Source: Ornatilinea sp. | GTDB lineage: Bacteria > Chloroflexota > Anaerolineae > Anaerolineales > Anaerolineaceae | NCBI GenBank assembly: GCA_018433975.1 | Contig: JAHDQE010000001.1 | Location: 1 to 64,000, forward strand | Reading direction: 5' to 3' | DNA length: 64,000 nt | Shown here: one piece after another, positions 1 to 64,000 of the stretch | Layout: each line of letters opens with the position of its first letter | Position numbering within the stretch: the stretch's first letter is position 1 | Notes under the pieces: model-generated | The model's input: only the letters and a program-made list of their open reading frames with translations | Told to the model about the DNA's origin: nothing | Databases searched by the model: none | Position numbers and translations under genes: made by a program

Positions 1-1068
1 CGAGACCATAATTCCACCTGCCGACCGCCAGGAAGAAAACTGTTCCAGACTCATCAATTGTTCCAGCGCGGATTGGTCCAGGCTGACCGGTCGGGTTGTT
101 GCCCGGATATTCCCCTGAAACCCCTGATACCGGATATGTGAAACCAATAATCCATCAGCAGTCGTTTCTTTAGAAGTGGATTTTCCAGTCACATCAAAAA
201 AAGGAGCCAGTTCAATTTGTTTTAATTGCTCCAACGATTTACGGACGGTTGAGACTTCCTCTTCAGGGGGACGGTCTGCCCCTCCTCGCCCAGGGAAATG
301 CTTGGCAATCACGGCAACACGGTTTTGGCTGCCCTCATGGATCCCTTTGATGTAGGCCTTTCCCATTTCTCCCACCCAATAAGGATCTCCGCCAAAAACA
401 CGAGGGCCAATATCCACACCGCCCTCCGTGTTGATCGTATCCGACACATCTAAAGATGGCCCCAAATAGAAGTTAAAACCCAGTGCCTCAAGCTCTTTGC
501 CCATCACAGAACCAACTTCTTTGGCCAGGTCTGTTCGCCAGGAAGCGCCAATGGACATCAACGTGGGCAAGGTGGTTAATCCATAAAGAATTTGATCGTT
601 TGGATAACCATCCCCTTCCTGAGATAAACCAATAAGGAGTGGCGTAGAAACATTTGGACCCTGGCTGTTCTCCCCATCCCCATTTTCTGCAGGCAAGGTC
701 TCTAATGCAGCGGATTGCAGCGATTTGATCAAAGCAGAGGTATTCTCAAGAGTATTTACCGGACCAACGAAATTGTTGTTTTCAGCGCTTAAAATCACGC
801 CCCCAATATGATGAGTGGTAATCAAATCATAAATATTGGATTGTTTCTCCGCGCTTGTCCCCGAAAAAGAAACCATGAAAAGCTGGCCCACTTTCTCTTC
901 AGGTGTTAAAAGCGCTAATAATTCCCTGGCCTGTGCCTGTGGATCGGGATTTTGGTCGCTGTCCTGCGCCTTTACCTCTGACTTCGGAATTAAAAGGGAA
1001 GCAATCCATAACAAGCAAAGGGTATGTTGAAGAAGTCTTTTTAGGGTCGCTTTGGTGGAATAATTCAT
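1..1068 (-). CDS. Glycoside hydrolase family 3 protein, beta-N-acetylhexosaminidase-like (C-terminus outside window)
   Basis: The minus-strand frame runs from an ATG at 1068 off the left edge, giving 356 visible residues. The first ~33 residues have a basic start and a hydrophobic stretch, consistent with a secretion signal. The body matches the GH3 TIM barrel of NagZ-like enzymes: LTPEEKVGQLFMV near residues 54-66, the conserved block KHFPGRG near 256, and GGIMVS as the last visible residues, so the nucleophilic Asp should be the next codon outside the window. NagZ enzymes normally carry an Asp-Ser-His after the KHFPGHGD block as the acid/base dyad. Here the text is GADRPPEEEVSTV, so that His is not evident. 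Likely role is extracytoplasmic removal of N-acetylhexosamine from cell-wall or glycan material. GH3 membership is firm; the substrate is inferred. Confidence 0.85.
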   Translation of the reverse strand, partial: MNYSTKATLKRLLQHTLCLLWIASLLIPKSEVKAQDSDQNPDPQAQARELLALLTPEEKVGQLFMVSFSGTSAEKQSNIYDLITTHHIGGVILSAENNNFVGPVNTLENTSALIKSLQSAALETLPAENGDGENSQGPNVSTPLLIGLSQEGDGYPNDQILYGLTTLPTLMSIGASWRTDLAKEVGSVMGKELEALGFNFYLGPSLDVSDTINTEGGVDIGPRVFGGDPYWVGEMGKAYIKGIHEGSQNRVAVIAKHFPGRGGADRPPEEEVSTVRKSLEQLKQIELAPFFDVTGKSTSKETTADGLLVSHIRYQGFQGNIRATTRPVSLDQSALEQLMSLEQFSSWRSAGGIMVS

Positions 1069-1079
1069 AATTACTGAAC

Positions 1080-1820
1080 TTAAAACAAAGCCTTAGAGGG
1101 ATAATCGGTAATGATACCATCTACGCCCAGGCTGACCAAGTGCTTCATTTCTTCCAATTCATTAACAGTCCACGCATTTACGCGCCTGCCTGCCCTGCGT
1201 TGGTCCAGCATAAAACTTTCAGAAACATCATCTTTATGAGGATGGATTGCCTGTGGAGAAAGCCAACGCGTAAAAAAGGTCCTTCCTAAAAAACCTGAAG
1301 ACCCCTTTAACGTCAACAATCCAATGGGCGTATCCGGCAATGCCCGGCGGGTACGTTTTAACGCAATTGGGTTAAAAGAGGAAAACATCACCCAGTCTTC
1401 CAGCTGATACTGGCGCACCAAAGCGGCTACCTTTTCAGGCAAAGCGTCCAAAGGGGTGGCATAGTTTTTTAATTCGATATTGAGATAGAGCTTCCTGCCA
1501 AATCTTTTAAAAACTTCCTCCAGAGTAGGAATGCTTTCGCCTGCAAAATCCGAAGAAAAAGCTGAACCCGCATCGAATGATTTTAATTGATTCAGAGTTA
1601 ATTCCCTGACCTTTCCACTTCCATTGGTTGTTCGATCTACTGTATCATCATGGATGACGATCACATGTTGGTCGACACTCAATTGAACATCAAATTCCAC
1701 AGCTTTTACGCCCTGGTCTAAAGCACCCTGAAACGCAGCCAGTGTATTTTCCGGCGCAACAGCAGACACTCCACGATGTGCAAAGATAGTTGGAACAGGT
1801 AAGTTAAAAAGTTGGTTCAT
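1080..1820 (-). CDS. Glycerophosphodiester phosphodiesterase family protein
   Basis: The 246-residue protein has the GDPD signature: HRG at residues 15-17, PENT at 23-26, the metal-binding EFD around residue 42 and HDDTVDRTT about 15 residues later. The family hydrolyses glycerophosphodiesters to glycerol-3-phosphate and an alcohol with a divalent metal in a TIM barrel. No signal peptide is visible, so it is probably a cytoplasmic UgpQ-type enzyme of typical length. Its start overlaps the stop of the AAA ATPase by 4 nt, so the two are translationally coupled, and it is followed by the GH3 gene in the same direction. The enzyme class is secure; the natural diester is unknown. Confidence 0.92.
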   Translation of the reverse strand: MNQLFNLPVPTIFAHRGVSAVAPENTLAAFQGALDQGVKAVEFDVQLSVDQHVIVIHDDTVDRTTNGSGKVRELTLNQLKSFDAGSAFSSDFAGESIPTLEEVFKRFGRKLYLNIELKNYATPLDALPEKVAALVRQYQLEDWVMFSSFNPIALKRTRRALPDTPIGLLTLKGSSGFLGRTFFTRWLSPQAIHPHKDDVSESFMLDQRRAGRRVNAWTVNELEEMKHLVSLGVDGIITDYPSKALF

Positions 1821-3166
1821 AGATCCACAAAATAAGCATTGGCTGCCATATCCAGTAATTTCCGGCTCATGCTTGGATCCTCCCCAAGATAGCGTGAAAT
1901 ATCTAAAATTTGATCACAAATGTCCCTGGGATGAGAAGCACGCAAGACCCTGTTGCGTTTTATATACCATTCCTGAAGCAGATAAGCCAATCCCTGATCG
2001 CTGTATTCGATGTGCTTTGCCTCGGCCACCCTGCGGAAGATCTCACGATATTCTTCGTAAGTTGGGTCTCCAATTTCGATTTTATGTCGTAACCGACGCA
2101 GGAAAGCTTCGTCAACCAGGTCCCTGGGGGGTAAATTGGTCGAAAAAATCACCAGCACATCAAATGGAAACTCTAATTTACGCCCGGTGTGCAGATTCAA
2201 ATAATCGATTCGGTTCTCCAAAGGAACAATCCAGCGATTCAGCAAGTCCCGCGGCCGGACCTGTTGCCGGCCAAAATCGTCGATCAACAAGATACCCCCA
2301 TTTGCTTTGACCTGGAATGGGGCTTCATAGAATTTCAGAGTATCATCAAATACCAGATCCAATCCCGCCATCGTCAATTCTCCACCTACAACAATGAATG
2401 GGCGGCGAATTCTCACCCAGCGGGGGTCTCTGTGAGCCCCTGTTTTCAAAGAACCGGTTCCATTGGGTCTCGCATCTTTTTCCGGAGCAAGCTGGTGGTT
2501 AACATTATCATATAGCTTGATAACCTGTCCATCCACATAAATCGCATAGGGCACATACATGGTCTGGCTGGAAATCAGGTTCCCAATCGCGCGAGCAATA
2601 CTGGTTTTCCCATCTCCGGTTGGTCCGTACATGAAAATGGACGTCCCGGAGTTGATGGCCGGTCCCAATTTTTGGAATTCTTTTTCAGATACCACCAGAT
2701 GAGATAATACTTGGCGCATTGTTCGATTCGTTACCTGCAAACGACCACGCGCCTGCTTTTTGATTGCTTCAATATACTGATCTAAAGGCACCGGCGCGGG
2801 CCCTGCATATTGGTTTCGTTCCAATGCTTCTCTGGCCCTGGAAATTCCCGCTCCAGTAATTGCATATTGATAAGATCCTTCCCCCAGACCGATTTGTGAA
2901 GATCGCACTTCTACCAGTTTCTCTCGTTTTAAAGTCTCCAGCGCCTGATCCACCACACCCGAGAAAGGAAGCGAAATGTATTCAGCTATTTTAAAACCTG
3001 TTGGATAGCCCTGGAAGTACATTACCTTTAAAACATGATCCTGCAACCAGAGCGGGGAAAGTCCGGTATCTTCAATCCTTGTAACAGGAGGTGGAACAAA
3101 CGGCAGACCAGTTACCGGCGTTTTATTGGTAGAGACAGCAACCCTTGGGGGTTTGCTATTCATCAT
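1817..3166 (-). CDS. AAA+ ATPase with N-terminal winged-helix-like region, function unknown
   Basis: The 449-residue protein has a canonical AAA+ core: Walker A GPTGDGKTS at 181-189, Walker B ILLIDDFG at 292-299, sensor-1 FSTN near 341-344, and FLRRLRH at ~355-361 as candidate arginine-finger region. Residues 40-115 read like a winged-helix module (WLQDHVLKVMYFQGY, then LKREKLVEVRSS). The N-terminal 35 residues are Pro-rich and probably disordered. The C-terminal ~70 residues fit an AAA lid. No membrane segment is present. It overlaps the downstream glycerophosphodiesterase by 4 nt, but nothing suggests a joint pathway. It could be a remodelling ATPase or a signalling ATPase; the partner cannot be read from the sequence. 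Confidence 0.8.
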   Translation of the reverse strand: MMNSKPPRVAVSTNKTPVTGLPFVPPPVTRIEDTGLSPLWLQDHVLKVMYFQGYPTGFKIAEYISLPFSGVVDQALETLKREKLVEVRSSQIGLGEGSYQYAITGAGISRAREALERNQYAGPAPVPLDQYIEAIKKQARGRLQVTNRTMRQVLSHLVVSEKEFQKLGPAINSGTSIFMYGPTGDGKTSIARAIGNLISSQTMYVPYAIYVDGQVIKLYDNVNHQLAPEKDARPNGTGSLKTGAHRDPRWVRIRRPFIVVGGELTMAGLDLVFDDTLKFYEAPFQVKANGGILLIDDFGRQQVRPRDLLNRWIVPLENRIDYLNLHTGRKLEFPFDVLVIFSTNLPPRDLVDEAFLRRLRHKIEIGDPTYEEYREIFRRVAEAKHIEYSDQGLAYLLQEWYIKRNRVLRASHPRDICDQILDISRYLGEDPSMSRKLLDMAANAYFVDL

Positions 3167-3245
3167 ACATCCTCCAAAATTAATAAAGATTCAATCAGAA
3201 ATACTAATTGAAATTATAGCATGCTGCGAGTTTAATACTCAATCC

Positions 3246-3274
3246 TTGCGCAGTTAATTACCCTAATTTATAAT
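3246..3274 (+). promoter_or_regulatory. Promoter of the GT2 glycosyltransferase gene, apparently leaderless
   Basis: A TTGCGC -35 at 3246-3251, a 17-bp spacer and a perfect TATAAT -10 at 3269-3274 lie directly before the ATG at 3282. The expected transcription start falls at or within a base of the A of the ATG, and no Shine-Dalgarno motif fits in the remaining space. The mRNA is therefore probably leaderless. Confidence 0.6.
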
Positions 3275-3281
3275 CATCCCC

Positions 3282-3965
3282 ATGAATGTTACCGTAATCA
3301 TTCCCGTTTATAACGAAATCAAAACCATACAAGAAGTATTAAAGAAAATTCACGAAGTCGGTGTTGTATCAGAAATACTGATTGTTGACGATGGTTCCAC
3401 AGATGGAACCAGAGACTTGTATGAGCACCTGGATGGAACAGGTGAAATACATGTTATTTTACACGACCACAATATGGGAAAAGGGGCTGCCGTCCGGACG
3501 GGGATACAACACGCTCAAGGTGATGTGTTGATCATTCAGGACGCAGATCTGGAATACAACCCGCTGGATTATCCAATCCTTCTCAAGCCAATTGTGACGG
3601 ATGGAGCAGATGTTGTATACGGCTCCCGGTTTCTGGAGGGGGATACCCGGGAGTTTCTTTTTCTCAGCAAAGTTGCGAACCGATTTCTGACCTTTATAAC
3701 GAATTTGCTTTACCAGACCTCCCTGAGTGATATGGAGACCTGTTATAAAGCATTTCGCCGGACAGTGGTAAAAGATATTACCTTTAAATCACGGCGGTTC
3801 GAGTTTGAACCGGAATTTACAGCCAAAATCCTCAAAAGAAACATTTCTATTATTGAAGTCCCTATTTCCTATAATCCGCGAGGATACTCCGAAGGGAAAA
3901 AAATCAGTATGTGGGATGGGCTGGAAAGTCTGTGGACCCTGATAAAATACCGGTTCGTGGAATAA
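3282..3965 (+). CDS. Family 2 glycosyltransferase, dolichol-phosphate-mannose-synthase-like
   Basis: The 227-residue GT-A protein starts directly with the GT2 fold: VIIPVYNE at 5-12, [11 protein letters not shown] near 33-43, and the metal/sugar-nucleotide motif QDADLEYNP near 86-94. The order matches soluble DPM1-type catalytic domains (polyprenyl-phosphate glycosyltransferases). There is no C-terminal membrane domain, as in the short bacterial DPM1 homologues. The probable reaction is transfer of a hexose from UDP- or GDP-sugar to polyprenyl phosphate, or glucosyl-glycerate-like chemistry in other subfamilies. It is a single-gene unit on the plus strand, bounded by a near-consensus promoter and a bidirectional terminator. 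GT2 is certain; donor and acceptor are not. Confidence 0.88.
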
Positions 3966-3984
3966 AAGCAATCTTTTTGCTTAA

Positions 3985-4030
3985 AAAACACCGCGTCCGC
4001 TCAATGCAGCGGATGCGGTGTTTTATTATT
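3985..4030. terminator. Bidirectional rho-independent terminator
   Basis: A 17-nt arm at 3985-4001 pairs with 4008-4024 around a 6-nt loop, with one mismatch. It is flanked by an A-run on the left and a T-rich run on the right. It lies between the convergent GT2 and recJ genes and can serve both. Confidence 0.88.
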
Positions 4031-4048
4031 ATGCCAATGGATTCCAAT

Positions 4049-5770
4049 TCATCCCAATTTCTGAATATCCATGACATTCATTTGCACAGATGTCACATTT
4101 CTGTAATGGTTCAGTTCATAGGTAAACATCAGGTCGAATCGCGCATTGTTCTCTCGGGTAATTTCATCAAAACGATATCCTTGCTTAAATGCAATCGCAT
4201 CCACAATAAAGTTCGCATCCGGATGTCTAACTGTCATCCGCAAATGGTTTCCCTGTCCAACTTTTCGCACGCTTTTCAATTCCACCCCTCGGGTTATAAA
4301 AGTTACCGGAGGATTACCGGCACCGGTTGGTTCCATGGGCTCAATAAAGTCCGGAATCAACTGCGGTCTTAATTCTTTAAACGAAATAACTAAATCCGCT
4401 TCCATTACTGGCTGAAGTTCTGTTTCTTCTAATTCACGTCTGGCTATTCCCTTTAGTTTAGAAACCAGCTCGTCCAGACGATCATTTCTGACAGTGAACC
4501 CCGCTGCCATTGCATGCCCCCCATGCTGGACCAGTAAATCCGCGCACTCATCCAGCGCCCGGGTGATATGGAACTCCGGAATGCTGCGACAGGAAGCCCG
4601 CGTGGTATCTTCATTACGGGTGCCCACAATAGCCGGACGATGATGTTTTTCTGTTAACCGGGCCGCTGCCAAACCCACCACACCCATCTCAAATTCCGGA
4701 GCGGCAGCAAAAACCAAAAAGTCATTTTCCGGTTTAATTTCAATACCTTCTTCGATTTCTTGAGTGATCTTTTTTCGTTTTCTGTTAAGATCATCCAATT
4801 CCTGTGCGATCAACCCTGCCTTTAAGTAATCCTCTTCCATGATCAGATTGTAAGCTTTCATCGCAGAGTCTAATCTGCCCGCGGCATTTAACCTGGGGCC
4901 AAGAATAAATCCAATATCGGAAGAGCTTACCGATTCAAGGTCAAGTTGAGCAGCGCCTGCCAGGGAATAGATTCCCTGCCTGCGAGAATTTGCCAGAACA
5001 ATCAAGCCCTGTTTAACAAATGCTCGGTTCTCGTCGGTCAGGCTGACAATATCAGATACCGTACCAATTGCCACCAGATCCAACCATTGTTCCGGATTGC
5101 CGTCTGGAATGGGAATAGTTTTATGAAGAGCCTCAACAATTTTGTAGGCAACACCGACCCCTGCCAAATATTGATTTGGATAAGCGCTATTCTCCAATTT
5201 GGGATTCACAACCGCAATCGCCGGTGGTAACCGATCTCCGGCGCTGTGGTGATCTGAAATAATAAAGTCGATCCCGATTTGTCGCGCATATTCAACTTCG
5301 TCGGGTGAACGGATGCCGCAATCCACTGTAATGATGAGCCTGGCATCTTGAGCAGCCAATTCGTCTATGGAGTGAATATTTACCCCATACCCATCGTCCA
5401 CCCGATCCGGAATAAATCCATCCACTATTCCCCCATATTTCTTTAAAACCTGGACTAATACGGCCGTTGAGGTAACGCCATCTACATCAAAATCGCCGTA
5501 GATGACAATCTTTTCTTTTTCATAAATAGCTTTAAAAATCCGCTCCACAGCCAACTTCATACCGGGGAGCAGAAAAGGATCATGGAATAACGATTTATCT
5601 CCTGACAAAAACTGCTCAGCGCTCTTTGCATCTGTCACCCCACGATTAAAAAGCAGTTGCTGCATGATTAGAGGATAGCTTTCCAGTTCAGCCCGGACTT
5701 CTGAAGGTACCGACGGTTTAACAACCCAACGTTTTTGTTCTCTCACAAATTTTCTCCAATAATTGGTCAA
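4049..5770 (-). CDS. recJ: Single-stranded-DNA-specific exonuclease RecJ
   Basis: The 573-residue protein carries the DHH phosphoesterase core: motif YGDFDVDGVT at 91-100, TVDCGIRS around 148-155, DHH at 173-175, and a DHHA1-type GGHAMAAGF block near 418-426. It degrades single-stranded DNA 5' to 3' with Mn2+ or Mg2+ during RecF-pathway repair and mismatch repair. Length and domain order are those of ordinary bacterial RecJ, with an OB-fold-like C-terminal region. It overlaps the alanine racemase stop by 4 nt, forming an alr-recJ operon read leftward. Confidence 0.96.
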   Translation of the reverse strand: MTNYWRKFVREQKRWVVKPSVPSEVRAELESYPLIMQQLLFNRGVTDAKSAEQFLSGDKSLFHDPFLLPGMKLAVERIFKAIYEKEKIVIYGDFDVDGVTSTAVLVQVLKKYGGIVDGFIPDRVDDGYGVNIHSIDELAAQDARLIITVDCGIRSPDEVEYARQIGIDFIISDHHSAGDRLPPAIAVVNPKLENSAYPNQYLAGVGVAYKIVEALHKTIPIPDGNPEQWLDLVAIGTVSDIVSLTDENRAFVKQGLIVLANSRRQGIYSLAGAAQLDLESVSSSDIGFILGPRLNAAGRLDSAMKAYNLIMEEDYLKAGLIAQELDDLNRKRKKITQEIEEGIEIKPENDFLVFAAAPEFEMGVVGLAAARLTEKHHRPAIVGTRNEDTTRASCRSIPEFHITRALDECADLLVQHGGHAMAAGFTVRNDRLDELVSKLKGIARRELEETELQPVMEADLVISFKELRPQLIPDFIEPMEPTGAGNPPVTFITRGVELKSVRKVGQGNHLRMTVRHPDANFIVDAIAFKQGYRFDEITRENNARFDLMFTYELNHYRNVTSVQMNVMDIQKLG

Positions 5771-6900
5771 TCTTTATATATTCTCGGCACCCGTGCAGCC
5801 ATTGCACAAACCACTTCGTAATTAATCGTTCCCCAAATGCTTGCCAACTCATCCACGGAGATCATCTCCGCTTCTTGAGCACCAATCAACACCACTTCGT
5901 CACCAATCTCCGCCTCAGGCACGCTGTCCAGTTGGATCATGCACTGATCCATGCAGATTGTCCCCAGAATCGGCACACGCTTTCCCCTGACCAATGCAAT
6001 TCCTCCCAATCTGCGTCGGAATCCATCCGCATATCCGACTCCTATCACCCCAATCCGTTCCACGGCCTGCGTTGTATACCGGTGGTTATATCCTACTCCA
6101 TGTCCCTTAGGAAGCATCTTGACAGAAGTGAGTGTCGCCTTCAGGGAGAGCGCAGGAAGGAAAGTATCCGGCACCGGCGCTTCAGCAGAAGGATTTAAAC
6201 CATAAGTAATAATCCCTGCCCTGACCATATCATAACCGCCCTTCGGGAAATACAATAATCCGGCGGAGTTTGAAGCATGTGCCAGTTCAGGCCGTATTCC
6301 CCGCCGGGATAAATCCGAAAGCAGTTGATCAAACCGTTCAATTTGACGGACGGTTTCCCCAAGTTGAGGCTCATCTGCACGCGCAAAATGGGTAAAAATG
6401 CCTTCTACGTAAATACCCGGGAAAGTGTGGAGTTTTTCAAAGAATTCAACCCCTGCTTCAGGGAAAACACCTAATCGACCCATTCCCGTATCAATCTTGA
6501 CATGAACTTTAAGAATGGCGTTTTCTTTGGTCACAACTTGTGAATACGCCAGAGCAATATCCAAATCATAAACCGCCAGAGAAATGTCATGTAAGGATGC
6601 TGTAAGCGCCTGTTGCGGAGAGGTATACCCCATCACCAGAATTTTCCCCTGATTTCCCGCTTCTCTTAATGTCAGCGCTTCTTCGAGTCTGGCAACCGCC
6701 AGCCAGGCCGCCCCGGCTTCTTGAACTGCTTTCGACACTTCAATTATCCCATGTCCATAGGCATTTGCTTTCACGACAGCCATCACAGAGTGATTCGAAA
6801 TCTCTTGTATTTTTTGAATATTATTTTTGATGGCCCCAAGATCAATTTCAAGCCAGGTAGAATAGTAGCCCGTTTTCATGAATCTGAATGTATCCTCCAT
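5767..6900 (-). CDS. alr: Alanine racemase
   Basis: The 377-residue protein is a fold-type III PLP enzyme. The Schiff-base lysine is K44 in VVKANAYGHG. The C-terminal beta domain contains GVGYNHRY, expected to hold the catalytic tyrosine region, and GVGYADGF. It interconverts L- and D-alanine for peptidoglycan synthesis in the cytoplasm. A GGAG sequence upstream of 6900 supports the chosen start, although M8 is a possible alternative. It is the first gene of the alr-recJ pair and is divergent from tgt across a 176-bp spacer. Confidence 0.96.
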   Translation of the reverse strand: MEDTFRFMKTGYYSTWLEIDLGAIKNNIQKIQEISNHSVMAVVKANAYGHGIIEVSKAVQEAGAAWLAVARLEEALTLREAGNQGKILVMGYTSPQQALTASLHDISLAVYDLDIALAYSQVVTKENAILKVHVKIDTGMGRLGVFPEAGVEFFEKLHTFPGIYVEGIFTHFARADEPQLGETVRQIERFDQLLSDLSRRGIRPELAHASNSAGLLYFPKGGYDMVRAGIITYGLNPSAEAPVPDTFLPALSLKATLTSVKMLPKGHGVGYNHRYTTQAVERIGVIGVGYADGFRRRLGGIALVRGKRVPILGTICMDQCMIQLDSVPEAEIGDEVVLIGAQEAEMISVDELASIWGTINYEVVCAMAARVPRIYKD

Positions 6901-7076
6901 AAATCACTCCAAAACGCAAAGGATGAACCGATTATATCAAGTAATTCCTTCGTTCAACTGACCTCATCAAAAATCCTTTATTTCCCATCTTTTGACAACA
7001 AAACTCCAATGTCTCCCCAATCAAAACTCAATATGATAAGATTACGCCATCAATTTTTGTAAGGAATAATCTTTTT

Positions 7077-8201
7077 ATGGCCGAACAACAATCCTCCGAA
7101 AAAGATGTTTTCACTTTTGAACTCATTGCTCAGGAGGGAAACGCTAGAGCCGGAATTTTTCATACGCCGCACGGTGATATTGAAACGCCCATTTTTGCGC
7201 CTGTTGGAACAAAAGCGACGGTAAAAGGGATTACACCTGCTGAACTAGAAGAACTTCAAGCCAGTTTAATTCTGGCAAACACTTATCACCTTTTTCTCCG
7301 ACCGGGCGAAGAACTGGTAAATGAAATGGGTGGACTGCACAAATTTATGAATTGGCCCCACCCAATCCTGACTGATTCAGGCGGGTTCCAGGTATTCTCA
7401 CTTTCAAGTATGCGCAAGATCGACGAAAATGGTGTGAATTTCCGAAGCTATATTGATGGGTCTATTCAGCGGCTGACCCCCGAGAAATCCGTCGAGGTTC
7501 AGGAAAAGCTGGGCGCAGATATCATCATGGCTTTTGATGAGTGTGCTGCACCCTATGACCGGAAATACAGTACCGAGGCCATGGAGCGAACACACCGGTG
7601 GGCAGAACGCTGCCTCAAGGCAAAAAAACGAAAAGACCAGGCACTATTCGGGATTGTGCAGGGTGGAATATTTCCGGACCTTCGGGTAGAGTCCGCAAGA
7701 CGGATCTCCGAACTGGGTTTTCCGGGACACGCGATTGGTGGGCTCTCCGTAGGAGAAACCAAAGAAGAAATGAATACCATGCTGGAGATTGTCACACCCA
7801 TCCTCCCAGCAAATAAGCCCCGGTATCTGATGGGTGTTGGCTCTCCGGAAGACTTGGTAAACGGCATTCTTCGCGGAATCGACATTTTTGATTGTGTGCT
7901 GCCGACCCGATTGGCACGGCACAAGGCCGCCATGACGTTCCAGGGGCGGATCAACCTCCTGAACGCCGTGCATACGCACAATTCACATCCAATTGATGAA
8001 ACTTGCTCCTGTTACACCTGTAAAAACTTCAGTCGGGCTTATTTACGGCACTTACTGGTCGCAAAAGAAATGGTTGGGGCAACCCTGGTTTCTATCCATA
8101 ATTTACATACCTTATTAGAGCTTGTGAGGCGTGCACGCCGGGCCATTATTGAACAACGGTATAGCGATTTTGCCGCTGAATTTCTAGAGAATTATCATTA
8201 A
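7077..8201 (+). CDS. tgt: tRNA-guanine (queuine) transglycosylase
   Basis: The 374-residue TIM-barrel enzyme exchanges guanine-34 of GUN tRNAs for the queuosine precursor preQ1. The general base lies in LTDSGGFQVF (D100), the nucleophile in FDCVLPTRLARH, and the zinc site is CSCYTC (C-x-C-x2-C) with a His about 25 residues later (YLRHL). All key elements are intact and the length is typical. A gap of only 33 nt to uppP suggests a shared transcript with uppP and the following lipoprotein. No queA or preQ1 genes are in the window. Confidence 0.97.
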   Translation: MAEQQSSEKDVFTFELIAQEGNARAGIFHTPHGDIETPIFAPVGTKATVKGITPAELEELQASLILANTYHLFLRPGEELVNEMGGLHKFMNWPHPILTDSGGFQVFSLSSMRKIDENGVNFRSYIDGSIQRLTPEKSVEVQEKLGADIIMAFDECAAPYDRKYSTEAMERTHRWAERCLKAKKRKDQALFGIVQGGIFPDLRVESARRISELGFPGHAIGGLSVGETKEEMNTMLEIVTPILPANKPRYLMGVGSPEDLVNGILRGIDIFDCVLPTRLARHKAAMTFQGRINLLNAVHTHNSHPIDETCSCYTCKNFSRAYLRHLLVAKEMVGATLVSIHNLHTLLELVRRARRAIIEQRYSDFAAEFLENYH

Positions 8202-8234
8202 TCTCAAAGAGAAGGGTTTTTAAACTCATTTATT

Positions 8235-9056
8235 ATGACCTTATTTCAAGCGTTGTTATTAGGCCTGGTACAAGGAATCACAGAATTCTTGCCCATTTCC
8301 AGTTCAGGGCATTTGGTTTTAGTCCCCTTCCTGTTAGGATGGGAGATCACCCCCGAACTGGTGTTTCCCTTTGGCATTCTGGTTCAGCTCGGCACGCTGG
8401 TTGCAGTATTTATCTATTTTCGAGAAAATTTACAACAGATCATCCAAAATTTTTTAAATGGCCTGAGGACTCGCAATCCTTTTGAACACCCCGATTCGGC
8501 CCTGGGCTGGAAATTAATTGGAGCAACTATTCCTGCCGGTGCAATTGGGCTGGCCTTTAATGGATCTGTTAAAACCGCTTTTCAGAGCCCTGTTCTGACT
8601 GCAGCCGCCTTGTTCGTTACTGCCGCGCTCTTACTCATCAGCGAACGTATCGGGGAAAAGACCGGAGAAATTGCGAACATGGATTGGAAAGATGTTTTAT
8701 GGATCGGTTTTTTTCAGGCGCTGGCAATTTTTCCCGGTGTTTCAAGGTCCGGTTCAACCATCGCGGGAGGGATGACTCGTGGATTGAAACGCAGTGAGGC
8801 AGCTCGCTTTTCTTTCCTGATGTCCATACCGATCATGCTGGCAGCCGGCCTGGAAGGGATACTTGAACTATTCAGATCCCCGCATTACACTCAATTTCTA
8901 CCGACACTGATCGTTGGTTTTCTCACAGCCGCTGTAGTAGGATATTTTGCAATAGACTGGTTATTGAAGTTCCTAAACCATCATTCTTTAAAAGGCTTTT
9001 CCATATACTGTATACTCCTGGGAACCCTGGTATTATTTCTGAACTATGCCATATAA
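8235..9056 (+). CDS. uppP: Undecaprenyl-diphosphatase
   Basis: The 273-residue integral membrane protein has the BacA/UppP signatures: EFLPISSSGHLVL near residues 17-29 and PGVSRSGSTIAGGM around 168-181, separated and followed by hydrophobic helices. It dephosphorylates undecaprenyl pyrophosphate at the membrane, recycling the lipid carrier for peptidoglycan and other wall polymers; overproduction is known to confer bacitracin tolerance. Its 3' end overlaps the next gene by 11 nt. Confidence 0.96.
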   Translation: MTLFQALLLGLVQGITEFLPISSSGHLVLVPFLLGWEITPELVFPFGILVQLGTLVAVFIYFRENLQQIIQNFLNGLRTRNPFEHPDSALGWKLIGATIPAGAIGLAFNGSVKTAFQSPVLTAAALFVTAALLLISERIGEKTGEIANMDWKDVLWIGFFQALAIFPGVSRSGSTIAGGMTRGLKRSEAARFSFLMSIPIMLAAGLEGILELFRSPHYTQFLPTLIVGFLTAAVVGYFAIDWLLKFLNHHSLKGFSIYCILLGTLVLFLNYAI

Positions 9057-9780
9057 AAAAATTTTTCTCTGGCTTTGTTCCCTTTTAATAGTTGGGTGCG
9101 CACCGATCTCTACCCCTACTCCGTATGTCACACCCATACTGTGGCAAATTGCCCGGACACCTTCCCTTTCCTGGTTGGACAATTCCTTTAATTTGTGTAT
9201 TCAGGAACAGAATGAGTATCGGATTATTGTCGCCGAACAACCTTTGAACGCCATTCTGAAACAGGATGCTGACATTTCGATATTATGGGGAGAACCCGAT
9301 CCTCCGGCAGAATTCGCGTATTACCTGGGTGAAGATGAGTTGACTTTTGTTGTTCATCCGGACAACCCTCTGCAAGAAATCTCTTTCGAATCCATCCAAA
9401 AAATTTTTTCCGGTCAAGAAGTATCCTGGCCGGCTGACCAGGACGCCTCACAGTCCCCTGCTATTCCCTGGAAATATCCGGAGGGCAATGAAGTCCAGCA
9501 AATATTAGAAAAAACGCTCGGCATTTCAAGCTCAACCGGCGAAAGCGTGCATATGACTCCAGATATTGCAGGGATGCTGGAACATGTCTCTCAAAATCCT
9601 GAAGCAATCGGTTTTTTGCCCAAAAGCCAGATCGATTCACGCGTAAAGCCAATTCAAATCAGCGGCCTTTCGCAACAATCTTTAACTTTTCCAATTATCG
9701 CATTGTCTTCAGCACAGCCGGATATGTACCAGACGGCCTGGCTGGTGTGTATCCAGGAAAAAATAGCTGCCGGTTCGTGA
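9046..9780 (+). CDS. PstS-like periplasmic-binding-fold lipoprotein
   Basis: The 244-residue protein begins with a short basic stretch, a hydrophobic core and lipobox I-V-G-C with C18, so it is probably a lipoprotein. The remainder resembles the PBP-like domain of phosphate-binding proteins: DADISILWG, LTFVVHPDNPL, SFESIQKIFSGQE (the typical loop after the hinge), and AIGFLPKS. The PstS phosphate-ligand motif S-G-T-S is not obvious, so the ligand is uncertain. It overlaps uppP by 11 nt and no permease follows it. It may be a sensor or scavenger rather than part of a complete transporter. Confidence 0.72.
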   Translation: MPYKKIFLWLCSLLIVGCAPISTPTPYVTPILWQIARTPSLSWLDNSFNLCIQEQNEYRIIVAEQPLNAILKQDADISILWGEPDPPAEFAYYLGEDELTFVVHPDNPLQEISFESIQKIFSGQEVSWPADQDASQSPAIPWKYPEGNEVQQILEKTLGISSSTGESVHMTPDIAGMLEHVSQNPEAIGFLPKSQIDSRVKPIQISGLSQQSLTFPIIALSSAQPDMYQTAWLVCIQEKIAAGS

Positions 9781-9796
9781 TCTTTCAGCAGCTATT
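9762..9796 (+). terminator. Possible hairpin at the end of the tgt-uppP-lipoprotein unit
   Basis: A 9-bp perfect inverted repeat, AATAGCTGC with GCAGCTATT around a 17-nt loop, spans the stop codon of the lipoprotein gene. It is followed by few T residues, so it is a weak terminator or a 3'-end stabilising hairpin. Confidence 0.4.
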
Positions 9797-9838
9797 CTTA
9801 AACCTGGCAAAACTTTACCGAGCTTCCCAGTTTTAAAA

Positions 9839-10663
9839 TTACCCCCTCTTTACTTTACGTAAATACTTTTTAACCACATCCCGAAACTCATGGTATTTTT
9901 CTCGGCGGATTGAATGTCCGGCGCCGGGAATATTCACTATTTCTACCCGTTTCCATAAACCCGAAACTTCATCTGCGATCTCCGATGTGATAATCGCTCC
10001 TAAATCCGGGTCTCCGGTAACCAACAACCCGGGGCATTTAATCTGGCTGACGATCTGCCGCCATTCACCGCGCGGCTCAGTGATATTGGAAACCATTTTC
10101 GGGTTGACGAGTTGCCGTGCTTTTGCCCACTGAAAAAATTCCGAATCATCCCACTTAGGATGCTTCTCTTTCCCGTAAGCCAGCAGTTCGTCAAAAGACA
10201 TCGCCTTGTATGTCGCAATTTGAACCAACATCTCCGCAGCTCTGTTTGCTCGCTCCTCTGCTGTCTTTCCAAACACCTCGTAGGGCCAGGGCGGATCTTC
10301 CAAAACCAACCCCTTGACCAGGCCGGGGAACTTTGCGGCCACTGCCGCTGCAGTATCTGCACCCATTGAATGCCCAATCAAAACAGGCTGGTAAAGCTTA
10401 AGTTCTTGAATCAGCACAGCGATATCTTTAGCCTGCTCTTCCGAAGAGTAACCCGATTCGGGTGCTGCTGATATTCCATGTCCTCTCGCATCGACCAGGA
10501 CAACATCGTATTCCGGTTCCAGAAAAAGCGGAAGATTGTTCCAGCATAAACCATTATCCATCGCGCCATGCAGGAAAATCAACACGGGCTTCTCCTCACC
10601 AGTGCGATAATACTGAATTCGCAGTCCATCCGAATTAACCGTTCCATACATTAATCTCGCCAT
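9839..10663 (-). CDS. Alpha/beta-hydrolase-fold protein
   Basis: The 274-residue protein shows the alpha/beta hydrolase landmarks in order: oxyanion-hole HG in FLHGAMDN near residue 31, VDARGHGIS, the nucleophile elbow GHSMGADT near residues 96-103, the acidic residue in LLVTGDPDLG, and the catalytic His in IPGAGHSIRRE near the end. No signal peptide is present. The substrate is unknown; similar proteins are esterases, epoxide hydrolases or haloperoxidase-like. It stands alone between convergent and co-directional neighbours. Confidence 0.88.
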   Translation of the reverse strand: MARLMYGTVNSDGLRIQYYRTGEEKPVLIFLHGAMDNGLCWNNLPLFLEPEYDVVLVDARGHGISAAPESGYSSEEQAKDIAVLIQELKLYQPVLIGHSMGADTAAAVAAKFPGLVKGLVLEDPPWPYEVFGKTAEERANRAAEMLVQIATYKAMSFDELLAYGKEKHPKWDDSEFFQWAKARQLVNPKMVSNITEPRGEWRQIVSQIKCPGLLVTGDPDLGAIITSEIADEVSGLWKRVEIVNIPGAGHSIRREKYHEFRDVVKKYLRKVKRG

Positions 10664-10731
10664 GCAATCACCACCTTTAAATTACTCCCTGAACTCATTT
10701 CACAGATAAACTCAAGGAAAAGTTGATCAGA

Positions 10732-11520
10732 TTAGTTGGGCCGAAGAAGCAGTTGTTCCGCGGGAGAGAAAATATACTTTCTAATGAACATCATGCTGAT
10801 GAGCGAAGAAAGACTGCTGGCAACGAACAACATCGCCATCACCACAAATTGATACAACGCTGCGTAGATGGGATCACTACCTGCCAACAACATACCGGAC
10901 ATGATTCCAGGGATCCAAACAATTCCCAGCGCACGCATAGAATTTAAACGGGGAATCAAACTGGCCCGGAACGCTTTTCTCACATAAGGTTTGACAACTT
11001 CAACAGATGATGCGCCCAGAGAAAGGCCGGCCTCAATATGCCCCACATGACTTTCGACTTCACCTTTAAATCTTTCTAAAGCTAAAGCACAGGAATTCAT
11101 TCCGCCGGAAATAATCATGCTGCCCACCGGCAGCAGTGAAGACATTTCCCATTGGAGAACCCCCAAAAAGGTCATTACCCCAATCACGGACCCTGCCCCC
11201 AACAAGATTGCGAGAAAAGTAGCCCGCATTGAACCCGGAATCTCTTTGGTACGTCGAGCTGCCGTCATTGCGGCTGAGAACATCATCCCGACCAGAATCA
11301 ACAACCCCAACCACGTTGGAGCAGTAAGTACATAGATCAGTACCGAACCAACCAGTGTGATCTGCACTAGGCTGCGCAAAACAGCAATGACGATTTCCTT
11401 TTCCAACCGGATAGATTGCCATCGCACCAGAAAAATTACGAGCAAAGCAAACAATCCTGCGATTAAAGCCTGCGCAATCCGGAAGTACAGTTCATCCTGA
11501 AACCATACACTAAGCATCAA
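10732..11520 (-). CDS. FetB-type ABC transporter permease (UPF0014 family)
   Basis: The 262-residue membrane protein has about seven hydrophobic segments and the conserved UPF0014 block LGASSVEVVKPYVRKAFRA in its C-terminal half, followed by GIVWIPGIMSGMLLAGSDP. The family includes E. coli FetB (YbbM), implicated in iron export and oxidative-stress resistance. It overlaps the ATPase gene by 11 nt and forms a two-gene transporter with it. Metal export is an inference from family membership. Confidence 0.88.
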   Translation of the reverse strand: MMLSVWFQDELYFRIAQALIAGLFALLVIFLVRWQSIRLEKEIVIAVLRSLVQITLVGSVLIYVLTAPTWLGLLILVGMMFSAAMTAARRTKEIPGSMRATFLAILLGAGSVIGVMTFLGVLQWEMSSLLPVGSMIISGGMNSCALALERFKGEVESHVGHIEAGLSLGASSVEVVKPYVRKAFRASLIPRLNSMRALGIVWIPGIMSGMLLAGSDPIYAALYQFVVMAMLFVASSLSSLISMMFIRKYIFSPAEQLLLRPN

Positions 11521-12196
11521 TCACCTCCTGTACAGAGCCACAACGAACTAACTTCCCCTGTTCCAGAAGCATGGCATGCGTCGCAATACGGACAGCTTGT
11601 TGTATATCGTGTGTAATCATCAGACAGGTAATACCCTGCTCTCGAATAATGGTAGTGACCAATTCTTCAATCTCCTTTTTTGCACGGTCATCCAGAGAAG
11701 AAGTAACCTCATCTAATAAAAGTATTTCCGGCGTGTTCGCCAATGTCCGGGCCAGGGAAACCCGCTGCGCTTCTCCACCCGACAGGTTTTGAACGTCACG
11801 GTCCTTAAAACCCGACAATCCCACTCGATTCAGCAAATCATCGACCACATCTTCAGAGAGGAAAACGCCCCTCTGGTTCGGACCAAATTGAATGTTCTCT
11901 TTTACCGTTCCCGGAAATAAATTGGCATCCTGCAAAACCAAGGCTACTCGACGGCGTAATTCTCGTGGAGGAAAAGAAAAAATTTCCTGGTTATGAAACC
12001 ATATCTTCCCCTCCTGGGGTTCATCCAGACGGTTGAGCAGCCGGAGAAAAGATGATTTTCCGGCTCCGCTTGGCCCGACAACTGCCCAGATCTCTCCCCG
12101 CCGGATTGTAATGGATACATGGTCTAAAATTCTGATTCCGTTGATTGTACGGGAAAGTCCTTCTGCTTTTAAAATCACTTCATCGGGTTGATCCAT
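11510..12196 (-). CDS. FetA-type ABC transporter ATP-binding protein
   Basis: The 228-residue ATPase has Walker A GPSGAGKSS, Q-loop LVLQDANLFPG, signature LSGGEAQRVSLARTL, Walker B ILLLDEVTSSLD and H-loop MITHDI, all intact. Together with the overlapping UPF0014 permease it should form a FetAB-like exporter at the cytoplasmic membrane. It is the upstream gene of the pair, starting just after gpmA on the same strand. Confidence 0.9.
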   Translation of the reverse strand: MDQPDEVILKAEGLSRTINGIRILDHVSITIRRGEIWAVVGPSGAGKSSFLRLLNRLDEPQEGKIWFHNQEIFSFPPRELRRRVALVLQDANLFPGTVKENIQFGPNQRGVFLSEDVVDDLLNRVGLSGFKDRDVQNLSGGEAQRVSLARTLANTPEILLLDEVTSSLDDRAKKEIEELVTTIIREQGITCLMITHDIQQAVRIATHAMLLEQGKLVRCGSVQEVIDA

Positions 12197-12239
12197 ACTG
12201 ACTTCTATGCTCCTTGCTCTTTCTCACAAAATGCGCAGA

Positions 12240-12932
12240 TTAACGCTCCCACAAATATCCCCTGGATACAATCTTCCCTTCCTGATTCAATTCATATAAG
12301 AGTGGTATACCGGTTGGAATTTGAAGCGCCGGTATGTCCTCATCTGGAATATTGTCGAGATACTTCAACAATGCTCGGAGGCTGTTGCCATGCGCCACAA
12401 CCAGAACATCCTGCCCGGCCTGCACGCAGGACCAGATGGCAGTTTTCCAAAGACTCATGATCCTCGCCAAAGTATCTTCAAGGGATTCGCTGGCTGGCAG
12501 CTTATAAGGGTCTAAGTTTCTATAGCGAGGGTCAAATCGGGGATGCCGGGGATCATCAAAAGTCAATTCAGGAGGCCTTCCTGAAAACGTCCGCCGCCAG
12601 AAAAAAACAATTTTCTCACCCTTAATTTCAGCCATCCTCGCTTTATTAAAGCCCTGCAAAGCCCCATAATGCCGTTCATTAAGGCGCCAATCACACACTG
12701 TAGGGATCGACATTAAATCCATTTCGTCCATAACAATCCACATCGTTTGAATCGCCCGATTCAAAACCGAAGTGAAAGCAATGTCAAAGGAAAATCCTGC
12801 CTGGAACAACCGTTTTCCTGCTTCATGAGCTTCGTGGATACCTTTTTCGGTCAACCCTACATCCGTCCAGCCCGTGAAACGATTTTGTAAATTCCAGACG
12901 CTCTGGCCATGCCGCAGTAAAACCAGGCTCAA
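12240..12932 (-). CDS. gpmA: 2,3-bisphosphoglycerate-dependent phosphoglycerate mutase
   Basis: The 230-residue protein has the histidine-phosphatase signature LRHGQSVWN (phosphohistidine near residue 8), RFTGWTDVGLTEKG, the acid base within WRLNERHYGALQG, and the second His in VAHGNSLRALLKYLD. It interconverts 3- and 2-phosphoglycerate in glycolysis. The length and all motifs fit dPGM rather than a generic phosphatase. Confidence 0.95.
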   Translation of the reverse strand: MSLVLLRHGQSVWNLQNRFTGWTDVGLTEKGIHEAHEAGKRLFQAGFSFDIAFTSVLNRAIQTMWIVMDEMDLMSIPTVCDWRLNERHYGALQGFNKARMAEIKGEKIVFFWRRTFSGRPPELTFDDPRHPRFDPRYRNLDPYKLPASESLEDTLARIMSLWKTAIWSCVQAGQDVLVVAHGNSLRALLKYLDNIPDEDIPALQIPTGIPLLYELNQEGKIVSRGYLWER

Positions 12933-12968
12933 TTTCCAACCTCCTAAACGAATTTCCAGTGTAGCTGT

Positions 12969-12974
12969 ATTATA
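12969..12974 (-). promoter_or_regulatory. Candidate -10 element upstream of gpmA
   Basis: A perfect TATAAT on the minus strand lies 36 nt upstream of the gpmA ATG. No convincing -35 hexamer is present at 17 +/- 1 bp, so this is a tentative call. Confidence 0.3.
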
Positions 12975-13117
12975 ACTTACACATTTGTCCCATAAATTCC
13001 CTGATAAAATCTTTACAAAAGATCCACCTCCTTGTTTTCAAAGGAGATAGAAATATCCCGAATCGGTTAAAACGTGAACAGATGGTTTTTTAAGGAAAGA
13101 GCACTCCGATTTAGGCG

Positions 13118-13123
13118 TATAAT
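13118..13123 (+). promoter_or_regulatory. Candidate -10 element of the ABC exporter operon
   Basis: TATAAT lies 57 nt before the TTG start of the first exporter gene. The -35 region is poor. A small hairpin (CTCCTT with AAGGAG near 13028-13046) lies further upstream in the same 248-bp divergent spacer. Confidence 0.35.
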
Positions 13124-13180
13124 ACTCACTCGGCAATACTGAAATCTCTCCATTTACATCTTAATCTGAGGAAATTTATT

Positions 13181-14995
13181 TTGATTGTCAAGAATACTCT
13201 GAAGGATTACGACCTGAAAAAATCCATATCCAATCACCGTCTGATCGGCTTGTGGCGATTAATGACCGGATTTCAAGCAATATATATCCTTGCAGTCATC
13301 AGTCTGGGAATTGCATCGACCTCTAAAACGGGGACCTATTTTCTGTTAAAGTATTTTGTCGATGCCTTTTTCGTTAATCACAACGCGAGTGTCCACCCCA
13401 TCATCATTGCGCTGGGCTTTGTAGGCCTGGCACTCCTGCAAGGCGTTTTCACGTTTCTGAGCGGAAAGTTTGCCGCCCAGACCGCCGAAGGATCGGTAAG
13501 AAGACTGCGGAATTACTTATACGATCACATCCAGAATCTCTCTTTTGCATATCATGCCCAGATGGAGACGGGAGAATTACTCCAGCGCAGCACTTCCGAT
13601 GTGGACGCGATCCGGCGTTTTTATGCCGATCAGGCAATTGGATTCGGCCGGGTGGTTTTGCTGTTCATCATCAATTTTATTGCCCTGATGTATCTCAATG
13701 TAAAACTGGCTCTTATTTCAATTGTCGTGGTTCCCATTATCGTGGTGCTTTCATTGATCTTCTTCAAAAAGATTTCTGAAGCCTACGAAGCGTATCAGGA
13801 ACAAGACGCAACCCTTTCCACCCGGCTGCAGGAAAACCTCACCGGCGTGCAGGTTGTCAAAGCTTTTGCCCGTCAGGAATATGAGATCAACAAGTTTGAG
13901 ATTGAGAACTGGGAAAAATATGTCCGCGGGAAAAAACTGCTGTCCATGCATTCCCTATTCTGGCCAATTTCTGACACTTTCTGCGGAATTCAACTCCTGA
14001 CAGGTTATCTGGTCGGAGCGCTTATGGCAATAAACGGCGAAATTACCGTTGGAACCTACCTGGCGTATGCAGGACTAGTGGTGTGGATTATTTTCCCGAT
14101 GCGTAATCTGGGGAGATTGATTGTCCAAATGTCAACCGGGATGGTTTCTTATCACCGCGTGATGGAGATTATCAAGCAAGATCGTGAATCTCTGGACGAA
14201 GGAGATGTTCACCCCATAGATGGCATTAAAGGAGATGTTAAGTTTGAGAAGGTGAGCTTTGAGTACGATACAGGCAGCGAAGTACTGAAAGATATCTCAT
14301 TCCACTGTGAACCGGGCCAGGTGATCGCCCTTTTAGGCTCTACCGGATCCGGAAAAACCACTCTGGTAAACCTTCTGCCCCGCTTCTATGATTATACAAA
14401 CGGGAAAATCTGGTTAGACGGTGTAGAGCTTACACGTTACCCCAGAAGATACCTCCGCCAACAAATCGGTATTGTAGAACAGGAACCCTTTTTATTTTCC
14501 AGAACCATCCGGGAAAATATCCGTTACGGCGCCGACCGGGAAGTAACCCAGGCCGAAATTGAAAGCGCGGCCCGAATCGCTGCGATTCATGAGGTGATTC
14601 AGGAATTTCCAGACGGTTACGACACGATGGTAGGCGAAAGAGGTGTCACACTTTCCGGAGGACAAAAACAGCGGATTGCAATTGCCAGGACCCTGTTAAA
14701 AAACCCCAGGATATTAATTCTGGACGATTCTACCTCCTCGGTTGACACGGAGACTGAAGCGGAAATTCGCTCTGCAATGGAACAGCTAATGCAGAACCGC
14801 ACAACCTTTATTATCGCCCACCGCATCCAAACCATTATGAGCGCGGATTTAATTCTGGTCATGGAAAACGGACAGGTTATCCAGCAGGGAACGCATGAAG
14901 AATTAGTACAACTTCACGGTATGTACCGTGAAATTTACAATATACAAACCAACATTGAAGTGGAATTAGAAAAGGAATTGGCCAGTGGCAGTTAA
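13181..14995 (+). CDS. ABC exporter half-transporter, degenerate Walker B subunit
   Basis: The 604-residue type-IV ABC half-transporter has six predicted membrane helices in residues ~25-320, then an ATPase domain with Walker A GSTGSGKTT, signature LSGGQKQRIAIARTL and Walker B ILILDDSTSS. The catalytic Glu after Walker B is Asp here, the hallmark of the degenerate subunit of heterodimeric exporters (TM287/288, BmrCD type). The start is TTG at 13181, preceded by GAGGAAA at a 6-nt gap; no ATG fits. It overlaps the partner gene by 11 nt. It probably exports drugs or lipids; the substrate is unknown. Confidence 0.92.
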   Translation: MIVKNTLKDYDLKKSISNHRLIGLWRLMTGFQAIYILAVISLGIASTSKTGTYFLLKYFVDAFFVNHNASVHPIIIALGFVGLALLQGVFTFLSGKFAAQTAEGSVRRLRNYLYDHIQNLSFAYHAQMETGELLQRSTSDVDAIRRFYADQAIGFGRVVLLFIINFIALMYLNVKLALISIVVVPIIVVLSLIFFKKISEAYEAYQEQDATLSTRLQENLTGVQVVKAFARQEYEINKFEIENWEKYVRGKKLLSMHSLFWPISDTFCGIQLLTGYLVGALMAINGEITVGTYLAYAGLVVWIIFPMRNLGRLIVQMSTGMVSYHRVMEIIKQDRESLDEGDVHPIDGIKGDVKFEKVSFEYDTGSEVLKDISFHCEPGQVIALLGSTGSGKTTLVNLLPRFYDYTNGKIWLDGVELTRYPRRYLRQQIGIVEQEPFLFSRTIRENIRYGADREVTQAEIESAARIAAIHEVIQEFPDGYDTMVGERGVTLSGGQKQRIAIARTLLKNPRILILDDSTSSVDTETEAEIRSAMEQLMQNRTTFIIAHRIQTIMSADLILVMENGQVIQQGTHEELVQLHGMYREIYNIQTNIEVELEKELASGS

Positions 14996-16811
14996 TCATT
15001 TTGAAGAAGAAAACTTTTCCAACACCCGAATCAACGGCCAGACGCTGCTGAGAATGTTGCGGCTCGCCAGGCCATATTGGAAATGGTTCATTGGTTTCCT
15101 GCTGGCGATTGCAGTCGTCTCAAGCCTCGATTCATATTTCACATTTTTAAGCAAGCGCATCGTAGATGAAGGCATTCTGGCGGGAGACCGAAACGCGCTT
15201 ATTCATATCCTCACCATTTACGGTGCTTTGATCCTGGTACAGGCCGGGGGAGTTTTTGCCTTCATTTACTTGGTTGCCATGGTCGGCGAACGAGTGCGCT
15301 ACGATTTACGCCGGGAAATGTTCAATCATCTCCAGGAGCTTTCTCTCTCCTACTACAGCAAAACACCGGTTGGGTGGATTATCTCCCGGGTCACCTCGGA
15401 TACGGAACGGGTTGCGGAATTGATAACCTGGGGAGTAATTGACTCTACCTGGGGAATTATGAATATTTTCACCTCCATGATCTTTATGCTGGTGATTAAC
15501 TGGCGGCTGGCATTGATCGTCTTTATTTCTCTGCCCATTCTGTTATATGTTGCGGTTGAGTTTCGCAAAAGGATTCTCTCACAATTCAGAATTGTGCGGA
15601 GAATCAACTCCGAAATCACCGGCGCTTACAATGAAAACATTACCGGCGTTCGGGTTGTAAAGGCCCTGGGACGGGAACGGGAAAACCTGAAAGAATTCAG
15701 CCAGTTAAGCGGAGATATGTACACCGCCGGCTATCGGGCTGCCTGGTTAAGCGCATTGTTCTTGCCGACCGTACAGTTGATATCCGCTTTCGCTTTAGGA
15801 AGCATTATCTGGTACAGTGGGGCCCAAACTGTGACCGGAGGGATCACAATTGGAGGTATTCAGGCTTTTATTTCATATATTACATTTATGATGTGGCCTA
15901 TTCAGGACCTTGCCAGAGTATTTGCCGAAATGCAGCGGTCCATCGCCTCGGCTGAACGCATCTTTTCACTGGTGGATTCAGAACCAGAGATCAAGGATTT
16001 GCCCGGAGCAATTGATCCTGGCTCTATCCACGGAGATATTGTTTTTGACCATGTAACTTTCTATTACGAAGATGAGAATTCGCCTGTGTTGAGTGATTTC
16101 AATTTACATGTCAAACGAGGGGAGAACATTGCGTTAGTCGGTTCAACGGGTGGTGGAAAAACAACAACGGTCAATTTATTATGCCGGTTTTACGAACCTC
16201 AAAAAGGGAACATCTTCATTGGCGGCTGGAACTACCGTGAACTTTCGTTGCATGCGCTGCAATCCAGAATCGGGATCGTGCCGCAAACCCCGCACTTATT
16301 CTCCGGCACAATTCGTGAGAATATCCAGTACGGCTGCTTAAAAGCAACCGATGAGAAAATTGAAAACGCCGCAAAAATTGTTGGCGCACATGATTTCATT
16401 ATGCGGTTCGAAAACGGATACCACGAAGAAGTCGGTGAAGGAGGCGTATTGCTTTCGGTAGGACAAAAGCAACTCATCAGTCTGGCGCGGGCAATTCTTG
16501 CCAACCCGGAAATCTTCATCATGGATGAAGCTACCAGCTCAGTGGATACGCTGACCGAAATGCTCATTCAAAAGGGAATGGAAACCCTGATGAAAGGACG
16601 CACCAGTTTTATCATCGCCCATCGATTGTCCACCATCAAAAAAGCGGACCGTATTCTGGTGATAGAAGAAGGAAAGATTGCCGAAATGGGAACGCACAGG
16701 GAATTACTGCTGAAAAAAGGGAAATATTACCAGCTTTACACCCGGCAATTCCGCAGCCAATTCCAAAACGCGATTGAAAACTATGGAGAAACCAGGCCAG
16801 CGCAGGCGTAA
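14985..16811 (+). CDS. ABC exporter half-transporter, catalytically intact partner
   Basis: The 608-residue half-transporter has six N-terminal membrane helices, Walker A GSTGGGKTT, Walker B IFIMDEATSSVD with the catalytic Glu, and H-loop IIAHRLS. Its signature is LSVGQKQ instead of LSGGQ. The pairing is the expected asymmetry: the altered signature faces the Asp-bearing site of the partner, giving one consensus and one degenerate ATP site. GTG at 14985 lies inside the preceding gene, so translation is coupled. A strong hairpin follows at 16884. Confidence 0.92.
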   Translation: MAVNHFEEENFSNTRINGQTLLRMLRLARPYWKWFIGFLLAIAVVSSLDSYFTFLSKRIVDEGILAGDRNALIHILTIYGALILVQAGGVFAFIYLVAMVGERVRYDLRREMFNHLQELSLSYYSKTPVGWIISRVTSDTERVAELITWGVIDSTWGIMNIFTSMIFMLVINWRLALIVFISLPILLYVAVEFRKRILSQFRIVRRINSEITGAYNENITGVRVVKALGRERENLKEFSQLSGDMYTAGYRAAWLSALFLPTVQLISAFALGSIIWYSGAQTVTGGITIGGIQAFISYITFMMWPIQDLARVFAEMQRSIASAERIFSLVDSEPEIKDLPGAIDPGSIHGDIVFDHVTFYYEDENSPVLSDFNLHVKRGENIALVGSTGGGKTTTVNLLCRFYEPQKGNIFIGGWNYRELSLHALQSRIGIVPQTPHLFSGTIRENIQYGCLKATDEKIENAAKIVGAHDFIMRFENGYHEEVGEGGVLLSVGQKQLISLARAILANPEIFIMDEATSSVDTLTEMLIQKGMETLMKGRTSFIIAHRLSTIKKADRILVIEEGKIAEMGTHRELLLKKGKYYQLYTRQFRSQFQNAIENYGETRPAQA

Positions 16812-16883
16812 TTTGTGCTTAAAACAAGCCTGACACACAGCTCATCACAGACTTCCAGGTATCCATTGAATCATTAAATAAAT

Positions 16884-16915
16884 AGACCTTGATCCTTGAA
16901 AAAGGATTAAGGTCT
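16884..16915. terminator. Terminator hairpin between convergent exporter and selenoprotein genes
   Basis: A 14-bp stem (AGACCTT then a G-T wobble and ATCCTT, pairing with the mirror half) closes a 4-nt loop. Short T-rich tracts follow on both strands, so it probably ends transcripts from both sides. Confidence 0.8.
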
Positions 16916-16965
16916 TTATGATTTTCTACACGCTATTTATTGGTGTTTCCAATCTTATATTGAAA

Positions 16966-17709
16966 TTATCCTAACAGCACTTCCGATAATTTTTCTTCAT
17001 CAAAATCCAAAATAATCACACCATCCACATCAATTGTCGGAGTGACCATATACCCATTGGCCCATTCACGCACCCGTTCCGCTGCGCCCGGTGTTGAAGG
17101 TATGTCAACCTCCGTATATTCTATCCCGTGGTCCTCAAACCAGGCTTTCGCTCTGCGGCAATCCGGGCACCATGAATTGCAATACATTATAACGCCCCCA
17201 TGAGGCAGCTTCTTTTTCTCCGGCTTTTGTTTTTCTTTTTGCGCGGAGGGCCGTACAACCTTGGCAAGTTCCTCAAACAAAACATCGTTGCTGGGTTGAT
17301 CATCAATATCATGGATATCAATATAGCGGATATAACCTTCCGGATCAATTATAAAGATAGCTCTCTCGGTTTTGCCATCTTTTCTAAAAACCCCATACCT
17401 TTCCCCAACTTCTCCATGCGGCCAAAAATCACTCAAAAGCGGGAAACTGATTCCTCCGAGGCTTTCAGCCCATGCCTGCAAACATGGCACATGATCAATG
17501 CTGATACCCAAAACCTGGGTATTAAGCTTTTCAAACTCCAAGCGCAGCTCTTCGTATGAAGGAAGCTGGTTGGTTCATATCGGTGTCCATGCCATTGGGA
17601 AAAACGCCAGCACAATGGTTTTTCCCCGATAATCACTTAATTTAATTTTTTTATCCAGATGGCTGTCCAGTTCAAAATCCGGAGCCTTCTGCCCCACCAT
17701 TAATTTCAT
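16966..17709 (-). CDS. Selenocysteine-containing peroxiredoxin-glutaredoxin fusion (in-frame UGA at codon 45)
   Basis: One continuous frame of 247 residues starts at ATG 17709 behind a consensus AGGAGG (17715-17720, 5-nt spacing) and ends at 16966. Its only interruption is TGA at 17575-17577. Residues 1-150 are an AhpC/TSA-type peroxiredoxin (VGQKAPDFEL; LAFFPMAWTPI before the TGA; TNQLPSY after it; SDFWPHGEV; RYGVFRKDG). The TGA sits exactly where the family has the peroxidatic cysteine (T-x-x-C-T), so U45 is read as selenocysteine. C76 in HVPC may be a resolving residue. A Lys-rich linker (~151-168) leads to a glutaredoxin domain with C177 and CPDC at 181-184, which could reduce the selenenic intermediate internally. 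An ordinary gene call would start at 17541 and lose the active site. Peroxide reduction in the cytoplasm is inferred. selABD genes are not in the window. Confidence 0.87.
17545..17577 (-). promoter_or_regulatory. Candidate bacterial SECIS hairpin after the UGA codon
   Basis: Starting 6 nt after the UGA, CAGCT (17568-17564) pairs with AGCTG (17549-17545). A 2-nt U-C bulge follows on the 5' side, then CTTC pairs with GAAG around the loop AUAC, 18-21 nt downstream of the UGA. Position and a bulged U resemble the E. coli fdhF element, but the loop has no G, so this is a plausible rather than a proven SelB target. Confidence 0.55.
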
Positions 17710-17732
17710 GTGCACCTCCTTGTATAATAACC

Positions 17733-17761
17733 ATAGTATCGAAAGTCTTACAAATTCGCAA
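17733..17761 (-). promoter_or_regulatory. Promoter of the selenoprotein gene
   Basis: On the minus strand a TTGCGA -35 (17756-17761), a 17-bp spacer and a TACTAT -10 (17733-17738) precede the ATG at 17709 and its Shine-Dalgarno site. Confidence 0.5.
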
Positions 17762-17813
17762 CAACATTGATAAGCTTAAACTTCTAATACATTATTATCT
17801 TTAAGAGGAAAAA

Positions 17814-19820
17814 ATGACCAATTCCCAAAAACGGCGAATTACCGCCGAAGATTTATACAAATTGCAGATGATCACCACCAGCGAAATCTCTCCTGATGGA
17901 AAATTCATTGTATATGGACTCCAGAGGGTTGAATCTGAAACGGAAAAGAAATATGCCAACCTGTGGCTTATTTCCACAGAAGATGGGGCCCCCCGGCAAA
18001 TTACTTTTGGGGATCACGTAGACCAAAGCCCAAAATGGTCACCGGATGGCACCGAGATCGCATTTCTATCCAACCGGAAAGAAGAAAAACAATTTCAACT
18101 ATACGTTCTTCCAATGCAAGGCGGTGAAGCCGGTTCAATTACCGATCTAAAAGGCGAATTTGGAGAATTCTCCTGGTCCCCGGATGGGAAGAAACTGGTT
18201 TTCGAGTTTCGAAAAAAGGACGAAGAAACCCTTAAAAGAGAGCAGGATGAGAAGAAGAAGTCTTTGGGAATCACCGCCCGCCACATTGACCGCGTCTTCT
18301 ACAAACTGGATGCCTATGGTTACCTCCCCAGGGAGCGCTGGCATATCTGGACGGTAAACCGATCCACGAAAGAAGCGCGCCAGATCACAGACAGCAAATT
18401 TTTTGATGACCTGGAGCCTTCCTGGTCCCCGGATGGGAAACAGGTCGTTTTTTGCTCAAATCACAGTGATGACCCGGATTTGAATTTTGAAGCGATTGAC
18501 CTGTTCATCGCAGACGTGGAAAAGGCAAAAGTAAGCAAATTAGAAACGCCACCCGGGGTCAAACAGACCCCTCGCTTCTCTCCTGATGGGAAATGGATTG
18601 CCTATGTAGGGCAGGATGGACAACACAACGGATGGAAAAATCAAAATTTGTGGGTCGTCGGCGCGGACGGCAAATTACCGGCCTCCAACCTGACCGGGAA
18701 ATATGATTTTCAAGTTTCAGGTTGGACGATTAATGATTATGCTCAAACTCGCAATGTTGCTCCGGTCTGGTCAAAAGATAATGAAAAAATATTCTTCATC
18801 ATAGCACGACACGGGAACACCAACCTGCTGTCTATTTCTGCTGATGGGAGTGCCTGCCAAGAGATCCTTGTCAACAATGGTGTCGTGCTCAATTTCAGTA
18901 TCGACCATGCCAACGCCCATATCGCCATTGAGCATTTAGACATGTTCACTCCCGGACAGATTCTACTCCACAATATCCATGAACAAAAACTGAAAACTCT
19001 CGTTAACATCAATCGTGATTTATTCAAAAACATAGACCTGGGAACGGTTGAGGAGATCTGGTTCAAAGGAGCAGATGGAAACGATCTTCAGGGGTGGATT
19101 TTAAAACCACCTGACTTCAATGAAAACAAACCCTATCCTGCCATTCTGGAGATTCATGGCGGTCCGCTGGTTCAATACGGTGACATCTTTATGCACGAAT
19201 TCTTTTATCTGGCCGCACAGGACTATGTTGTATTCTTTTGCAATCCCAGAGGCGGTCAGGGATACGGAGAAGAACACGCAAAAGCAATTCATGGTGCCTG
19301 GGGAACTGTGGACTTTGACGACCTGATAAGTTGGACGGATAATGTGTCACAAAAACCTTATGTGGATTCAAACCGTCTCGGGGTAACCGGCGGGAGTTAC
19401 GGTGGTTACATGACGAATTGGATTATCGGACATACCCAGCGTTTCAAAGCTGCGGTCACCCAACGCAGCGTAAGCAACCTGACCAGCATGTGGGGATCCA
19501 GTGATTTCAATTGGGCGTTCCAGGAAGAATTTGATAACAAGGCACCTTATGAAAGTATTGAGGTTTTATGGGAATGCTCCCCGATGAAACATATTGGTTC
19601 GGCAAAAACCCCCACCCTGGTCATTCATAGCGAACAGGATTTGCGCTGCCCCATTGAGCAGGGAGAACAGGTGTACGTAGCACTCAAGAAACTCGGTGTA
19701 GATACAGAATTTGTAGTTTTTCCCGAAGAACCGCATGGGCTGTCACGGAATGGAAGAACCGACCGGAGAATCGAACGCCTGAAAAGCATCTTGGGGTGGT
19801 TTGATCGATATCTCAAATAA
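17814..19820 (+). CDS. S9 family prolyl-oligopeptidase-type serine peptidase
   Basis: The 668-residue protein has an N-terminal WD40-like beta-propeller (repeated SPDG-type blades at SWSPDGK, SPRWSPDG-like and RFSPDGKWIAYVG) and a C-terminal alpha/beta hydrolase domain. The catalytic triad is visible: Ser528 in GGSYGGYMTNW, Asp609 in HSEQDLRCP and His641 in EEPHGLS. It resembles acylaminoacyl peptidases and dipeptidyl peptidases. There is no signal sequence, so it is probably a cytoplasmic oligopeptidase. A good AGAGGA site precedes the ATG. It is divergent from the selenoprotein gene. Confidence 0.94.
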   Translation: MTNSQKRRITAEDLYKLQMITTSEISPDGKFIVYGLQRVESETEKKYANLWLISTEDGAPRQITFGDHVDQSPKWSPDGTEIAFLSNRKEEKQFQLYVLPMQGGEAGSITDLKGEFGEFSWSPDGKKLVFEFRKKDEETLKREQDEKKKSLGITARHIDRVFYKLDAYGYLPRERWHIWTVNRSTKEARQITDSKFFDDLEPSWSPDGKQVVFCSNHSDDPDLNFEAIDLFIADVEKAKVSKLETPPGVKQTPRFSPDGKWIAYVGQDGQHNGWKNQNLWVVGADGKLPASNLTGKYDFQVSGWTINDYAQTRNVAPVWSKDNEKIFFIIARHGNTNLLSISADGSACQEILVNNGVVLNFSIDHANAHIAIEHLDMFTPGQILLHNIHEQKLKTLVNINRDLFKNIDLGTVEEIWFKGADGNDLQGWILKPPDFNENKPYPAILEIHGGPLVQYGDIFMHEFFYLAAQDYVVFFCNPRGGQGYGEEHAKAIHGAWGTVDFDDLISWTDNVSQKPYVDSNRLGVTGGSYGGYMTNWIIGHTQRFKAAVTQRSVSNLTSMWGSSDFNWAFQEEFDNKAPYESIEVLWECSPMKHIGSAKTPTLVIHSEQDLRCPIEQGEQVYVALKKLGVDTEFVVFPEEPHGLSRNGRTDRRIERLKSILGWFDRYLK

Positions 19821-19858
19821 TCACATGGACTAACTTGCGCAAACAGATTGAAGAATCA

Positions 19859-19900
19859 AAAAATGCACCTCTGAAAATTACAGAAGTGCATTTTCTTTTT
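19859..19900 (+). terminator. Rho-independent terminator of the S9 peptidase gene
   Basis: Arms at 19860-19873 and 19881-19894 (AAAATGCAC...CTG with CAG...GTGCATTTT) form an interrupted stem around a 7-nt loop followed by a T-run. It lies between convergent genes and may act in both directions. Confidence 0.78.
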
Positions 19901-19918
19901 AAATTTTCTGAAATCTTT

Positions 19919-20941
19919 TCAATCTATCGCGAAGAAACCAGCCCGGAGCGTGATATAAACTACATAAAGAAGCATCAAATAGATCGCTCCGACTTTGTTG
20001 AGTTTACCTTTTGTGAACCACAAAATTGCCCACAAAATTGCACCGGTCAGAGTCTCCCAAGGGAGGTCCCAAACAATCAAAGGACGGGGAACCCAATATG
20101 TGGATAACAATGCTCCGCCGCCAATGGCAACCAGAGGGTTCGTAATATTGCTTCCCACCAGGGCGCCTAAGGAAATACCATGTTCTTTATTTCCGATCCC
20201 GGCAATCGCAGTTGTCAATTCCGGCAGAGCAGAAGCAAGCCCCAATGTCACCACACCCAACAAAGAACCACCAATTCCGGTCGTTTCAACAATACTTTCG
20301 GTAATGCTGAGCACATAACCTGCACTGATCACTGTCACGGTCAAAAACAGCATAGCTAATACGGCATCCCGAAGAGCTTCCTTCCCATTCTTCGGAACAC
20401 CCTCCGCAACTTTTTCATCCTCATGAAGATTGTCTTCTTTCTTATAATGCTTCCGCTCATCCCAATAGAGATAATAAGTATAAGCAATAAAAGTTCCAAA
20501 TAGAATTGCACCATCCACACGTGAATACACACGATCCCAGCCTAGAACGATACACATCAGGGTTGTGCCAATCATCGGCAACATACTCTTCCAGAGAAAA
20601 TATCGCCGGAAATACAACTGGCCTGCAAGAAATACGACAATACCCATAATCAGCGTTTGTTGAACCACGTCCGAACCAATATTCGCACCCAGAACAATGG
20701 ATGACCCAATTTTGTAATCCAGACTACCTCTTAAGATATTTGTCGATGCAGTTAGATGCGCTGTAATCTCAGGAATACTGGTTGCCAATGATATTACCGT
20801 CATACCCATAAATGTTGATGACAAATTAAAATAAGAAGCAATCCCGATCAATTTCTTGACCGCCTGATTCGCACTGAGAACCAGCAACGCCAACGCTACC
20901 AACCCACTCAACGAGACGACCCAAATATTTTGTGTTACCAA
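19919..20941 (-). CDS. CaCA-family calcium/sodium:cation antiporter
   Basis: The protein (340 residues from TTG 20941) is an inverted-repeat membrane antiporter. The first alpha repeat has ATSIPEIT and GANIGSDV; the second has ASALPELT and GSNITNPLVAIG, so all four conserved stretches are present. A hydrophilic loop with EDEKVAEG separates the halves. The start is chosen at TTG 20941 because AAGGAGG (20951-20957) sits 9 nt upstream; the longer reading from ATG 20980 would place that site inside the gene. It exchanges Ca2+ (or another cation) for Na+ or H+ at the membrane. Ion specificity is inferred from family. Confidence 0.92.
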   Translation of the reverse strand: MVTQNIWVVSLSGLVALALLVLSANQAVKKLIGIASYFNLSSTFMGMTVISLATSIPEITAHLTASTNILRGSLDYKIGSSIVLGANIGSDVVQQTLIMGIVVFLAGQLYFRRYFLWKSMLPMIGTTLMCIVLGWDRVYSRVDGAILFGTFIAYTYYLYWDERKHYKKEDNLHEDEKVAEGVPKNGKEALRDAVLAMLFLTVTVISAGYVLSITESIVETTGIGGSLLGVVTLGLASALPELTTAIAGIGNKEHGISLGALVGSNITNPLVAIGGGALLSTYWVPRPLIVWDLPWETLTGAILWAILWFTKGKLNKVGAIYLMLLYVVYITLRAGFFAID

Positions 20942-21298
20942 CGGGACCTTCCTCCTTAAAATACGCGACCGCCAAATCACCTATAAACAAGCAATTGCGT
21001 TCGGCGGTCTTTCTTATAATTCCAGTTCAAGACTGTGACGATCTATGATCTATGCACATTCTGACCAGCCACAACCCACGAAGACCAAGTATACCAAAAT
21101 GCATATACTTGGTCAATATAGAATCATTGATCTGACACAAATTCTAATACAAATTTCAACAGGATAGTCCGTTCACTCGTATTTTTTGACAAAGATTTTT
21201 TAACTAAAGTAAGAATTGTTCGGATGAATTGCACACAGGGATAAAAACCGCACCAACATTATGGGCCACCTGAGGAATTTTTCTCAAAACAAAATGTA
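20942..21298. other. Intergenic region with a long palindrome
   Basis: No convincing coding frame is visible. The region holds the antiporter ribosome-binding site and an 11-bp perfect inverted repeat (21083-21093 with 21104-21114). The remainder is AT-rich spacer after the histidine kinase stop. Confidence 0.6.
21083..21114. repeat. 11-bp perfect inverted repeat upstream of the antiporter gene
   Basis: GACCAAGTATA and TATACTTGGTC are separated by 10 nt. There is no T-run on either side, so it is more likely an operator or a 5'-leader hairpin of the antiporter gene than a terminator. Confidence 0.7.
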
Positions 21299-24200
21299 TT
21301 AGACTCTCTTATCAAGAAAATGATCAATTCTATCTTTCTGCTGCCCAATCAGTCCTACCAATTGCTGGCATTTTAGAAGCTCACCGTTCTTGGCCTGAAT
21401 TTCCAACGCCTTCGCCAATTTAGATGTTTCGTCTGCGCACAGAGTAGCAGCAGCCCCCTTGACATTATGGGCCAGATCCGAAATTTTTTCAAACTCTCCA
21501 ACCTGAAGCGCGTCGTTCAATTGGTCAAACTTATAATTCAGATCTCTTTGAAAATCTTGCAACAATTCGTTTAAAAATCCCCGATCGATCCCTAATTGGT
21601 TTAGTGCTTTATCGATATCAAAGGGGATTGCATTTCCTTTTCCGTTTTCTTTTTCCATTTCCAAAAGCTTTCCCGTCGGAACGACTTCAAAGGCATCAAT
21701 ATTAGCCCAATCTTCAATTTTTTTCAGGACTTCTTTAGACACCAATGGCTTTGAAAGGTAATCATCCATTCCCGCTTCCAAACAACGCTCCCGGTCCCCT
21801 TTCATGGCATGCGCTGTCATCGCAATAATAGGAATATGTGATTCTCCTGCCTCATATTTCCGGATAAGCTGTGTAGCTTCTAAACCATCAATCTCCGGCA
21901 TTTGAACATCCATGAAAACAAGGTTATATTTCCTGAACTTAAACGCCTGAACAGCTTCCGCACCATTCCGTGCCAGATCAACCGGATAGCCCGCCTTCTG
22001 TAAAATCGCCAACCCCAGCTTTTGATTGACCAGATTATCTTCCACAAGCAGGATTCTTATCTTTTGTCTTATTTTTTCCGATAAAGTATGTTGTGTAAGA
22101 ATATTCTTTTTGTCAGCCAATCTGCCAGTAGATTTCTCTACAAATAGCGTGTGAAGAGCTTCGTATAACTGCCTCATTTTTACCGGTTTAACTAAATACC
22201 CAGAACATCCCAAATCTTGAAATCGGGTTGCATCTCCCCGGTAACCCATTGAAGTTAATATCACAACAACCGTGTCACTGATCTCAGGGTCGCTTTTTAT
22301 TAAATTCAAAACACCCTCGCCGTCCATTTCCGGCATCTGCATGTCTAAGAGAACAAGATCAAACGGATTGGATTTTTTCTTCGCGGCTCGAAGAGCCGTT
22401 AAGGCTTCCTGCCCTCCCACCACAGCCACTACTTTACACCCGAAACCTTCTACGGACTTTGTCATTATTGTTCGATTGGTACGGTTGTCATCCACTATCA
22501 AAACGCGATAAGCCGAAAAATCAACGTTCAGGAATGGTGTTGGGCCGATCGGATCGGATTGCTTCTCCAACGTTAAAGAAAACCAAAACGTACTCCCCTT
22601 TCCCAGATCACTTTCGACGCCAATTTCACCCTGCATCAATTCAACAAGTTGTTTTGTAATCGCCAGCCCCAGACCGGTGCCCCCATATTTCCTGGTTGTA
22701 GAACTATCCATTTGAGTGAACTTTTCAAAAATGGCTTTTTGCCGTTCAGAAGGAATCCCAATCCCGCTATCCGTAACTTCAAACCTTAAGGATACATTTG
22801 TTTCAGTTTCTTCAATTTTTTCGGCCCTGACAACAATATCCCCTTTTTCCGTAAACTTAATTGCATTTCCAATTAAGTTAAACAGAATTTGTCTGATTCT
22901 GCCCGGATCACCAATCAGATTGGATGGGATTTCAAGAGGAATGAAACATGAAATTTCAAGGTGTTTATTTTCTGCACGAGGCACAAGTGAATAAACGACA
23001 TTTTCAACCGTTGTTCTCAAGTCAAAATTAATTTTTTCAAGGTCCAGTTTTCCGGACTCAATTTTCGCAAAATCCAATATATCATTGATAATCGCAAGCA
23101 GTGCATCCGCACTTTCTCGGGCTGTTTCGAGGTAATCCCGTTGTTCATCCGTGAGTTTTGTCAACAGCACAAGGTCCGTCATTCCCATGATTCCATTCAT
23201 GGGAGTACGAATTTCATGGCTCATGGTTGCCAAAAAATCACTTTTAGCACGATCCGCCGCTTCTGCTTCCTGGCGCGCTTTTACCAGGTCCGATACATCA
23301 TGATACATTGCAAGTGCACCAATGTGCTCCCCACCAATCACCACAGGGACACCCAATATTTCCATATCCAGAAGAGTACCGTCTTTTCTGAATCTTTGTC
23401 CAAAAATATGAATTTTTCCTCCTTGGAGGACTGTCTGTGTCAGTTGAGTGGCCTGTTCATACTCATTATTTGTCGTTAAAAGCAGATCTAATTCTCGGCC
23501 CATGACTTCTTGTTTGGTAAAGCCAAATACGTTCAAAAAAGCCGGATTGCAGGAAGTAATGTGCTGCTCAAGGTCTAAAGTAACAATCGCGACCGGACTA
23601 TTTTCAATCAACGTTTGGAAGAATTCCTTTTGATGGTTTACTTCCAATTCATTAATCTTTTGTTTTGTAACATCTCGAATAACATAAATAATTCGTTCAA
23701 GATTACCCTCGAAAGCTGTAGGATAGCTTGAAATCTCAAACCAGCCCGGTATAACCGGCAATCGGATTTCTTTATTAAAATTCAGGTCTGCTCTTTCCTC
23801 GCCAAAAAAAGTTTTTACAAAAGACTTTCCAATTAGATCCGTAAACGACAATCTCAAACGATCTGTAACTGCTTTATTACAACGCACAATATTTCCCTGC
23901 TCGTCCGTTAACACAATCAGATCAGAAACTGAATCAAATGTCGATTCCCATTCGAGCTTTGCTTTCTGGATAATCTGCTCTATCCGGTTGCGGTCTTTAA
24001 TTTCTTCTCTCAACTCTGTAATGATATCTGACAGAGATTTTTGATCACCCCAGGAAACAGAATCGATTTGATTCTTTAGCCGCATGAACTCATCCTGTCG
24101 ATTCCCAATCAGAAATGCAAAAGCACCTAAAAATAACGGTGCCGAATCAATGATCCATAGGAGAGATCTGGTTTTCTGAATATCCAAAAGATTCGCAATC

Positions 24201-24322
24201 GAAAAAGCCATGTTCTCTTGTTCCAAAACAAGGAAGATAGCAATAATCGGAAACAGGAAACCAAGTAAGACCCCCAGAACAGTAGAAAGAATGGAGTAAT
24301 TAAAGATTCGGTTTTTTTTCAT
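21299..24322 (-). CDS. Hybrid sensor histidine kinase with two receiver domains and Hpt domain
   Basis: The 1007-residue multidomain kinase has two N-terminal membrane helices (~8-31 and ~53-73), two PAS domains (~118-222 and ~228-348), and HisKA with His369 in [13 protein letters not shown]. The HATPase domain has N-box [11 protein letters not shown]-like text (~481-490), DSGIGIP and GGTGLGL. Two receiver domains have phospho-acceptors Asp660 (LVLLDMQMP) and Asp805 (LVFMDVQMP). A C-terminal Hpt domain has His952 in AHNVKGAAA. It is a BarA/TorS-like phosphorelay kinase with nearly no periplasmic sensor domain, so the PAS domains probably sense cytoplasmic or redox cues. No cognate DNA-binding regulator is adjacent. 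Confidence 0.96.
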
Positions 24323-24471
24323 AGAAGAATAAGTTCCAACGCTGATTACTTTATAAATTTAAACCAACATACCGATTAGCACACTTTCACCACATCTGAA
24401 TATTTTTCAACGAATAAAATTTATTGGATCGGTAAGCATCCTACAAGAAACATGCCAGACAAACCCGTCTT

Positions 24472-25764
24472 TTATGAGCTTAACCCGGCTCTGCTTCGAA
24501 GTCCTTTTATAGCTGTTCTACATTCCGAGAGTAATGCTTGTTCATCCAGGACAAGAACTTTTTTGTTTTGCATCAATACCTTGCCCTCAACAATCACTGT
24601 ATCCACATCTGCACCATGGCTGCTCAGAACAATGGCCGAATCAATATCCTGAACCGGAACAGCTCTGGGATGGTTAAGGTCCACAACAATCAAGTCAGCG
24701 GCCTTTCCTGCGGCTAGTACACGATTGCCAACACCAAGCTGCAAAGCCTGCGATGGCGGGAGTATCGTGGCGTCCTTTGTGGATATTCGCGCCAGATTTA
24801 CAGCCGTCTTTAGCGACTCTAAAGTATCCTGATTATCATTACTGGCCGGGCCATCGGTTCCAATACGAATCAGAACGCCTTCCGAAAGCATTTTTGCAAT
24901 GGGCGCAATACCGGAACCTAAAACCGCATTTGAAACCGGACAATGGACGACCAGAGCATTTGCTTCCTTCATCCATTTAATTTCATCATCGGTTACCCAA
25001 ACCGCGTGCACAACCTGAGTATCCCTGTCCATCACGTCAATTGATTTCAACCATTCAACCGGCCGTAAGCCATATTCATCCAGAGACATTTGAACTTCTT
25101 CCTGGGTTTCGGCGACGTGAAAATGTGTAAAAGAGTTGTAAGCTTGCGCCATTTGATGGCTGACAGTCAGGGTTTCTCTGGAGCACCTCCATAATGCAAG
25201 TGGTCCATTGGCTATCCCAACTCGTGAATTTCCCTGCCATTTCAGGAAAAGCCTCTCTAGATCTTCCAAAATCGCTTTAGGATCTTCCGCGTTCTTCCCT
25301 TTATCGGACCATGATCTTGCCAGAGTAAACCGAAGGCCAATTTCATCCGCAGCCTGACACACATGATCCGTATAAACCGTCGATTTTGCCACTTTATGAT
25401 GGTCAATAACATCCGTTGCCCCACATTTTAAATTCTCCACAAGCCCTAAATAAGCTGCCAGTTGAAGTTCCTCTGGAGAAATTGCCCCTTGAAGCGGCCA
25501 AATCAGATTTTTCAACCAGGGTAACAACGCTCTTCCACCTGCGAGGCCCCTCATAAAAGTCTGGCTGAGATGTGTATGCCCATTAATAAAGCCCGGCATC
25601 ACCGCACAGTGTTCGGCATCAATAACCTGATCAATTTGAAGGTCATTCGGAGGATATCCTTCCTGAACCAGATCAAGCACATCATCATCTACCAGCACAA
25701 AACCTGGCTCTTTCCATCCATCTGAAGTTAATACAGCACCATTTTTGATAAGTATTCGTGTCAT
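24472..25764 (-). CDS. TRZ/ATZ-family amidohydrolase (aminohydrolase/deaminase)
   Basis: The amidohydrolase (430 residues from 25764) has metal ligands in HTHLSQTFMRG, FHVAETQEE and VVHAVWV, and the catalytic Asp in RIGTDGPASND. This is the pattern of MtaD/SsnA/AtzA-type enzymes that deaminate methylthioadenosine, S-adenosylhomocysteine, guanine or chlorinated triazines. ATG 25764 is preferred because AGGTGA lies 4 nt upstream; a longer reading to 25818 lacks support. It is transcribed alone, with a possible -10 element at 25967. The substrate is unknown. Confidence 0.87.
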   Translation of the reverse strand: MTRILIKNGAVLTSDGWKEPGFVLVDDDVLDLVQEGYPPNDLQIDQVIDAEHCAVMPGFINGHTHLSQTFMRGLAGGRALLPWLKNLIWPLQGAISPEELQLAAYLGLVENLKCGATDVIDHHKVAKSTVYTDHVCQAADEIGLRFTLARSWSDKGKNAEDPKAILEDLERLFLKWQGNSRVGIANGPLALWRCSRETLTVSHQMAQAYNSFTHFHVAETQEEVQMSLDEYGLRPVEWLKSIDVMDRDTQVVHAVWVTDDEIKWMKEANALVVHCPVSNAVLGSGIAPIAKMLSEGVLIRIGTDGPASNDNQDTLESLKTAVNLARISTKDATILPPSQALQLGVGNRVLAAGKAADLIVVDLNHPRAVPVQDIDSAIVLSSHGADVDTVIVEGKVLMQNKKVLVLDEQALLSECRTAIKGLRSRAGLSS

Positions 25765-26239
25765 CATGTCACCTGTTCGGATATTCGACTGAAATGTATA
25801 AACCGGTTTGTTTTTCAACGAGGAAAAAAATCATCAGATGCGTATTGCAGGTTTGCATTTATAAACTACTTTACCCAACACTTTAACGATGGGCACAATT
25901 TTCATTCACATTCTCTTGAGAGCAATAAAAAAACTTCCAAAGAATATATTGGGGAACACTTTTTTGATTATAGCATAAGGCCCAAAAGAAATTATTTTGG
26001 GCTGTCAGAATTCCAATTGACGGGTTTTTGCCGAAAAATTTCAGTTTTAATTTGTTGAAGTTGCTCAAGAGTTTTCAAGACGTGAAGAAGAGGAAATATT
26101 CACATCTATAAATACGCGCAGTTTTAACATTAAAACCTGGTATTCCATGCCCCGACCACGCCAACTCGAATGAGAAACAAAAAAGAGAGCTGTTTACTAA
26201 AATAGCAGACAGCTCTCAAAAACGCTTACAAGGCTGTTA
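25765..26239. other. Intergenic region between amidohydrolase and aldolase genes
   Basis: No supported gene is present; a 61-codon minus-strand frame (25883-26068) has no family features or ribosome-binding site. Contents are a GCCCAAAA/TTTTGGGC hairpin at 25980-26002, a candidate minus-strand -10 TATAAT at 25967-25972 for the amidohydrolase, and a terminator at 26178-26217. Confidence 0.6.
26178..26217 (-). terminator. Terminator of the carbohydrate operon
   Basis: On the minus strand a 9-bp stem GAGAGCTGT/ACAGCTCTC, with a possible inner helix, is followed by six T residues. It lies 22 nt after the aldolase stop, the last gene of the operon. Confidence 0.85.
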
Positions 26240-26986
26240 TTATGATCCCCACATCACATCCGCAATCTGGCGAGTTAATCCTTCCGGATCTTCCGATTGC
26301 CAGACCCGCCGGCCAATTGCTACACCCACAGCTCCGCCTTCGAGTGCTTCTCTAACCAGGTCTATGGTAGAAAGCCCGCTCTCCTTTGGGCCGCCGGCTA
26401 CAATGATGGGTACAGGTACAGACTGGACGATATCTTTAAATTCTTCCACATTTCCACAATAGTTTGTCTTGATCACATCTGCCCCAATTTCCATCCCTAT
26501 CCGTGCAGCATGTGCGATGGCATCCGCTTCAAAGAATCGGTCCGATGGCGGCATCATCTCTGCCACAACCGGCATCTCGTACGGAGCGCACAGATTCACA
26601 AGATCTGCAAGCCAGCGGTAAATCTCAATATCTCCCTGTCTTCCAAAGAAGACCGAAACAGCAACAGCGTCTGCACCCATCCTTAATGCCGTCTCAATCG
26701 TAGAAATTGGGGTTTCCTGCGTGCTCTGATCACTGAGCCCTGCCGTTAAACTGACACGCAGCACAACGCCGGTGGATGAGGTCAAAACTGGTTCCACAAC
26801 ATTGAAAAACCCTGGTGAAGCCAACAAAGCATTTGCCCCACCGGCTATCACTTTCTGCACAATCTCCTTGGGGCGATTCAACCCATTTACTGGCCCTAAC
26901 CAGCCAGCATGATCAAGAGGTGAAAGCAGGCATCGCTTCTCAGCTCCAATAAATAATCTGTTCATCCGTCGGGCTTTTCCAAACAT
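26240..26986 (-). CDS. Class I aldolase of the DeoC/FbaB/LacD superfamily
   Basis: The 248-residue TIM-barrel protein has LSPLDHAGWLGP near the start, NALLASPGFF, GADAVAVSVFFG, and the Schiff-base lysine motif GADVIKTNYCG, followed by a phosphate-binding IIVAGGPK and GAVGVAIGR. It resembles class I fructose-bisphosphate aldolase-like proteins, LsrF and aminodideoxyheptulosonate synthase. As the final gene after a sugar kinase and dehydrogenase, it probably cleaves a phosphorylated ketose. AAGGAG precedes the ATG. The exact substrate is unknown. Confidence 0.86.
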   Translation of the reverse strand: MFGKARRMNRLFIGAEKRCLLSPLDHAGWLGPVNGLNRPKEIVQKVIAGGANALLASPGFFNVVEPVLTSSTGVVLRVSLTAGLSDQSTQETPISTIETALRMGADAVAVSVFFGRQGDIEIYRWLADLVNLCAPYEMPVVAEMMPPSDRFFEADAIAHAARIGMEIGADVIKTNYCGNVEEFKDIVQSVPVPIIVAGGPKESGLSTIDLVREALEGGAVGVAIGRRVWQSEDPEGLTRQIADVMWGS

Positions 26987-27035
26987 AATTTCTCCTTATC
27001 TACGTTTTGATCTGATAATTTCAAACATAAGTAGT

Positions 27036-28502
27036 TCATAATCTGGATAACGTCTTATCGGCGTATTCCGATAATTCACGAAATTGAGTATATAAACTCT
27101 GATACAACTCGCGCCGGCTTACATCCGGGCTGACTTTAACAGGCTCTTCAAAAGTTCGATTTATTGCTGTTTCAAATGAATCGATACCCATTGCTGCGCA
27201 GGCATAGGCATAAAGCCCCCGGGTAACCGTCTCGACCCCCGAAAAAGTGACCACCGGAATTTGACAGACATCCGCAAATATCTGAGCCAGGCCAGTAATG
27301 GCTCCGCCGCCACCTGCTAAAGCGATTTCGGTAATCTCCACACCCAGTTCCTGGTAAATATCCAGATATCGTCGAAGGGAATATCCCAATCCTTCCAAAA
27401 CTGCCCGTACCAATTGAGGTTTTTGGTGTGACAAAGTCAATCCATAAAAGCCTCCACGAAGCCGATCGTTCCAGTATGGGCTGCGTTCGCCGGAAAGATA
27501 GGGCAAAAAGAACAGACCGCCGGAACCGGGTTGTGTAGAAATACTTTCAGCAATCATCTCTTCAAAAGCTGTGCCATTGGAATAAAGCGTGTTGGCAATC
27601 CAGGTGAGGGACGCTCCCGTTGTCGAGGATACCCCTCCGAGCAGCTTATAAGGCAGCAAAGGATAGGTATATAATCTGTCCTCACCCTGCGGTGCCTGCC
27701 AGTTTTGCAGGACCGGGCAGAAAATCATTGAGGAAGTTCCCATCGAACAAGTCACCCTGCCATACGCCGGCGGTGCACCCGAAACAAGCGCCAGGACGTC
27801 CCCGGCACCAACAATCACTTTTGTCCCGGCAGAGAATCCGAATTCATCACAAATTTCTTTTCGTAAGTGCCCCGCTTCATCCTGTGGATTTCTCAAAGGA
27901 GGTAAAATACCGGGATCAATCCCAATTCCCTTCAACCGCTCTGTAGCCCAATCCAGATCATTCCAATCCAATAGAGCCGCTCCACCAGCCTCCGTAAAAT
28001 CCGTAAGGATTTCGCCGGTCAGACAAAATCGGAGATAGTCTTTTGGCCACAGCAAATAGCGCGTTTTCTCCAACACCTCAGGGCGGTGTCTTTTCAACCA
28101 CAGCAGTTTGGGCAATGTATAAGTGGAGTTCAAATGATAAGCCGGAAGGTTCAGCTCTTGCTGTAATTCAGCTGTCTCCGCTGCCGCACGGCGGTCCAGC
28201 CATAAAATCGTGGGTGCGGCCGGGTAATATGCCTCATCCAGCAATACCGCAGAATGCATTTGCCCCGTCAGAGCAATAACTTTAATATTGCTCAGCCAAT
28301 CTCCAGCGCCTTTAATCTGGTGGAATACCTCTTTCAAAGCATCCCACCATACCAAAGGGTCAATTTCTCCCTGGCCGGGTTGTGGAATAGTATAGTCATA
28401 ACGTCTGGAAATATTTTTCAATACCTTTCCAGAAACATCATAAACGACAACCTTGAGCGCAGATGTACCTACATCCACTGCCAGCAAAAAAACTTCGCTC
28501 AT
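27036..28502 (-). CDS. FGGY-family carbohydrate kinase, xylulokinase-like
   Basis: The kinase (488 residues) has the ASKHA phosphate-binding DVGTSALKVVVYD near the start, ALTGQMHSAVLLD (xylulokinase-like), GAGDVLALVSGAPP, SMGTSSMIF, YLSGERSPYWN and ALAGGGGAI near the C-terminus. These are the FGGY domains in the usual order. The start at 28502 is chosen because it lies just after the dehydrogenase stop at 28507; two upstream in-frame starts would overlap that gene. It phosphorylates a ketose or polyol supplied by the dehydrogenase. Xylulose is only one candidate. Confidence 0.88.
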   Translation of the reverse strand: MSEVFLLAVDVGTSALKVVVYDVSGKVLKNISRRYDYTIPQPGQGEIDPLVWWDALKEVFHQIKGAGDWLSNIKVIALTGQMHSAVLLDEAYYPAAPTILWLDRRAAAETAELQQELNLPAYHLNSTYTLPKLLWLKRHRPEVLEKTRYLLWPKDYLRFCLTGEILTDFTEAGGAALLDWNDLDWATERLKGIGIDPGILPPLRNPQDEAGHLRKEICDEFGFSAGTKVIVGAGDVLALVSGAPPAYGRVTCSMGTSSMIFCPVLQNWQAPQGEDRLYTYPLLPYKLLGGVSSTTGASLTWIANTLYSNGTAFEEMIAESISTQPGSGGLFFLPYLSGERSPYWNDRLRGGFYGLTLSHQKPQLVRAVLEGLGYSLRRYLDIYQELGVEITEIALAGGGGAITGLAQIFADVCQIPVVTFSGVETVTRGLYAYACAAMGIDSFETAINRTFEEPVKVSPDVSRRELYQSLYTQFRELSEYADKTLSRL

Positions 28503-28506
28503 TAGA

Positions 28507-29541
28507 TTAGCTTTCGCCATTAACCTCAATCATAACTTTCATGCCCTGCCGGTTCTTGACAACCTCAAAACCCTGCCCAAGATCCTCAAGCGGGAACAAA
28601 TGGCTGATCAAACTCTCTGTATTCACTTGTTTGGTCTGAATAAGATTTAAAGCGCGGTAAAAGTCTTTTGGTGTGCTGTCTGCCGATCCGGTAATTACAA
28701 ATTCTCCATAATGGATCACATTCGGGTCTACATGGATTTCATCTTTAGGGTAAATCCCCGCAAAAATATTAAGCCGGCCACCAGGAGCTAACAACGGAAT
28801 GGTTTGCTCAACAACTCTTGCCGAACCAACCGTTACAACTGCCGCATCAACACCCCATCCATAAGTAGTTTCCTTAATATACTCGTCCAGATTCTTTTCT
28901 TTCGGATTGATCACCCAATCTGCGCCTAATGTTTTGGCTTTTTCCAGCCTTTCAGAAATAGGATCGGATACAATCACTCTCGCGCCAAACGCTCGCGCGA
29001 CCTGCATATGCATCAAACCAATCGGCCCTGCCCCAACAACCAGTTCCACTTCTCCCGGATATAAGTTTAAACCGGTTTGCCCACGGACTACGCAGGCTAA
29101 AGGTTCCGTAAACGCAGCCGCCTTCATGCTGGTACCGGGCTGGAGAGCGTAAATATTCTTTTGGGGAATACGCACATAATCCGCAAACCCGCCGCCGAAC
29201 TGCATAAATTTCGGATTGATACAGCGATTCTCGCGGCCTGTCCGACAGGCCTTACAAACCCCACACTTCACAATATAATCCGGGACAACCGGCTGCCCGA
29301 TTTCAAATGATTTCACGTTTTTCCCTACAGCCGCGACATATCCTGATGACTCGTGTCCCAAAACTCTGGGAAACTTCACCGATTGTTTCAAACCTGTAAA
29401 TGCCCTCACATCCCACGGACAGATCCCGGTATACGCAACTTTAATTAAGACATCCTCGTCTCCCAGTTCAAAGATATCCTGATGCCTCAATTCCACTTCA
29501 TTCGGCTTTTCGCACCACATTACTCTCATTGTTTCTGCCAT
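28507..29541 (-). CDS. Zinc-dependent medium-chain alcohol/polyol dehydrogenase
   Basis: The 344-residue MDR dehydrogenase has catalytic-zinc ligand Cys in TGICPWDVRAF, GHESSGYV, the structural zinc cluster CGVCKACRTGRENRC, and the Rossmann motif VVGAGPIGLMHMQVA. It resembles sorbitol, threonine and related polyol dehydrogenases. It should oxidise a secondary alcohol of the imported substrate with NAD(P)+, feeding the adjacent FGGY kinase. Part of the GntR-headed operon, with a 33-nt gap from the upstream amidohydrolase. Confidence 0.92.
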   Translation of the reverse strand: MAETMRVMWCEKPNEVELRHQDIFELGDEDVLIKVAYTGICPWDVRAFTGLKQSVKFPRVLGHESSGYVAAVGKNVKSFEIGQPVVPDYIVKCGVCKACRTGRENRCINPKFMQFGGGFADYVRIPQKNIYALQPGTSMKAAAFTEPLACVVRGQTGLNLYPGEVELVVGAGPIGLMHMQVARAFGARVIVSDPISERLEKAKTLGADWVINPKEKNLDEYIKETTYGWGVDAAVVTVGSARVVEQTIPLLAPGGRLNIFAGIYPKDEIHVDPNVIHYGEFVITGSADSTPKDFYRALNLIQTKQVNTESLISHLFPLEDLGQGFEVVKNRQGMKVMIEVNGES

Positions 29542-29574
29542 CCGTAATCTCCTTATATTCGGAAAATTTTATTC

Positions 29575-30756
29575 CTAACAATCGTTTTCAAGCGGTTTAC
29601 CTGCCACATAGATTGAATCAATATCTGTCAGGCTGGCGCGATGAACAATCGCATTAATCCAATCCCTGGTATACCTCAAGTTTCTGGTTTCCAAATCAAA
29701 AGCGACAAAACTTGCCTGCTTTCCTGGGGATAAACTTCCAAGCTCTTTATCCAGCTTCAACGCCTTCGCTCCATGGATTGTCGCCGCTTTCAGCACCTCC
29801 AGCGCGCGGATCGCAACAGAGGATTCCTCCAGACCGCGGGTGAATCGCGAAGCCATTTCCATCTCTCGCAGCATATCCGGCGCACAAAACATCATATTAT
29901 CGGTGCCTAGAGCAAACTCCAAGCCTTGCCGTTTCCATTCCGCAAGGTTTGGCAGCCCATCTCCAAGAATACCATTGCTTCTGGGACACGATACCCCCAG
30001 AACACCCCGGCTGCTGACTTCCTTCAATTCGTTTATCGGGGTATGAACCAGATGAACCAGAAAATCCGGAGACCATTTTAAAGCACGGGCTGTCTGACCA
30101 ATCCCTGTTTTTTGATAGGATTCGGCCTCGGCCGCTCTCCTTTCGGATACATGGCAGGCAAAAATTTTATCCGGGTATTCCTGCCGCAGTTGATAGACGA
30201 AATCCTCCGGATAGGATTCAATATCCCGCACTCCTAACCCATCCGCCTCCGCCAGAATAAGGCGTGCCTCCTGAAGGATCTCCTCCCGGCTGCTCCCCTC
30301 GTTCATCCTGCCTAGAATCACCACGCGAATGGGCAGGCCTTCAGAAGCCTGGCGGAGCGCCCGAACCCCTTCCAGGCCTTGTTCCCGAAAGTCGGCACAG
30401 GCAGCAATACCATTATGCAGCATCTCGACCAGTCCATGGCGCATCATTTGAATCAATTGGTTTTTTGAAAGGCTTCTCAGGTTTTGGTGCTTTAATCCAT
30501 CCGGCGGGTTGAGCACCTTCTCCATCTGCAAGTCCAGGCCAAGTTCTTTTAACCCTGTGTCTCCAAGATGGCAGTGTGCATTGATAAACATAGGGCAAAG
30601 CAGCTTGCCCGCCATGTCCACCTGCTCAGATTCGGGATCAACCTCACCGATTGATACAATCCGTCCACCTTCAACCACCAGTGCAGCGTCTTCAACTAGC
30701 TCAAGCTGGTCTCCAACCAATATTTTCGCACATGCAAAACTGATCTTTCCGGACAT
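29575..30756 (-). CDS. Amidohydrolase family protein in carbohydrate operon
   Basis: The 393-residue protein has the amidohydrolase pattern: FINAHCHLGDTG (two metal His), a mid-protein His in FACHVSERRAAE, HLVHTP, and the Asp in FALGTDNMMF. It is related to cytosine/guanine deaminase and chlorohydrolase families. Its place between permease genes and a polyol dehydrogenase suggests that the imported compound carries an amine, amide or lactam that is hydrolysed first. The start at 30756 is 6 nt downstream of the permease stop. Substrate unknown. Confidence 0.84.
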   Translation of the reverse strand: MSGKISFACAKILVGDQLELVEDAALVVEGGRIVSIGEVDPESEQVDMAGKLLCPMFINAHCHLGDTGLKELGLDLQMEKVLNPPDGLKHQNLRSLSKNQLIQMMRHGLVEMLHNGIAACADFREQGLEGVRALRQASEGLPIRVVILGRMNEGSSREEILQEARLILAEADGLGVRDIESYPEDFVYQLRQEYPDKIFACHVSERRAAEAESYQKTGIGQTARALKWSPDFLVHLVHTPINELKEVSSRGVLGVSCPRSNGILGDGLPNLAEWKRQGLEFALGTDNMMFCAPDMLREMEMASRFTRGLEESSVAIRALEVLKAATIHGAKALKLDKELGSLSPGKQASFVAFDLETRNLRYTRDWINAIVHRASLTDIDSIYVAGKPLENDC

Positions 30757-30762
30757 ATATAA

Positions 30763-31596
30763 TTAGCCCTTCGTTGCACCAAAGGTCAGCCCCTGAACGA
30801 AATACCGGTTCAGGAAAAGGGAAATAATGACCGCAGGAATAATTGCAAAAATGCTCATTGCCGTCATTCTACCCCATCCAATTTCTACAGCACTGAAAGA
30901 AGCCAGAATACCCAGAGGGATCGTTTTGGTTTTGGTCGTTGTCAGCATTAATGCGAAGATAAAATCATTCCAGGAGAAAATAAAAGTGTATAGCGCAGAG
31001 GCAATAATCCCCGGAATGGACATCGGTAAAGCAACTTTTACAAACGCGGTAAACTGATTAGCCCCATCCACCAAAGCGGCCTCTTCCATTTCTTTGGGTA
31101 CATCAAGGAAATAACTTCGCATCATCCAGACCACAAATGAGGCATCAAACGCCGTATCCAATAGAATAACGGACAAACGAGTGCCCAGCAATCCCATATC
31201 CCGAACGATCAAATAAAATGGGATTAACATTGCAGTAGGAGGAATCATCAACAATAGCAAGAAGAAATAGGAGGACGTGTTAATTAACTTGGATTTTGTG
31301 CGGGCAATCGCAAAACCTGCGGGTACCCCTAACAACAAGGATAGCAAAGTAGTCCCGGAAGAAATAATCAAGCTGTTTTTAATAAACAGCCCAACCTTTG
31401 TTTCGGTAATAACCTCTTTGAAATTGTTTAAAGTAAAGTCAAACAGAAACCATTGGGGCGGGATCGCAAAGGCATCACGTCCATACTTAAAAGCCGTCGT
31501 GATTAACCAGAAAATCGGTGTAAGGAAAAATAAAATCGCCAGAATGATTAATACATTTAAAAGAGTCTTTTCAAAAATGCCTTTTTTAGGATTCAA
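30763..31596 (-). CDS. Carbohydrate ABC transporter permease (MalG type)
   Basis: The 277-residue protein has six hydrophobic segments and the EAA loop EEAALVDGANQFTAF near residues 178-192, the site that docks the ATPase. It ends with a GLTFGATKG-like tail typical of MalG-type subunits. It pairs with the permease encoded 13 nt upstream and the solute-binding lipoprotein of the same operon. No ATPase gene belongs to this operon, so a shared MsmK/MalK-like ATPase is expected elsewhere, perhaps the one at 36838. Confidence 0.93.
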   Translation of the reverse strand: MNPKKGIFEKTLLNVLIILAILFFLTPIFWLITTAFKYGRDAFAIPPQWFLFDFTLNNFKEVITETKVGLFIKNSLIISSGTTLLSLLLGVPAGFAIARTKSKLINTSSYFFLLLLMIPPTAMLIPFYLIVRDMGLLGTRLSVILLDTAFDASFVVWMMRSYFLDVPKEMEEAALVDGANQFTAFVKVALPMSIPGIIASALYTFIFSWNDFIFALMLTTTKTKTIPLGILASFSAVEIGWGRMTAMSIFAIIPAVIISLFLNRYFVQGLTFGATKG

Positions 31597-31609
31597 ATCA
31601 TCACCTCTA

Positions 31610-32518
31610 TCATGCCTGTTGGCGTTCCAACACCATCACATAAATAATTGCCAGGGTCGCCACCACAGCCAGCAAAATATTTGCCAAAGCAGCCGCATAT
31701 CCCATATCAAAGAACGTCATCCCGACCGTATAAATCTGAAAATTAAGCACCGTCGTAGCCGAACCCGGCCCGCCCGCCGTGGTAGCATAAATGATGTCAA
31801 ATACTTTAAAAGACTGCATGGTCCGCATCAGCAGCGCAATCAAAAAAGTTGGCTTTAATAAAGGCAAAGTCAGGTACACAAATCGCTGGAATCGGCTGGC
31901 ACCATCTACCAGCGCGGCTTCAAACGGCTCTGTCGGCATGCTTTTCAAACCGGCCAGGAATAAAACCATAATCAGCGGGGTCCATTGCCAAACATCAATC
32001 AGGATCACTGCCGGCATTGCAGTAGATAGCTCCCCTAATGGTCCGCTGCCCACATCAATTCCTAAAGCTTTTAAGTAAAAAGGAATAACTCCAAAATCTG
32101 CATTATATAAAGATTTCCAAACCAGACCCACGACCAACGAAGGTAATGCCATAGGAATCAACAGGAAGGAGCGGATAATGTGCATCAGGGTTGTTTCTGC
32201 CGATAACAACAAAGCTAAACCAAGGCCCAATATCAGTTCCAGTGAAACCGTTCCGGCTACAAAAACCAATGTTGTCTTAATCGCTTTGAGGATAACCGGG
32301 TCGGAGAAGGCTCGGATGTAGTTTGCCAATCCAATAAATGTTTTCGTCTGGTTTGGGTCTGTTAATCGATATTTAAATAAACTAATGATCATTGAAAACC
32401 CCAGCGGGTAAATTGCGATTAACACAACAAATACCAGTAGTGGAGCCAACATCAAAAGATACCAGAGCTCTTTACTGATCCCCCGCCGGGGACGAACCGA
32501 ACTGATTGACTTGTTCAA
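31610..32518 (-). CDS. Carbohydrate ABC transporter permease (MalF type)
   Basis: The 302-residue protein has six hydrophobic segments and the EAA motif FEAALVDGASRFQRF near residue 200, plus GGPGSATTVLN before the last helix, typical of UgpA/MalF-type permeases. It sits between the solute-binding gene and the second permease of the GntR-headed operon. Confidence 0.93.
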   Translation of the reverse strand: MNKSISSVRPRRGISKELWYLLMLAPLLVFVVLIAIYPLGFSMIISLFKYRLTDPNQTKTFIGLANYIRAFSDPVILKAIKTTLVFVAGTVSLELILGLGLALLLSAETTLMHIIRSFLLIPMALPSLVVGLVWKSLYNADFGVIPFYLKALGIDVGSGPLGELSTAMPAVILIDVWQWTPLIMVLFLAGLKSMPTEPFEAALVDGASRFQRFVYLTLPLLKPTFLIALLMRTMQSFKVFDIIYATTAGGPGSATTVLNFQIYTVGMTFFDMGYAAALANILLAVVATLAIIYVMVLERQQA

Positions 32519-32541
32519 AAGAGAACTCCTTGAATTAGATA

Positions 32542-32571
32542 TTCCGGGGCCTGCGGTTGCAAGCCCCGGAA
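32542..32571 (-). repeat. Intercistronic hairpin after the solute-binding protein gene
   Basis: A perfect 9-bp GC-rich inverted repeat TTCCGGGGC/GCCCCGGAA around a 12-nt loop lies between the binding-protein stop and the first permease start. No T-run follows on the minus strand, so it probably protects the upstream mRNA and lowers permease expression, as in malE-malF. Confidence 0.75.
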
Positions 32572-32589
32572 AACTTTTACAAAAGCGAT

Positions 32590-33972
32590 TTAGAGATTGT
32601 CTTCAATCTGTTTTTGGGCGGCATCCAGAGCGTCCTGAGCATTCATTTCACCCACCAGATAAGAATTCACATAGGTCCCCAGAGCATCCTGGAGAATACT
32701 GTATTGTGGAATTCTTGGACGATAATCACCATCGCCCTGTTCAAAAGCGACCAGTATCTTGGGCAGCCAGGGATATTCTGCCACCAGCTCCGCGTCCTCA
32801 AGGGTGCTGCGGCGAATGGGGGCACCGTCATGGCGCAGCCACTCTTTTTGAATTTCCGGTGAGGTAATCCACTTGATGAAAATCCAGGCAGCTTCCTGCT
32901 TGTCGGGGTCAGAATCTGCATTGATGCCAATTCCCCACCCGCCAAAGCCGTATTTTGGCTCCATACCTTCAGAAACCGGAGCGTAGGTGATGTCTACTTT
33001 GCCAACCACAGAGGACATTTCCGGGTTCTCATATCCTGCCCGAGCGATACTCCAGCCTTCCATCATAGCAACATTGCCGGAACGGAAAGCGGTTTCCCGT
33101 TGATCCCACCAATAATCTGTGGATCCGGGAGGGGCATACTTGAACAATTCACCAAAGAATTCCAGGATTGCGACATTATCAGCAGTGTTAACCTTGACAT
33201 TTCCATCGGCATCCAGAACTGTCCCACCATGCTGCTGTACCCAAGCCATATAATCCTGCGCAACAGCAGAGCCTTTGGCGCCAAGCAAAGCAATTCCGTA
33301 GAAATCGTTATCGACATTGGTCAACATTTTCGCGGCCTCAAGAAGTTCTTCTTGAGTCTGCGGAGGTTCAATCCCGGCTTCTTCAAAAACATCTGTGCGG
33401 TAGTTCAACACATTTGCATAACCGGCCAACGGGTAAGCCCAGTGTTTACCTTCCCACTCACCTAAAGTCCAGGTAACGGGGAGAATATCATCCATCTGAA
33501 GCTCATCTTGATCTCTTGCCATGAAATCATCCAACGGGAGGGTATAACCATTCGCGGCATATTCCCCACTCCACACAATGTCCATCGTCATGAGATCATA
33601 GTTAGCAGTTTGAGCAACAAAATCTGCGGTCAGTTTCTGATACAAATCGGTATAGCCTAACTCATCCAGGGTAACTTTGATGCCGGTTTCTTCTTCAAAC
33701 ATTGGAATCAAATATCGGAATGCCGCAACATATTGATCGGTCATCGAAGCCAACGTTAGTTCAACCCCTTCGTAGGATTTCTCCTCTTGTGGTTGCGCCG
33801 GTTCTTCCGCAGCTGCTGCAGGTTCTTCTGCGACCGCAGCCGGTTCTTCTGCTGCTGCAGCGGGTTCTTCTGCCGGCGTGGCTGGGGCGGCTGGCGTACA
33901 TTGGACAGACACAAGCACCATTGCCAACAGAACTAAAATCTGCAAACTGATTTTTAAGTATCTGGAACGCAT
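32590..33972 (-). CDS. Sugar ABC transporter solute-binding lipoprotein (family 1)
   Basis: The 460-residue protein has a signal segment ending in a Cys (VLVSVQC), then a low-complexity linker of EEPAA/EEPAAV repeats (~residues 36-64), then a family 1 sugar-binding domain: VELTLASMTDQY, FEEETGIKVTLDELGY, DYLMAMDIVWS-like text and GFGGWGIGINADSDK. The repeats act as a spacer from the lipid anchor. It captures the substrate for the two downstream permeases. The ligand cannot be read from sequence, but the operon implies a polyol or an amino/amide sugar. Confidence 0.92.
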   Translation of the reverse strand: MRSRYLKISLQILVLLAMVLVSVQCTPAAPATPAEEPAAAAEEPAAVAEEPAAAAEEPAQPQEEKSYEGVELTLASMTDQYVAAFRYLIPMFEEETGIKVTLDELGYTDLYQKLTADFVAQTANYDLMTMDIVWSGEYAANGYTLPLDDFMARDQDELQMDDILPVTWTLGEWEGKHWAYPLAGYANVLNYRTDVFEEAGIEPPQTQEELLEAAKMLTNVDNDFYGIALLGAKGSAVAQDYMAWVQQHGGTVLDADGNVKVNTADNVAILEFFGELFKYAPPGSTDYWWDQRETAFRSGNVAMMEGWSIARAGYENPEMSSVVGKVDITYAPVSEGMEPKYGFGGWGIGINADSDPDKQEAAWIFIKWITSPEIQKEWLRHDGAPIRRSTLEDAELVAEYPWLPKILVAFEQGDGDYRPRIPQYSILQDALGTYVNSYLVGEMNAQDALDAAQKQIEDNL

Positions 33973-34041
33973 AATAATCTCCTCCTATATAAACGGATCT
34001 TTGTATTCTCTAAACCTCAGAATAGATCTGGCATCAAACCG

Positions 34042-34063
34042 AAAAAGAATGAAAATTCTTTTT
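34042..34063 (-). terminator. AT-rich hairpin between GntR gene and its transport operon
   Basis: AAAAAGAAT and ATTCTTTTT form a perfect 9-bp stem around a GAAA-type loop, with an additional GCAT/ATGC outer pairing. It could act as a weak terminator or attenuator between the regulator and the solute-binding gene. Confidence 0.45.
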
Positions 34064-34135
34064 GGATGCCCACCACAACACATTGGATTGTATATATTTT
34101 CTCTCCGGATTAAACCTCCTATCCAATCATCTTTA

Positions 34136-34876
34136 TCATCGAGCCAGGGAGATTGAGTATTTATAAAGCCCGGTATGGCTCACGACCCGATGATACTCAA
34201 CAGGCGTATCCAAATCAGAATACACAACGCCTTCCACCAATAATAAAGGGGAGTTCAATGGCACCAACAGCAATTCAGCCTGACGCTGATCAGCCGCAAT
34301 CGCTTCCATAGTCTTATCAGCGCCATAAATCGTTACCCCTTTGTTCTCCAATAATGCCCATAGAGACCCGACCTGATCCAGCTCATCTTCTGTTATCTCC
34401 ACACCAGCCGGGGGTTTTAAAAAAGATATGCTGATAGATACAGGCACATCCTCAACAACCCGAATTCTTTCGATATAAGTTACCTGCGTTCCTGGTTCAA
34501 CCAAAAGCTTCTCTGCAACCTGAGAAACCGCCCTGATTTTCTTGAAGTCAAGAATCGTGGTTTGCAGCTTCCGGCCGCTTTCCCGCATCTCTTCTGAGAA
34601 ACTGGTCAACCGGGAAAGTTCACGCCGCAGCCGGGATTGCAGCACAAATGTACCCTTCCCTGCAACCCGGGTGATATACCCCTCATGCTCTAATTCATGC
34701 AGCGCTCTTCTCACTGTAACTCGGCTCACACCGCATTGTTCCATCAATTGCGCTTCAGTAGGCAAGGCCTGATTTGCACCAAATTGTCCTTCCTCGATTA
34801 ATTCAACCAGATGTTTCTTCAATTGATGGTAAAGCGGAATAGGTGAAAATCTATCCAGATGTTCGACAGCATACAT
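34136..34876 (-). CDS. GntR/HutC-family transcriptional regulator with UTRA domain
   Basis: The 246-residue protein has an N-terminal winged-helix DNA-binding domain (PLYHQLKKHLVELI, then GVSRVTVRRALHELEHEGY near residues 49-67) and a C-terminal UTRA effector domain ending in YHRVVSHTGLYKY. HutC-type regulators repress a catabolic operon until a phosphorylated sugar or related effector binds. Its own gene has a strong promoter with a palindrome across the -10, suggesting autorepression. It heads the transport and catabolic operon that follows. Confidence 0.93.
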   Translation of the reverse strand: MYAVEHLDRFSPIPLYHQLKKHLVELIEEGQFGANQALPTEAQLMEQCGVSRVTVRRALHELEHEGYITRVAGKGTFVLQSRLRRELSRLTSFSEEMRESGRKLQTTILDFKKIRAVSQVAEKLLVEPGTQVTYIERIRVVEDVPVSISISFLKPPAGVEITEDELDQVGSLWALLENKGVTIYGADKTMEAIAADQRQAELLLVPLNSPLLLVEGVVYSDLDTPVEYHRVVSHTGLYKYSISLAR

Positions 34877-34908
34877 TTTAAGGATCCTATGAAAACCACG
34901 GGGATATG

Positions 34909-34939
34909 TATTATATTGTATTAATGTAATAATATAATA
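34909..34939. promoter_or_regulatory. Putative operator of the GntR regulator
   Basis: TATTATATT (34909-34917) and AATATAATA (34931-34939) form a perfect 9-bp inverted repeat. It overlaps the -10 and the start region of the gntR-like promoter, which suits an autorepressor site. Confidence 0.5.
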
Positions 34940-34961
34940 TCAAATTCCGGAGCTTTGTCAA
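34934..34961 (-). promoter_or_regulatory. Promoter of the GntR regulator gene
   Basis: Consensus TTGACA (34956-34961), a 16-bp spacer and TATTAT (34934-34939) on the minus strand lie ~58 nt upstream of the regulator ATG. Confidence 0.7.
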
Positions 34962-34977
34962 TATGCATTAAATAAAA

Positions 34978-35010
34978 AAGAACCCGTCGATTTATCTTCG
35001 CCGGGTTCTT
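34978..35010 (-). terminator. Terminator after glycerol-1-phosphate dehydrogenase
   Basis: AAGAACCCG pairs with CGGGTTCTT around a 15-nt loop. On the minus strand it is followed by a T-run, 18 nt after the egsA-like stop. Confidence 0.85.
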
Positions 35011-35027
35011 CTTCCAACTTCAAGCCA

Positions 35028-36272
35028 TTAAATTACAAGTTTCAACCCTAACATCTGGCATACGTTAAGAATTGTAAATGCTTTACGGACATACATTGCA
35101 TACTGTATGGCATCTCGAACGTCGCGCTGAGTCAATCCCACCGATTCAGGATGAGTTGCTCCGCCTACCTGGGTCAAAAGCTTTTGAATTTCGGAAGGAG
35201 CAGGTACTTTATTGGCAACCACCTGAATATCCTCCCACCGGTCAATGATTCGTGCTTTCAAATCTTCATAATCCTGATCCGTCATGTTAAGGTGCCGGGA
35301 TTGTGTCCGAATGATCGATTCGGCAATGCCTTCCCCGTACCCTTCATGAATTTTCTGGATTTCCTGTTGTGGATCGAACTTCTGTGTTTTATGAAGCCGT
35401 TCAATCGCCTGCTCTTTCGAAAGTTCCCGGATCATCTCATAATATTTCGCGACCAAGATCGAAGCCAATCCAACTTTGGTACCATGGAAAATTGCCGGGC
35501 GATTCTCTCTCAGCAACCGCATTTCCCAGAAATGGGAAAACTGGTGCTCTGCTCCGGAAGCAGGGCGGGAATTGTTTGTCAGAAGCATACATAAACCTTC
35601 TTCAATCAATGCTTCCATCACAGATTTAATATCCTGCTCCCAATCCTGTTCCAATACCCCTGCTCTTTGAGCACAAAGATCTCTGGCCGCCTGAGAACGA
35701 GCTGCAATTTCTGCATCATAAGGCTCATCCATCAACAGATTCGACAATTCCCAATCCGCCAGAGCGGTATACTTTCCAAACATATCCCCAAAACCTGAAG
35801 CGATCAGGTCTCGCGGCGCGTTGCAAAGCGTATCCAGATCCGCAAAAATCGCAACCGGAGGACGCGATTGAATGGTTTGCTTATAATCCATGATCGTCAT
35901 TGCAGAACCGCTGGCGGCAAAACCATCCACGGAGGGTGCTGTGGGCATGGAGATAAAAAATGACCGGGTTCGATAACTCACAAAACGCACAATGTCCGTC
36001 AGAGTCCCTGATCCGACCGCGATATAAACTCGCTCTTCAAGATCAGCCGGGAGAAGGACCTGTACAATATAGCGTTCACTGGCGCCAATCTCCTCGCCAC
36101 GCAGGACAATGTTTTTCACTTCAAATTCTTGTTCGCGCAGCGCTTCTTCAACTCTCTGCCCTAACGCGGCATATTCATTTTCATCGGATACCAGGGTAAC
36201 ATAACGAGCCCGATTATCCTGCAGGAATTGAATAAGATTAGCAATCGCTTCTTTTCCAACGTATGTTTTCAA
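35028..36272 (-). CDS. sn-glycerol-1-phosphate dehydrogenase-like protein (EgsA/AraM family)
   Basis: The 414-residue protein has the iron/zinc-dependent alcohol dehydrogenase fold of EgsA/AraM: dinucleotide-binding GSGTLTDIVRF near 89-99, PTAPSVDGFAASGSA, and metal ligands in GFGDMFGKYTALADW and in GAEHQFSHFWEM. It probably interconverts dihydroxyacetone phosphate and sn-glycerol-1-phosphate with NAD(P)H, or acts on a related sugar phosphate. It is the last gene of the 35-41 kb operon next to the RpiB-like isomerase and the FbpABC-like importer, which suggests catabolism of an imported phosphopolyol rather than lipid synthesis. Confidence 0.88.
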   Translation of the reverse strand: MKTYVGKEAIANLIQFLQDNRARYVTLVSDENEYAALGQRVEEALREQEFEVKNIVLRGEEIGASERYIVQVLLPADLEERVYIAVGSGTLTDIVRFVSYRTRSFFISMPTAPSVDGFAASGSAMTIMDYKQTIQSRPPVAIFADLDTLCNAPRDLIASGFGDMFGKYTALADWELSNLLMDEPYDAEIAARSQAARDLCAQRAGVLEQDWEQDIKSVMEALIEEGLCMLLTNNSRPASGAEHQFSHFWEMRLLRENRPAIFHGTKVGLASILVAKYYEMIRELSKEQAIERLHKTQKFDPQQEIQKIHEGYGEGIAESIIRTQSRHLNMTDQDYEDLKARIIDRWEDIQVVANKVPAPSEIQKLLTQVGGATHPESVGLTQRDVRDAIQYAMYVRKAFTILNVCQMLGLKLVI

Positions 36273-36292
36273 AATCTTTTCCTTGAAACTAA

Positions 36293-36760
36293 TTACTGGA
36301 TTCCGTTTCGATACCGTTCCTCAATCGCCATAATTTTATCCACTTTTGGCGCGGAACCCCCACCAGCAAAATCCGAAACCAGCCATGCTTCTACCAGCTT
36401 TTTAGCGAGCGCTGGACCGGTAACCAGTGCGCCCATCGTCATAATCTGCGCATTATTGCTCTTCCGGGAACGCTCTGCGGAATAAACATCAGACACCTGC
36501 GCTGCGCGGATGCCTGGCATCTTATTTGCCGCTATCGCCATACCAATCCCCGTGCCACAGATCAAAATACCCCGTTCACATTCACCTTTGGCAACTGCAA
36601 CGGCAACTTTCTCGGCAATATCCGGGTAATGAATCGGAGCAGGGTCATTCACGCCAAAGTCCACAACATCGACCTCAACCAGCTTTTGTTCTTTTAAATA
36701 TTCAATAACGGTATTCTTCAAACCAATAGCCAGATTGTCACATCCAATTCCAATTTTCAT
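36293..36760 (-). CDS. RpiB/LacAB-family sugar-phosphate isomerase
   Basis: The 155-residue protein has the RpiB fold with the catalytic Cys in ILICGTGIGMAIAANK and RAAQVSDVYSA. Two usual RpiB details differ: the N-terminal S-D-H-A-G reads GCDNLAIG, and the E-H-N-D-A-N block reads RKSNNAQI. These shifts are typical of LacA/LacB or erythrulose-phosphate isomerase branches, so the substrate is probably not ribose-5-phosphate. It lies 20 nt upstream of the glycerol-1-phosphate dehydrogenase gene in the same operon. Confidence 0.88.
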   Translation of the reverse strand: MKIGIGCDNLAIGLKNTVIEYLKEQKLVEVDVVDFGVNDPAPIHYPDIAEKVAVAVAKGECERGILICGTGIGMAIAANKMPGIRAAQVSDVYSAERSRKSNNAQIMTMGALVTGPALAKKLVEAWLVSDFAGGGSAPKVDKIMAIEERYRNGIQ

Positions 36761-36837
36761 TTCAACACCTCATAATCTTAATCTATCCATATTTTTGACC
36801 GGCTACAATCTACGCTTTATTATATCGAAATTTCCGA

Positions 36838-37914
<1,077 letters not shown>

Positions 37915-37934
37915 GAAATCAGCCTCCCTGTTTG

Positions 37935-39659
37935 TTAAAATCCCAATTGACCTTTGGTTATTTTATTTGTGATCATATTCAAAGTAACCACAATCACCAC
38001 CACTAAAAAGGCCAGAGCGGCGGTTAAGCCAATTTTTCCTTCTTGATGCAATCCATAAACCACGGTTCCAAGGGTTTCGTTTCCAACCGAGAACAACAAA
38101 ATAGACAGAGTCAACTCGGTAAGAGCGGGCATAAATGCCAGAAACCAACCTGCAAACACATTGGATTTAATAAGCGGAATCACAATATCTTTGTAAGACG
38201 TCACAAAATCAGCCCCTGAAATTCGCGCTGCGTCCTCAAGGGATTCGTGAACCTGCTCAAATGCCGCGCTGATGGATCTCACGCCAAACGTCAAGAAGCG
38301 TGCAATATACGCTACTGCCAGAATCCAGATCGTGTTGTAAATCGTGACATTCAAGATCGGTAATGGTTTTAAGAAAGCCAGAATCATCGCCAATGCCACC
38401 ACCACGCCCGGAACCGCATAAGGCAATAACACCAGCGATTCAAGGACCTGTCCCCCCTTGATTTTCATTTTGACGGTCAAATAAGAAATCACCAGAGAAA
38501 TGAAAACAATCACTGTTGCAGAACCGCCGGCCAGAAGTATGCTGTTTTTTATCGCCCTGCTCACTTTAGGAACTTCAAAGATCAGCCGTTCATAATGAGC
38601 AAAAGAGAGGTTTTCTAAAGTAAAAGGCAGTCCCACAGCTTTGATCAGGGAAGTAGCGAAAATCGCAAGGACCGGCAAAATGACGGTACACAACACAATG
38701 ATGAAAAGAAAAACAACCGCAATGTATTTTTTCCAGCCCAATTGCACCAATTGAGGCTGAGAACTTTTCCCTGAAATGATTGCATAGCTCTTTCCGCGTT
38801 GCAGTAATCGTTGCACTTGCATGGTCAGTATCGCCAGCACTACCAGTAACATGGAAAGCGCAGCAGCAAGTTGGAGGTTGTTGGCTTTGTCAAAATTTAA
38901 AATATTCAAGTAAATCTGGGTTGTCATGACATAATAACGTTTTGGAAAGCCAATCACAGCGGGTATACCAAAATTTGCCATCATGGACATAAAGATCAAC
39001 AACGCGCTTCCCCCAATACTGGGTAACATCAAGGGCGCGGTGATATCCCGCAAAGTCCTCAAAGTACCCGCGCCTGAGATCTGAGCAGCTTCTTCCAAAG
39101 ATGGATTCATTTGTTTCAGTGGTCCCAGAGTAACCATATATGCGATGGGATAGCTGTATAGCATCATCACAAAAATGATTCCCCAATGACCATATATGAT
39201 CCATAACGGCTGGTGTGATTGGGTCAGGGTCATCCAGAATTTATTAAGAAAACCCACGGGACCTAACAAATATACCCAGGCGATGCCCCCAATGAACGGC
39301 GGGATTAAATACGGGATAATCAAGGCAATTTGCCAGAAACGTTTAAAAGGAATATCTGTTCTCGCCAACAACCACGAGATCAAAACTCCCAGAAATGTCG
39401 CACCGATCGCGCCCAAAAAGGCAACCGAAAATGTATTTTTGAAAAGAATGAATGTCCTGCTCTCTGAGAAGAGATCAATATAATTCTGGAAACTGAGATG
39501 ACCATCCGTGGTGAAGCTATTTTTCACCAATGTAATCGAAGGGTACACAACTGCCAGAACGATGACAAAGAATATAATTGCCCCGGTAACATAAATTGTC
39601 CACCGAAAGATCGTTTCTGTATTATCCCGGAACTTTGAGGTGACCGTTTCTTCCACCAA
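37935..39659 (-). CDS. Double-length ABC importer permease (FbpB/AfuB type)
   Basis: The 574-residue protein is a fused dimer of two six-helix permease halves, each with an EAA motif: LEEAAQISGAGTLRTL around residue 192 and LEDAARISGADFVTSY around 479. This layout is characteristic of FbpB/AfuB/PhnU-type importers. It lies between the ATPase and the binding-protein gene, 20 nt and 119 nt away. Confidence 0.93.
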   Translation of the reverse strand: MVEETVTSKFRDNTETIFRWTIYVTGAIIFFVIVLAVVYPSITLVKNSFTTDGHLSFQNYIDLFSESRTFILFKNTFSVAFLGAIGATFLGVLISWLLARTDIPFKRFWQIALIIPYLIPPFIGGIAWVYLLGPVGFLNKFWMTLTQSHQPLWIIYGHWGIIFVMMLYSYPIAYMVTLGPLKQMNPSLEEAAQISGAGTLRTLRDITAPLMLPSIGGSALLIFMSMMANFGIPAVIGFPKRYYVMTTQIYLNILNFDKANNLQLAAALSMLLVVLAILTMQVQRLLQRGKSYAIISGKSSQPQLVQLGWKKYIAVVFLFIIVLCTVILPVLAIFATSLIKAVGLPFTLENLSFAHYERLIFEVPKVSRAIKNSILLAGGSATVIVFISLVISYLTVKMKIKGGQVLESLVLLPYAVPGVVVALAMILAFLKPLPILNVTIYNTIWILAVAYIARFLTFGVRSISAAFEQVHESLEDAARISGADFVTSYKDIVIPLIKSNVFAGWFLAFMPALTELTLSILLFSVGNETLGTVVYGLHQEGKIGLTAALAFLVVVIVVTLNMITNKITKGQLGF

Positions 39660-39730
39660 GCGCTCCTTTCAACCAACATATTCAACCCAGAATCCGCCAA
39701 ACATGTTTTGAATTAGTTTATTTTAATAAA

Positions 39731-39764
39731 GGTTGGTGGTGGGGAATTTAAGATTCCCCACCAA
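39731..39764 (-). repeat. Intercistronic hairpin after the FbpA/AfuA-like gene
   Basis: A 10-bp perfect stem GGTGGGGAAT/ATTCCCCACC with a 5-nt loop lies between the binding-protein stop and the permease start. A partial T-rich tract follows on the minus strand, so it may attenuate permease transcription. Confidence 0.75.
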
Positions 39765-39778
39765 TTTATTAATGTCGC

Positions 39779-40918
39779 TTATGCTTCAGGTGGAAGTCCA
39801 AACAATTCTTCGTATTTATTGCGAAGTTCTTCCCGATTTTCAGCGATAAAATCAAGCGGTGGAACCAAAATCTTCAAACCACCTTCCGGATAAGGTACAA
39901 GACCCTCTGGTTCTGGCGCATCTGGAAGCACACTCAGGTAATTCTGTTTGACAAAGAGTGCCTGTCCTCGTGCAGAATACAGATAATCCAGAAATGCCTC
40001 GCAAGCGGCCGGGTTATCCGTATTTTTGTAAATTGCTACAGGAGTAGGAATAACAACAGAGCCTTCTTCCGGCCAGATCATCTCAACGGGTGATCCGTTA
40101 TTCTTCAGGTCGCGGGCCATGAAGTCAATCAATTGCCCCATCACAAACTCGCCGGATGCAATGGAGGTACCGATGCCACCGTTTCCACGGCCCACAACGA
40201 CACCATTCTCATTCAATTTTTCATAGAAATCCCAGCCCATGTCAGGCTCATTCACCAATGTTCCCAGATTGGTGAAAGCACCGCCAGAGTACAGTGCGCT
40301 GGCCATTCCGATACGCCCATTATATTCCGGATTCAGAAGATCTTTCCAACCCGTTGGAGGGGTGTCTACCAATGTCGTATTATAGGCAACAATATTGAAG
40401 ATGAAGCGAACCTCATGAGCTTTATTTCCGAAATAGTGATAAGTATCCTCAACTACTTCAGCGCCAACAGGAGAATATTCCATCAGCATATCTTCTTCAG
40501 ACAGCATACGGAAGAAGTCAAGGTCCGCAAACCACATCAAATCGGCCTGGATTTCTCCGCCTTCCATCTCGGCCTGAAGCTTTCCGGTTACTTCACCGGT
40601 GCCGGTGCGGAAAATATCGACCTGCACATCAGGATAGACCTCATTGAAGTCAGCAACCATTTCATTAACCTGGTCTTCCGATTCGGATGTATACAGGGTA
40701 ATTGTGCCGGACGGAGCGACTGCCTCTTCTGCTGCGGGTTCTTCTGCAACAGCTTCTTCGGCTGCCGGTTCTTCTGCAACGGGTTCTTCTGCAACAGGCT
40801 CTTCTGCAGCGGGTTCTTCCACTGCCGGGGCTTCTGGTGTAGCCTGAGGAGCACATGCTGAGAGCACAAGTGTAAGAACAAGCAACATTGGGATCACAAA
40901 GCGTAACATTTTCTTCAT
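39779..40918 (-). CDS. FbpA/AfuA-type ABC solute-binding lipoprotein
   Basis: The 379-residue protein has a signal peptide with lipobox LSAC (C22), an EEPAAEEPVA-type linker (~34-66) and a type 2 periplasmic-binding fold: ITLYTSESEDQVNEMV, VDIFRTGTGEVTGKLQAE, GWKDLLNPEYNGRIGM, PTPVAIYKNTDNP and RGQALFVKQNY. FbpA-type iron binders carry a pair of adjacent tyrosines; no Tyr-Tyr pair exists in the mature protein. Together with phosphometabolic neighbours this favours an organic ligand such as a sugar phosphate (AfuA) or aminoethylphosphonate (PhnS). Confidence 0.9.
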   Translation of the reverse strand: MKKMLRFVIPMLLVLTLVLSACAPQATPEAPAVEEPAAEEPVAEEPVAEEPAAEEAVAEEPAAEEAVAPSGTITLYTSESEDQVNEMVADFNEVYPDVQVDIFRTGTGEVTGKLQAEMEGGEIQADLMWFADLDFFRMLSEEDMLMEYSPVGAEVVEDTYHYFGNKAHEVRFIFNIVAYNTTLVDTPPTGWKDLLNPEYNGRIGMASALYSGGAFTNLGTLVNEPDMGWDFYEKLNENGVVVGRGNGGIGTSIASGEFVMGQLIDFMARDLKNNGSPVEMIWPEEGSVVIPTPVAIYKNTDNPAACEAFLDYLYSARGQALFVKQNYLSVLPDAPEPEGLVPYPEGGLKILVPPLDFIAENREELRNKYEELFGLPPEA

Positions 40919-41193
40919 TTTTTATTCTCTCCTTTTTTTAAAATCTGTTTAGAAAAATTGTTTTTGCCAGGAACTCGCTTTTAACGATCACCTCCTTAAA
41001 ATAGATTTTTCCTCTGCATAGAGAGATTAATTACCATGACTTTTCCCTACCCATTTGCTCATAATTCATCACCAATTGCACAGCGGGCCACGGAGAAATA
41101 AACACTGGGTACAAACCTATCATCTCATTGTTAAGAAGACTGAGCATGAACGTTAACGATGAGTAAAGCTTATATTTCCTCAACCTTTATGAA

Positions 41194-41982
41194 TCAAACC
41201 GTGCCCGACAATAATCGATCCATTTCCTGTTTATTATGAGATGCCAGCCAGGTATCCCGTTGATATTCCATACCTTCAATCGCAATATCCACTTTAATTT
41301 CATCCAAAATGTATTTCACAAGAGGCCGGAAATCACGGACGCCGGTTCCCAGGGCAATATGTCGTTTTTCCGGCGTCAGGTCGCTGATATGGATATGCCT
41401 GACTCCCTCAACCTGTTTCAGAAATTCCAGAGGGTCTAAATTCAATGGCACATGTGCCGCATCAAATGTGATTCCCAGGTTAGGCATGGAGACTTCTTTT
41501 AAAATACGTGTACTGTCTTCGGGGTTGATGAAGAATTCTTTGGAAATATGCTCCATGATTTCTAAGGCAAGTTCAATGTCCCGTGAGAGCCCAAACTCGC
41601 ACAATCTTTGGACACCACTGGCCAGTAATTTCCAATACGCTTCCGGGTTATCCCCCGGAATGGTAATCCGACCGGGATGGAAAACCACCGGATTTGCCTC
41701 AAGAATTTCGGCAAGGACAATACTTTCTTCCAACATTTCCAGAGAAGCTTCCCGGACTCTTTCCAATTTTGAAGTAAAGTTCAGATCCCAGCTCAAAGCA
41801 TGAACAGAAAGGGAAAGACCCAGCTCTCTGGCTAATTTTCGTAATTTCCGCGGGTCCTCGTCTGATTTAAGCAATTGAAAATGCCAGACTTCAACACCCT
41901 GATACCCAATTTCATGGGCAATTTGAAATACCTCTTCCATTGGATATGCGAATAACAATGGCGAAGAAAGACTGATCTTCAT
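41194..41982 (-). CDS. Xylose-isomerase-like TIM-barrel sugar epimerase/isomerase
   Basis: The 262-residue AP-endonuclease-2-like TIM barrel has the family outline: ISLSSPLLFAYP start, IGYQGVEVWHF, VFHPGRITIPG, LALEIMEHIS (metal Glu), LGITFDAAHVP, RHIHISDL and DIAIEGMEY. Members isomerise or epimerise sugars and sugar phosphates with a divalent metal. It shares one base with the upstream PHP gene (TGATG), so the two are coupled. Substrate unknown. Confidence 0.88.
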   Translation of the reverse strand: MKISLSSPLLFAYPMEEVFQIAHEIGYQGVEVWHFQLLKSDEDPRKLRKLARELGLSLSVHALSWDLNFTSKLERVREASLEMLEESIVLAEILEANPVVFHPGRITIPGDNPEAYWKLLASGVQRLCEFGLSRDIELALEIMEHISKEFFINPEDSTRILKEVSMPNLGITFDAAHVPLNLDPLEFLKQVEGVRHIHISDLTPEKRHIALGTGVRDFRPLVKYILDEIKVDIAIEGMEYQRDTWLASHNKQEMDRLLSGTV

Positions 41983-42833
41983 CAGGCGCTCCGATAATTT
42001 TCATAAGTCTGTTTTAAAGTCTTGCGGAATGTTTCCAATACTGAAACAGGTGCAGACATGCTTCCAATCGGAAATGATTTTTTGCGTTTCGGCCCATGCG
42101 AGTCACTGCCGCAGGATACAATTACATTGTATTTCTCTGCCAGGCCAATATATTTCCGTATCTCCACTTCGGAATGCATTGGATAATACGCTTCCAATCC
42201 CTTCGCGCCTGCCTGCAGCAATTTTTCAACCACAGCATCGTTTTCAACCAACCCCGGATGCGCTACAATCGGAAGACCTCCCGCCCGGCTGATATATTCA
42301 ATTGCCTCTTCTGGCGTGATTTTGTCGTGTGGAACATGGGCTGGTTTTCCCAAACCCAGATATTTCTCAAATGCTTCTTTCTGATTCGAAACATATCCCT
42401 TTTCAACCATCGCTTCAATAACATGCGGTCTGCAAACCGCTCCGTGTGCAATCTCCCGAACACGATCATAAGAGACTTTTACGCCAACGCTCTCCAGCTT
42501 TTCTACAATTTTCTTAGCCCGAACAATACGGCCTTCCTGCCTCTTTTTCAACATTTCCAGGAACTTTGGATCCGTGGGTTCCCAGAAGTAACCCAGAATG
42601 TCAATTTCAGCATCATAAGCATCTGTATTCAATTCCACACCCGTGAACAGTTCCAGCCCTCGCTCTTTGGCATAAGGACTTGCCTCTAACGCCCCATCAA
42701 CCGTATCGTGATCCGTAATGGCAATCGAAACCGCACCCGCAGCAATTGCCACATCGACAATTTCACGCGGGGAATAGGTTCCATCTGAAGCTGTGGAATG
42801 CATGTGGAAATCAAAAACCACTCTATCGTTCAT
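41982..42833 (-). CDS. PHP-domain phosphoesterase
   Basis: The 283-residue protein has the PHP metal motifs: DFHMHSTASDGTYSP (His-x-His) near residues 8-22, IAITDHDTVDGA, FTGVELN, HPHVIEAMV-like text, PIVAHPG and GSDSHGPKR. It belongs to the YciV/TrpH-like branch, which includes 3'-5' phosphoesterases and 5-phosphoribosyl cyclic phosphodiesterases. It fits a step that removes phosphate from, or opens, an imported phospho-compound, matching the neighbouring AfuABC-like importer. The family is certain; substrate is inferred. Confidence 0.9.
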   Translation of the reverse strand: MNDRVVFDFHMHSTASDGTYSPREIVDVAIAAGAVSIAITDHDTVDGALEASPYAKERGLELFTGVELNTDAYDAEIDILGYFWEPTDPKFLEMLKKRQEGRIVRAKKIVEKLESVGVKVSYDRVREIAHGAVCRPHVIEAMVEKGYVSNQKEAFEKYLGLGKPAHVPHDKITPEEAIEYISRAGGLPIVAHPGLVENDAVVEKLLQAGAKGLEAYYPMHSEVEIRKYIGLAEKYNVIVSCGSDSHGPKRKKSFPIGSMSAPVSVLETFRKTLKQTYENYRSA

Positions 42834-42898
42834 TCTTACTCTCCCGTAAATTTGCTGTTCGGAAAAATAATTTTTCCGGGAAGCATAAAAATAATAAA

Positions 42899-42924
42899 AG
42901 AGCGCCTTTTAAAAAGTCGCTCCA
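42899..42924 (-). terminator. Terminator of the small transcription unit
   Basis: GAGCG...AAAAGG-type stem (GAGCG with CGCTC, inner CTTTT with AAAAG) is followed on the minus strand by TTTTATTATTTTT. It starts 5 nt after the stop of the 63-codon frame. Confidence 0.8.
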
Positions 42925-42929
42925 TTTAA

Positions 42930-43121
42930 TCACAGGTCATCCAATGCTACTTCTGCGCGTTTCACCAGATTACAATAGGAACACCTGCCGGTTATTCCGA
43001 ATAACTGGTCAGAATCGCTCGACACACCCTTACCGTTCATTATTCGAACGTACAAAAGCCTATCATCAATACGAATCCGGTTTACCGATAACATCGTATA
43101 AAGACCTTTATCAATTCCCAT
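42930..43121 (-). CDS. Possible small protein of 63 residues, unknown
   Basis: A minus-strand frame of 63 codons ends 5 nt before a good terminator and lies behind its own near-consensus promoter. The product has a CSYC motif near residues 47-50 and an acidic C-terminus (EVALDDL); no family is recognised. The ribosome-binding site is weak (GAGATG about 14 nt upstream). It may instead be part of a non-coding transcript of roughly 370 nt. The independent promoter and terminator are the main evidence. Confidence 0.45.
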   Translation of the reverse strand: MGIDKGLYTMLSVNRIRIDDRLLYVRIMNGKGVSSDSDQLFGITGRCSYCNLVKRAEVALDDL

Positions 43122-43259
43122 GACAATAATTTACATCTCAGCAAATTAATTGATCTTCCTCAAAAACTTCAGGAAACAACCAACAATTTTGTCTTTTTTA
43201 CACACTAAAACACAATAAAATTTTTTATCACACAATATTAAGTTTTTTAAAGACTTCTC

Positions 43260-43288
43260 ATTTTATAGTCCGAAAATCAGACTGTCAA
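43260..43288 (-). promoter_or_regulatory. Promoter with palindromic spacer for the small transcription unit
   Basis: Consensus TTGACA (43283-43288), 17-bp spacer and TAAAAT (43260-43265) on the minus strand. The spacer contains the imperfect palindrome GTCTGATTTTCGGAC, a candidate operator. Confidence 0.7.
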
Positions 43289-43351
43289 GGCAATTTTGTG
43301 AGCGTTTTTGGCCCTGTCTGCGCAAATTATCAGTTCTTCAAAGACTTCAAA

Positions 43352-44335
43352 TTAAAAAAACCGCGAAATAATCCAGAAAACAAAACCTGAAACCAATGCC
43401 GTGGATGGAATGGTCAATAACCACGCTATCGCAATACTCCCGGCGACTCCCCAGCGCACCTTGTTCACGCGCTCCGCAGAACCCACCCCAAGAATGGTCG
43501 AGCTGACCACATGAGTTGTACTGACAGGCCCTCCCAGCAGGGCCGCACCCAGGATCACAGCGGCAGAAGATAGCTGTGTGCAAAAGCCATTCACCGGCCG
43601 GATTTTATAAAACTTCCCGCCCAGGGTGCGGATCACACGCCACCCACCGAAGGCCGTACCCAGTGCGATTGACCCCGCGCTGGAAGCAATTACCCAGATA
43701 GGTACTTTAAAACTCGTTAAGATACCCGAAGAGACCAGCCCCAGTGTTATGATACCCATCGTTTTTTGGGCATCATTAGCGCCATAACTCAATGCAAGGG
43801 TGATACCGGTGAGAATTTGGATTTTTTTGAAAAACCAGTTGATTTTCATGGAAGCGTTTCGAGCCAGAAAGTAAACCAGCTTTGTTGTCAGATACCCAAC
43901 CGTCAATCCAAGGACAGGTGAAACAAAAAGGACGATCAAAATCTTCAGTAGGCCATCCATAAGGATATACTGCGGGCCAAGCCCGAAGATGACCGCACCG
44001 AGAATTCCACCAACCAATCCGTGAGATGAACTGGATGGAATTCCAAACAGAGTAGCAAAAAGACTCCAGACAATCGCACTGATCAAAGCAGAAAAAACGA
44101 TCGGCATCGTGACCAGCTCCGGCAGCACAAGGCCTCTCCCAATCGTATTTGCTACCGCTACCCCAAAGAGGAACGGTCCCACGAACTCCGCCATAGCCGT
44201 CACATAGAGTGCAATCCGCGGATTCATAGCACGCGACGCAATGATCGTTGCGACAATATTCGCAGAGTCATTCAACCCATTCAGAAAGTCAAAAAACAAT
44301 GCCAGGGCAATAAAAATAACCATTAAAGCTGTCAT
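43352..44335 (-). CDS. PiT-family inorganic phosphate transporter
   Basis: The 327-residue membrane protein has both inverted PiT repeats: DFLNGLNDSANIVATII near residues 13-29 and LSYGANDAQKTMGIITLGL around 178-196, with about ten hydrophobic segments. It takes up phosphate (as metal-phosphate or Na+-coupled). Its start is 12 nt downstream of the DUF47 gene, the standard DUF47-pit operon. Three TTAACA-type repeats lie before the operon, suggesting control by phosphate starvation. Confidence 0.95.
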   Translation of the reverse strand: MTALMVIFIALALFFDFLNGLNDSANIVATIIASRAMNPRIALYVTAMAEFVGPFLFGVAVANTIGRGLVLPELVTMPIVFSALISAIVWSLFATLFGIPSSSSHGLVGGILGAVIFGLGPQYILMDGLLKILIVLFVSPVLGLTVGYLTTKLVYFLARNASMKINWFFKKIQILTGITLALSYGANDAQKTMGIITLGLVSSGILTSFKVPIWVIASSAGSIALGTAFGGWRVIRTLGGKFYKIRPVNGFCTQLSSAAVILGAALLGGPVSTTHVVSSTILGVGSAERVNKVRWGVAGSIAIAWLLTIPSTALVSGFVFWIISRFF

Positions 44336-44347
44336 GATTCAAACCGC

Positions 44348-44977
44348 CTAGGTCATCTTCATAACAATATCCGAGATCACATTTGCTGCCTGATCTTCAC
44401 GATCGGCAGCGTTGCTGAGGTGTCGGTAGATCTCGCGAACTTTTAACATTTCGGATACATGTTTCACATCTTTAGGACCACGGAAAAGGTCTGCAATGGC
44501 CTCACGATACACCGCCTCCACCCGATTTTCCAGAGTCTTGGCACGATGAGCATGATCGGCTGCCACACGAAAATGACCATCCCGCAAACGTGTGACTGCG
44601 AGGTCCAGTTCAACCGCTGCCTCATAGAGCAGCGTTGCCATACGTTTCATAAATACCGTGGAATCTACCTTTAATATATCCATCTCATCCACAGTGGTAT
44701 TGGTGTAATCCAGAATATCGTCAATGTCCCGCGACAGGCTGGAAATGTCTTCGCGATCAAAAGGCGTAACAAAGGTCCGCATCAATTCTTCAATTAATAT
44801 TCGGCGAACTTCATCCGCTTCTTTTTCAATTTTTGAAACCTTCTTGGCCACCACAGAATTGCGTTTCTTAAGATAAACCTTGAACTGCTCCAAACCCTGA
44901 ACCGTTAATGAAGTTTGCTGCAAAAGTAATTCAAGGAACTTATCCGGTTTTTTCTTAAATAGATCTTTCAAACCCAT
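44348..44977 (-). CDS. DUF47 (PhoU-like) PiT accessory protein
   Basis: The 209-residue all-helical protein starts with GLKDLFKKKPDKFLELL and has the PhoU-like acidic patches EADEVRRILIEEL and DREDISSLSRDIDDILDY, expected to bind metal. DUF47 proteins are encoded with PiT transporters and are thought to modulate them. This gene is first in the two-gene operon. Confidence 0.93.
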   Translation of the reverse strand: MGLKDLFKKKPDKFLELLLQQTSLTVQGLEQFKVYLKKRNSVVAKKVSKIEKEADEVRRILIEELMRTFVTPFDREDISSLSRDIDDILDYTNTTVDEMDILKVDSTVFMKRMATLLYEAAVELDLAVTRLRDGHFRVAADHAHRAKTLENRVEAVYREAIADLFRGPKDVKHVSEMLKVREIYRHLSNAADREDQAANVISDIVMKMT

Positions 44978-45059
44978 AACTGCTCCTTTTGGTAGAATTC
45001 ATAGCTGGTTCTATAAACCACATCACATTACATCGTGCTTGCCCCCTGTATAGGCAAAG

Positions 45060-45101
45060 ATTATACCACTTGATTAACAAGCATTAACAAATTATTAACA
45101 A
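45060..45101 (-). promoter_or_regulatory. DUF47-pit promoter with three Pho-box-like direct repeats
   Basis: A minus-strand TATAAT (45060-45065) is preceded by three copies of ATTAACAA on the plus strand at 45073, 45083 and 45094, a 10-11 nt period. TTAACA repeats at about one helical turn are the pattern of PhoP/PhoB binding sites and here cover the -35 region of a phosphate-transport operon. Confidence 0.6.
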
Positions 45102-45336
45102 TTTGTAAAAATTTGGCACATATGTGAACGTTTTTTCCAACTATTCGCACCGGTGTTTTCTTTATCCGGTCAGTGTTTTACGCTCATGAATTCACCTTTG
45201 ATCTTCACGAATTTAAAACAAAATCACCTAAAGGCAGTTCAAAAAAGCGGAAAAAGAGTTCGGCTCAATTCTTTTTTCAGCATGAAACAAAAGACTCGCA
45301 TTGGCAGCATGGGGCATGCCTGAGAAAGATTGATGA

Positions 45337-45360
45337 ACAAAAATCCCCCGGTTTGCGGGG
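45337..45360 (-). terminator. Terminator of the diguanylate cyclase gene
   Basis: On the minus strand CCCCG pairs with CGGGG around CAAAC, followed by G and ATTTTTG. It lies about 56 nt after the cyclase stop codon. Confidence 0.75.
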
Positions 45361-45415
45361 AATTTTAGAATGGCAAGATGGTGTTTTGAACCCACGATCA
45401 AGGGTTGAATAATCA

Positions 45416-46966
45416 CTATTTCCCAGACAACATCCCACTCGAGTTGTTTTTGTAAGCCACTTTTTCTGCATACATTTGTTCGTCCGCACGTTTGAGCAGG
45501 AGATGAAGATCTTCATGCTCGGTACTTGTGGCAGTGCCAATAGCCACCTCCACCTTTCGAACATTTTCATTGCGGTTATACATTTCTATATTATCTTGCA
45601 AGCGTTCAAGCAATGCCTGGCAGGCAGATAGATTGACCTCTGGCAATAAGACTCCAAACTCGTCCCCGCCTAAACGCGCAACAATATCTTCGGCTCGAAA
45701 CGAATTTTTGAGTATAGTACCAATAGATTTAATTAATCTGTCACCTGCCGGATGCCCATAGGTATCGTTAATCACTTTTAGATTATTTGCGTCTAATATA
45801 AAAATGCTTACCGGGTACAATCTGCTTGAATTGAGACGATCAATTTCGGCATCAAAAACCGCTCGATTCAACAAGCCCGTCATCATATCATGCGTTCCCA
45901 TAAACCGGACCTGCTCAATTGCCTCTCTTTCTATTTTAATCCGCTGATTGAAGTTCCACATGCCAAAATACGCCAATGGATAAATGATCAATGAACTAAA
46001 TAAAATAACCATTCCCTTTTCTTTACGTATTCTGCCCAGAGTTTCGGGACCTATGCGGGAAATGACAACCCAACCTAATTCATCAAGACCATGCAGGGCT
46101 TCCTCTGGGCTCAAATCTCTCAATACTTGCGGATTATTCAACAAAATTTCATCCGATAAATTTACTCTGGAATATGTCCAAACACCCTGCTCCGTCTTAA
46201 ACGATCCCGAAGGGGATGATTCGATCTTACGCCACTCCTCCGGATAACGAATCCTAAACGTCTCTTCACTTCCAAACATAAAGCCCCATTCATCTTCTTT
46301 AATAGGGCTATACAACCAATATCCTTGTGAATTTACCAGCATGAGATTTTCGTCTACAGAAGAAAACCTGTTTAGCGCAGTAGAGGCTAAATAATTTAAT
46401 ATCAGAAACCCTATCTTTTTCCCTTCCTGGTCTGCAATAGGTGTACAGATGCGGATCATCGGTTTGTAAGGAATCTCAATCTCGGTGTTTTCAATATTAA
46501 GATCCATTGGCGAGACATAGTATTCACCAACGGAAATTTTATTGCACTCAATAAAATAATAACGATCACTTTTATCTTGCAGATCTTTTGAGGGGCGAAT
46601 CACTGCTGGCTTTCCTTTTTGATAGTCAACCCTCACCCTTTCCATACCCTCAAGATCAAGCAACCGAATGTGATCATAAATTGCAATAGATTCTAAAAAT
46701 TTTGAGAAATCCAGGGCTATTTTTTCAGTTTCATGAAAATCTGCGCCAGATAATTGCACACTTTCGATTGTCGAAAGATACCTGGTATCCACTAAACCCT
46801 TCCACAACCAATCAGAGATCACCGAACCTGCCCTGGTGACGTATGCCAAATTGTCCATCTGTAAATCATTAATTTCTCGGTTTTCCATCATGCGGAAAGC
46901 AATATACTGCCCAAGAAGTATAAAGGCTGTTAGAAAAAAGAACAGAAAGAAACTGCGTTTATTCAC
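45416..46966 (-). CDS. Membrane-bound sensor diguanylate cyclase
   Basis: The 516-residue protein has an N-terminal membrane helix (~6-27), a ~270-residue extracytoplasmic region resembling a double-Cache sensor (IYDHIRLLDLEGMERVRV, then YVSPMDLNIENTEIEIP), a second helix (~315-335) and a C-terminal GGDEF domain. The active site is GGDEF at 433-437, preceded by INDTYGHPAGD. An RxxD inhibitory site (RAED, 424-427) is present exactly five residues before it. It makes c-di-GMP in response to an external ligand, with product inhibition expected. Confidence 0.94.
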   Translation of the reverse strand: MNKRSFFLFFFLTAFILLGQYIAFRMMENREINDLQMDNLAYVTRAGSVISDWLWKGLVDTRYLSTIESVQLSGADFHETEKIALDFSKFLESIAIYDHIRLLDLEGMERVRVDYQKGKPAVIRPSKDLQDKSDRYYFIECNKISVGEYYVSPMDLNIENTEIEIPYKPMIRICTPIADQEGKKIGFLILNYLASTALNRFSSVDENLMLVNSQGYWLYSPIKEDEWGFMFGSEETFRIRYPEEWRKIESSPSGSFKTEQGVWTYSRVNLSDEILLNNPQVLRDLSPEEALHGLDELGWVVISRIGPETLGRIRKEKGMVILFSSLIIYPLAYFGMWNFNQRIKIEREAIEQVRFMGTHDMMTGLLNRAVFDAEIDRLNSSRLYPVSIFILDANNLKVINDTYGHPAGDRLIKSIGTILKNSFRAEDIVARLGGDEFGVLLPEVNLSACQALLERLQDNIEMYNRNENVRKVEVAIGTATSTEHEDLHLLLKRADEQMYAEKVAYKNNSSGMLSGK

Positions 46967-47209
46967 TTTACCTCACCGATCTGCTTCAGTCCATCATAAT
47001 GACGAATTCGCTGAAGTATTTATATTATAGATAATTATTGAAAAACAGATTGTTTTCAAAATCCTATTCACGCGCACACTGTTTCATAAATGGCATCAAA
47101 AACGAGCACCTGTCCAGATGAGACTTGTATCGCCTTTTCTCCAATTTTTCAAACGGAAAGTTAGGTAATAAATAAATACCTTAAAAATAACTATTTCCTA
47201 TTACCAAAC

Positions 47210-47580
47210 TATAATTATCTTACTTTTAATAACAAGTTACAAGAGTACCATCCTCTAAAATCACAAAAGGATTTTTCGGAAAAATAAGACGAAAAGGCAT
47301 AGCCTCCTGTAGGGCTTAATAAGGTCATTCCCCCATAAAGAAATAGTTAAATAGAAATAGAAAGAGACAGCGATGATATTTACTTGCAACCGCCTGGAGG
47401 AACCCACACTCAAGGACTTATAGGTTTCTAAGTTTCCGGTAGGAAGTTAGAAGGTCTGCCACTAATGCGAAATGGTTAGATACGCGTGATAAGAATTTGA
47501 AGTCACGCCCAAAGATCTACACCCCCATCATGACGAAGACCCGACATATTCATGCACAAAACAGATTAACCTGTTTTTTT
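47210..47580 (+). ncRNA. Possible structured RNA, class not recognised
   Basis: From a TATAAT at 47210 to the terminator at 47580 the plus strand could give a ~355-nt transcript with no long frame. GCGTGA/TCACGC (47483-47508) is enclosed by TAGAT/ATCTA (47477-47518); GGTAG/CTGCC and CTAA/TTAG pair nearby. I compared it by eye with RNase P, tmRNA, SRP and common riboswitches and found no match. Orientation rests on the terminator. Confidence 0.35.
47558..47580 (+). terminator. Plus-strand terminator
   Basis: AAAACAG pairs with CTGTTTT around a 6-nt loop and is followed by further T residues. It ends a plus-strand transcript although the flanking genes are on the minus strand. The A-run on its left makes it poor for the minus strand. 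Confidence 0.65.
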
Positions 47581-47601
47581 CGTTGGACATCACCAATTTG
47601 A

Positions 47602-48255
47602 TCACTCAACTATGTCCACATCATAATCTTTAGTGATCACAAAATCTGCAAGTTGCTTGTGACCCGCTATGATTTTATGTTCTACGGCTAAAATTTGCTC
47701 AAGAAATGGATCGCTCGTTTCATTACCCCGGTTTCTTTTCTGCCTGTGCTTTAGAGTATCTAAAAAACTTCTGGAAATGAATACTCTGGTATCAACGTGT
47801 TTGAGTAAAGAAGTATAAGTTCCTTCTACAATCACCGCTTTAACACCGTCCAAACGGACCACTTCGCTTCCAATAGAATTATTATCATAATCGACCAGCG
47901 GTTTAACAATTTCATTTTTTCCACAAATAGCATCTTTCAGGTTTTGTTCCAGCAGATCAAATTTCACTTCAATATGGGGCCCCAGCCATTCAGAGTCTTC
48001 ACGCCTTCTGACAGCATTTGATTTGGGAGGAAGGATAAAATAATCATCCTGGCCTAACAAAATGGATTTGATTTGGTTTGCTGCTAATTCATCTCGAACA
48101 GCCATGCCGGTTTCAGATTTTCCGCTTCCGGATTCACCCGCTATGGTGATGATATATCTCTGTTCTTTATTCTTAATCTCTTCTAAAATCACAGAAACAA
48201 TTTTTCGGGCCGCTCGTTTGTGGTGTTCTTCCAACAGTAAAACATCACCCTTCAT
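47602..48255 (-). CDS. P-loop kinase, uridine-kinase/phosphoribulokinase-like
   Basis: The protein (217 residues from ATG 48255) has Walker A GESGSGKSETG, the substrate-binding LGQDDYFILPPK, EWLGPHIEVKFDL and EGTYTSLL, the layout of uridine kinase/phosphoribulokinase-like enzymes. The start at 48255 is preferred: GGAGA lies ~11 nt upstream and the longer reading to 48315 would deeply overlap the GH gene. It overlaps that gene by 11 nt and ends the five-gene run of sugar enzymes. It may phosphorylate the hexose released by them. Confidence 0.82.
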   Translation of the reverse strand: MKGDVLLLEEHHKRAARKIVSVILEEIKNKEQRYIITIAGESGSGKSETGMAVRDELAANQIKSILLGQDDYFILPPKSNAVRRREDSEWLGPHIEVKFDLLEQNLKDAICGKNEIVKPLVDYDNNSIGSEVVRLDGVKAVIVEGTYTSLLKHVDTRVFISRSFLDTLKHRQKRNRGNETSDPFLEQILAVEHKIIAGHKQLADFVITKDYDVDIVE

Positions 48256-49252
48256 AAGAACTATTCTCCGTAAAAGTAGATTTTTGACAGCATTTTGGGC
48301 TAATGATTCGACCATCCGGCAGAATGGTTATAGGAACAGGATCAGAAATCTCACCCACAAAACGTTTTCCGGGGGCAAACTGGTTGCACACCATGAAATT
48401 CCATTCGCCCCTGGGGTTCAAAATAACCTTACCCGAATAAATTGAGTCGATCTCATCTCCAAACAAAAAATTGTCTGTGAGAAAGGAAAATGGACCAAAA
48501 GGGTCATTCGATACAAAATAGTGTGTGCCTGTTTGAGCCTGCACACCATTTCGTTCCAAACGAGATTTTGAATATTTCCCACGCTCGGCGCTAAAGAACA
48601 GATACCATCGATTTCCCATCTTTACCAGTTGGGGGACTTCTAAATCCCCAAACTCACCCGGTTTCGTAAGAGGTGCCTGGACTTCCCAATTCAGCAAATC
48701 AGGTGAAGAAGCATATCCAATAACACCACGGGAATCCTTATCTCCGTAATTGATGCGTGCAGTAATCAGAGCATGGAAAGAACCATTGTGTTCAAAAACC
48801 CAGGGGTCCCGCCACGCCTGTTCATGCCACACTTCCAGATCCAGCGCCTCATACCAACGAGGGTCGATTTTGATGATCGGGTCTTGTGAATATCTTTCCC
48901 ATTTAATCAGGTCATAGGATATAGCCAACCCAATCCGCTGGATCAATCCTTTCTCGGCACGATTGATGCCCGTATAGAACATAAACCAGCAGCCATTATG
49001 GCTAAGGATGCTTCCCGTCCAGGTTGCGTAATCATCCCAGGCACTCACAAGATTCGAGGGTGTCAAAGCATCCGGCAGCACATCCCAGTTTTGCAGATCC
49101 GTGGAGACGGCATGCCCGATTGAAGCATGCGCATGTCGCAGCCCAGGATTACCTAATGACTTCGGAGCCTGTAAATAGAAAATATGGTAATTGCCCCCAT
49201 CCCGGGCAAACCAAAAATCCCAGACCCATTTTTCATTCAAGCGCAGCGTCAT
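48245..49252 (-). CDS. GH32/GH68-like (clan GH-J) five-bladed-propeller glycosidase
   Basis: The 335-residue protein has the three acidic residues expected in this fold: Asp12 in WVWDFWF, Asp149 in WRDP, and Glu205 in GDLEVPQL. These correspond to the nucleophile, transition-state stabiliser and acid/base of invertases and levansucrases. There is no signal peptide, so it acts in the cytoplasm. It probably cleaves or transfers a fructosyl residue of an imported oligosaccharide. GH43 or GH130 relatives share the fold, so the substrate remains open. Confidence 0.8.
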   Translation of the reverse strand: MTLRLNEKWVWDFWFARDGGNYHIFYLQAPKSLGNPGLRHAHASIGHAVSTDLQNWDVLPDALTPSNLVSAWDDYATWTGSILSHNGCWFMFYTGINRAEKGLIQRIGLAISYDLIKWERYSQDPIIKIDPRWYEALDLEVWHEQAWRDPWVFEHNGSFHALITARINYGDKDSRGVIGYASSPDLLNWEVQAPLTKPGEFGDLEVPQLVKMGNRWYLFFSAERGKYSKSRLERNGVQAQTGTHYFVSNDPFGPFSFLTDNFLFGDEIDSIYSGKVILNPRGEWNFMVCNQFAPGKRFVGEISDPVPITILPDGRIISPKCCQKSTFTENSSYEG

Positions 49253-49304
49253 CTAAAAGCGTCTTTCTACACAACCCATAAAAAACCCACAGATCATTTT
49301 CCTT

Positions 49305-50411
49305 TTACCTCTCATCATGCAAAAGGATCCCTCTTGCAGCCTCGGCAGCCTTTTGGGGATTGCCCTGACATAAATAAATACCCAGATGTTCAAAGCCACC
49401 CATTTCCTGAGTGTAAGGCAGGAATTCAAAATATAGGCCTGCGCCGGCGCCGTTATGCGTTGTAACGTTATAGGCTGTTTCCCGTCCAATTCGGGGCATA
49501 ATGCTCATCATGATTTTAATGGCATCATGCCAGCCTTCAGACACCGCCGCATATTCGGCACCAGTAAGGTTGTAAAGGTAAGACTTCGTTGTATCTTTAA
49601 GAATCAAAAACATATCGTACGGCCGCCGCATAAAATAAGGCGTTATTAACACCGCCGGGCCATAATCCTGTATTGTTAATTCACCGGGATTCTCACGAAG
49701 CAAAAATGCGGAAAAAGTTTCCCCATGCCAGTCCCGAAACCCCTTATTTTGTCTGCAGCGATTGGGCATAATATTGCTGACCCCAATTTGCTGATGACCG
49801 TGAGCCAGGGACCCGCCTACCAAACGTCCATAATTCTTTATTATGGATACATATTTATACTCACTGCTCAACATCTTTTTTTCAAGAGAAGCAAGCTGCC
49901 GCATAACTACAATACGGTCGTCCAAAGGCATGTTGTGCCAATCTTTATGATGAAATGATGATGTCCACTGCAAAAAATGAAAACCCTGAACCCTGTAACC
50001 ACTTTTGTTTTCCTGTACCTCTTCATCCACCGCCGCAATTAATTTCCCGCTGCCTGAAGGATAGAAAATCGGAAAGAGATTCTTGTTAATAAAAGTAAAC
50101 CCCTCACTCAGGTCTTTAACATCAATTATTCCGGTTGTTTTTCCCTGGCAGATAAAACACTCTTTTTCGCTATCCGCCGGGTCCGATTCGGAATTTTTTG
50201 GCTGGTTATCATGCGGGCGTTTCGCGCGGGCAGAATTATAGATAATCCGGTCTCCATTTCGAGGGTCAATTTGGCAGATCCCATCAGGGGTAAACCGGGC
50301 GATTGCCTCTTCATCCAAAAAGAATTCAGTGATTTGCTCTACGGATAATGCTTCAAGGTCCGGGGCTTCCTGAATCGCGTTGAGTAAATCGCGTGTGAGT
50401 TGTAGTTTCAC
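49305..50411 (-). CDS. HIT-superfamily hexose-1-phosphate uridylyltransferase/NDP-sugar phosphorylase-like
   Basis: The 368-residue protein has the GalT-like H-x-H-x-Q active site in LAHGHQQIGV near residue 205 and a CxxC zinc pair in CFICQGK near residue 85, with the second-domain His region near DMFLILKDTTKSYL. GalT transfers UMP between hexose-1-phosphates; the related plant and animal enzymes phosphorolyse ADP- or GDP-sugars. Next to a sucrose-synthase-like gene it may convert NDP-glucose to glucose-1-phosphate. Its stop is 53 nt from the GH gene. Confidence 0.82.
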   Translation of the reverse strand: MKLQLTRDLLNAIQEAPDLEALSVEQITEFFLDEEAIARFTPDGICQIDPRNGDRIIYNSARAKRPHDNQPKNSESDPADSEKECFICQGKTTGIIDVKDLSEGFTFINKNLFPIFYPSGSGKLIAAVDEEVQENKSGYRVQGFHFLQWTSSFHHKDWHNMPLDDRIVVMRQLASLEKKMLSSEYKYVSIIKNYGRLVGGSLAHGHQQIGVSNIMPNRCRQNKGFRDWHGETFSAFLLRENPGELTIQDYGPAVLITPYFMRRPYDMFLILKDTTKSYLYNLTGAEYAAVSEGWHDAIKIMMSIMPRIGRETAYNVTTHNGAGAGLYFEFLPYTQEMGGFEHLGIYLCQGNPQKAAEAARGILLHDER

Positions 50412-51791
50412 CTATATGCCGCCTTTTGACTCTGGGTCAACAGCACTATCTCTCAAGAAAACACGTACCATATTCTCCCACGTGAAATAAGGGACCGTTA
50501 TATGGTATGCATTTTCGCCCATTCGCTGCCGCAATTCATCCTGGTCCAAAAGCATTTCCAGCCCTTGCGCAAAACCGGCAATATTATCGGCCGGTACAAC
50601 GATTGCCCCGGGCCCAACTTTTATTGAATATGCTCCATCGTTATAAAAGACCTCTTCAAATGCGTCTCCCAGTAAATACTCCGTAACAAATGGCACAAGG
50701 TCGCTTGAAACAACAGGTTTCTTCATAGCAGCGGCTTCCTGGGGTGTCATTCCGAAACCTTCCATGATCGACGCGGTGCAGTAAATATCTGTCACCGCAT
50801 ATATATCAGGAAGTTCATCCCACACCGATCCGAGAACCGCTGTGTGTGTTTCAATCCCCAGGGAACGGATTAAATCCATCAACTCATGGGTAAGACCCTC
50901 ATTTGTAGGGTCAATGGTCATGACAAGCACAGTATCAGGAAAACGTCGATTTACCTGAGCAAAGGCTTTAATAACTACATCCTTGCGTTTAGTGGTGTCT
51001 GTCCGGCTGATTTCCGTAATGATCTTGCTCTTCCTGATTTCTGCAGGTTCAATTCCAGCATGTTGGCTGAGAAAGGACCAGATAGGATGATCATCCGAAA
51101 TCGTGTGCGGCCGGTAGCGGTTTGTTTCCACACAGGGAGGCAGAAAAAGAGCAGGGAATGGATAATCGTAATCTTCTTTCAAGGATTGCCGAATGATAGC
51201 GGATGTAGCTGCAACCCTGTCAACTTTAGCCAGGATCTTCTTTTCGTTTGCTATGCGTTCATCAATCCGGAGAGCGTCCCAATTTTTCGGGTTTACATTC
51301 CTTTTTTTAACTGCGCCCAAAGAGTGAGGCACCCATATATGTTCGACGGGGTCTGCCAGTGTGTCGTTGTATAAAATGCCCAGTTTAGCCCCATCCCAAT
51401 AATGAGAAATAATTGCATCCACGCGAATATTTTCTTCAGATAAATGCTTTTGCAAAGCTAAATTAAGGATAGGAAGCCGTTCATCCATGTCCTCTTTACG
51501 GATAAATTCCGGCAGGCCGTCTTCCAGATACAGGATGCGTTGGTTCTCATTTTTATAGATAAGACCCGTACGAGGCTCACCTGTTTTGGGGTGCGGGAAT
51601 CCACCGCGGTTGACAATGGTAATTTTAAAACCTTGTTCGGCGAGTGCCTCAGAGAATTGGTTGACAAATACATTTTGTCCGCCGGTATCGGGTAGGCCGG
51701 GAATGATATTCCATTGATGAATACCATGATTGGTAATCATTAACACATGTGGTCGTGGTGAAGTAAAGAAAAGTTTTTCATTGTTCATCAT
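50412..51791 (-). CDS. GT4 glycosyltransferase of the sucrose synthase/sucrose-phosphate synthase group
   Basis: The 459-residue GT-B enzyme has the diagnostic PDTGGQN (34-40), SHYWDGAKLG, VPHSLGAVKK, the donor site SRTDTTKRKDVVIKAF, and the GT4 E-x7-E motif in EGFGMTPQEAAAM. DTGGQ is typical of sucrose synthase, sucrose-phosphate synthase and mannosylfructose-phosphate synthase. No phosphatase domain or gene is adjacent. It directly abuts the HIT-type gene. It may synthesise or, with UDP, cleave a sucrose-type disaccharide. Confidence 0.86.
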   Translation of the reverse strand: MMNNEKLFFTSPRPHVLMITNHGIHQWNIIPGLPDTGGQNVFVNQFSEALAEQGFKITIVNRGGFPHPKTGEPRTGLIYKNENQRILYLEDGLPEFIRKEDMDERLPILNLALQKHLSEENIRVDAIISHYWDGAKLGILYNDTLADPVEHIWVPHSLGAVKKRNVNPKNWDALRIDERIANEKKILAKVDRVAATSAIIRQSLKEDYDYPFPALFLPPCVETNRYRPHTISDDHPIWSFLSQHAGIEPAEIRKSKIITEISRTDTTKRKDVVIKAFAQVNRRFPDTVLVMTIDPTNEGLTHELMDLIRSLGIETHTAVLGSVWDELPDIYAVTDIYCTASIMEGFGMTPQEAAAMKKPVVSSDLVPFVTEYLLGDAFEEVFYNDGAYSIKVGPGAIVVPADNIAGFAQGLEMLLDQDELRQRMGENAYHITVPYFTWENMVRVFLRDSAVDPESKGGI

Positions 51792-52126
51792 TCTTCTATT
51801 AGCGCATAGATTATGCTGCCTCCTTCGTAAAGAGATTTACCACCACTGTTATTATTAATGTTGTTGCTTCTGTTATTTTTCGAAAGGCTATTTAACACAA
51901 TTGCGTCGCTTTTTACTTCAAATCGGTGATCATCAAGTACTCTCTATGCGTGTTTATAGATCAACACGCACATAAGACAGCGCAATCCTTTTAGGGCTGA
52001 ACGGATTTACTGACAGCCAAAGAGGATTAGATTTTTTAAAGTTCTGCGTATTCAAAAAGCTACCAGGAGTTTACAGAAAATCCTTCCTGTTCTAAATCCA
52101 TATATTTCTTTGCTGTTTTTAACGTG
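51792..52126. other. Intergenic region with an operator-like inverted repeat
   Basis: No gene is supported. The interval includes an AAGGAGG followed 10 nt later by a two-codon ATG-CGC-stop, close before the GT4 start, and an 8-bp inverted repeat at 51947-51970 enclosing a TATAAA. Confidence 0.6.
51947..51970 (-). promoter_or_regulatory. Inverted repeat enclosing a -10 element of the GT4 operon
   Basis: TGCGTGTT and AACACGCA flank 8 nt; on the minus strand a TATAAA lies between and at the edge of the arms. A repressor bound here would block the promoter of the four-gene sugar-enzyme operon. Confidence 0.5.
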
Positions 52127-53023
52127 TCATCCTTTTATGCCGGTTGAAGCAACGCTTCGCACAAACCATTTCTGGAACAATAAGAAGACAATCAAAACCG
52201 GGACAGTAATCATGGAAGCAAAAGCCATCAAGTCTCCCCACATCCTTGGCGATTGCCCAAAAAAGGATTGGATTCCCACTGTCAGAGGGCGGACCTCTTC
52301 GCCTCTTGTAACCATCAAAGGCCACATGAACCGGTTCCAGCTGTTAAGCGACTGAAGAATAGCCACCGTAGCTAAAATGGGTTTGGATAAAGGGATTACA
52401 ACTTTCCAGTAAATCCCAAATAAGGTTGCCCCGTCAATCAAAGCGGCTTCTTCCAGGTCTTTGGGAATATTGATGAAAAACTGGTAGAAAAGGAATATGG
52501 AGAAAGCATCTGCGATAAACGGGAAGATTTGAACATGATATGAATCCAGCCAGGTTGTAGCCCCTCCAAACCAGGGCAGGTTGTTGACCAAAATAAGCAG
52601 TGGGATAGCCACTGCTTCAAAGGGGATCACAATGAGTGCAATAATAACGCTGAGCAGCAGATTCTTGCCGCTAAACCGCAGGCGAGCCAGAGCATACGCA
52701 ATCATACTGTTGACCAGCAAGCCAAGCACCACTGTCAGGATCATAATGAACACCGAATTAAATGCCTGCTGACCAAAATCAAGAGAGGAGAACACATCCC
52801 GGTAATTCTGAAGACCTAAATCCCCAATAGGAATAAATGCCCTGAGAGAACTCATGTCGGTGATCACCTGGAACTCATCCTCTTTTATAGACGAGATAAG
52901 CATAAATACAACCGGAAACAGGAAAAAGATCGCCAGCAGTATCATCAGAATATATCTCAAGAATAGATGGATTGTTTTCCTAACCCGATACCCGGTCTTT
53001 TGTGTTGATTTTGCCTTAGCCAT
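52127..53023 (-). CDS. Carbohydrate ABC transporter permease (MalG type)
   Basis: The 298-residue permease has six hydrophobic segments and EAA motif EEAALIDGATLFGIYW near residue 205. The start at 53023 is chosen because AAGGA precedes it and it follows the upstream stop (53025) directly; the frame could extend to 53065 within that gene. It pairs with the 53025-53948 permease. The ATPase is not encoded nearby. Confidence 0.92.
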   Translation of the reverse strand: MAKAKSTQKTGYRVRKTIHLFLRYILMILLAIFFLFPVVFMLISSIKEDEFQVITDMSSLRAFIPIGDLGLQNYRDVFSSLDFGQQAFNSVFIMILTVVLGLLVNSMIAYALARLRFSGKNLLLSVIIALIVIPFEAVAIPLLILVNNLPWFGGATTWLDSYHVQIFPFIADAFSIFLFYQFFINIPKDLEEAALIDGATLFGIYWKVVIPLSKPILATVAILQSLNSWNRFMWPLMVTRGEEVRPLTVGIQSFFGQSPRMWGDLMAFASMITVPVLIVFLLFQKWFVRSVASTGIKG

Positions 53024-53024
53024 A

Positions 53025-53948
53025 TTAAGCAGTTCCTTTTTCTCTCGTAAGAAAACGCTGGGCAACGGAAATTATGAGAACAATGATAAAGAACACAACC
53101 GTGATAGCCGAAGCATAACCTACTTTGAGCCGCCCCCAACCTGTTTCAATTGCATAAAGCATTGTCGTCATGGATGCGTTTTGCGGCCCCCCATTGGTCA
53201 TTACCTTAACCTGATCAAACAGCTTGAAAGCCAGGATCGTGGTCGATATGACCACAAAGATGGTTGTATTGCGCAATTGGGGCAGGGTGATATTTACAAA
53301 TTGCTGCCATCCGCTCGCGCCATCAACCTGGGCCGCTTCATAAAGAGAAGCCGGGATCTCTTGCAAACCTGCCAGGAAAATCACCATCTGGAAACCCACG
53401 CCCTGCCAGATAGACATCAACATGATTGCCGGAAACACCAGTTTGGTATCCGTCAGCCAGTTGTAGGGCCCCAATGCGCCAAAACTGATGGTCTGAAGGA
53501 AAGCATTGATCAACCCTTCCCCCGGGTTATAGAGTAGAGTCCATACAATAGACACCACAGTCATTGAAGTGACGACGGGTGAAAAGTAAATCGTTCGGTA
53601 AACATTCATTCCCTTCAATTCCTGATTGATGAGCATTGCCAGGCCCAGAGCAAACGCGGTTTGAAGCGGAACCACCACAACAACAAAGTAAAAATTATTT
53701 AATATAGCTTTTATAAAAACGTCATCACTGAATAAGCGAATGTAATTTCGAAATCCAACAAATTCGGTGGGCAGATTTGGATTGGGAATTAATCGCATAT
53801 TGGTGAAGGACATCCAAATCGCCCAAACAAATGGAACGATCAAAAAGAAAAGCAGCAGAAGTATTGCTGGTGTGGAAAATAACCACGCCAGCTGAGACTC
53901 TTTTCGTCGATACGTAGAAAGCTTTACCGTATCTTTTTTCATGGCCAC
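53025..53948 (-). CDS. Carbohydrate ABC transporter permease (MalF type)
   Basis: The 307-residue permease has six hydrophobic segments, EAA motif YEAAQVDGASGWQQF near residue 205 and the TNGGPQNASMT loop. It is translated with its partner almost without gap. A strong hairpin separates it from the solute-binding gene upstream. Confidence 0.92.
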   Translation of the reverse strand: MAMKKDTVKLSTYRRKESQLAWLFSTPAILLLLFFLIVPFVWAIWMSFTNMRLIPNPNLPTEFVGFRNYIRLFSDDVFIKAILNNFYFVVVVVPLQTAFALGLAMLINQELKGMNVYRTIYFSPVVTSMTVVSIVWTLLYNPGEGLINAFLQTISFGALGPYNWLTDTKLVFPAIMLMSIWQGVGFQMVIFLAGLQEIPASLYEAAQVDGASGWQQFVNITLPQLRNTTIFVVISTTILAFKLFDQVKVMTNGGPQNASMTTMLYAIETGWGRLKVGYASAITVVFFIIVLIISVAQRFLTREKGTA

Positions 53949-53969
53949 TGTTCCCCTCCCTTTAGCTGA

Positions 53970-54003
53970 GAGGGGGATACCATCTGAAATGGCTCCCCCC
54001 CTC
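53970..54003 (-). repeat. Intercistronic hairpin after the solute-binding protein gene
   Basis: GAGGGGG and CCCCCTC pair, with an inner CCAT/ATGG helix. It lies between the binding-protein stop and the permease start without a downstream T-run, suggesting 3'-end protection rather than termination. Confidence 0.75.
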
Positions 54004-54046
54004 TAACAAATCAAGAGATCAGGTCATCCATCAACCTTACCAGGGA

Positions 54047-55450
54047 CTATTCAGGCAAAGGATAACCACTATTGTCTTCAATGTCCAAATCAATGATCTC
54101 AACAGCATTATCCAGTTCACTTTGAACATCAGCCCCTGCAATAATGTTCCAGATAGCTGTTTTGTATGCGGAGGTAATCACCGGGTAAGCCGGCGTTTGC
54201 GGGCGTGAAACTGCTACGCCGCCTTCAAGCTGCTGGACAAATAAGTTCAACAGACCGCCTTCGGCATAGAGCTCGGATTGTGCAATAGCGCTCTTGCGGG
54301 CCGGTACGGCACCATTGGCATTTGTCATGTGCAAAATTTCTTCAGGCTCAATCAGGTAGCTCAAGAACTCAAAAGCTGCCTCTGGATTCTTACAGGTTGA
54401 AGTGATCCCCCAGTTCCATGAACCCGATCCTGTAACGGCTTTTTCGCCAAGGATGGGCATGGGGATAAGGATAGCATCTTCCCCCAGGCCTTCGGTATGG
54501 GGGCCATACATCCAGTGACCTACATAAGACAACGCCGCAATTTTGCTTCCGTAGAAATCATCGTCTCCAGCCGGGCTGGGATTGGCGTAACCATTTTCAA
54601 ACAAGCTCTGGAACCATTCCAAAGCGGCCACAGATTCCGGACCATTCAGGACGCCATCTGAGCTCTGATAATCCGTGCGATCGATTAAGTCGCCGCCAAA
54701 GGACTGGATGAAAGGAGAAAAGGCATACGTATTCCACTCATCTCCAGCGCCGTAATTCAGTTTCAAGTCAAGCGCATATTCAACCTGGTCCAGTTCCATC
54801 AGCGCATCCATGGCAGCCATAAACTCATCCATGGTCCAGGGATCATCAATACTGGTGGGGATACGAACACCGGCTTCTTCCAGGTACGATTTGTTGCCCC
54901 AGAGAGCCAGCCCGGAATCAAATGTTCCTAAACTGTACAATTTGCCGCCATATGTGCCTTGTTCAATAATGGAAGGCAGGAAATCATCCTTCAATTCCTG
55001 TGAAACAAAATCATCCAACGGGCGCAAATAACCTGACCAGGCATAGTTGTAAAGGAAAGGACCATCGAAGTCAAGCAAACAGGGCAAATCACCTGCTAAT
55101 GCACCTGCGCTGACCTGATCATTATAAGATCCTTCTGGCAGCAAGATTGCATTAACATAAACCTTGTCTTGCATTTCGTTAAACGTAGTCACTTGTTCAT
55201 CGAGCACTTCACGCTCTTCACCTTTTCCTGAATGGAACCAGACGTCAATAGTCACCGGTTCCGCAGCTGCAGGTTCTTCTGCTGCAGGCTCTTCGGCAGC
55301 TGGCTCTTCTGTTGCAGGTTCTTCTGCTGCGGGTTCCTCAGCAGCAGGTTCCTCCACCGCAGTGGGTTCAGCGGCAGTGCCACAGGCAGCCAAAACAATG
55401 GTCAATACCATAAAAAGCGATATGATCATAAACATCTTCTTCTTTTTCAT
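54047..55450 (-). CDS. Sugar ABC transporter solute-binding lipoprotein (family 1)
   Basis: The 467-residue protein has a basic start, hydrophobic core and lipobox LAAC (C22), a linker of EEPAAEEPAT-like repeats (~33-64), and a family 1 binding domain: VTIDVWFHSGKGEEREV, LLDFDGPFLYNYAWSGY, KLYSLGTFDSGLALWGN and GSWNWGITSTCKNPEAAFEF. It presents the sugar to permeases 53025 and 52127. Linkage to the LacI regulator (120 nt upstream) and to the GT4/HIT/GH enzymes suggests a disaccharide ligand. Confidence 0.92.
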   Translation of the reverse strand: MKKKKMFMIISLFMVLTIVLAACGTAAEPTAVEEPAAEEPAAEEPATEEPAAEEPAAEEPAAAEPVTIDVWFHSGKGEEREVLDEQVTTFNEMQDKVYVNAILLPEGSYNDQVSAGALAGDLPCLLDFDGPFLYNYAWSGYLRPLDDFVSQELKDDFLPSIIEQGTYGGKLYSLGTFDSGLALWGNKSYLEEAGVRIPTSIDDPWTMDEFMAAMDALMELDQVEYALDLKLNYGAGDEWNTYAFSPFIQSFGGDLIDRTDYQSSDGVLNGPESVAALEWFQSLFENGYANPSPAGDDDFYGSKIAALSYVGHWMYGPHTEGLGEDAILIPMPILGEKAVTGSGSWNWGITSTCKNPEAAFEFLSYLIEPEEILHMTNANGAVPARKSAIAQSELYAEGGLLNLFVQQLEGGVAVSRPQTPAYPVITSAYKTAIWNIIAGADVQSELDNAVEIIDLDIEDNSGYPLPE

Positions 55451-55570
55451 TTTTTTAACTCTCCTTATTTTTTGTTTTTTTACAACCTCACAACCCGCCT
55501 TAAAATAATTATTTGCCTCCTTTCACCTTTTTTAATCTGTTTTTCCTAAAGCCCTTATACAATAGGAAAC

Positions 55571-56578
55571 TCAGGCAGTTGCTCGCTCAATGAGTTTGAG
55601 CTGAACAAAAACATTTTCTTCCGGCCTGATTGGATCTGCAATTTGAGAAATTAAATGCTCCACAGCCAATTTACCGCTTTCAAACAGCGATTGGCTGATA
55701 GTGGTAAGTTCTAAGTACCCTGCGATATCAATATCGTCAAAGCCAATTACGGCCAGATCTTCCGGTATGCGGACACCTCTTTTTCGTGCTACTTTCAACA
55801 CGCGAAGGGCCAAGTCATCTGTCGCCGCGAAGATGGCCGTAGGTGGTTCGAGTAAATCTAAAAGTTCATGTACTTGTTTATCCGGATCTCTGGGAGGAAA
55901 AACGGGCAATTTAATATATTCCTCTGGTAAATTTATGCCGTGCTGCTGCAGTGTCTGACGATACCCCTCCAACCGGATATCTTCTGGCCTCAGGGTATAT
56001 GTAGCAGTTACCGTATCCCCCACATAGGCATATCGATGATGCTTTTTACGAATAAAATATTCAGCTGCAATCTGTCCCCCATATTTGTTGTCAATTTCTA
56101 TACTGGAGAAACCCTGAATATGGTTTTCGACCAATATTGTTGGGATCGCACTCTGCTGTAAACGCTTTTGAGAGAGATTGTCAACTGGAAGGGCAACAAT
56201 GATCAATCCATCCAGTTGATTGGAGAAAGGAAGCACCGTCAAATAACTGTTCAAGCGCGCCTCGGAATCCACAGGGTAAATCATCAAATCATAAGGAGAA
56301 TCGACCAGAGCCGCGGCGATGCCTCTCAAGCGCTGAGCGAAAGATGGGAGTGTAAAAAATGGTGTGATAACCCCTATGCGGCCAATTTCTTTACGTGCTC
56401 TTTCGCGTGCATCTGCCTTAGGGACAAAGCCTAATTCATCAATGGCAGCCAAAATCTTTCCCCGTGTTTTCTCACTTACCTGTTCGGGAGAATTTAATAC
56501 CCGCGACACTGTCGCAATACTGACATCAGCCAGTTTGGCTACATCATATATCGTTGGAGGTTTTTTTGATTTATCCAT
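55571..56578 (-). CDS. LacI-family transcriptional regulator
   Basis: The protein (335 residues from ATG 56578) has the LacI helix-turn-helix TIYDVAKLADVSIATVSRVLN at its N-terminus and a sugar-binding core with IGVITPFF, DGLIIVALP, VENHIQGFSSIEIDN and IGFDDIDIAGYLELT. The longer frame to 56731 lacks support because the HTH must begin near the start. A TTGACA promoter and an operator-like 14-mer lie directly upstream. It probably represses its own gene and the adjacent importer until sugar binds. Confidence 0.94.
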   Translation of the reverse strand: MDKSKKPPTIYDVAKLADVSIATVSRVLNSPEQVSEKTRGKILAAIDELGFVPKADARERARKEIGRIGVITPFFTLPSFAQRLRGIAAALVDSPYDLMIYPVDSEARLNSYLTVLPFSNQLDGLIIVALPVDNLSQKRLQQSAIPTILVENHIQGFSSIEIDNKYGGQIAAEYFIRKKHHRYAYVGDTVTATYTLRPEDIRLEGYRQTLQQHGINLPEEYIKLPVFPPRDPDKQVHELLDLLEPPTAIFAATDDLALRVLKVARKRGVRIPEDLAVIGFDDIDIAGYLELTTISQSLFESGKLAVEHLISQIADPIRPEENVFVQLKLIERATA

Positions 56579-56583
56579 AATAA

Positions 56584-56597
56584 TGTAAGTGCTTTCA
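56584..56597. promoter_or_regulatory. Operator-like 14-mer before the LacI gene
   Basis: TGTAAGTGCTTTCA resembles LacI/CcpA-family operators (TG-A-A-A-G-C-x-C-T-T-x-C-A type). It lies between the promoter and the ATG, where bound repressor would block elongation. Confidence 0.5.
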
Positions 56598-56614
56598 TAA
56601 AAACTCTTACAAAG

Positions 56615-56644
56615 AGAATAGCATTTTTTGAATAGGATTGTCAA
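56615..56644 (-). promoter_or_regulatory. Promoter of the LacI-family gene
   Basis: Consensus TTGACA (56639-56644), an 18-bp spacer and TATTCT (56615-56620) on the minus strand. Confidence 0.65.
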
Positions 56645-57042
56645 CCAAGAGAACGGACCGGCATGACAAACGACTGGTTTGAGCAGATAAATGTCATATT
56701 CTTTCAGAAAATATCCTCGCACAACAAGCACAATATTTCATTTTCCCCCTTTTGATCTTATTTCTTTTCCAAAATCAACGCGTACGAGATTGAACTTGTT
56801 GATTAAAAATCAGTTGCCAATAAGGCCCGCGTTTAAAGACACAGCTTGAATTTATACAATTTCTCCTATCCAAGCTTTTATAAATATTTGAAATTCTGCC
56901 ATGATACGGATATATTTTTCCTGTATGTCCACATGGTTTTGCCATTCCGAATCATTTCTGTGGAACGAAGCAATTATTGTGAATTAAGGATGAAAATGTT
57001 GGCAAGAAATGTAAGAAAGATTCGTAGAAAGTGAAGGGAAAA

Positions 57043-57768
57043 ATGAAGGTCGATAAAAAGACGGCAAAAGTCGCAGGGCTTCTATATGTAATAATTATTT
57101 TAGGCAGCATCCTGGGAGGCATTTCCACCGAGCTGTATATGCAGTCGCATCTTGTGGAAACCGCTGCAGACACAGCGAACACCATTTTCGTACCGGATGG
57201 ATTATATCGTACTGGCTTCTCCATTTACCTGCTTGTTTACTTGAGTGATCTGGCAACAGCCGTTGTACTTTACGTATTGCTAAAACCCGTGGACAAAAAC
57301 CTGGCTTTGCTGGCAGCATTTTTCAGATTCGCGGAAGCCACAATTTTGGGGATAAACATGCTCAATCACTTTAATGCTTTCCTCCTTTTGCAGGGAAATG
57401 CTTACCTGGGAGTATTTCAGCCGGATCAACTACAGGCTATGGCATCCATGTTTCTCAAGGTACATAGGTCAGGCTATCTAATCAGCCAGGTGTTCTTTGG
57501 ATTCCATTGTTTCTTTTTAGGATATTTGCTTTTTAAATCCGGCTACTTTCCTAAAGCTTTGGGAATCCTTCTGATTGCCGCATCATTTGGGTACCTCACG
57601 GAGAGTTTTGCTTATTTTCTCCTCCCCAATTACGAAGCGGTGGAAACGATTATTTCCTGGGTTAGCGCGGTGCCGGCTTTTCTTGCAGAATTATCCCTCA
57701 CTTATTGGCTTTTATTTAAAGGCACAGATATTGAGAAACGGTATAACTTGGTTCCAGTCTCCATTTGA
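57043..57768 (+). CDS. DUF4386 family membrane protein
   Basis: The protein (241 residues) has about six hydrophobic segments and the DUF4386 outline: AGLLYVIIILGSILGGI at the start, VYLSDLATAVVLYVLL-like text, LLAAFFRFAEATILG and YLLFKSGYFPKALGILL. ATG 57043 is chosen because GAAGGGA lies 3-9 nt upstream; a GTG at 57031 is the alternative. Function is unknown for the family. The quinone-reductase-like gene follows 58 nt downstream and is probably co-transcribed. Confidence 0.87.
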   Translation: MKVDKKTAKVAGLLYVIIILGSILGGISTELYMQSHLVETAADTANTIFVPDGLYRTGFSIYLLVYLSDLATAVVLYVLLKPVDKNLALLAAFFRFAEATILGINMLNHFNAFLLLQGNAYLGVFQPDQLQAMASMFLKVHRSGYLISQVFFGFHCFFLGYLLFKSGYFPKALGILLIAASFGYLTESFAYFLLPNYEAVETIISWVSAVPAFLAELSLTYWLLFKGTDIEKRYNLVPVSI

Positions 57769-57823
57769 ATAGAATCTGGATACCAACGGCTTAAAAAGAT
57801 TAAGAAAATCTAAAAAAGGATTA

Positions 57824-58819
57824 ATGATGAAAGCAGTTATTTGGACAAAATATGGGACTCCTGATGGTCTTCAACTCAAAGAGGTGGAGAAACCTGCTCC
57901 TAAAGATGATGAAATCCTCATAAAAATTCACGCGACGACGATCACAGCCGGGGATTGCGAGATGCGCAGGCTTCAACTTCCTCTCATGCTGTCGTTCCCT
58001 GTACGGCTCTACGCAGGCCTCTTAAAGCCCAAAAGAATAACCATACTTGGGCAAGAACTCGCCGGCGAAGTCGAACAGGTTGGCAAAAATGTGAACTCAT
58101 TTAAAGTGGGCGACCAGGTTTTTGGTACGACCGGTTTTGGCTTTGGCGCTTATGCAGAGTATATCTGCCTTCCTGGAAAACCTGACGACGCACAAGGAAC
58201 ATTAGCGATCAAACCAGCAAATTTGACTTATGAAGAAGCCGCCGCTGTCCCAACTGCCGGATTCGAGGCGCTGCACTTTATCAGAAAGGCGGATATCCAG
58301 CCCGGGAAAAAGGTTTTGATTATCGGTGGAGGTGGAAGTATTGGAAGTCTTTCAATACAAATCGCCAGATATTTCGGAGCTGAAGTGACTGGCGTGGATA
58401 GCACAGAAAAATTAGACATGATGCGCTCAATAGGTGCGGATTATGTCATTGATTATACAAAAGAAGATTACACCAACGCAGGCGAAACCTACGATTTGAT
58501 CATTGATGTGGTCGGACGGAATTTAGTTTCCCGCCGGCTCAAATTGCTTAAACAAGGTGGATATTACTTCCTGGCATATGCCGCGCTTTCACACCTTGTT
58601 CTTGGAAAGTGGGCTTCGATGAAAAGCAATAAAAATTTTAAAATTGAATCGGCAAACCAAAACAAAGAGGACCTGATTTTCCTCACAAAACTCATTGAGG
58701 CAAGAAAGATCAAACCCTTTATTGATAAATGTTATCCTTTGGAACAAATACCCGATGCTCATAGATATGCAGAAGCCGGGCATAAAAAGGGAAATATTGT
58801 CATTACAGTGGATCATTGA
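57824..58819 (+). CDS. NAD(P)-dependent quinone-oxidoreductase-like MDR dehydrogenase
   Basis: The 331-residue zinc-free MDR protein has ITAGDCEMRR, GQELAGEVEQVG, PTAGFEALHFI, the nucleotide-binding IIGGGGSIGSLSIQIA and GADYVIDYTKED. This matches zeta-crystallin/quinone reductase relatives, without the zinc-binding Cys cluster. It reduces quinones or enones with NADPH in related proteins. Either of two adjacent ATG codons (57824, 57827) may start it. Confidence 0.9.
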   Translation: MMKAVIWTKYGTPDGLQLKEVEKPAPKDDEILIKIHATTITAGDCEMRRLQLPLMLSFPVRLYAGLLKPKRITILGQELAGEVEQVGKNVNSFKVGDQVFGTTGFGFGAYAEYICLPGKPDDAQGTLAIKPANLTYEEAAAVPTAGFEALHFIRKADIQPGKKVLIIGGGGSIGSLSIQIARYFGAEVTGVDSTEKLDMMRSIGADYVIDYTKEDYTNAGETYDLIIDVVGRNLVSRRLKLLKQGGYYFLAYAALSHLVLGKWASMKSNKNFKIESANQNKEDLIFLTKLIEARKIKPFIDKCYPLEQIPDAHRYAEAGHKKGNIVITVDH

Positions 58820-58913
58820 ACACAATGAATCCGGTAATTCGGTTATCACTATATCTATTCAGCTACCGCTACGCACGAGAATTTAATACCCTCTTCCCCC
58901 TTAAATAAAAAAG

Positions 58914-58985
58914 TGGCGAGGGTGAGATTTGAACTCACGACCAAGGGCTTATGAGTCCCCTGCTCTACCACTGAGCTACCTCGCC
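58914..58985 (-). tRNA. tRNA-Met (anticodon CAU)
   Basis: The 72-nt minus-strand sequence folds as a tRNA: acceptor GGCGAGG/CCTCGCC, D-arm GCTC/GAGC, T-arm GTGAG/CTCAC with TTCAAAT loop, and anticodon loop CTCATAA. Elongator Met is the usual reading; Ile2 with modified CAU cannot be excluded. CCA is not encoded. The last anticodon-stem pair is A-G, where homologous tRNAs have A-T. Confidence 0.93.
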
Positions 58986-59062
58986 ATTACTTGAAGCGGT
59001 GAAAATATTACTATGAGAAAAGCGATTTGTCAACCATATCACCGCTTTTTCTTCGAGCCTGG

Positions 59063-59764
59063 TTACTCAAATGCCAACTTCTTCTGATTCAAAGATACAT
59101 ACCGACCATCTCCAATTACCAGATGGTCCATCACTTTGATATCCAGTAACTTCCCGGCTTCAATGGCCGCTTTCGTAAGCCGGATATCTTCCGGGCTGGG
59201 CTTGGGATCGCCGCTGGGATGGTTGTGAACCAGAATAATCGCCGCGGCATTACGTTGGATGGCATCCTTGAACAGCTCCCCAATCCTGACCATTGAGGAA
59301 TTCAAAGAACCTTTATAAAGCTTGTTGATATTGATCACCTGGTTTCGGGTGTTAAGATTCATCACCCACAGATGCTCCTGAGGCAGCGCTGACATCTCAT
59401 AACTTACTAGCGCAGCAGCATCGTCGGGGTTTTGTATCGAAAGGCGGTCTTTGGCCTCCATTTCACCCAACCGCCTGCCCAGCTCAATTGCCGCTTTGAT
59501 CTGCGCTGCCTTGGCCGGACCAATCCCTTTTTGCTGGCAAACTTCCTGAAAAGAGGCCGTATGTAATCCACGTAGTCCACCCGAATCCTGCAGTATCCTT
59601 TGCGCCAACTGGATGGCATTTTCACCCGGAATGCCCACCCGCAGCAAAATAGCCAGCAGTTCCGATTGACTTAACGCCTGGGCACCCAGCTTTTCCAGGC
59701 GCTCTCTGGGTCGATCCGAAGTATCCAGGTCCGTAATGCGATAAGTGTTGTTTTCTTTGGTCAT
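59063..59764 (-). CDS. radC: RadC-family JAB/MPN-domain protein
   Basis: The protein (233 residues) has the RadC N-terminal helix-hairpin-helix-like region (RPRERLEKLGAQALSQSELLAILLRVG, KGIGPAKAAQIKAAIELGRR) and the JAB metal motif ILVHNHPSGDPKPS (H-x-H then S and D). The Met at 59764 is chosen because homologues begin just before this region. Its true biochemical role is unsettled in the literature. It lies beyond the tRNA on the same strand. Confidence 0.93.
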   Translation of the reverse strand: MTKENNTYRITDLDTSDRPRERLEKLGAQALSQSELLAILLRVGIPGENAIQLAQRILQDSGGLRGLHTASFQEVCQQKGIGPAKAAQIKAAIELGRRLGEMEAKDRLSIQNPDDAAALVSYEMSALPQEHLWVMNLNTRNQVININKLYKGSLNSSMVRIGELFKDAIQRNAAAIILVHNHPSGDPKPSPEDIRLTKAAIEAGKLLDIKVMDHLVIGDGRYVSLNQKKLAFE

Positions 59765-59986
59765 CAGCTTATAAATGTTTTTGGGCTGTTTATCTAAAAA
59801 ACCTTGCCCTAAAAACCCCTTTCGGAAACTATACACCAACCAAAATAAAAGGGCAAGCGAAGGAGATTTAACAGGACAAATTGTTGGCCCTTTCCCACGA
59901 ATTTAACAGAGAAACGAGGATACTCACCATATCAATTTTTACAACAGGAGGCAATTATGGCATACATTTAAGTACAGCATCCATGC

Positions 59987-59992
59987 TATAAT
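59987..59992 (+). promoter_or_regulatory. Extended -10 promoter of the zinc-ribbon/PfkB/parAB group
   Basis: TGC precedes TATAAT (extended -10), about 20 nt before the ATG at 60012; the short leader contains GGAG. No good -35 is present. Confidence 0.5.
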
Positions 59993-60011
59993 TTCTTAAT
60001 TGGAGTCCATT

Positions 60012-60515
60012 ATGATATTGAATCCCACAACTATCAGCAATCTGGTACTGATTGGCACTGCCTTTTCTGCAGCATTCATCGCTGCACTCTGGTTGAGTTT
60101 GATCTTCTGGACATACCGTGACATCCAAAAAAGATCCAAAGATTCTCTGTTGCGAATATTGGCTGCGTTGATTGTCGCCGTGCTTTTTTTGCCGGGAATC
60201 ATTATCTACCTTGTGATTCGTCCTCCGCAAACGCTTGAGGAGCAATATCAATACGCTCTTGAAGAAGAGGCCCTGCTCCAATCCATCGAAGAAAACACAC
60301 TCTGTCCTGGCTGCGGAAGACACACCCACGAAGATTGGATTATTTGTCCAAATTGCCAAACCAAATTAAAAAAGAATTGTCACCAATGCGGTAAATTAAT
60401 GGAACTCGCCTGGAATTTATGCCCTTATTGTGGATCGGCTGCACCCGGGATGCGGCGCGAAAATCTCACTATGGACGATGCCCTGCGGTCACTTTCCACC
60501 GAAGAGAGTGAGTAA
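60012..60515 (+). CDS. Membrane protein with two C-terminal zinc ribbons
   Basis: The protein (167 residues) has two membrane helices (~8-33 and ~48-70) then a soluble part with four CxxC pairs: CPGC, CPNC, CHQC and CPYC, i.e. two zinc-ribbon (rubredoxin-like) units. ATG 60012 is chosen over TTG 60000 because GGAG lies 6 nt upstream. Function unknown; such zinc ribbons often mediate protein or nucleic acid contacts. Confidence 0.8.
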   Translation: MILNPTTISNLVLIGTAFSAAFIAALWLSLIFWTYRDIQKRSKDSLLRILAALIVAVLFLPGIIIYLVIRPPQTLEEQYQYALEEEALLQSIEENTLCPGCGRHTHEDWIICPNCQTKLKKNCHQCGKLMELAWNLCPYCGSAAPGMRRENLTMDDALRSLSTEESE

Positions 60516-60528
60516 GTGTTTTTAATTT

Positions 60529-61389
60529 ATGACTTTTGAAACAACACTTGTGACTACAGACAAACCGCCCCAATATTTAGGGATTGGCCATGTAACCAGG
60601 GACCTCACACCTGATGGGCCAGTTTTGGGAGGTACGGTATCCTACGCAGCATTAACCGCGGCAGCAATGGGATTGAAAGTTGGGATTGCGACTTCCTATT
60701 CGGGTGATTTCGAGCCCAAAGCGCTCCGTGAGATCATGAAGCGGGTCATTCCCGCAAAAGAAACAACTACTTTTGAGAACATTAACACACCCAATGGCAG
60801 AGTCCAGCGCATCCATCATCTGGCAAGCCCCATCCATGCCAACACCATCCCCATCCCCTGGAGGAACTGCCCGATTGTTCATCTTGGTCCCGTTACCAAT
60901 GAAATTGAAGCGGGAATAGCAGAAATTTTTCCGAACGCAATGATTGGTATCACACCGCAAGGTTGGATGCGGCGCTGGGATGACCAGGGGAATGTATATT
61001 ACAAGCAATGGGAAGATGCCGCAAAAATGCTGAAGTTCGCCAGTGCTGTGGTACTCAGCATAGAAGACGTGCAGCATGATGAAAATGAAATCGAGCGGCT
61101 GGTTGAAATGTCCAGAATTTTGATCGTTACCGAAGGAGCTGAAGGAGCAAGAGTATACTGGAATGGAGATGTCCGTAAAATCCGACCGCCCAAAGTAACG
61201 GAAGTTGACGCAACCGGTGCAGGGGATATTTTCGCCACAGCATTCTTCATCCGATATTCTCAAACCCGAGACCCCTGGACGGCCGCAGAATTTGCCACAA
61301 AGATCGCTTGTCAATCGGTTACCCGAACAGGTATGTCGGGGATACCTACACCATCAGAAGCTCAAAAACACTTAATTGAGATACTTTAA
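60529..61389 (+). CDS. PfkB-family carbohydrate/nucleoside kinase
   Basis: The 286-residue kinase has the N-terminal glycine signature GGTVSYAALTAAAMG, IVTEGAEGARVY, and the C-terminal PfkB signature DATGAGDIFATAFF with the catalytic Asp. It starts 13 nt after the zinc-ribbon gene and ends 5 nt before parA, so a shared transcript is likely. The substrate (ribose, fructose, adenosine or similar) cannot be read. Confidence 0.92.
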   Translation: MTFETTLVTTDKPPQYLGIGHVTRDLTPDGPVLGGTVSYAALTAAAMGLKVGIATSYSGDFEPKALREIMKRVIPAKETTTFENINTPNGRVQRIHHLASPIHANTIPIPWRNCPIVHLGPVTNEIEAGIAEIFPNAMIGITPQGWMRRWDDQGNVYYKQWEDAAKMLKFASAVVLSIEDVQHDENEIERLVEMSRILIVTEGAEGARVYWNGDVRKIRPPKVTEVDATGAGDIFATAFFIRYSQTRDPWTAAEFATKIACQSVTRTGMSGIPTPSEAQKHLIEIL

Positions 61390-61394
61390 AAACC

Positions 61395-62186
61395 ATGGCT
61401 AAAATCTACTCACTCGTAAATCAAAAAGGTGGTGTCGGAAAAACCACCTCCGCTATAAATCTGGGCGCTTATCTGGGCTATTATGGACAAAAAGTGCTGC
61501 TGGTGGATTTAGATCCACAAGCTAATGCCACTTCTTCACTGGGAATTGAAAAATTAAAAGTGAAGAAAGGTACTTATGAAGTTCTGCTCGGTACGGATCC
61601 GATTGCACCTTTGATCCTGCACAATCCCCGACTGAAAATCTCCCTGCTCCCTTCTTCACCAGCGCTGGCCGGTGCGGAGATCGAATTAACGGAGATTCAA
61701 AATCGGGAATTTCGCTTAAGAGAAGCTTTAGAGCCCATCAAAGACCGGTACGATTATATTCTTATCGACTGTCCACCTTCCTTGAGTCTGCTGACTGTGA
61801 ATGGGCTGGTTGCCACGCAGAATGGTGCTTTAATTCCGGTTCAATGTGAGTATCTAGCCCTGGAGGGACTTGGACAATTGACCCAAACGATCCAGCGTGT
61901 TCAGAGCTCGCTCTTCCCCAACCTAAAGATCCGTGGGGTTATTCTTACCATGTTCGACGGCCGTACCCGTCTGGCAATGGACGTGGTTTCCGAAGTGCAG
62001 CGATTTTTCCCGGATCAGGTTTTTAAAAGTATTATTCCGCGGAGCGTCAGAGTTGCCGAAGCGCCCTCTTATGGTCTCCCAATTTCTACTTATGCACCGG
62101 ATTCTTCTGCAGCAAAAGCTTATGCAACATTAGCACGTGAGATGCTTGAAGAAGATGGAATTCACATCCCCTCATTTGAAGAGTAA
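61395..62186 (+). CDS. parA: Chromosome-partitioning ATPase ParA/Soj
   Basis: The 263-residue ATPase has the deviant Walker A KGGVGKTTSAINLG near residues 10-23, VDLDPQANATSSLG (Walker A'), and Walker B LIDCPPSLSLLT. It moves ParB-parS complexes in chromosome segregation. It is followed by parB after 12 nt. No parS palindrome was noticed in the window. Confidence 0.96.
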   Translation: MAKIYSLVNQKGGVGKTTSAINLGAYLGYYGQKVLLVDLDPQANATSSLGIEKLKVKKGTYEVLLGTDPIAPLILHNPRLKISLLPSSPALAGAEIELTEIQNREFRLREALEPIKDRYDYILIDCPPSLSLLTVNGLVATQNGALIPVQCEYLALEGLGQLTQTIQRVQSSLFPNLKIRGVILTMFDGRTRLAMDVVSEVQRFFPDQVFKSIIPRSVRVAEAPSYGLPISTYAPDSSAAKAYATLAREMLEEDGIHIPSFEE

Positions 62187-62198
62187 AGGCAACCAATC

Positions 62199-63062
62199 AT
62201 GGCACGAAAATCTGGCCTGGGGAAAGGCCTGGGCGCTCTCATTCCAGGAAGCGAAAACGAAGAAAAAAAACAAATCAGCGGCGGCACCATTGAGGTTCCG
62301 GAAGATTTAATCGTACCCAATCCGCGTCAGCCCCGCCAGATGCTCAAAGATGATGAACTGGCAGAACTGGCAGCATCCATCCGAGAACACGGCATTTTGC
62401 AACCGCTGATTGTGTCCAAAGAAGATGATTCGGAACAATTCACATTGATCGCAGGTGAACGGCGGCTGCGGGCAGCCAGACTGGCCGGGATGCAAATGGT
62501 TCCGGTATTGATCCGGCAGGTAACCGAACAACAGCAGCTTGAGCTGGCTCTGATTGAAAACGTCCAGCGCTCAGATCTGATGCCTTTAGAAACGGCAACA
62601 GCCTATCAAGAGCTGGCCGATTCATTCAATTTATCCCACGAAGAAATTGCCACCCGCGTTGGAAAAAGCAGAGTCAGCGTAACCAACACGATCCGGTTGT
62701 TAAAACTTCCTGATATTATAAAAAAGGCCCTGTCGGAAGGAAAGATCAGCGAAGGACACGCTCGGGCTCTTTTGGCGCTGAACAGTCCTCAATCACAAAT
62801 TGCCGCGCTCAACGCGATCTTGAAAAACAGCTTGAGCGTCCGGCAAACAGAAGAGCTGGTTCGAAATCTGGGCGGCAAAAAGACCCCTCGCCCCACCAAA
62901 CAAAGCCCTGCTCCTGAGATTAAAGCTATTGAGGAGCGATTGAGAAATGCCCTCGGCACAAAAGTCACACTTCGGCATGGAAAGAATGGGGGCAGCCTAG
63001 TGATTCATTATTACTCCAACGAAGAACTTGAAGCCCTGCTTGAGCAAATTATTAAAGGTTAA
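62199..63062 (+). CDS. parB: Chromosome-partitioning protein ParB/Spo0J
   Basis: The 287-residue protein begins with KSGLGKGLGALIPG, the ParA-stimulating motif, followed by the ParB CTPase domain (IVPNPRQPRQM, HGILQPLIV, GERRLRAARLAG, LIENVQRSDL), the HTH region (HEEIATRVGKSRVSVTNTIRLL) and a short C-terminal dimerisation region. It loads on parS as a CTP clamp. Partner of parA, typical length. Confidence 0.96.
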   Translation: MARKSGLGKGLGALIPGSENEEKKQISGGTIEVPEDLIVPNPRQPRQMLKDDELAELAASIREHGILQPLIVSKEDDSEQFTLIAGERRLRAARLAGMQMVPVLIRQVTEQQQLELALIENVQRSDLMPLETATAYQELADSFNLSHEEIATRVGKSRVSVTNTIRLLKLPDIIKKALSEGKISEGHARALLALNSPQSQIAALNAILKNSLSVRQTEELVRNLGGKKTPRPTKQSPAPEIKAIEERLRNALGTKVTLRHGKNGGSLVIHYYSNEELEALLEQIIKG

Positions 63063-63066
63063 TGCC

Positions 63067-64000
63067 ATGCACATTCTGCACAACGGAAATGTCTATACGC
63101 AGGACATCGCTCTGCCCATTGCCGAGGCAATTGCCATCAAAGAGAACCGGATTGTCGCTGTTGGCAGCAACGAAGATATTCTCCAATTAAAAGAACCCGG
63201 CAGCCACATCCTTGATTTGAAGGGCAGAACCATCCTTCCGGGATTGACAGACTCCCACATTCATCTCGAACATTATGCGTTCAGTCTTCAAAAAATTAAT
63301 TGTGAAACCGATTCACTCAGCGAATGCCTCGATAGGGTAAGCCGCCGGGTAGAGCAATCCATCCCCGGCTCTTGGATTCTTGGACATGGCTGGAATCAAA
63401 ATAACTGGCCGGAAGGATTTGGGACTGCTCAGGATTTGGACCGGATCGCACCGGAAAATCCGGTTTACCTGACGGCCAAATCTCTGCATGCCGGTTGGGC
63501 AAACTCAGCGGCGCTGCAAATAGCCGGCATTACCGCACAAACGCCCAATCCTCCCAACGGGATCATTGCGAAAGATAAAACCGGAAAACCTACCGGTATT
63601 CTGTTCGAAAACGCGATGGAGCTGCTGGAAAGTGCGATTCCAGCACCAACTATAGAGGAAACTGTTCTCGCGCTGGAAAATGCCCAAACCAACCTCTGGC
63701 AATTTGGCATCACGGGCGCACACGATTTTGATGATTCTTCCTGCTTTACCGCTCTGCAAATCCTGAACCGGGAAAACCGGTTAAAGTTAAGAGTTGTAAA
63801 AGGCATTCCAAGAACAAGCTTAGAATCCGCAATCCGGATGGGCGTGCGGACCGGTTTTGGCAGTGATCTGTTAAGATTCGGGCCTCTCAAATTGTTTACA
63901 GATGGCGCATTAGGGCCACAAACCGCTGCCATGCTGGCTCCATTTGAAAACGAGCCGGACTATTGTGGGGAGCTTTTCCTGGACGAAGATGCTTTCTTCG
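63067..64000 (+). CDS. YtcJ-like amidohydrolase family 3 protein (C-terminus outside window)
   Basis: The visible 311 residues from ATG 63067 show GNVYTQDIALPIAEAIAI, VGSNEDILQLK, the metal motif LPGLTDSHIHLEHYA, GHGWNQNNWPEG, KSLHAGWANSAAL and FTDGALGPQTAAM, the classic YtcJ/amidohydrolase-3 outline. The enzyme hydrolyses an amide or related bond; no substrate is indicated. It begins 4 nt after parB. Confidence 0.88.
   Translation, partial: MHILHNGNVYTQDIALPIAEAIAIKENRIVAVGSNEDILQLKEPGSHILDLKGRTILPGLTDSHIHLEHYAFSLQKINCETDSLSECLDRVSRRVEQSIPGSWILGHGWNQNNWPEGFGTAQDLDRIAPENPVYLTAKSLHAGWANSAALQIAGITAQTPNPPNGIIAKDKTGKPTGILFENAMELLESAIPAPTIEETVLALENAQTNLWQFGITGAHDFDDSSCFTALQILNRENRLKLRVVKGIPRTSLESAIRMGVRTGFGSDLLRFGPLKLFTDGALGPQTAAMLAPFENEPDYCGELFLDEDAFF

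Follow-up and report, generated by a model that had tools for sequence, protein, structure and literature searches.

The 64-kb stretch of DNA analysed here (the window) contains, in an intergenic region of 518 nt, a series of signals that are all placed on the minus strand, from position 43288 to about 42885, in the order promoter, AT-rich leader, 63-codon frame and terminator. Upstream of this unit, on the same strand, are the genes for a PhoU_div protein and a PHO4-type permease. The gene downstream codes for a PHP-domain protein and is followed by those for an AP_endonuc_2 TIM barrel, a solute-binding protein, a permease, an ABC ATPase, RpiB, an Fe-ADH_2 protein and a GntR/UTRA regulator; spacing and strand suggest that the genes from PHP to GntR/UTRA constitute one operon. 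The best NCBIfam matches of the solute-binding protein and the permease are 2-aminoethylphosphonate types, below the cut-off. The features of the region are listed below.

43260..43288, minus strand: sigma-70-type promoter TTGACA-17-TAAAAT (TTGACA at 43288-43283, 17 nt, TAAAAT at 43265-43260)
43267..43283, no strand assigned: near-palindrome AGTCTGA-TTT-TCGGACT in the promoter spacer, candidate operator, 6 of 7 arm positions complementary
43122..43253, minus strand: AT-rich leader; the start site near 43253 is deduced from the promoter
42930..43121, minus strand: 63-codon frame with the motif CSYC, which may encode a leader peptide or a small protein, or be a relic or a product of chance; no detectable relatives
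42899..42923, minus strand: intrinsic terminator hairpin of 10 pairs with one bulged A, 6 nt past the stop codon
42885..42898, minus strand: U-rich tail of the terminator, from the sequence
42831..42893, minus strand: predicted hairpin over the PHP start, in which the U-rich tail and CUUCC pair with the ribosome-binding site GGGAG and the ATG
41982..42833, minus strand: PHP-domain gene (domain match), first of the downstream operon

A sequence-only reading of this DNA had proposed a TTGACA-17-TAAAAT promoter with a palindrome in its spacer, an AT-rich leader and a 63-codon frame (43121-42930) with a CxxC motif, and these elements are indeed present, the promoter with 11 of the 12 consensus bases and the palindrome in its imperfect form. 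Two sites of at least 11/12, both in intergenic DNA, occur in the window, whereas ten first-order Markov sequences contained 0.6 on average. The other one, TTGACA-16-TATTAT (34934-34961, minus strand), is located directly upstream of the GntR/UTRA regulator gene (34136-34876). At the 9/12 level, the local 2.5 kb contains four promoter-like sites, while 4.0 were expected from shuffles, which is the chance level; a weak site of this grade lies within the frame itself (43066-43039). The near-palindrome occurs in exact form nowhere else in the genome, and the idea that it is the operator of a regulon was discarded, as with up to two mismatches 33 genome sites were found versus 58 for the reversed pattern. 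The promoter is also flanked by a direct repeat, GAAGTCTTTRAARAACT (43332-43348 and 43241-43257, minus strand, 91 bp apart). The genome has no exact copy of it besides these two, and an equally good repeat appeared in 8.5% of 200 shuffles.

The terminator, which had been placed 5 nt past the stop codon, was found as well, with the correction that the fold puts 6 nt between stop and stem. Folded within 51 nt, its hairpin has a z of -2.8 (2 of 200 shuffles as good), and within 35 nt a z of -3.1 (0 of 200). A simple terminator scan did not list this hairpin; it gave two terminator-like sites, 2.7 being expected, which does not exceed chance. Sequence and predicted fold place an intrinsic terminator between the promoter and the first structural gene of the same strand. 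A promoter-to-terminator transcript of about 364 nt, close to the RNA of about 370 nt suggested previously, is plausible, and genes related to phosphorus are found on both sides of it. The folding of this RNA is unremarkable. Although none of 100 shuffles folds as well as the full transcript (z -3.6), the base composition of which varies along its length, the 160-nt pieces of the minus strand have z values of -1.5 to -2.4, corresponding to the 4th to 13th percentile of 256 contig windows, so that RNA folding is within the usual range of the contig. At gathering score, Rfam 15 gave only one tRNA in the window, and none of the families behind six sub-threshold matches (best E 0.08) fits. A covariance model built from the single sequence found nothing convincing in 60 other genomes; it returned two matches, both in one genome (G032; E 0.0026 and 0.65), the better of which is an ordinary terminator-like hairpin.

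The claim that the unit is self-contained is the one that became doubtful. The terminator hairpin ends only 65 nt ahead of the start codon of the PHP gene, on the same strand, and in the 127 nt before that start the best sigma-70-like match, by a consensus scan only, is 8/12, compared with 11/12 at the leader. Moreover, the hairpin predicted in the gap sits over the first ribosome-binding site of the operon. Folded from 42893 on, it has a z of -3.0, and none of 200 shuffles was as good. Among 52 genes, a set made up of the longest frames in the window that do not overlap and have 150 codons or more, and not of curated annotation, the PHP start region is predicted to be second in folding z and second least accessible. 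The start region with the strongest fold belongs to the gene at 31610-32518 (minus strand, z -4.9). The terminator and the ribosome-site hairpin are predicted to form together, with no either/or choice between them, and the four strands tested as antiterminators pair with the leader no better than expected by chance (58 to 73% of 300 shuffles did equally well). An RNA switch is therefore not predicted. A perfect inverted repeat, CGGAAAAA-TTA-TTTTTCCG (42860-42878), is also situated between the terminator and the PHP start; it could be an operator or an RNA hairpin.

Whether the 63-codon frame encodes a peptide was approached through its length, codon usage and starts. When the intergenic region was shuffled 3000 times with its dinucleotides preserved, 9.6% of the shuffles contained a frame of 63 codons or more on the same strand, and 29% one on either strand; when a codon score at least as high as the observed one was also demanded, the same-strand figure fell to 1.0%. 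The score itself, 0.097, corresponds to the 21st percentile of 267 pieces of real genes and exceeds that of 98.8% of 172 spurious frames, a generous control, the background having been trained on such frames. The remaining frames of the stretch score lower, and 16% of 2000 stop-free shuffles of the frame reach its score. The ribosome-binding sites are weak: anti-Shine-Dalgarno pairing at the first ATG is equalled or beaten by 81% of the 52 window genes, and at Met10, the best of four starts, by 63%. A single-sequence AlphaFold model, with at most a beta-hairpin and a mean pLDDT of 44, is uninformative. In short, the promoter and the terminator are good, and the frame is only mildly better than chance.

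Searches for relatives of the frame brought little. In 201 genomes, the own one included, no protein match other than the frame itself had an E below 0.03. Weak matches (E 0.038 to 1) numbered 29 and came from 26 of the 200 other genomes; 12 of them contain in-frame stops. They are at the level of chance, because the reversed frame yielded as many, 26 in 25 of the 201 genomes with a best E of 0.032. In 396 genomes of the class, a set that shares some members with the first, nothing but the frame itself matched with E below 0.04; the one weak match there proved to be antisense within an open frame of 478 codons. Pattern scans produced 102 matches in genome contigs and 14 in viral contigs, none of which was confirmed, and no relatives were detected in phages (protein) or plasmids (DNA). 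A DNA search of 101 genomes, with up to six candidates scored per genome, matched the own genome and none of the 100 others. At E 0.001 neither Pfam nor NCBIfam assigns the frame to a family, and PHROGs offers none up to E 10; the best Pfam match, RNHCP, had an E of 0.13, below the cut-off, and the best PDB match an E of 0.36. Conservation of the frame, which had been proposed as one of the checks, was thus not detectable in these searches outside the own genome.

Several explanations of these signals may be considered. The unit could be a free-standing, lineage-specific small gene, the product being the protein of 63 residues (54 from Met10) and the terminator ending its mRNA. Complete signals flank the short frame, as they do in ordinary orphan small genes that have a promoter and a terminator to themselves, and the codon score lies among those of real genes and above nearly all spurious frames. 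What separates the present frame from such genes is its weak ribosome-binding site, its lack of relatives beyond chance or of any family, and a stop codon only 6 nt before the terminator; the codon score is also matched by a fair share of stop-free shuffles, and the structure prediction adds nothing. We consider such a gene unlikely, and the idea of a self-contained gene weakly supported. The same promoter and terminator, together with the folding of the full transcript relative to its shuffles, would also suit a small regulatory RNA of about 364 nt acting in trans, in which the frame would be incidental. The ordinary rank of the 160-nt pieces among contig windows, the lack of an Rfam family and of DNA relatives in the 100 other genomes speak against it, and make it the more improbable of these two.

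A separate problem is the possibility that the frame is meaningless or a relic, one version being that it descends from the C-terminal part of a class I/II aminotransferase and has since decayed. The chance of a same-strand frame of this length is not negligible, as given above. In addition, three of the weak protein matches (G007, G160 and G190) represent one aminotransferase family of this class; residues 7-61 of the frame align up to near the C-terminus of these enzymes, with pairwise scores of 63 to 67 versus about 26 for shuffles, above all 500 of them, and two of the three alignments continue upstream of the frame ATG, across two stop codons. Of 29 unselected orthologues, 28 align from the same or nearly the same part with scores of 35 to 58, and one scores 31. 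However, the three enzymes were selected as hits from 200 genomes, in the sequence of which Karlin-Altschul statistics predict about 60 chance matches at a score of 67, and the reversed frame produces an equal number of weak matches. Against a profile built from those 29 orthologues, the frame scores only 1.9 bits, a value that 1 of 300 shuffles reaches, as does 1 of the 382 other pieces of the window; the intact orthologue of the own genome scores 40 against the frame, and the Pfam search showed no aminotransferase match up to E 10. The weak collinear likeness to the aminotransferase C-terminus, not significant after selection, is therefore a lead only; the frame is possibly a relic. As a whole, the explanation by chance or decay appears slightly more unlikely than the small gene and somewhat less so than the trans-acting RNA, and if it applies, little follows from the frame.

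The reading we put first is that the unit is the attenuated 5' leader of the downstream PHP/phosphonate-type ABC operon; we would assign it a probability of about 45%. The position of the unit, its strand, the missing consensus promoter before PHP and the hairpin at the ribosome-binding site are then accounted for by one assumption, that of read-through. In appearance the unit resembles a regulated first part of that operon rather than a separate gene. Here the sequences and the gene order are directly visible and the hairpins were predicted in silico, while the transcription start, the read-through, the operator and the link to translation are supposed. Transcription would begin at the promoter at 43288, possibly under control of a protein bound at the spacer palindrome, most transcripts would end after about 364 nt at the intrinsic terminator, and some polymerases would read through into the operon, where the second hairpin would cover the ribosome-binding site of the first gene. 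Translation of the 63-codon frame, if it occurs, would bring a ribosome to the stop codon, where it would overlap the base of the terminator stem and promote read-through; expression of the operon would in this way be set by translation of the frame.

There is a precedent for the last step. In Escherichia coli, according to PMC4824070, moving the stop codon to 5 bp before terminator tR2 decreased termination from about 90% to less than 10%, and removing translation abolished the repression of termination. Since an E. coli terminator 5 bp past a translated stop hardly works in that account (PMC4824070), efficient translation and efficient termination would conflict in the unit described here. 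Were the coupling similar to that in E. coli, this would imply that a translated frame leads to read-through into the operon, and an untranslated one to the short RNA.

Two known types of attenuation invite comparison. In trp-type amino-acid attenuation, a leader frame and a terminator precede the operon, as they do here, but the present frame has no run of one amino acid and no competing antiterminator. In pyrBI-type attenuation, a ribosome following closely behind the polymerase in the leader frame prevents formation of the intrinsic terminator. The likeness to the latter consists in a promoter, a leader frame, a terminator that a ribosome finishing the frame could reach, and structural genes just downstream on the same strand; on the other hand, the stop codon here is 6 nt before the stem, there are no pyrimidine genes, and regulation and translation are only proposed. 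The pyrBI type is mentioned in the same source (PMC4824070).

Some results speak against the attenuated leader. The antiterminator pairing at chance level and the joint folding of both hairpins offer no switch, the covariance model had no convincing match in the 60 other genomes, and the operon could be served by the 9/12 site inside the frame or by a non-consensus promoter. The hairpin at the ribosome-binding site was noticed after the fact, and the start of one of the 52 genes folds better. The translation step, in particular, is burdened by the weak ribosome-binding sites of the frame. The most elaborate form of the proposal seems very improbable to us, more so than any of the alternatives above: a lineage-specific, cysteine-bearing leader frame of 63 codons, the translation of which would control two stacked gates of a phosphonate-type uptake operon, namely the terminator at its stop codon and the hairpin, formed partly by the U-rich tail of that terminator, that closes the ribosome-binding site of the first gene. 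If the attenuated-leader reading is right, the unit would allow attenuation of a phosphorus-scavenging operon to be tested in what is probably a Chloroflexota genome. It would also remind us that a unit of promoter, frame and terminator should be read together with the operon behind it before a small gene is named. Nothing yet shows that such a unit is in itself unusual.

Relatives of the PHP gene at E up to 1e-40 occur in 5 of 400 genomes of the order, the own one included, and in the set of relatives listed in full (61 genomes) none of the 60 others is of the same genus as the own genome. The nearest PHP relative comes from a metagenome-assembled genome named Anaerolineaceae bacterium, the contig of which agrees with that of G027, a genome of the same family. 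In G027 (PHP 70% identical), the roughly 700 nt that lie between PHP and the end of the contig contain no clear gene and no recognisable counterpart of the leader, but only scattered identity. In G018 (PHP 55% identical), the PHP gene is preceded by a relative of the PhoU_div gene of the window (63% identical) and a Sugar-bind regulator gene (L024 2341-3315) of the SorC type, which fills the slot between PhoU_div and PHP taken by the leader in the present genome. The surroundings of PHP in two further genomes (G123 and G149, frames judged by eye) are unlike. The slot before PHP thus varies among relatives; a regulator gene in that place in one of them agrees with a regulatory role of the leader, and its absence from G027 and G018 does not. 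Because these relatives with the same PHP gene are without the leader, conservation cannot decide. On a Syntrophomonadaceae contig (L067 1398-1761), a SpoVS gene (86 aa) is followed by a GC-rich inverted repeat with a T run and then by a PHP gene 35% identical to the one described here.
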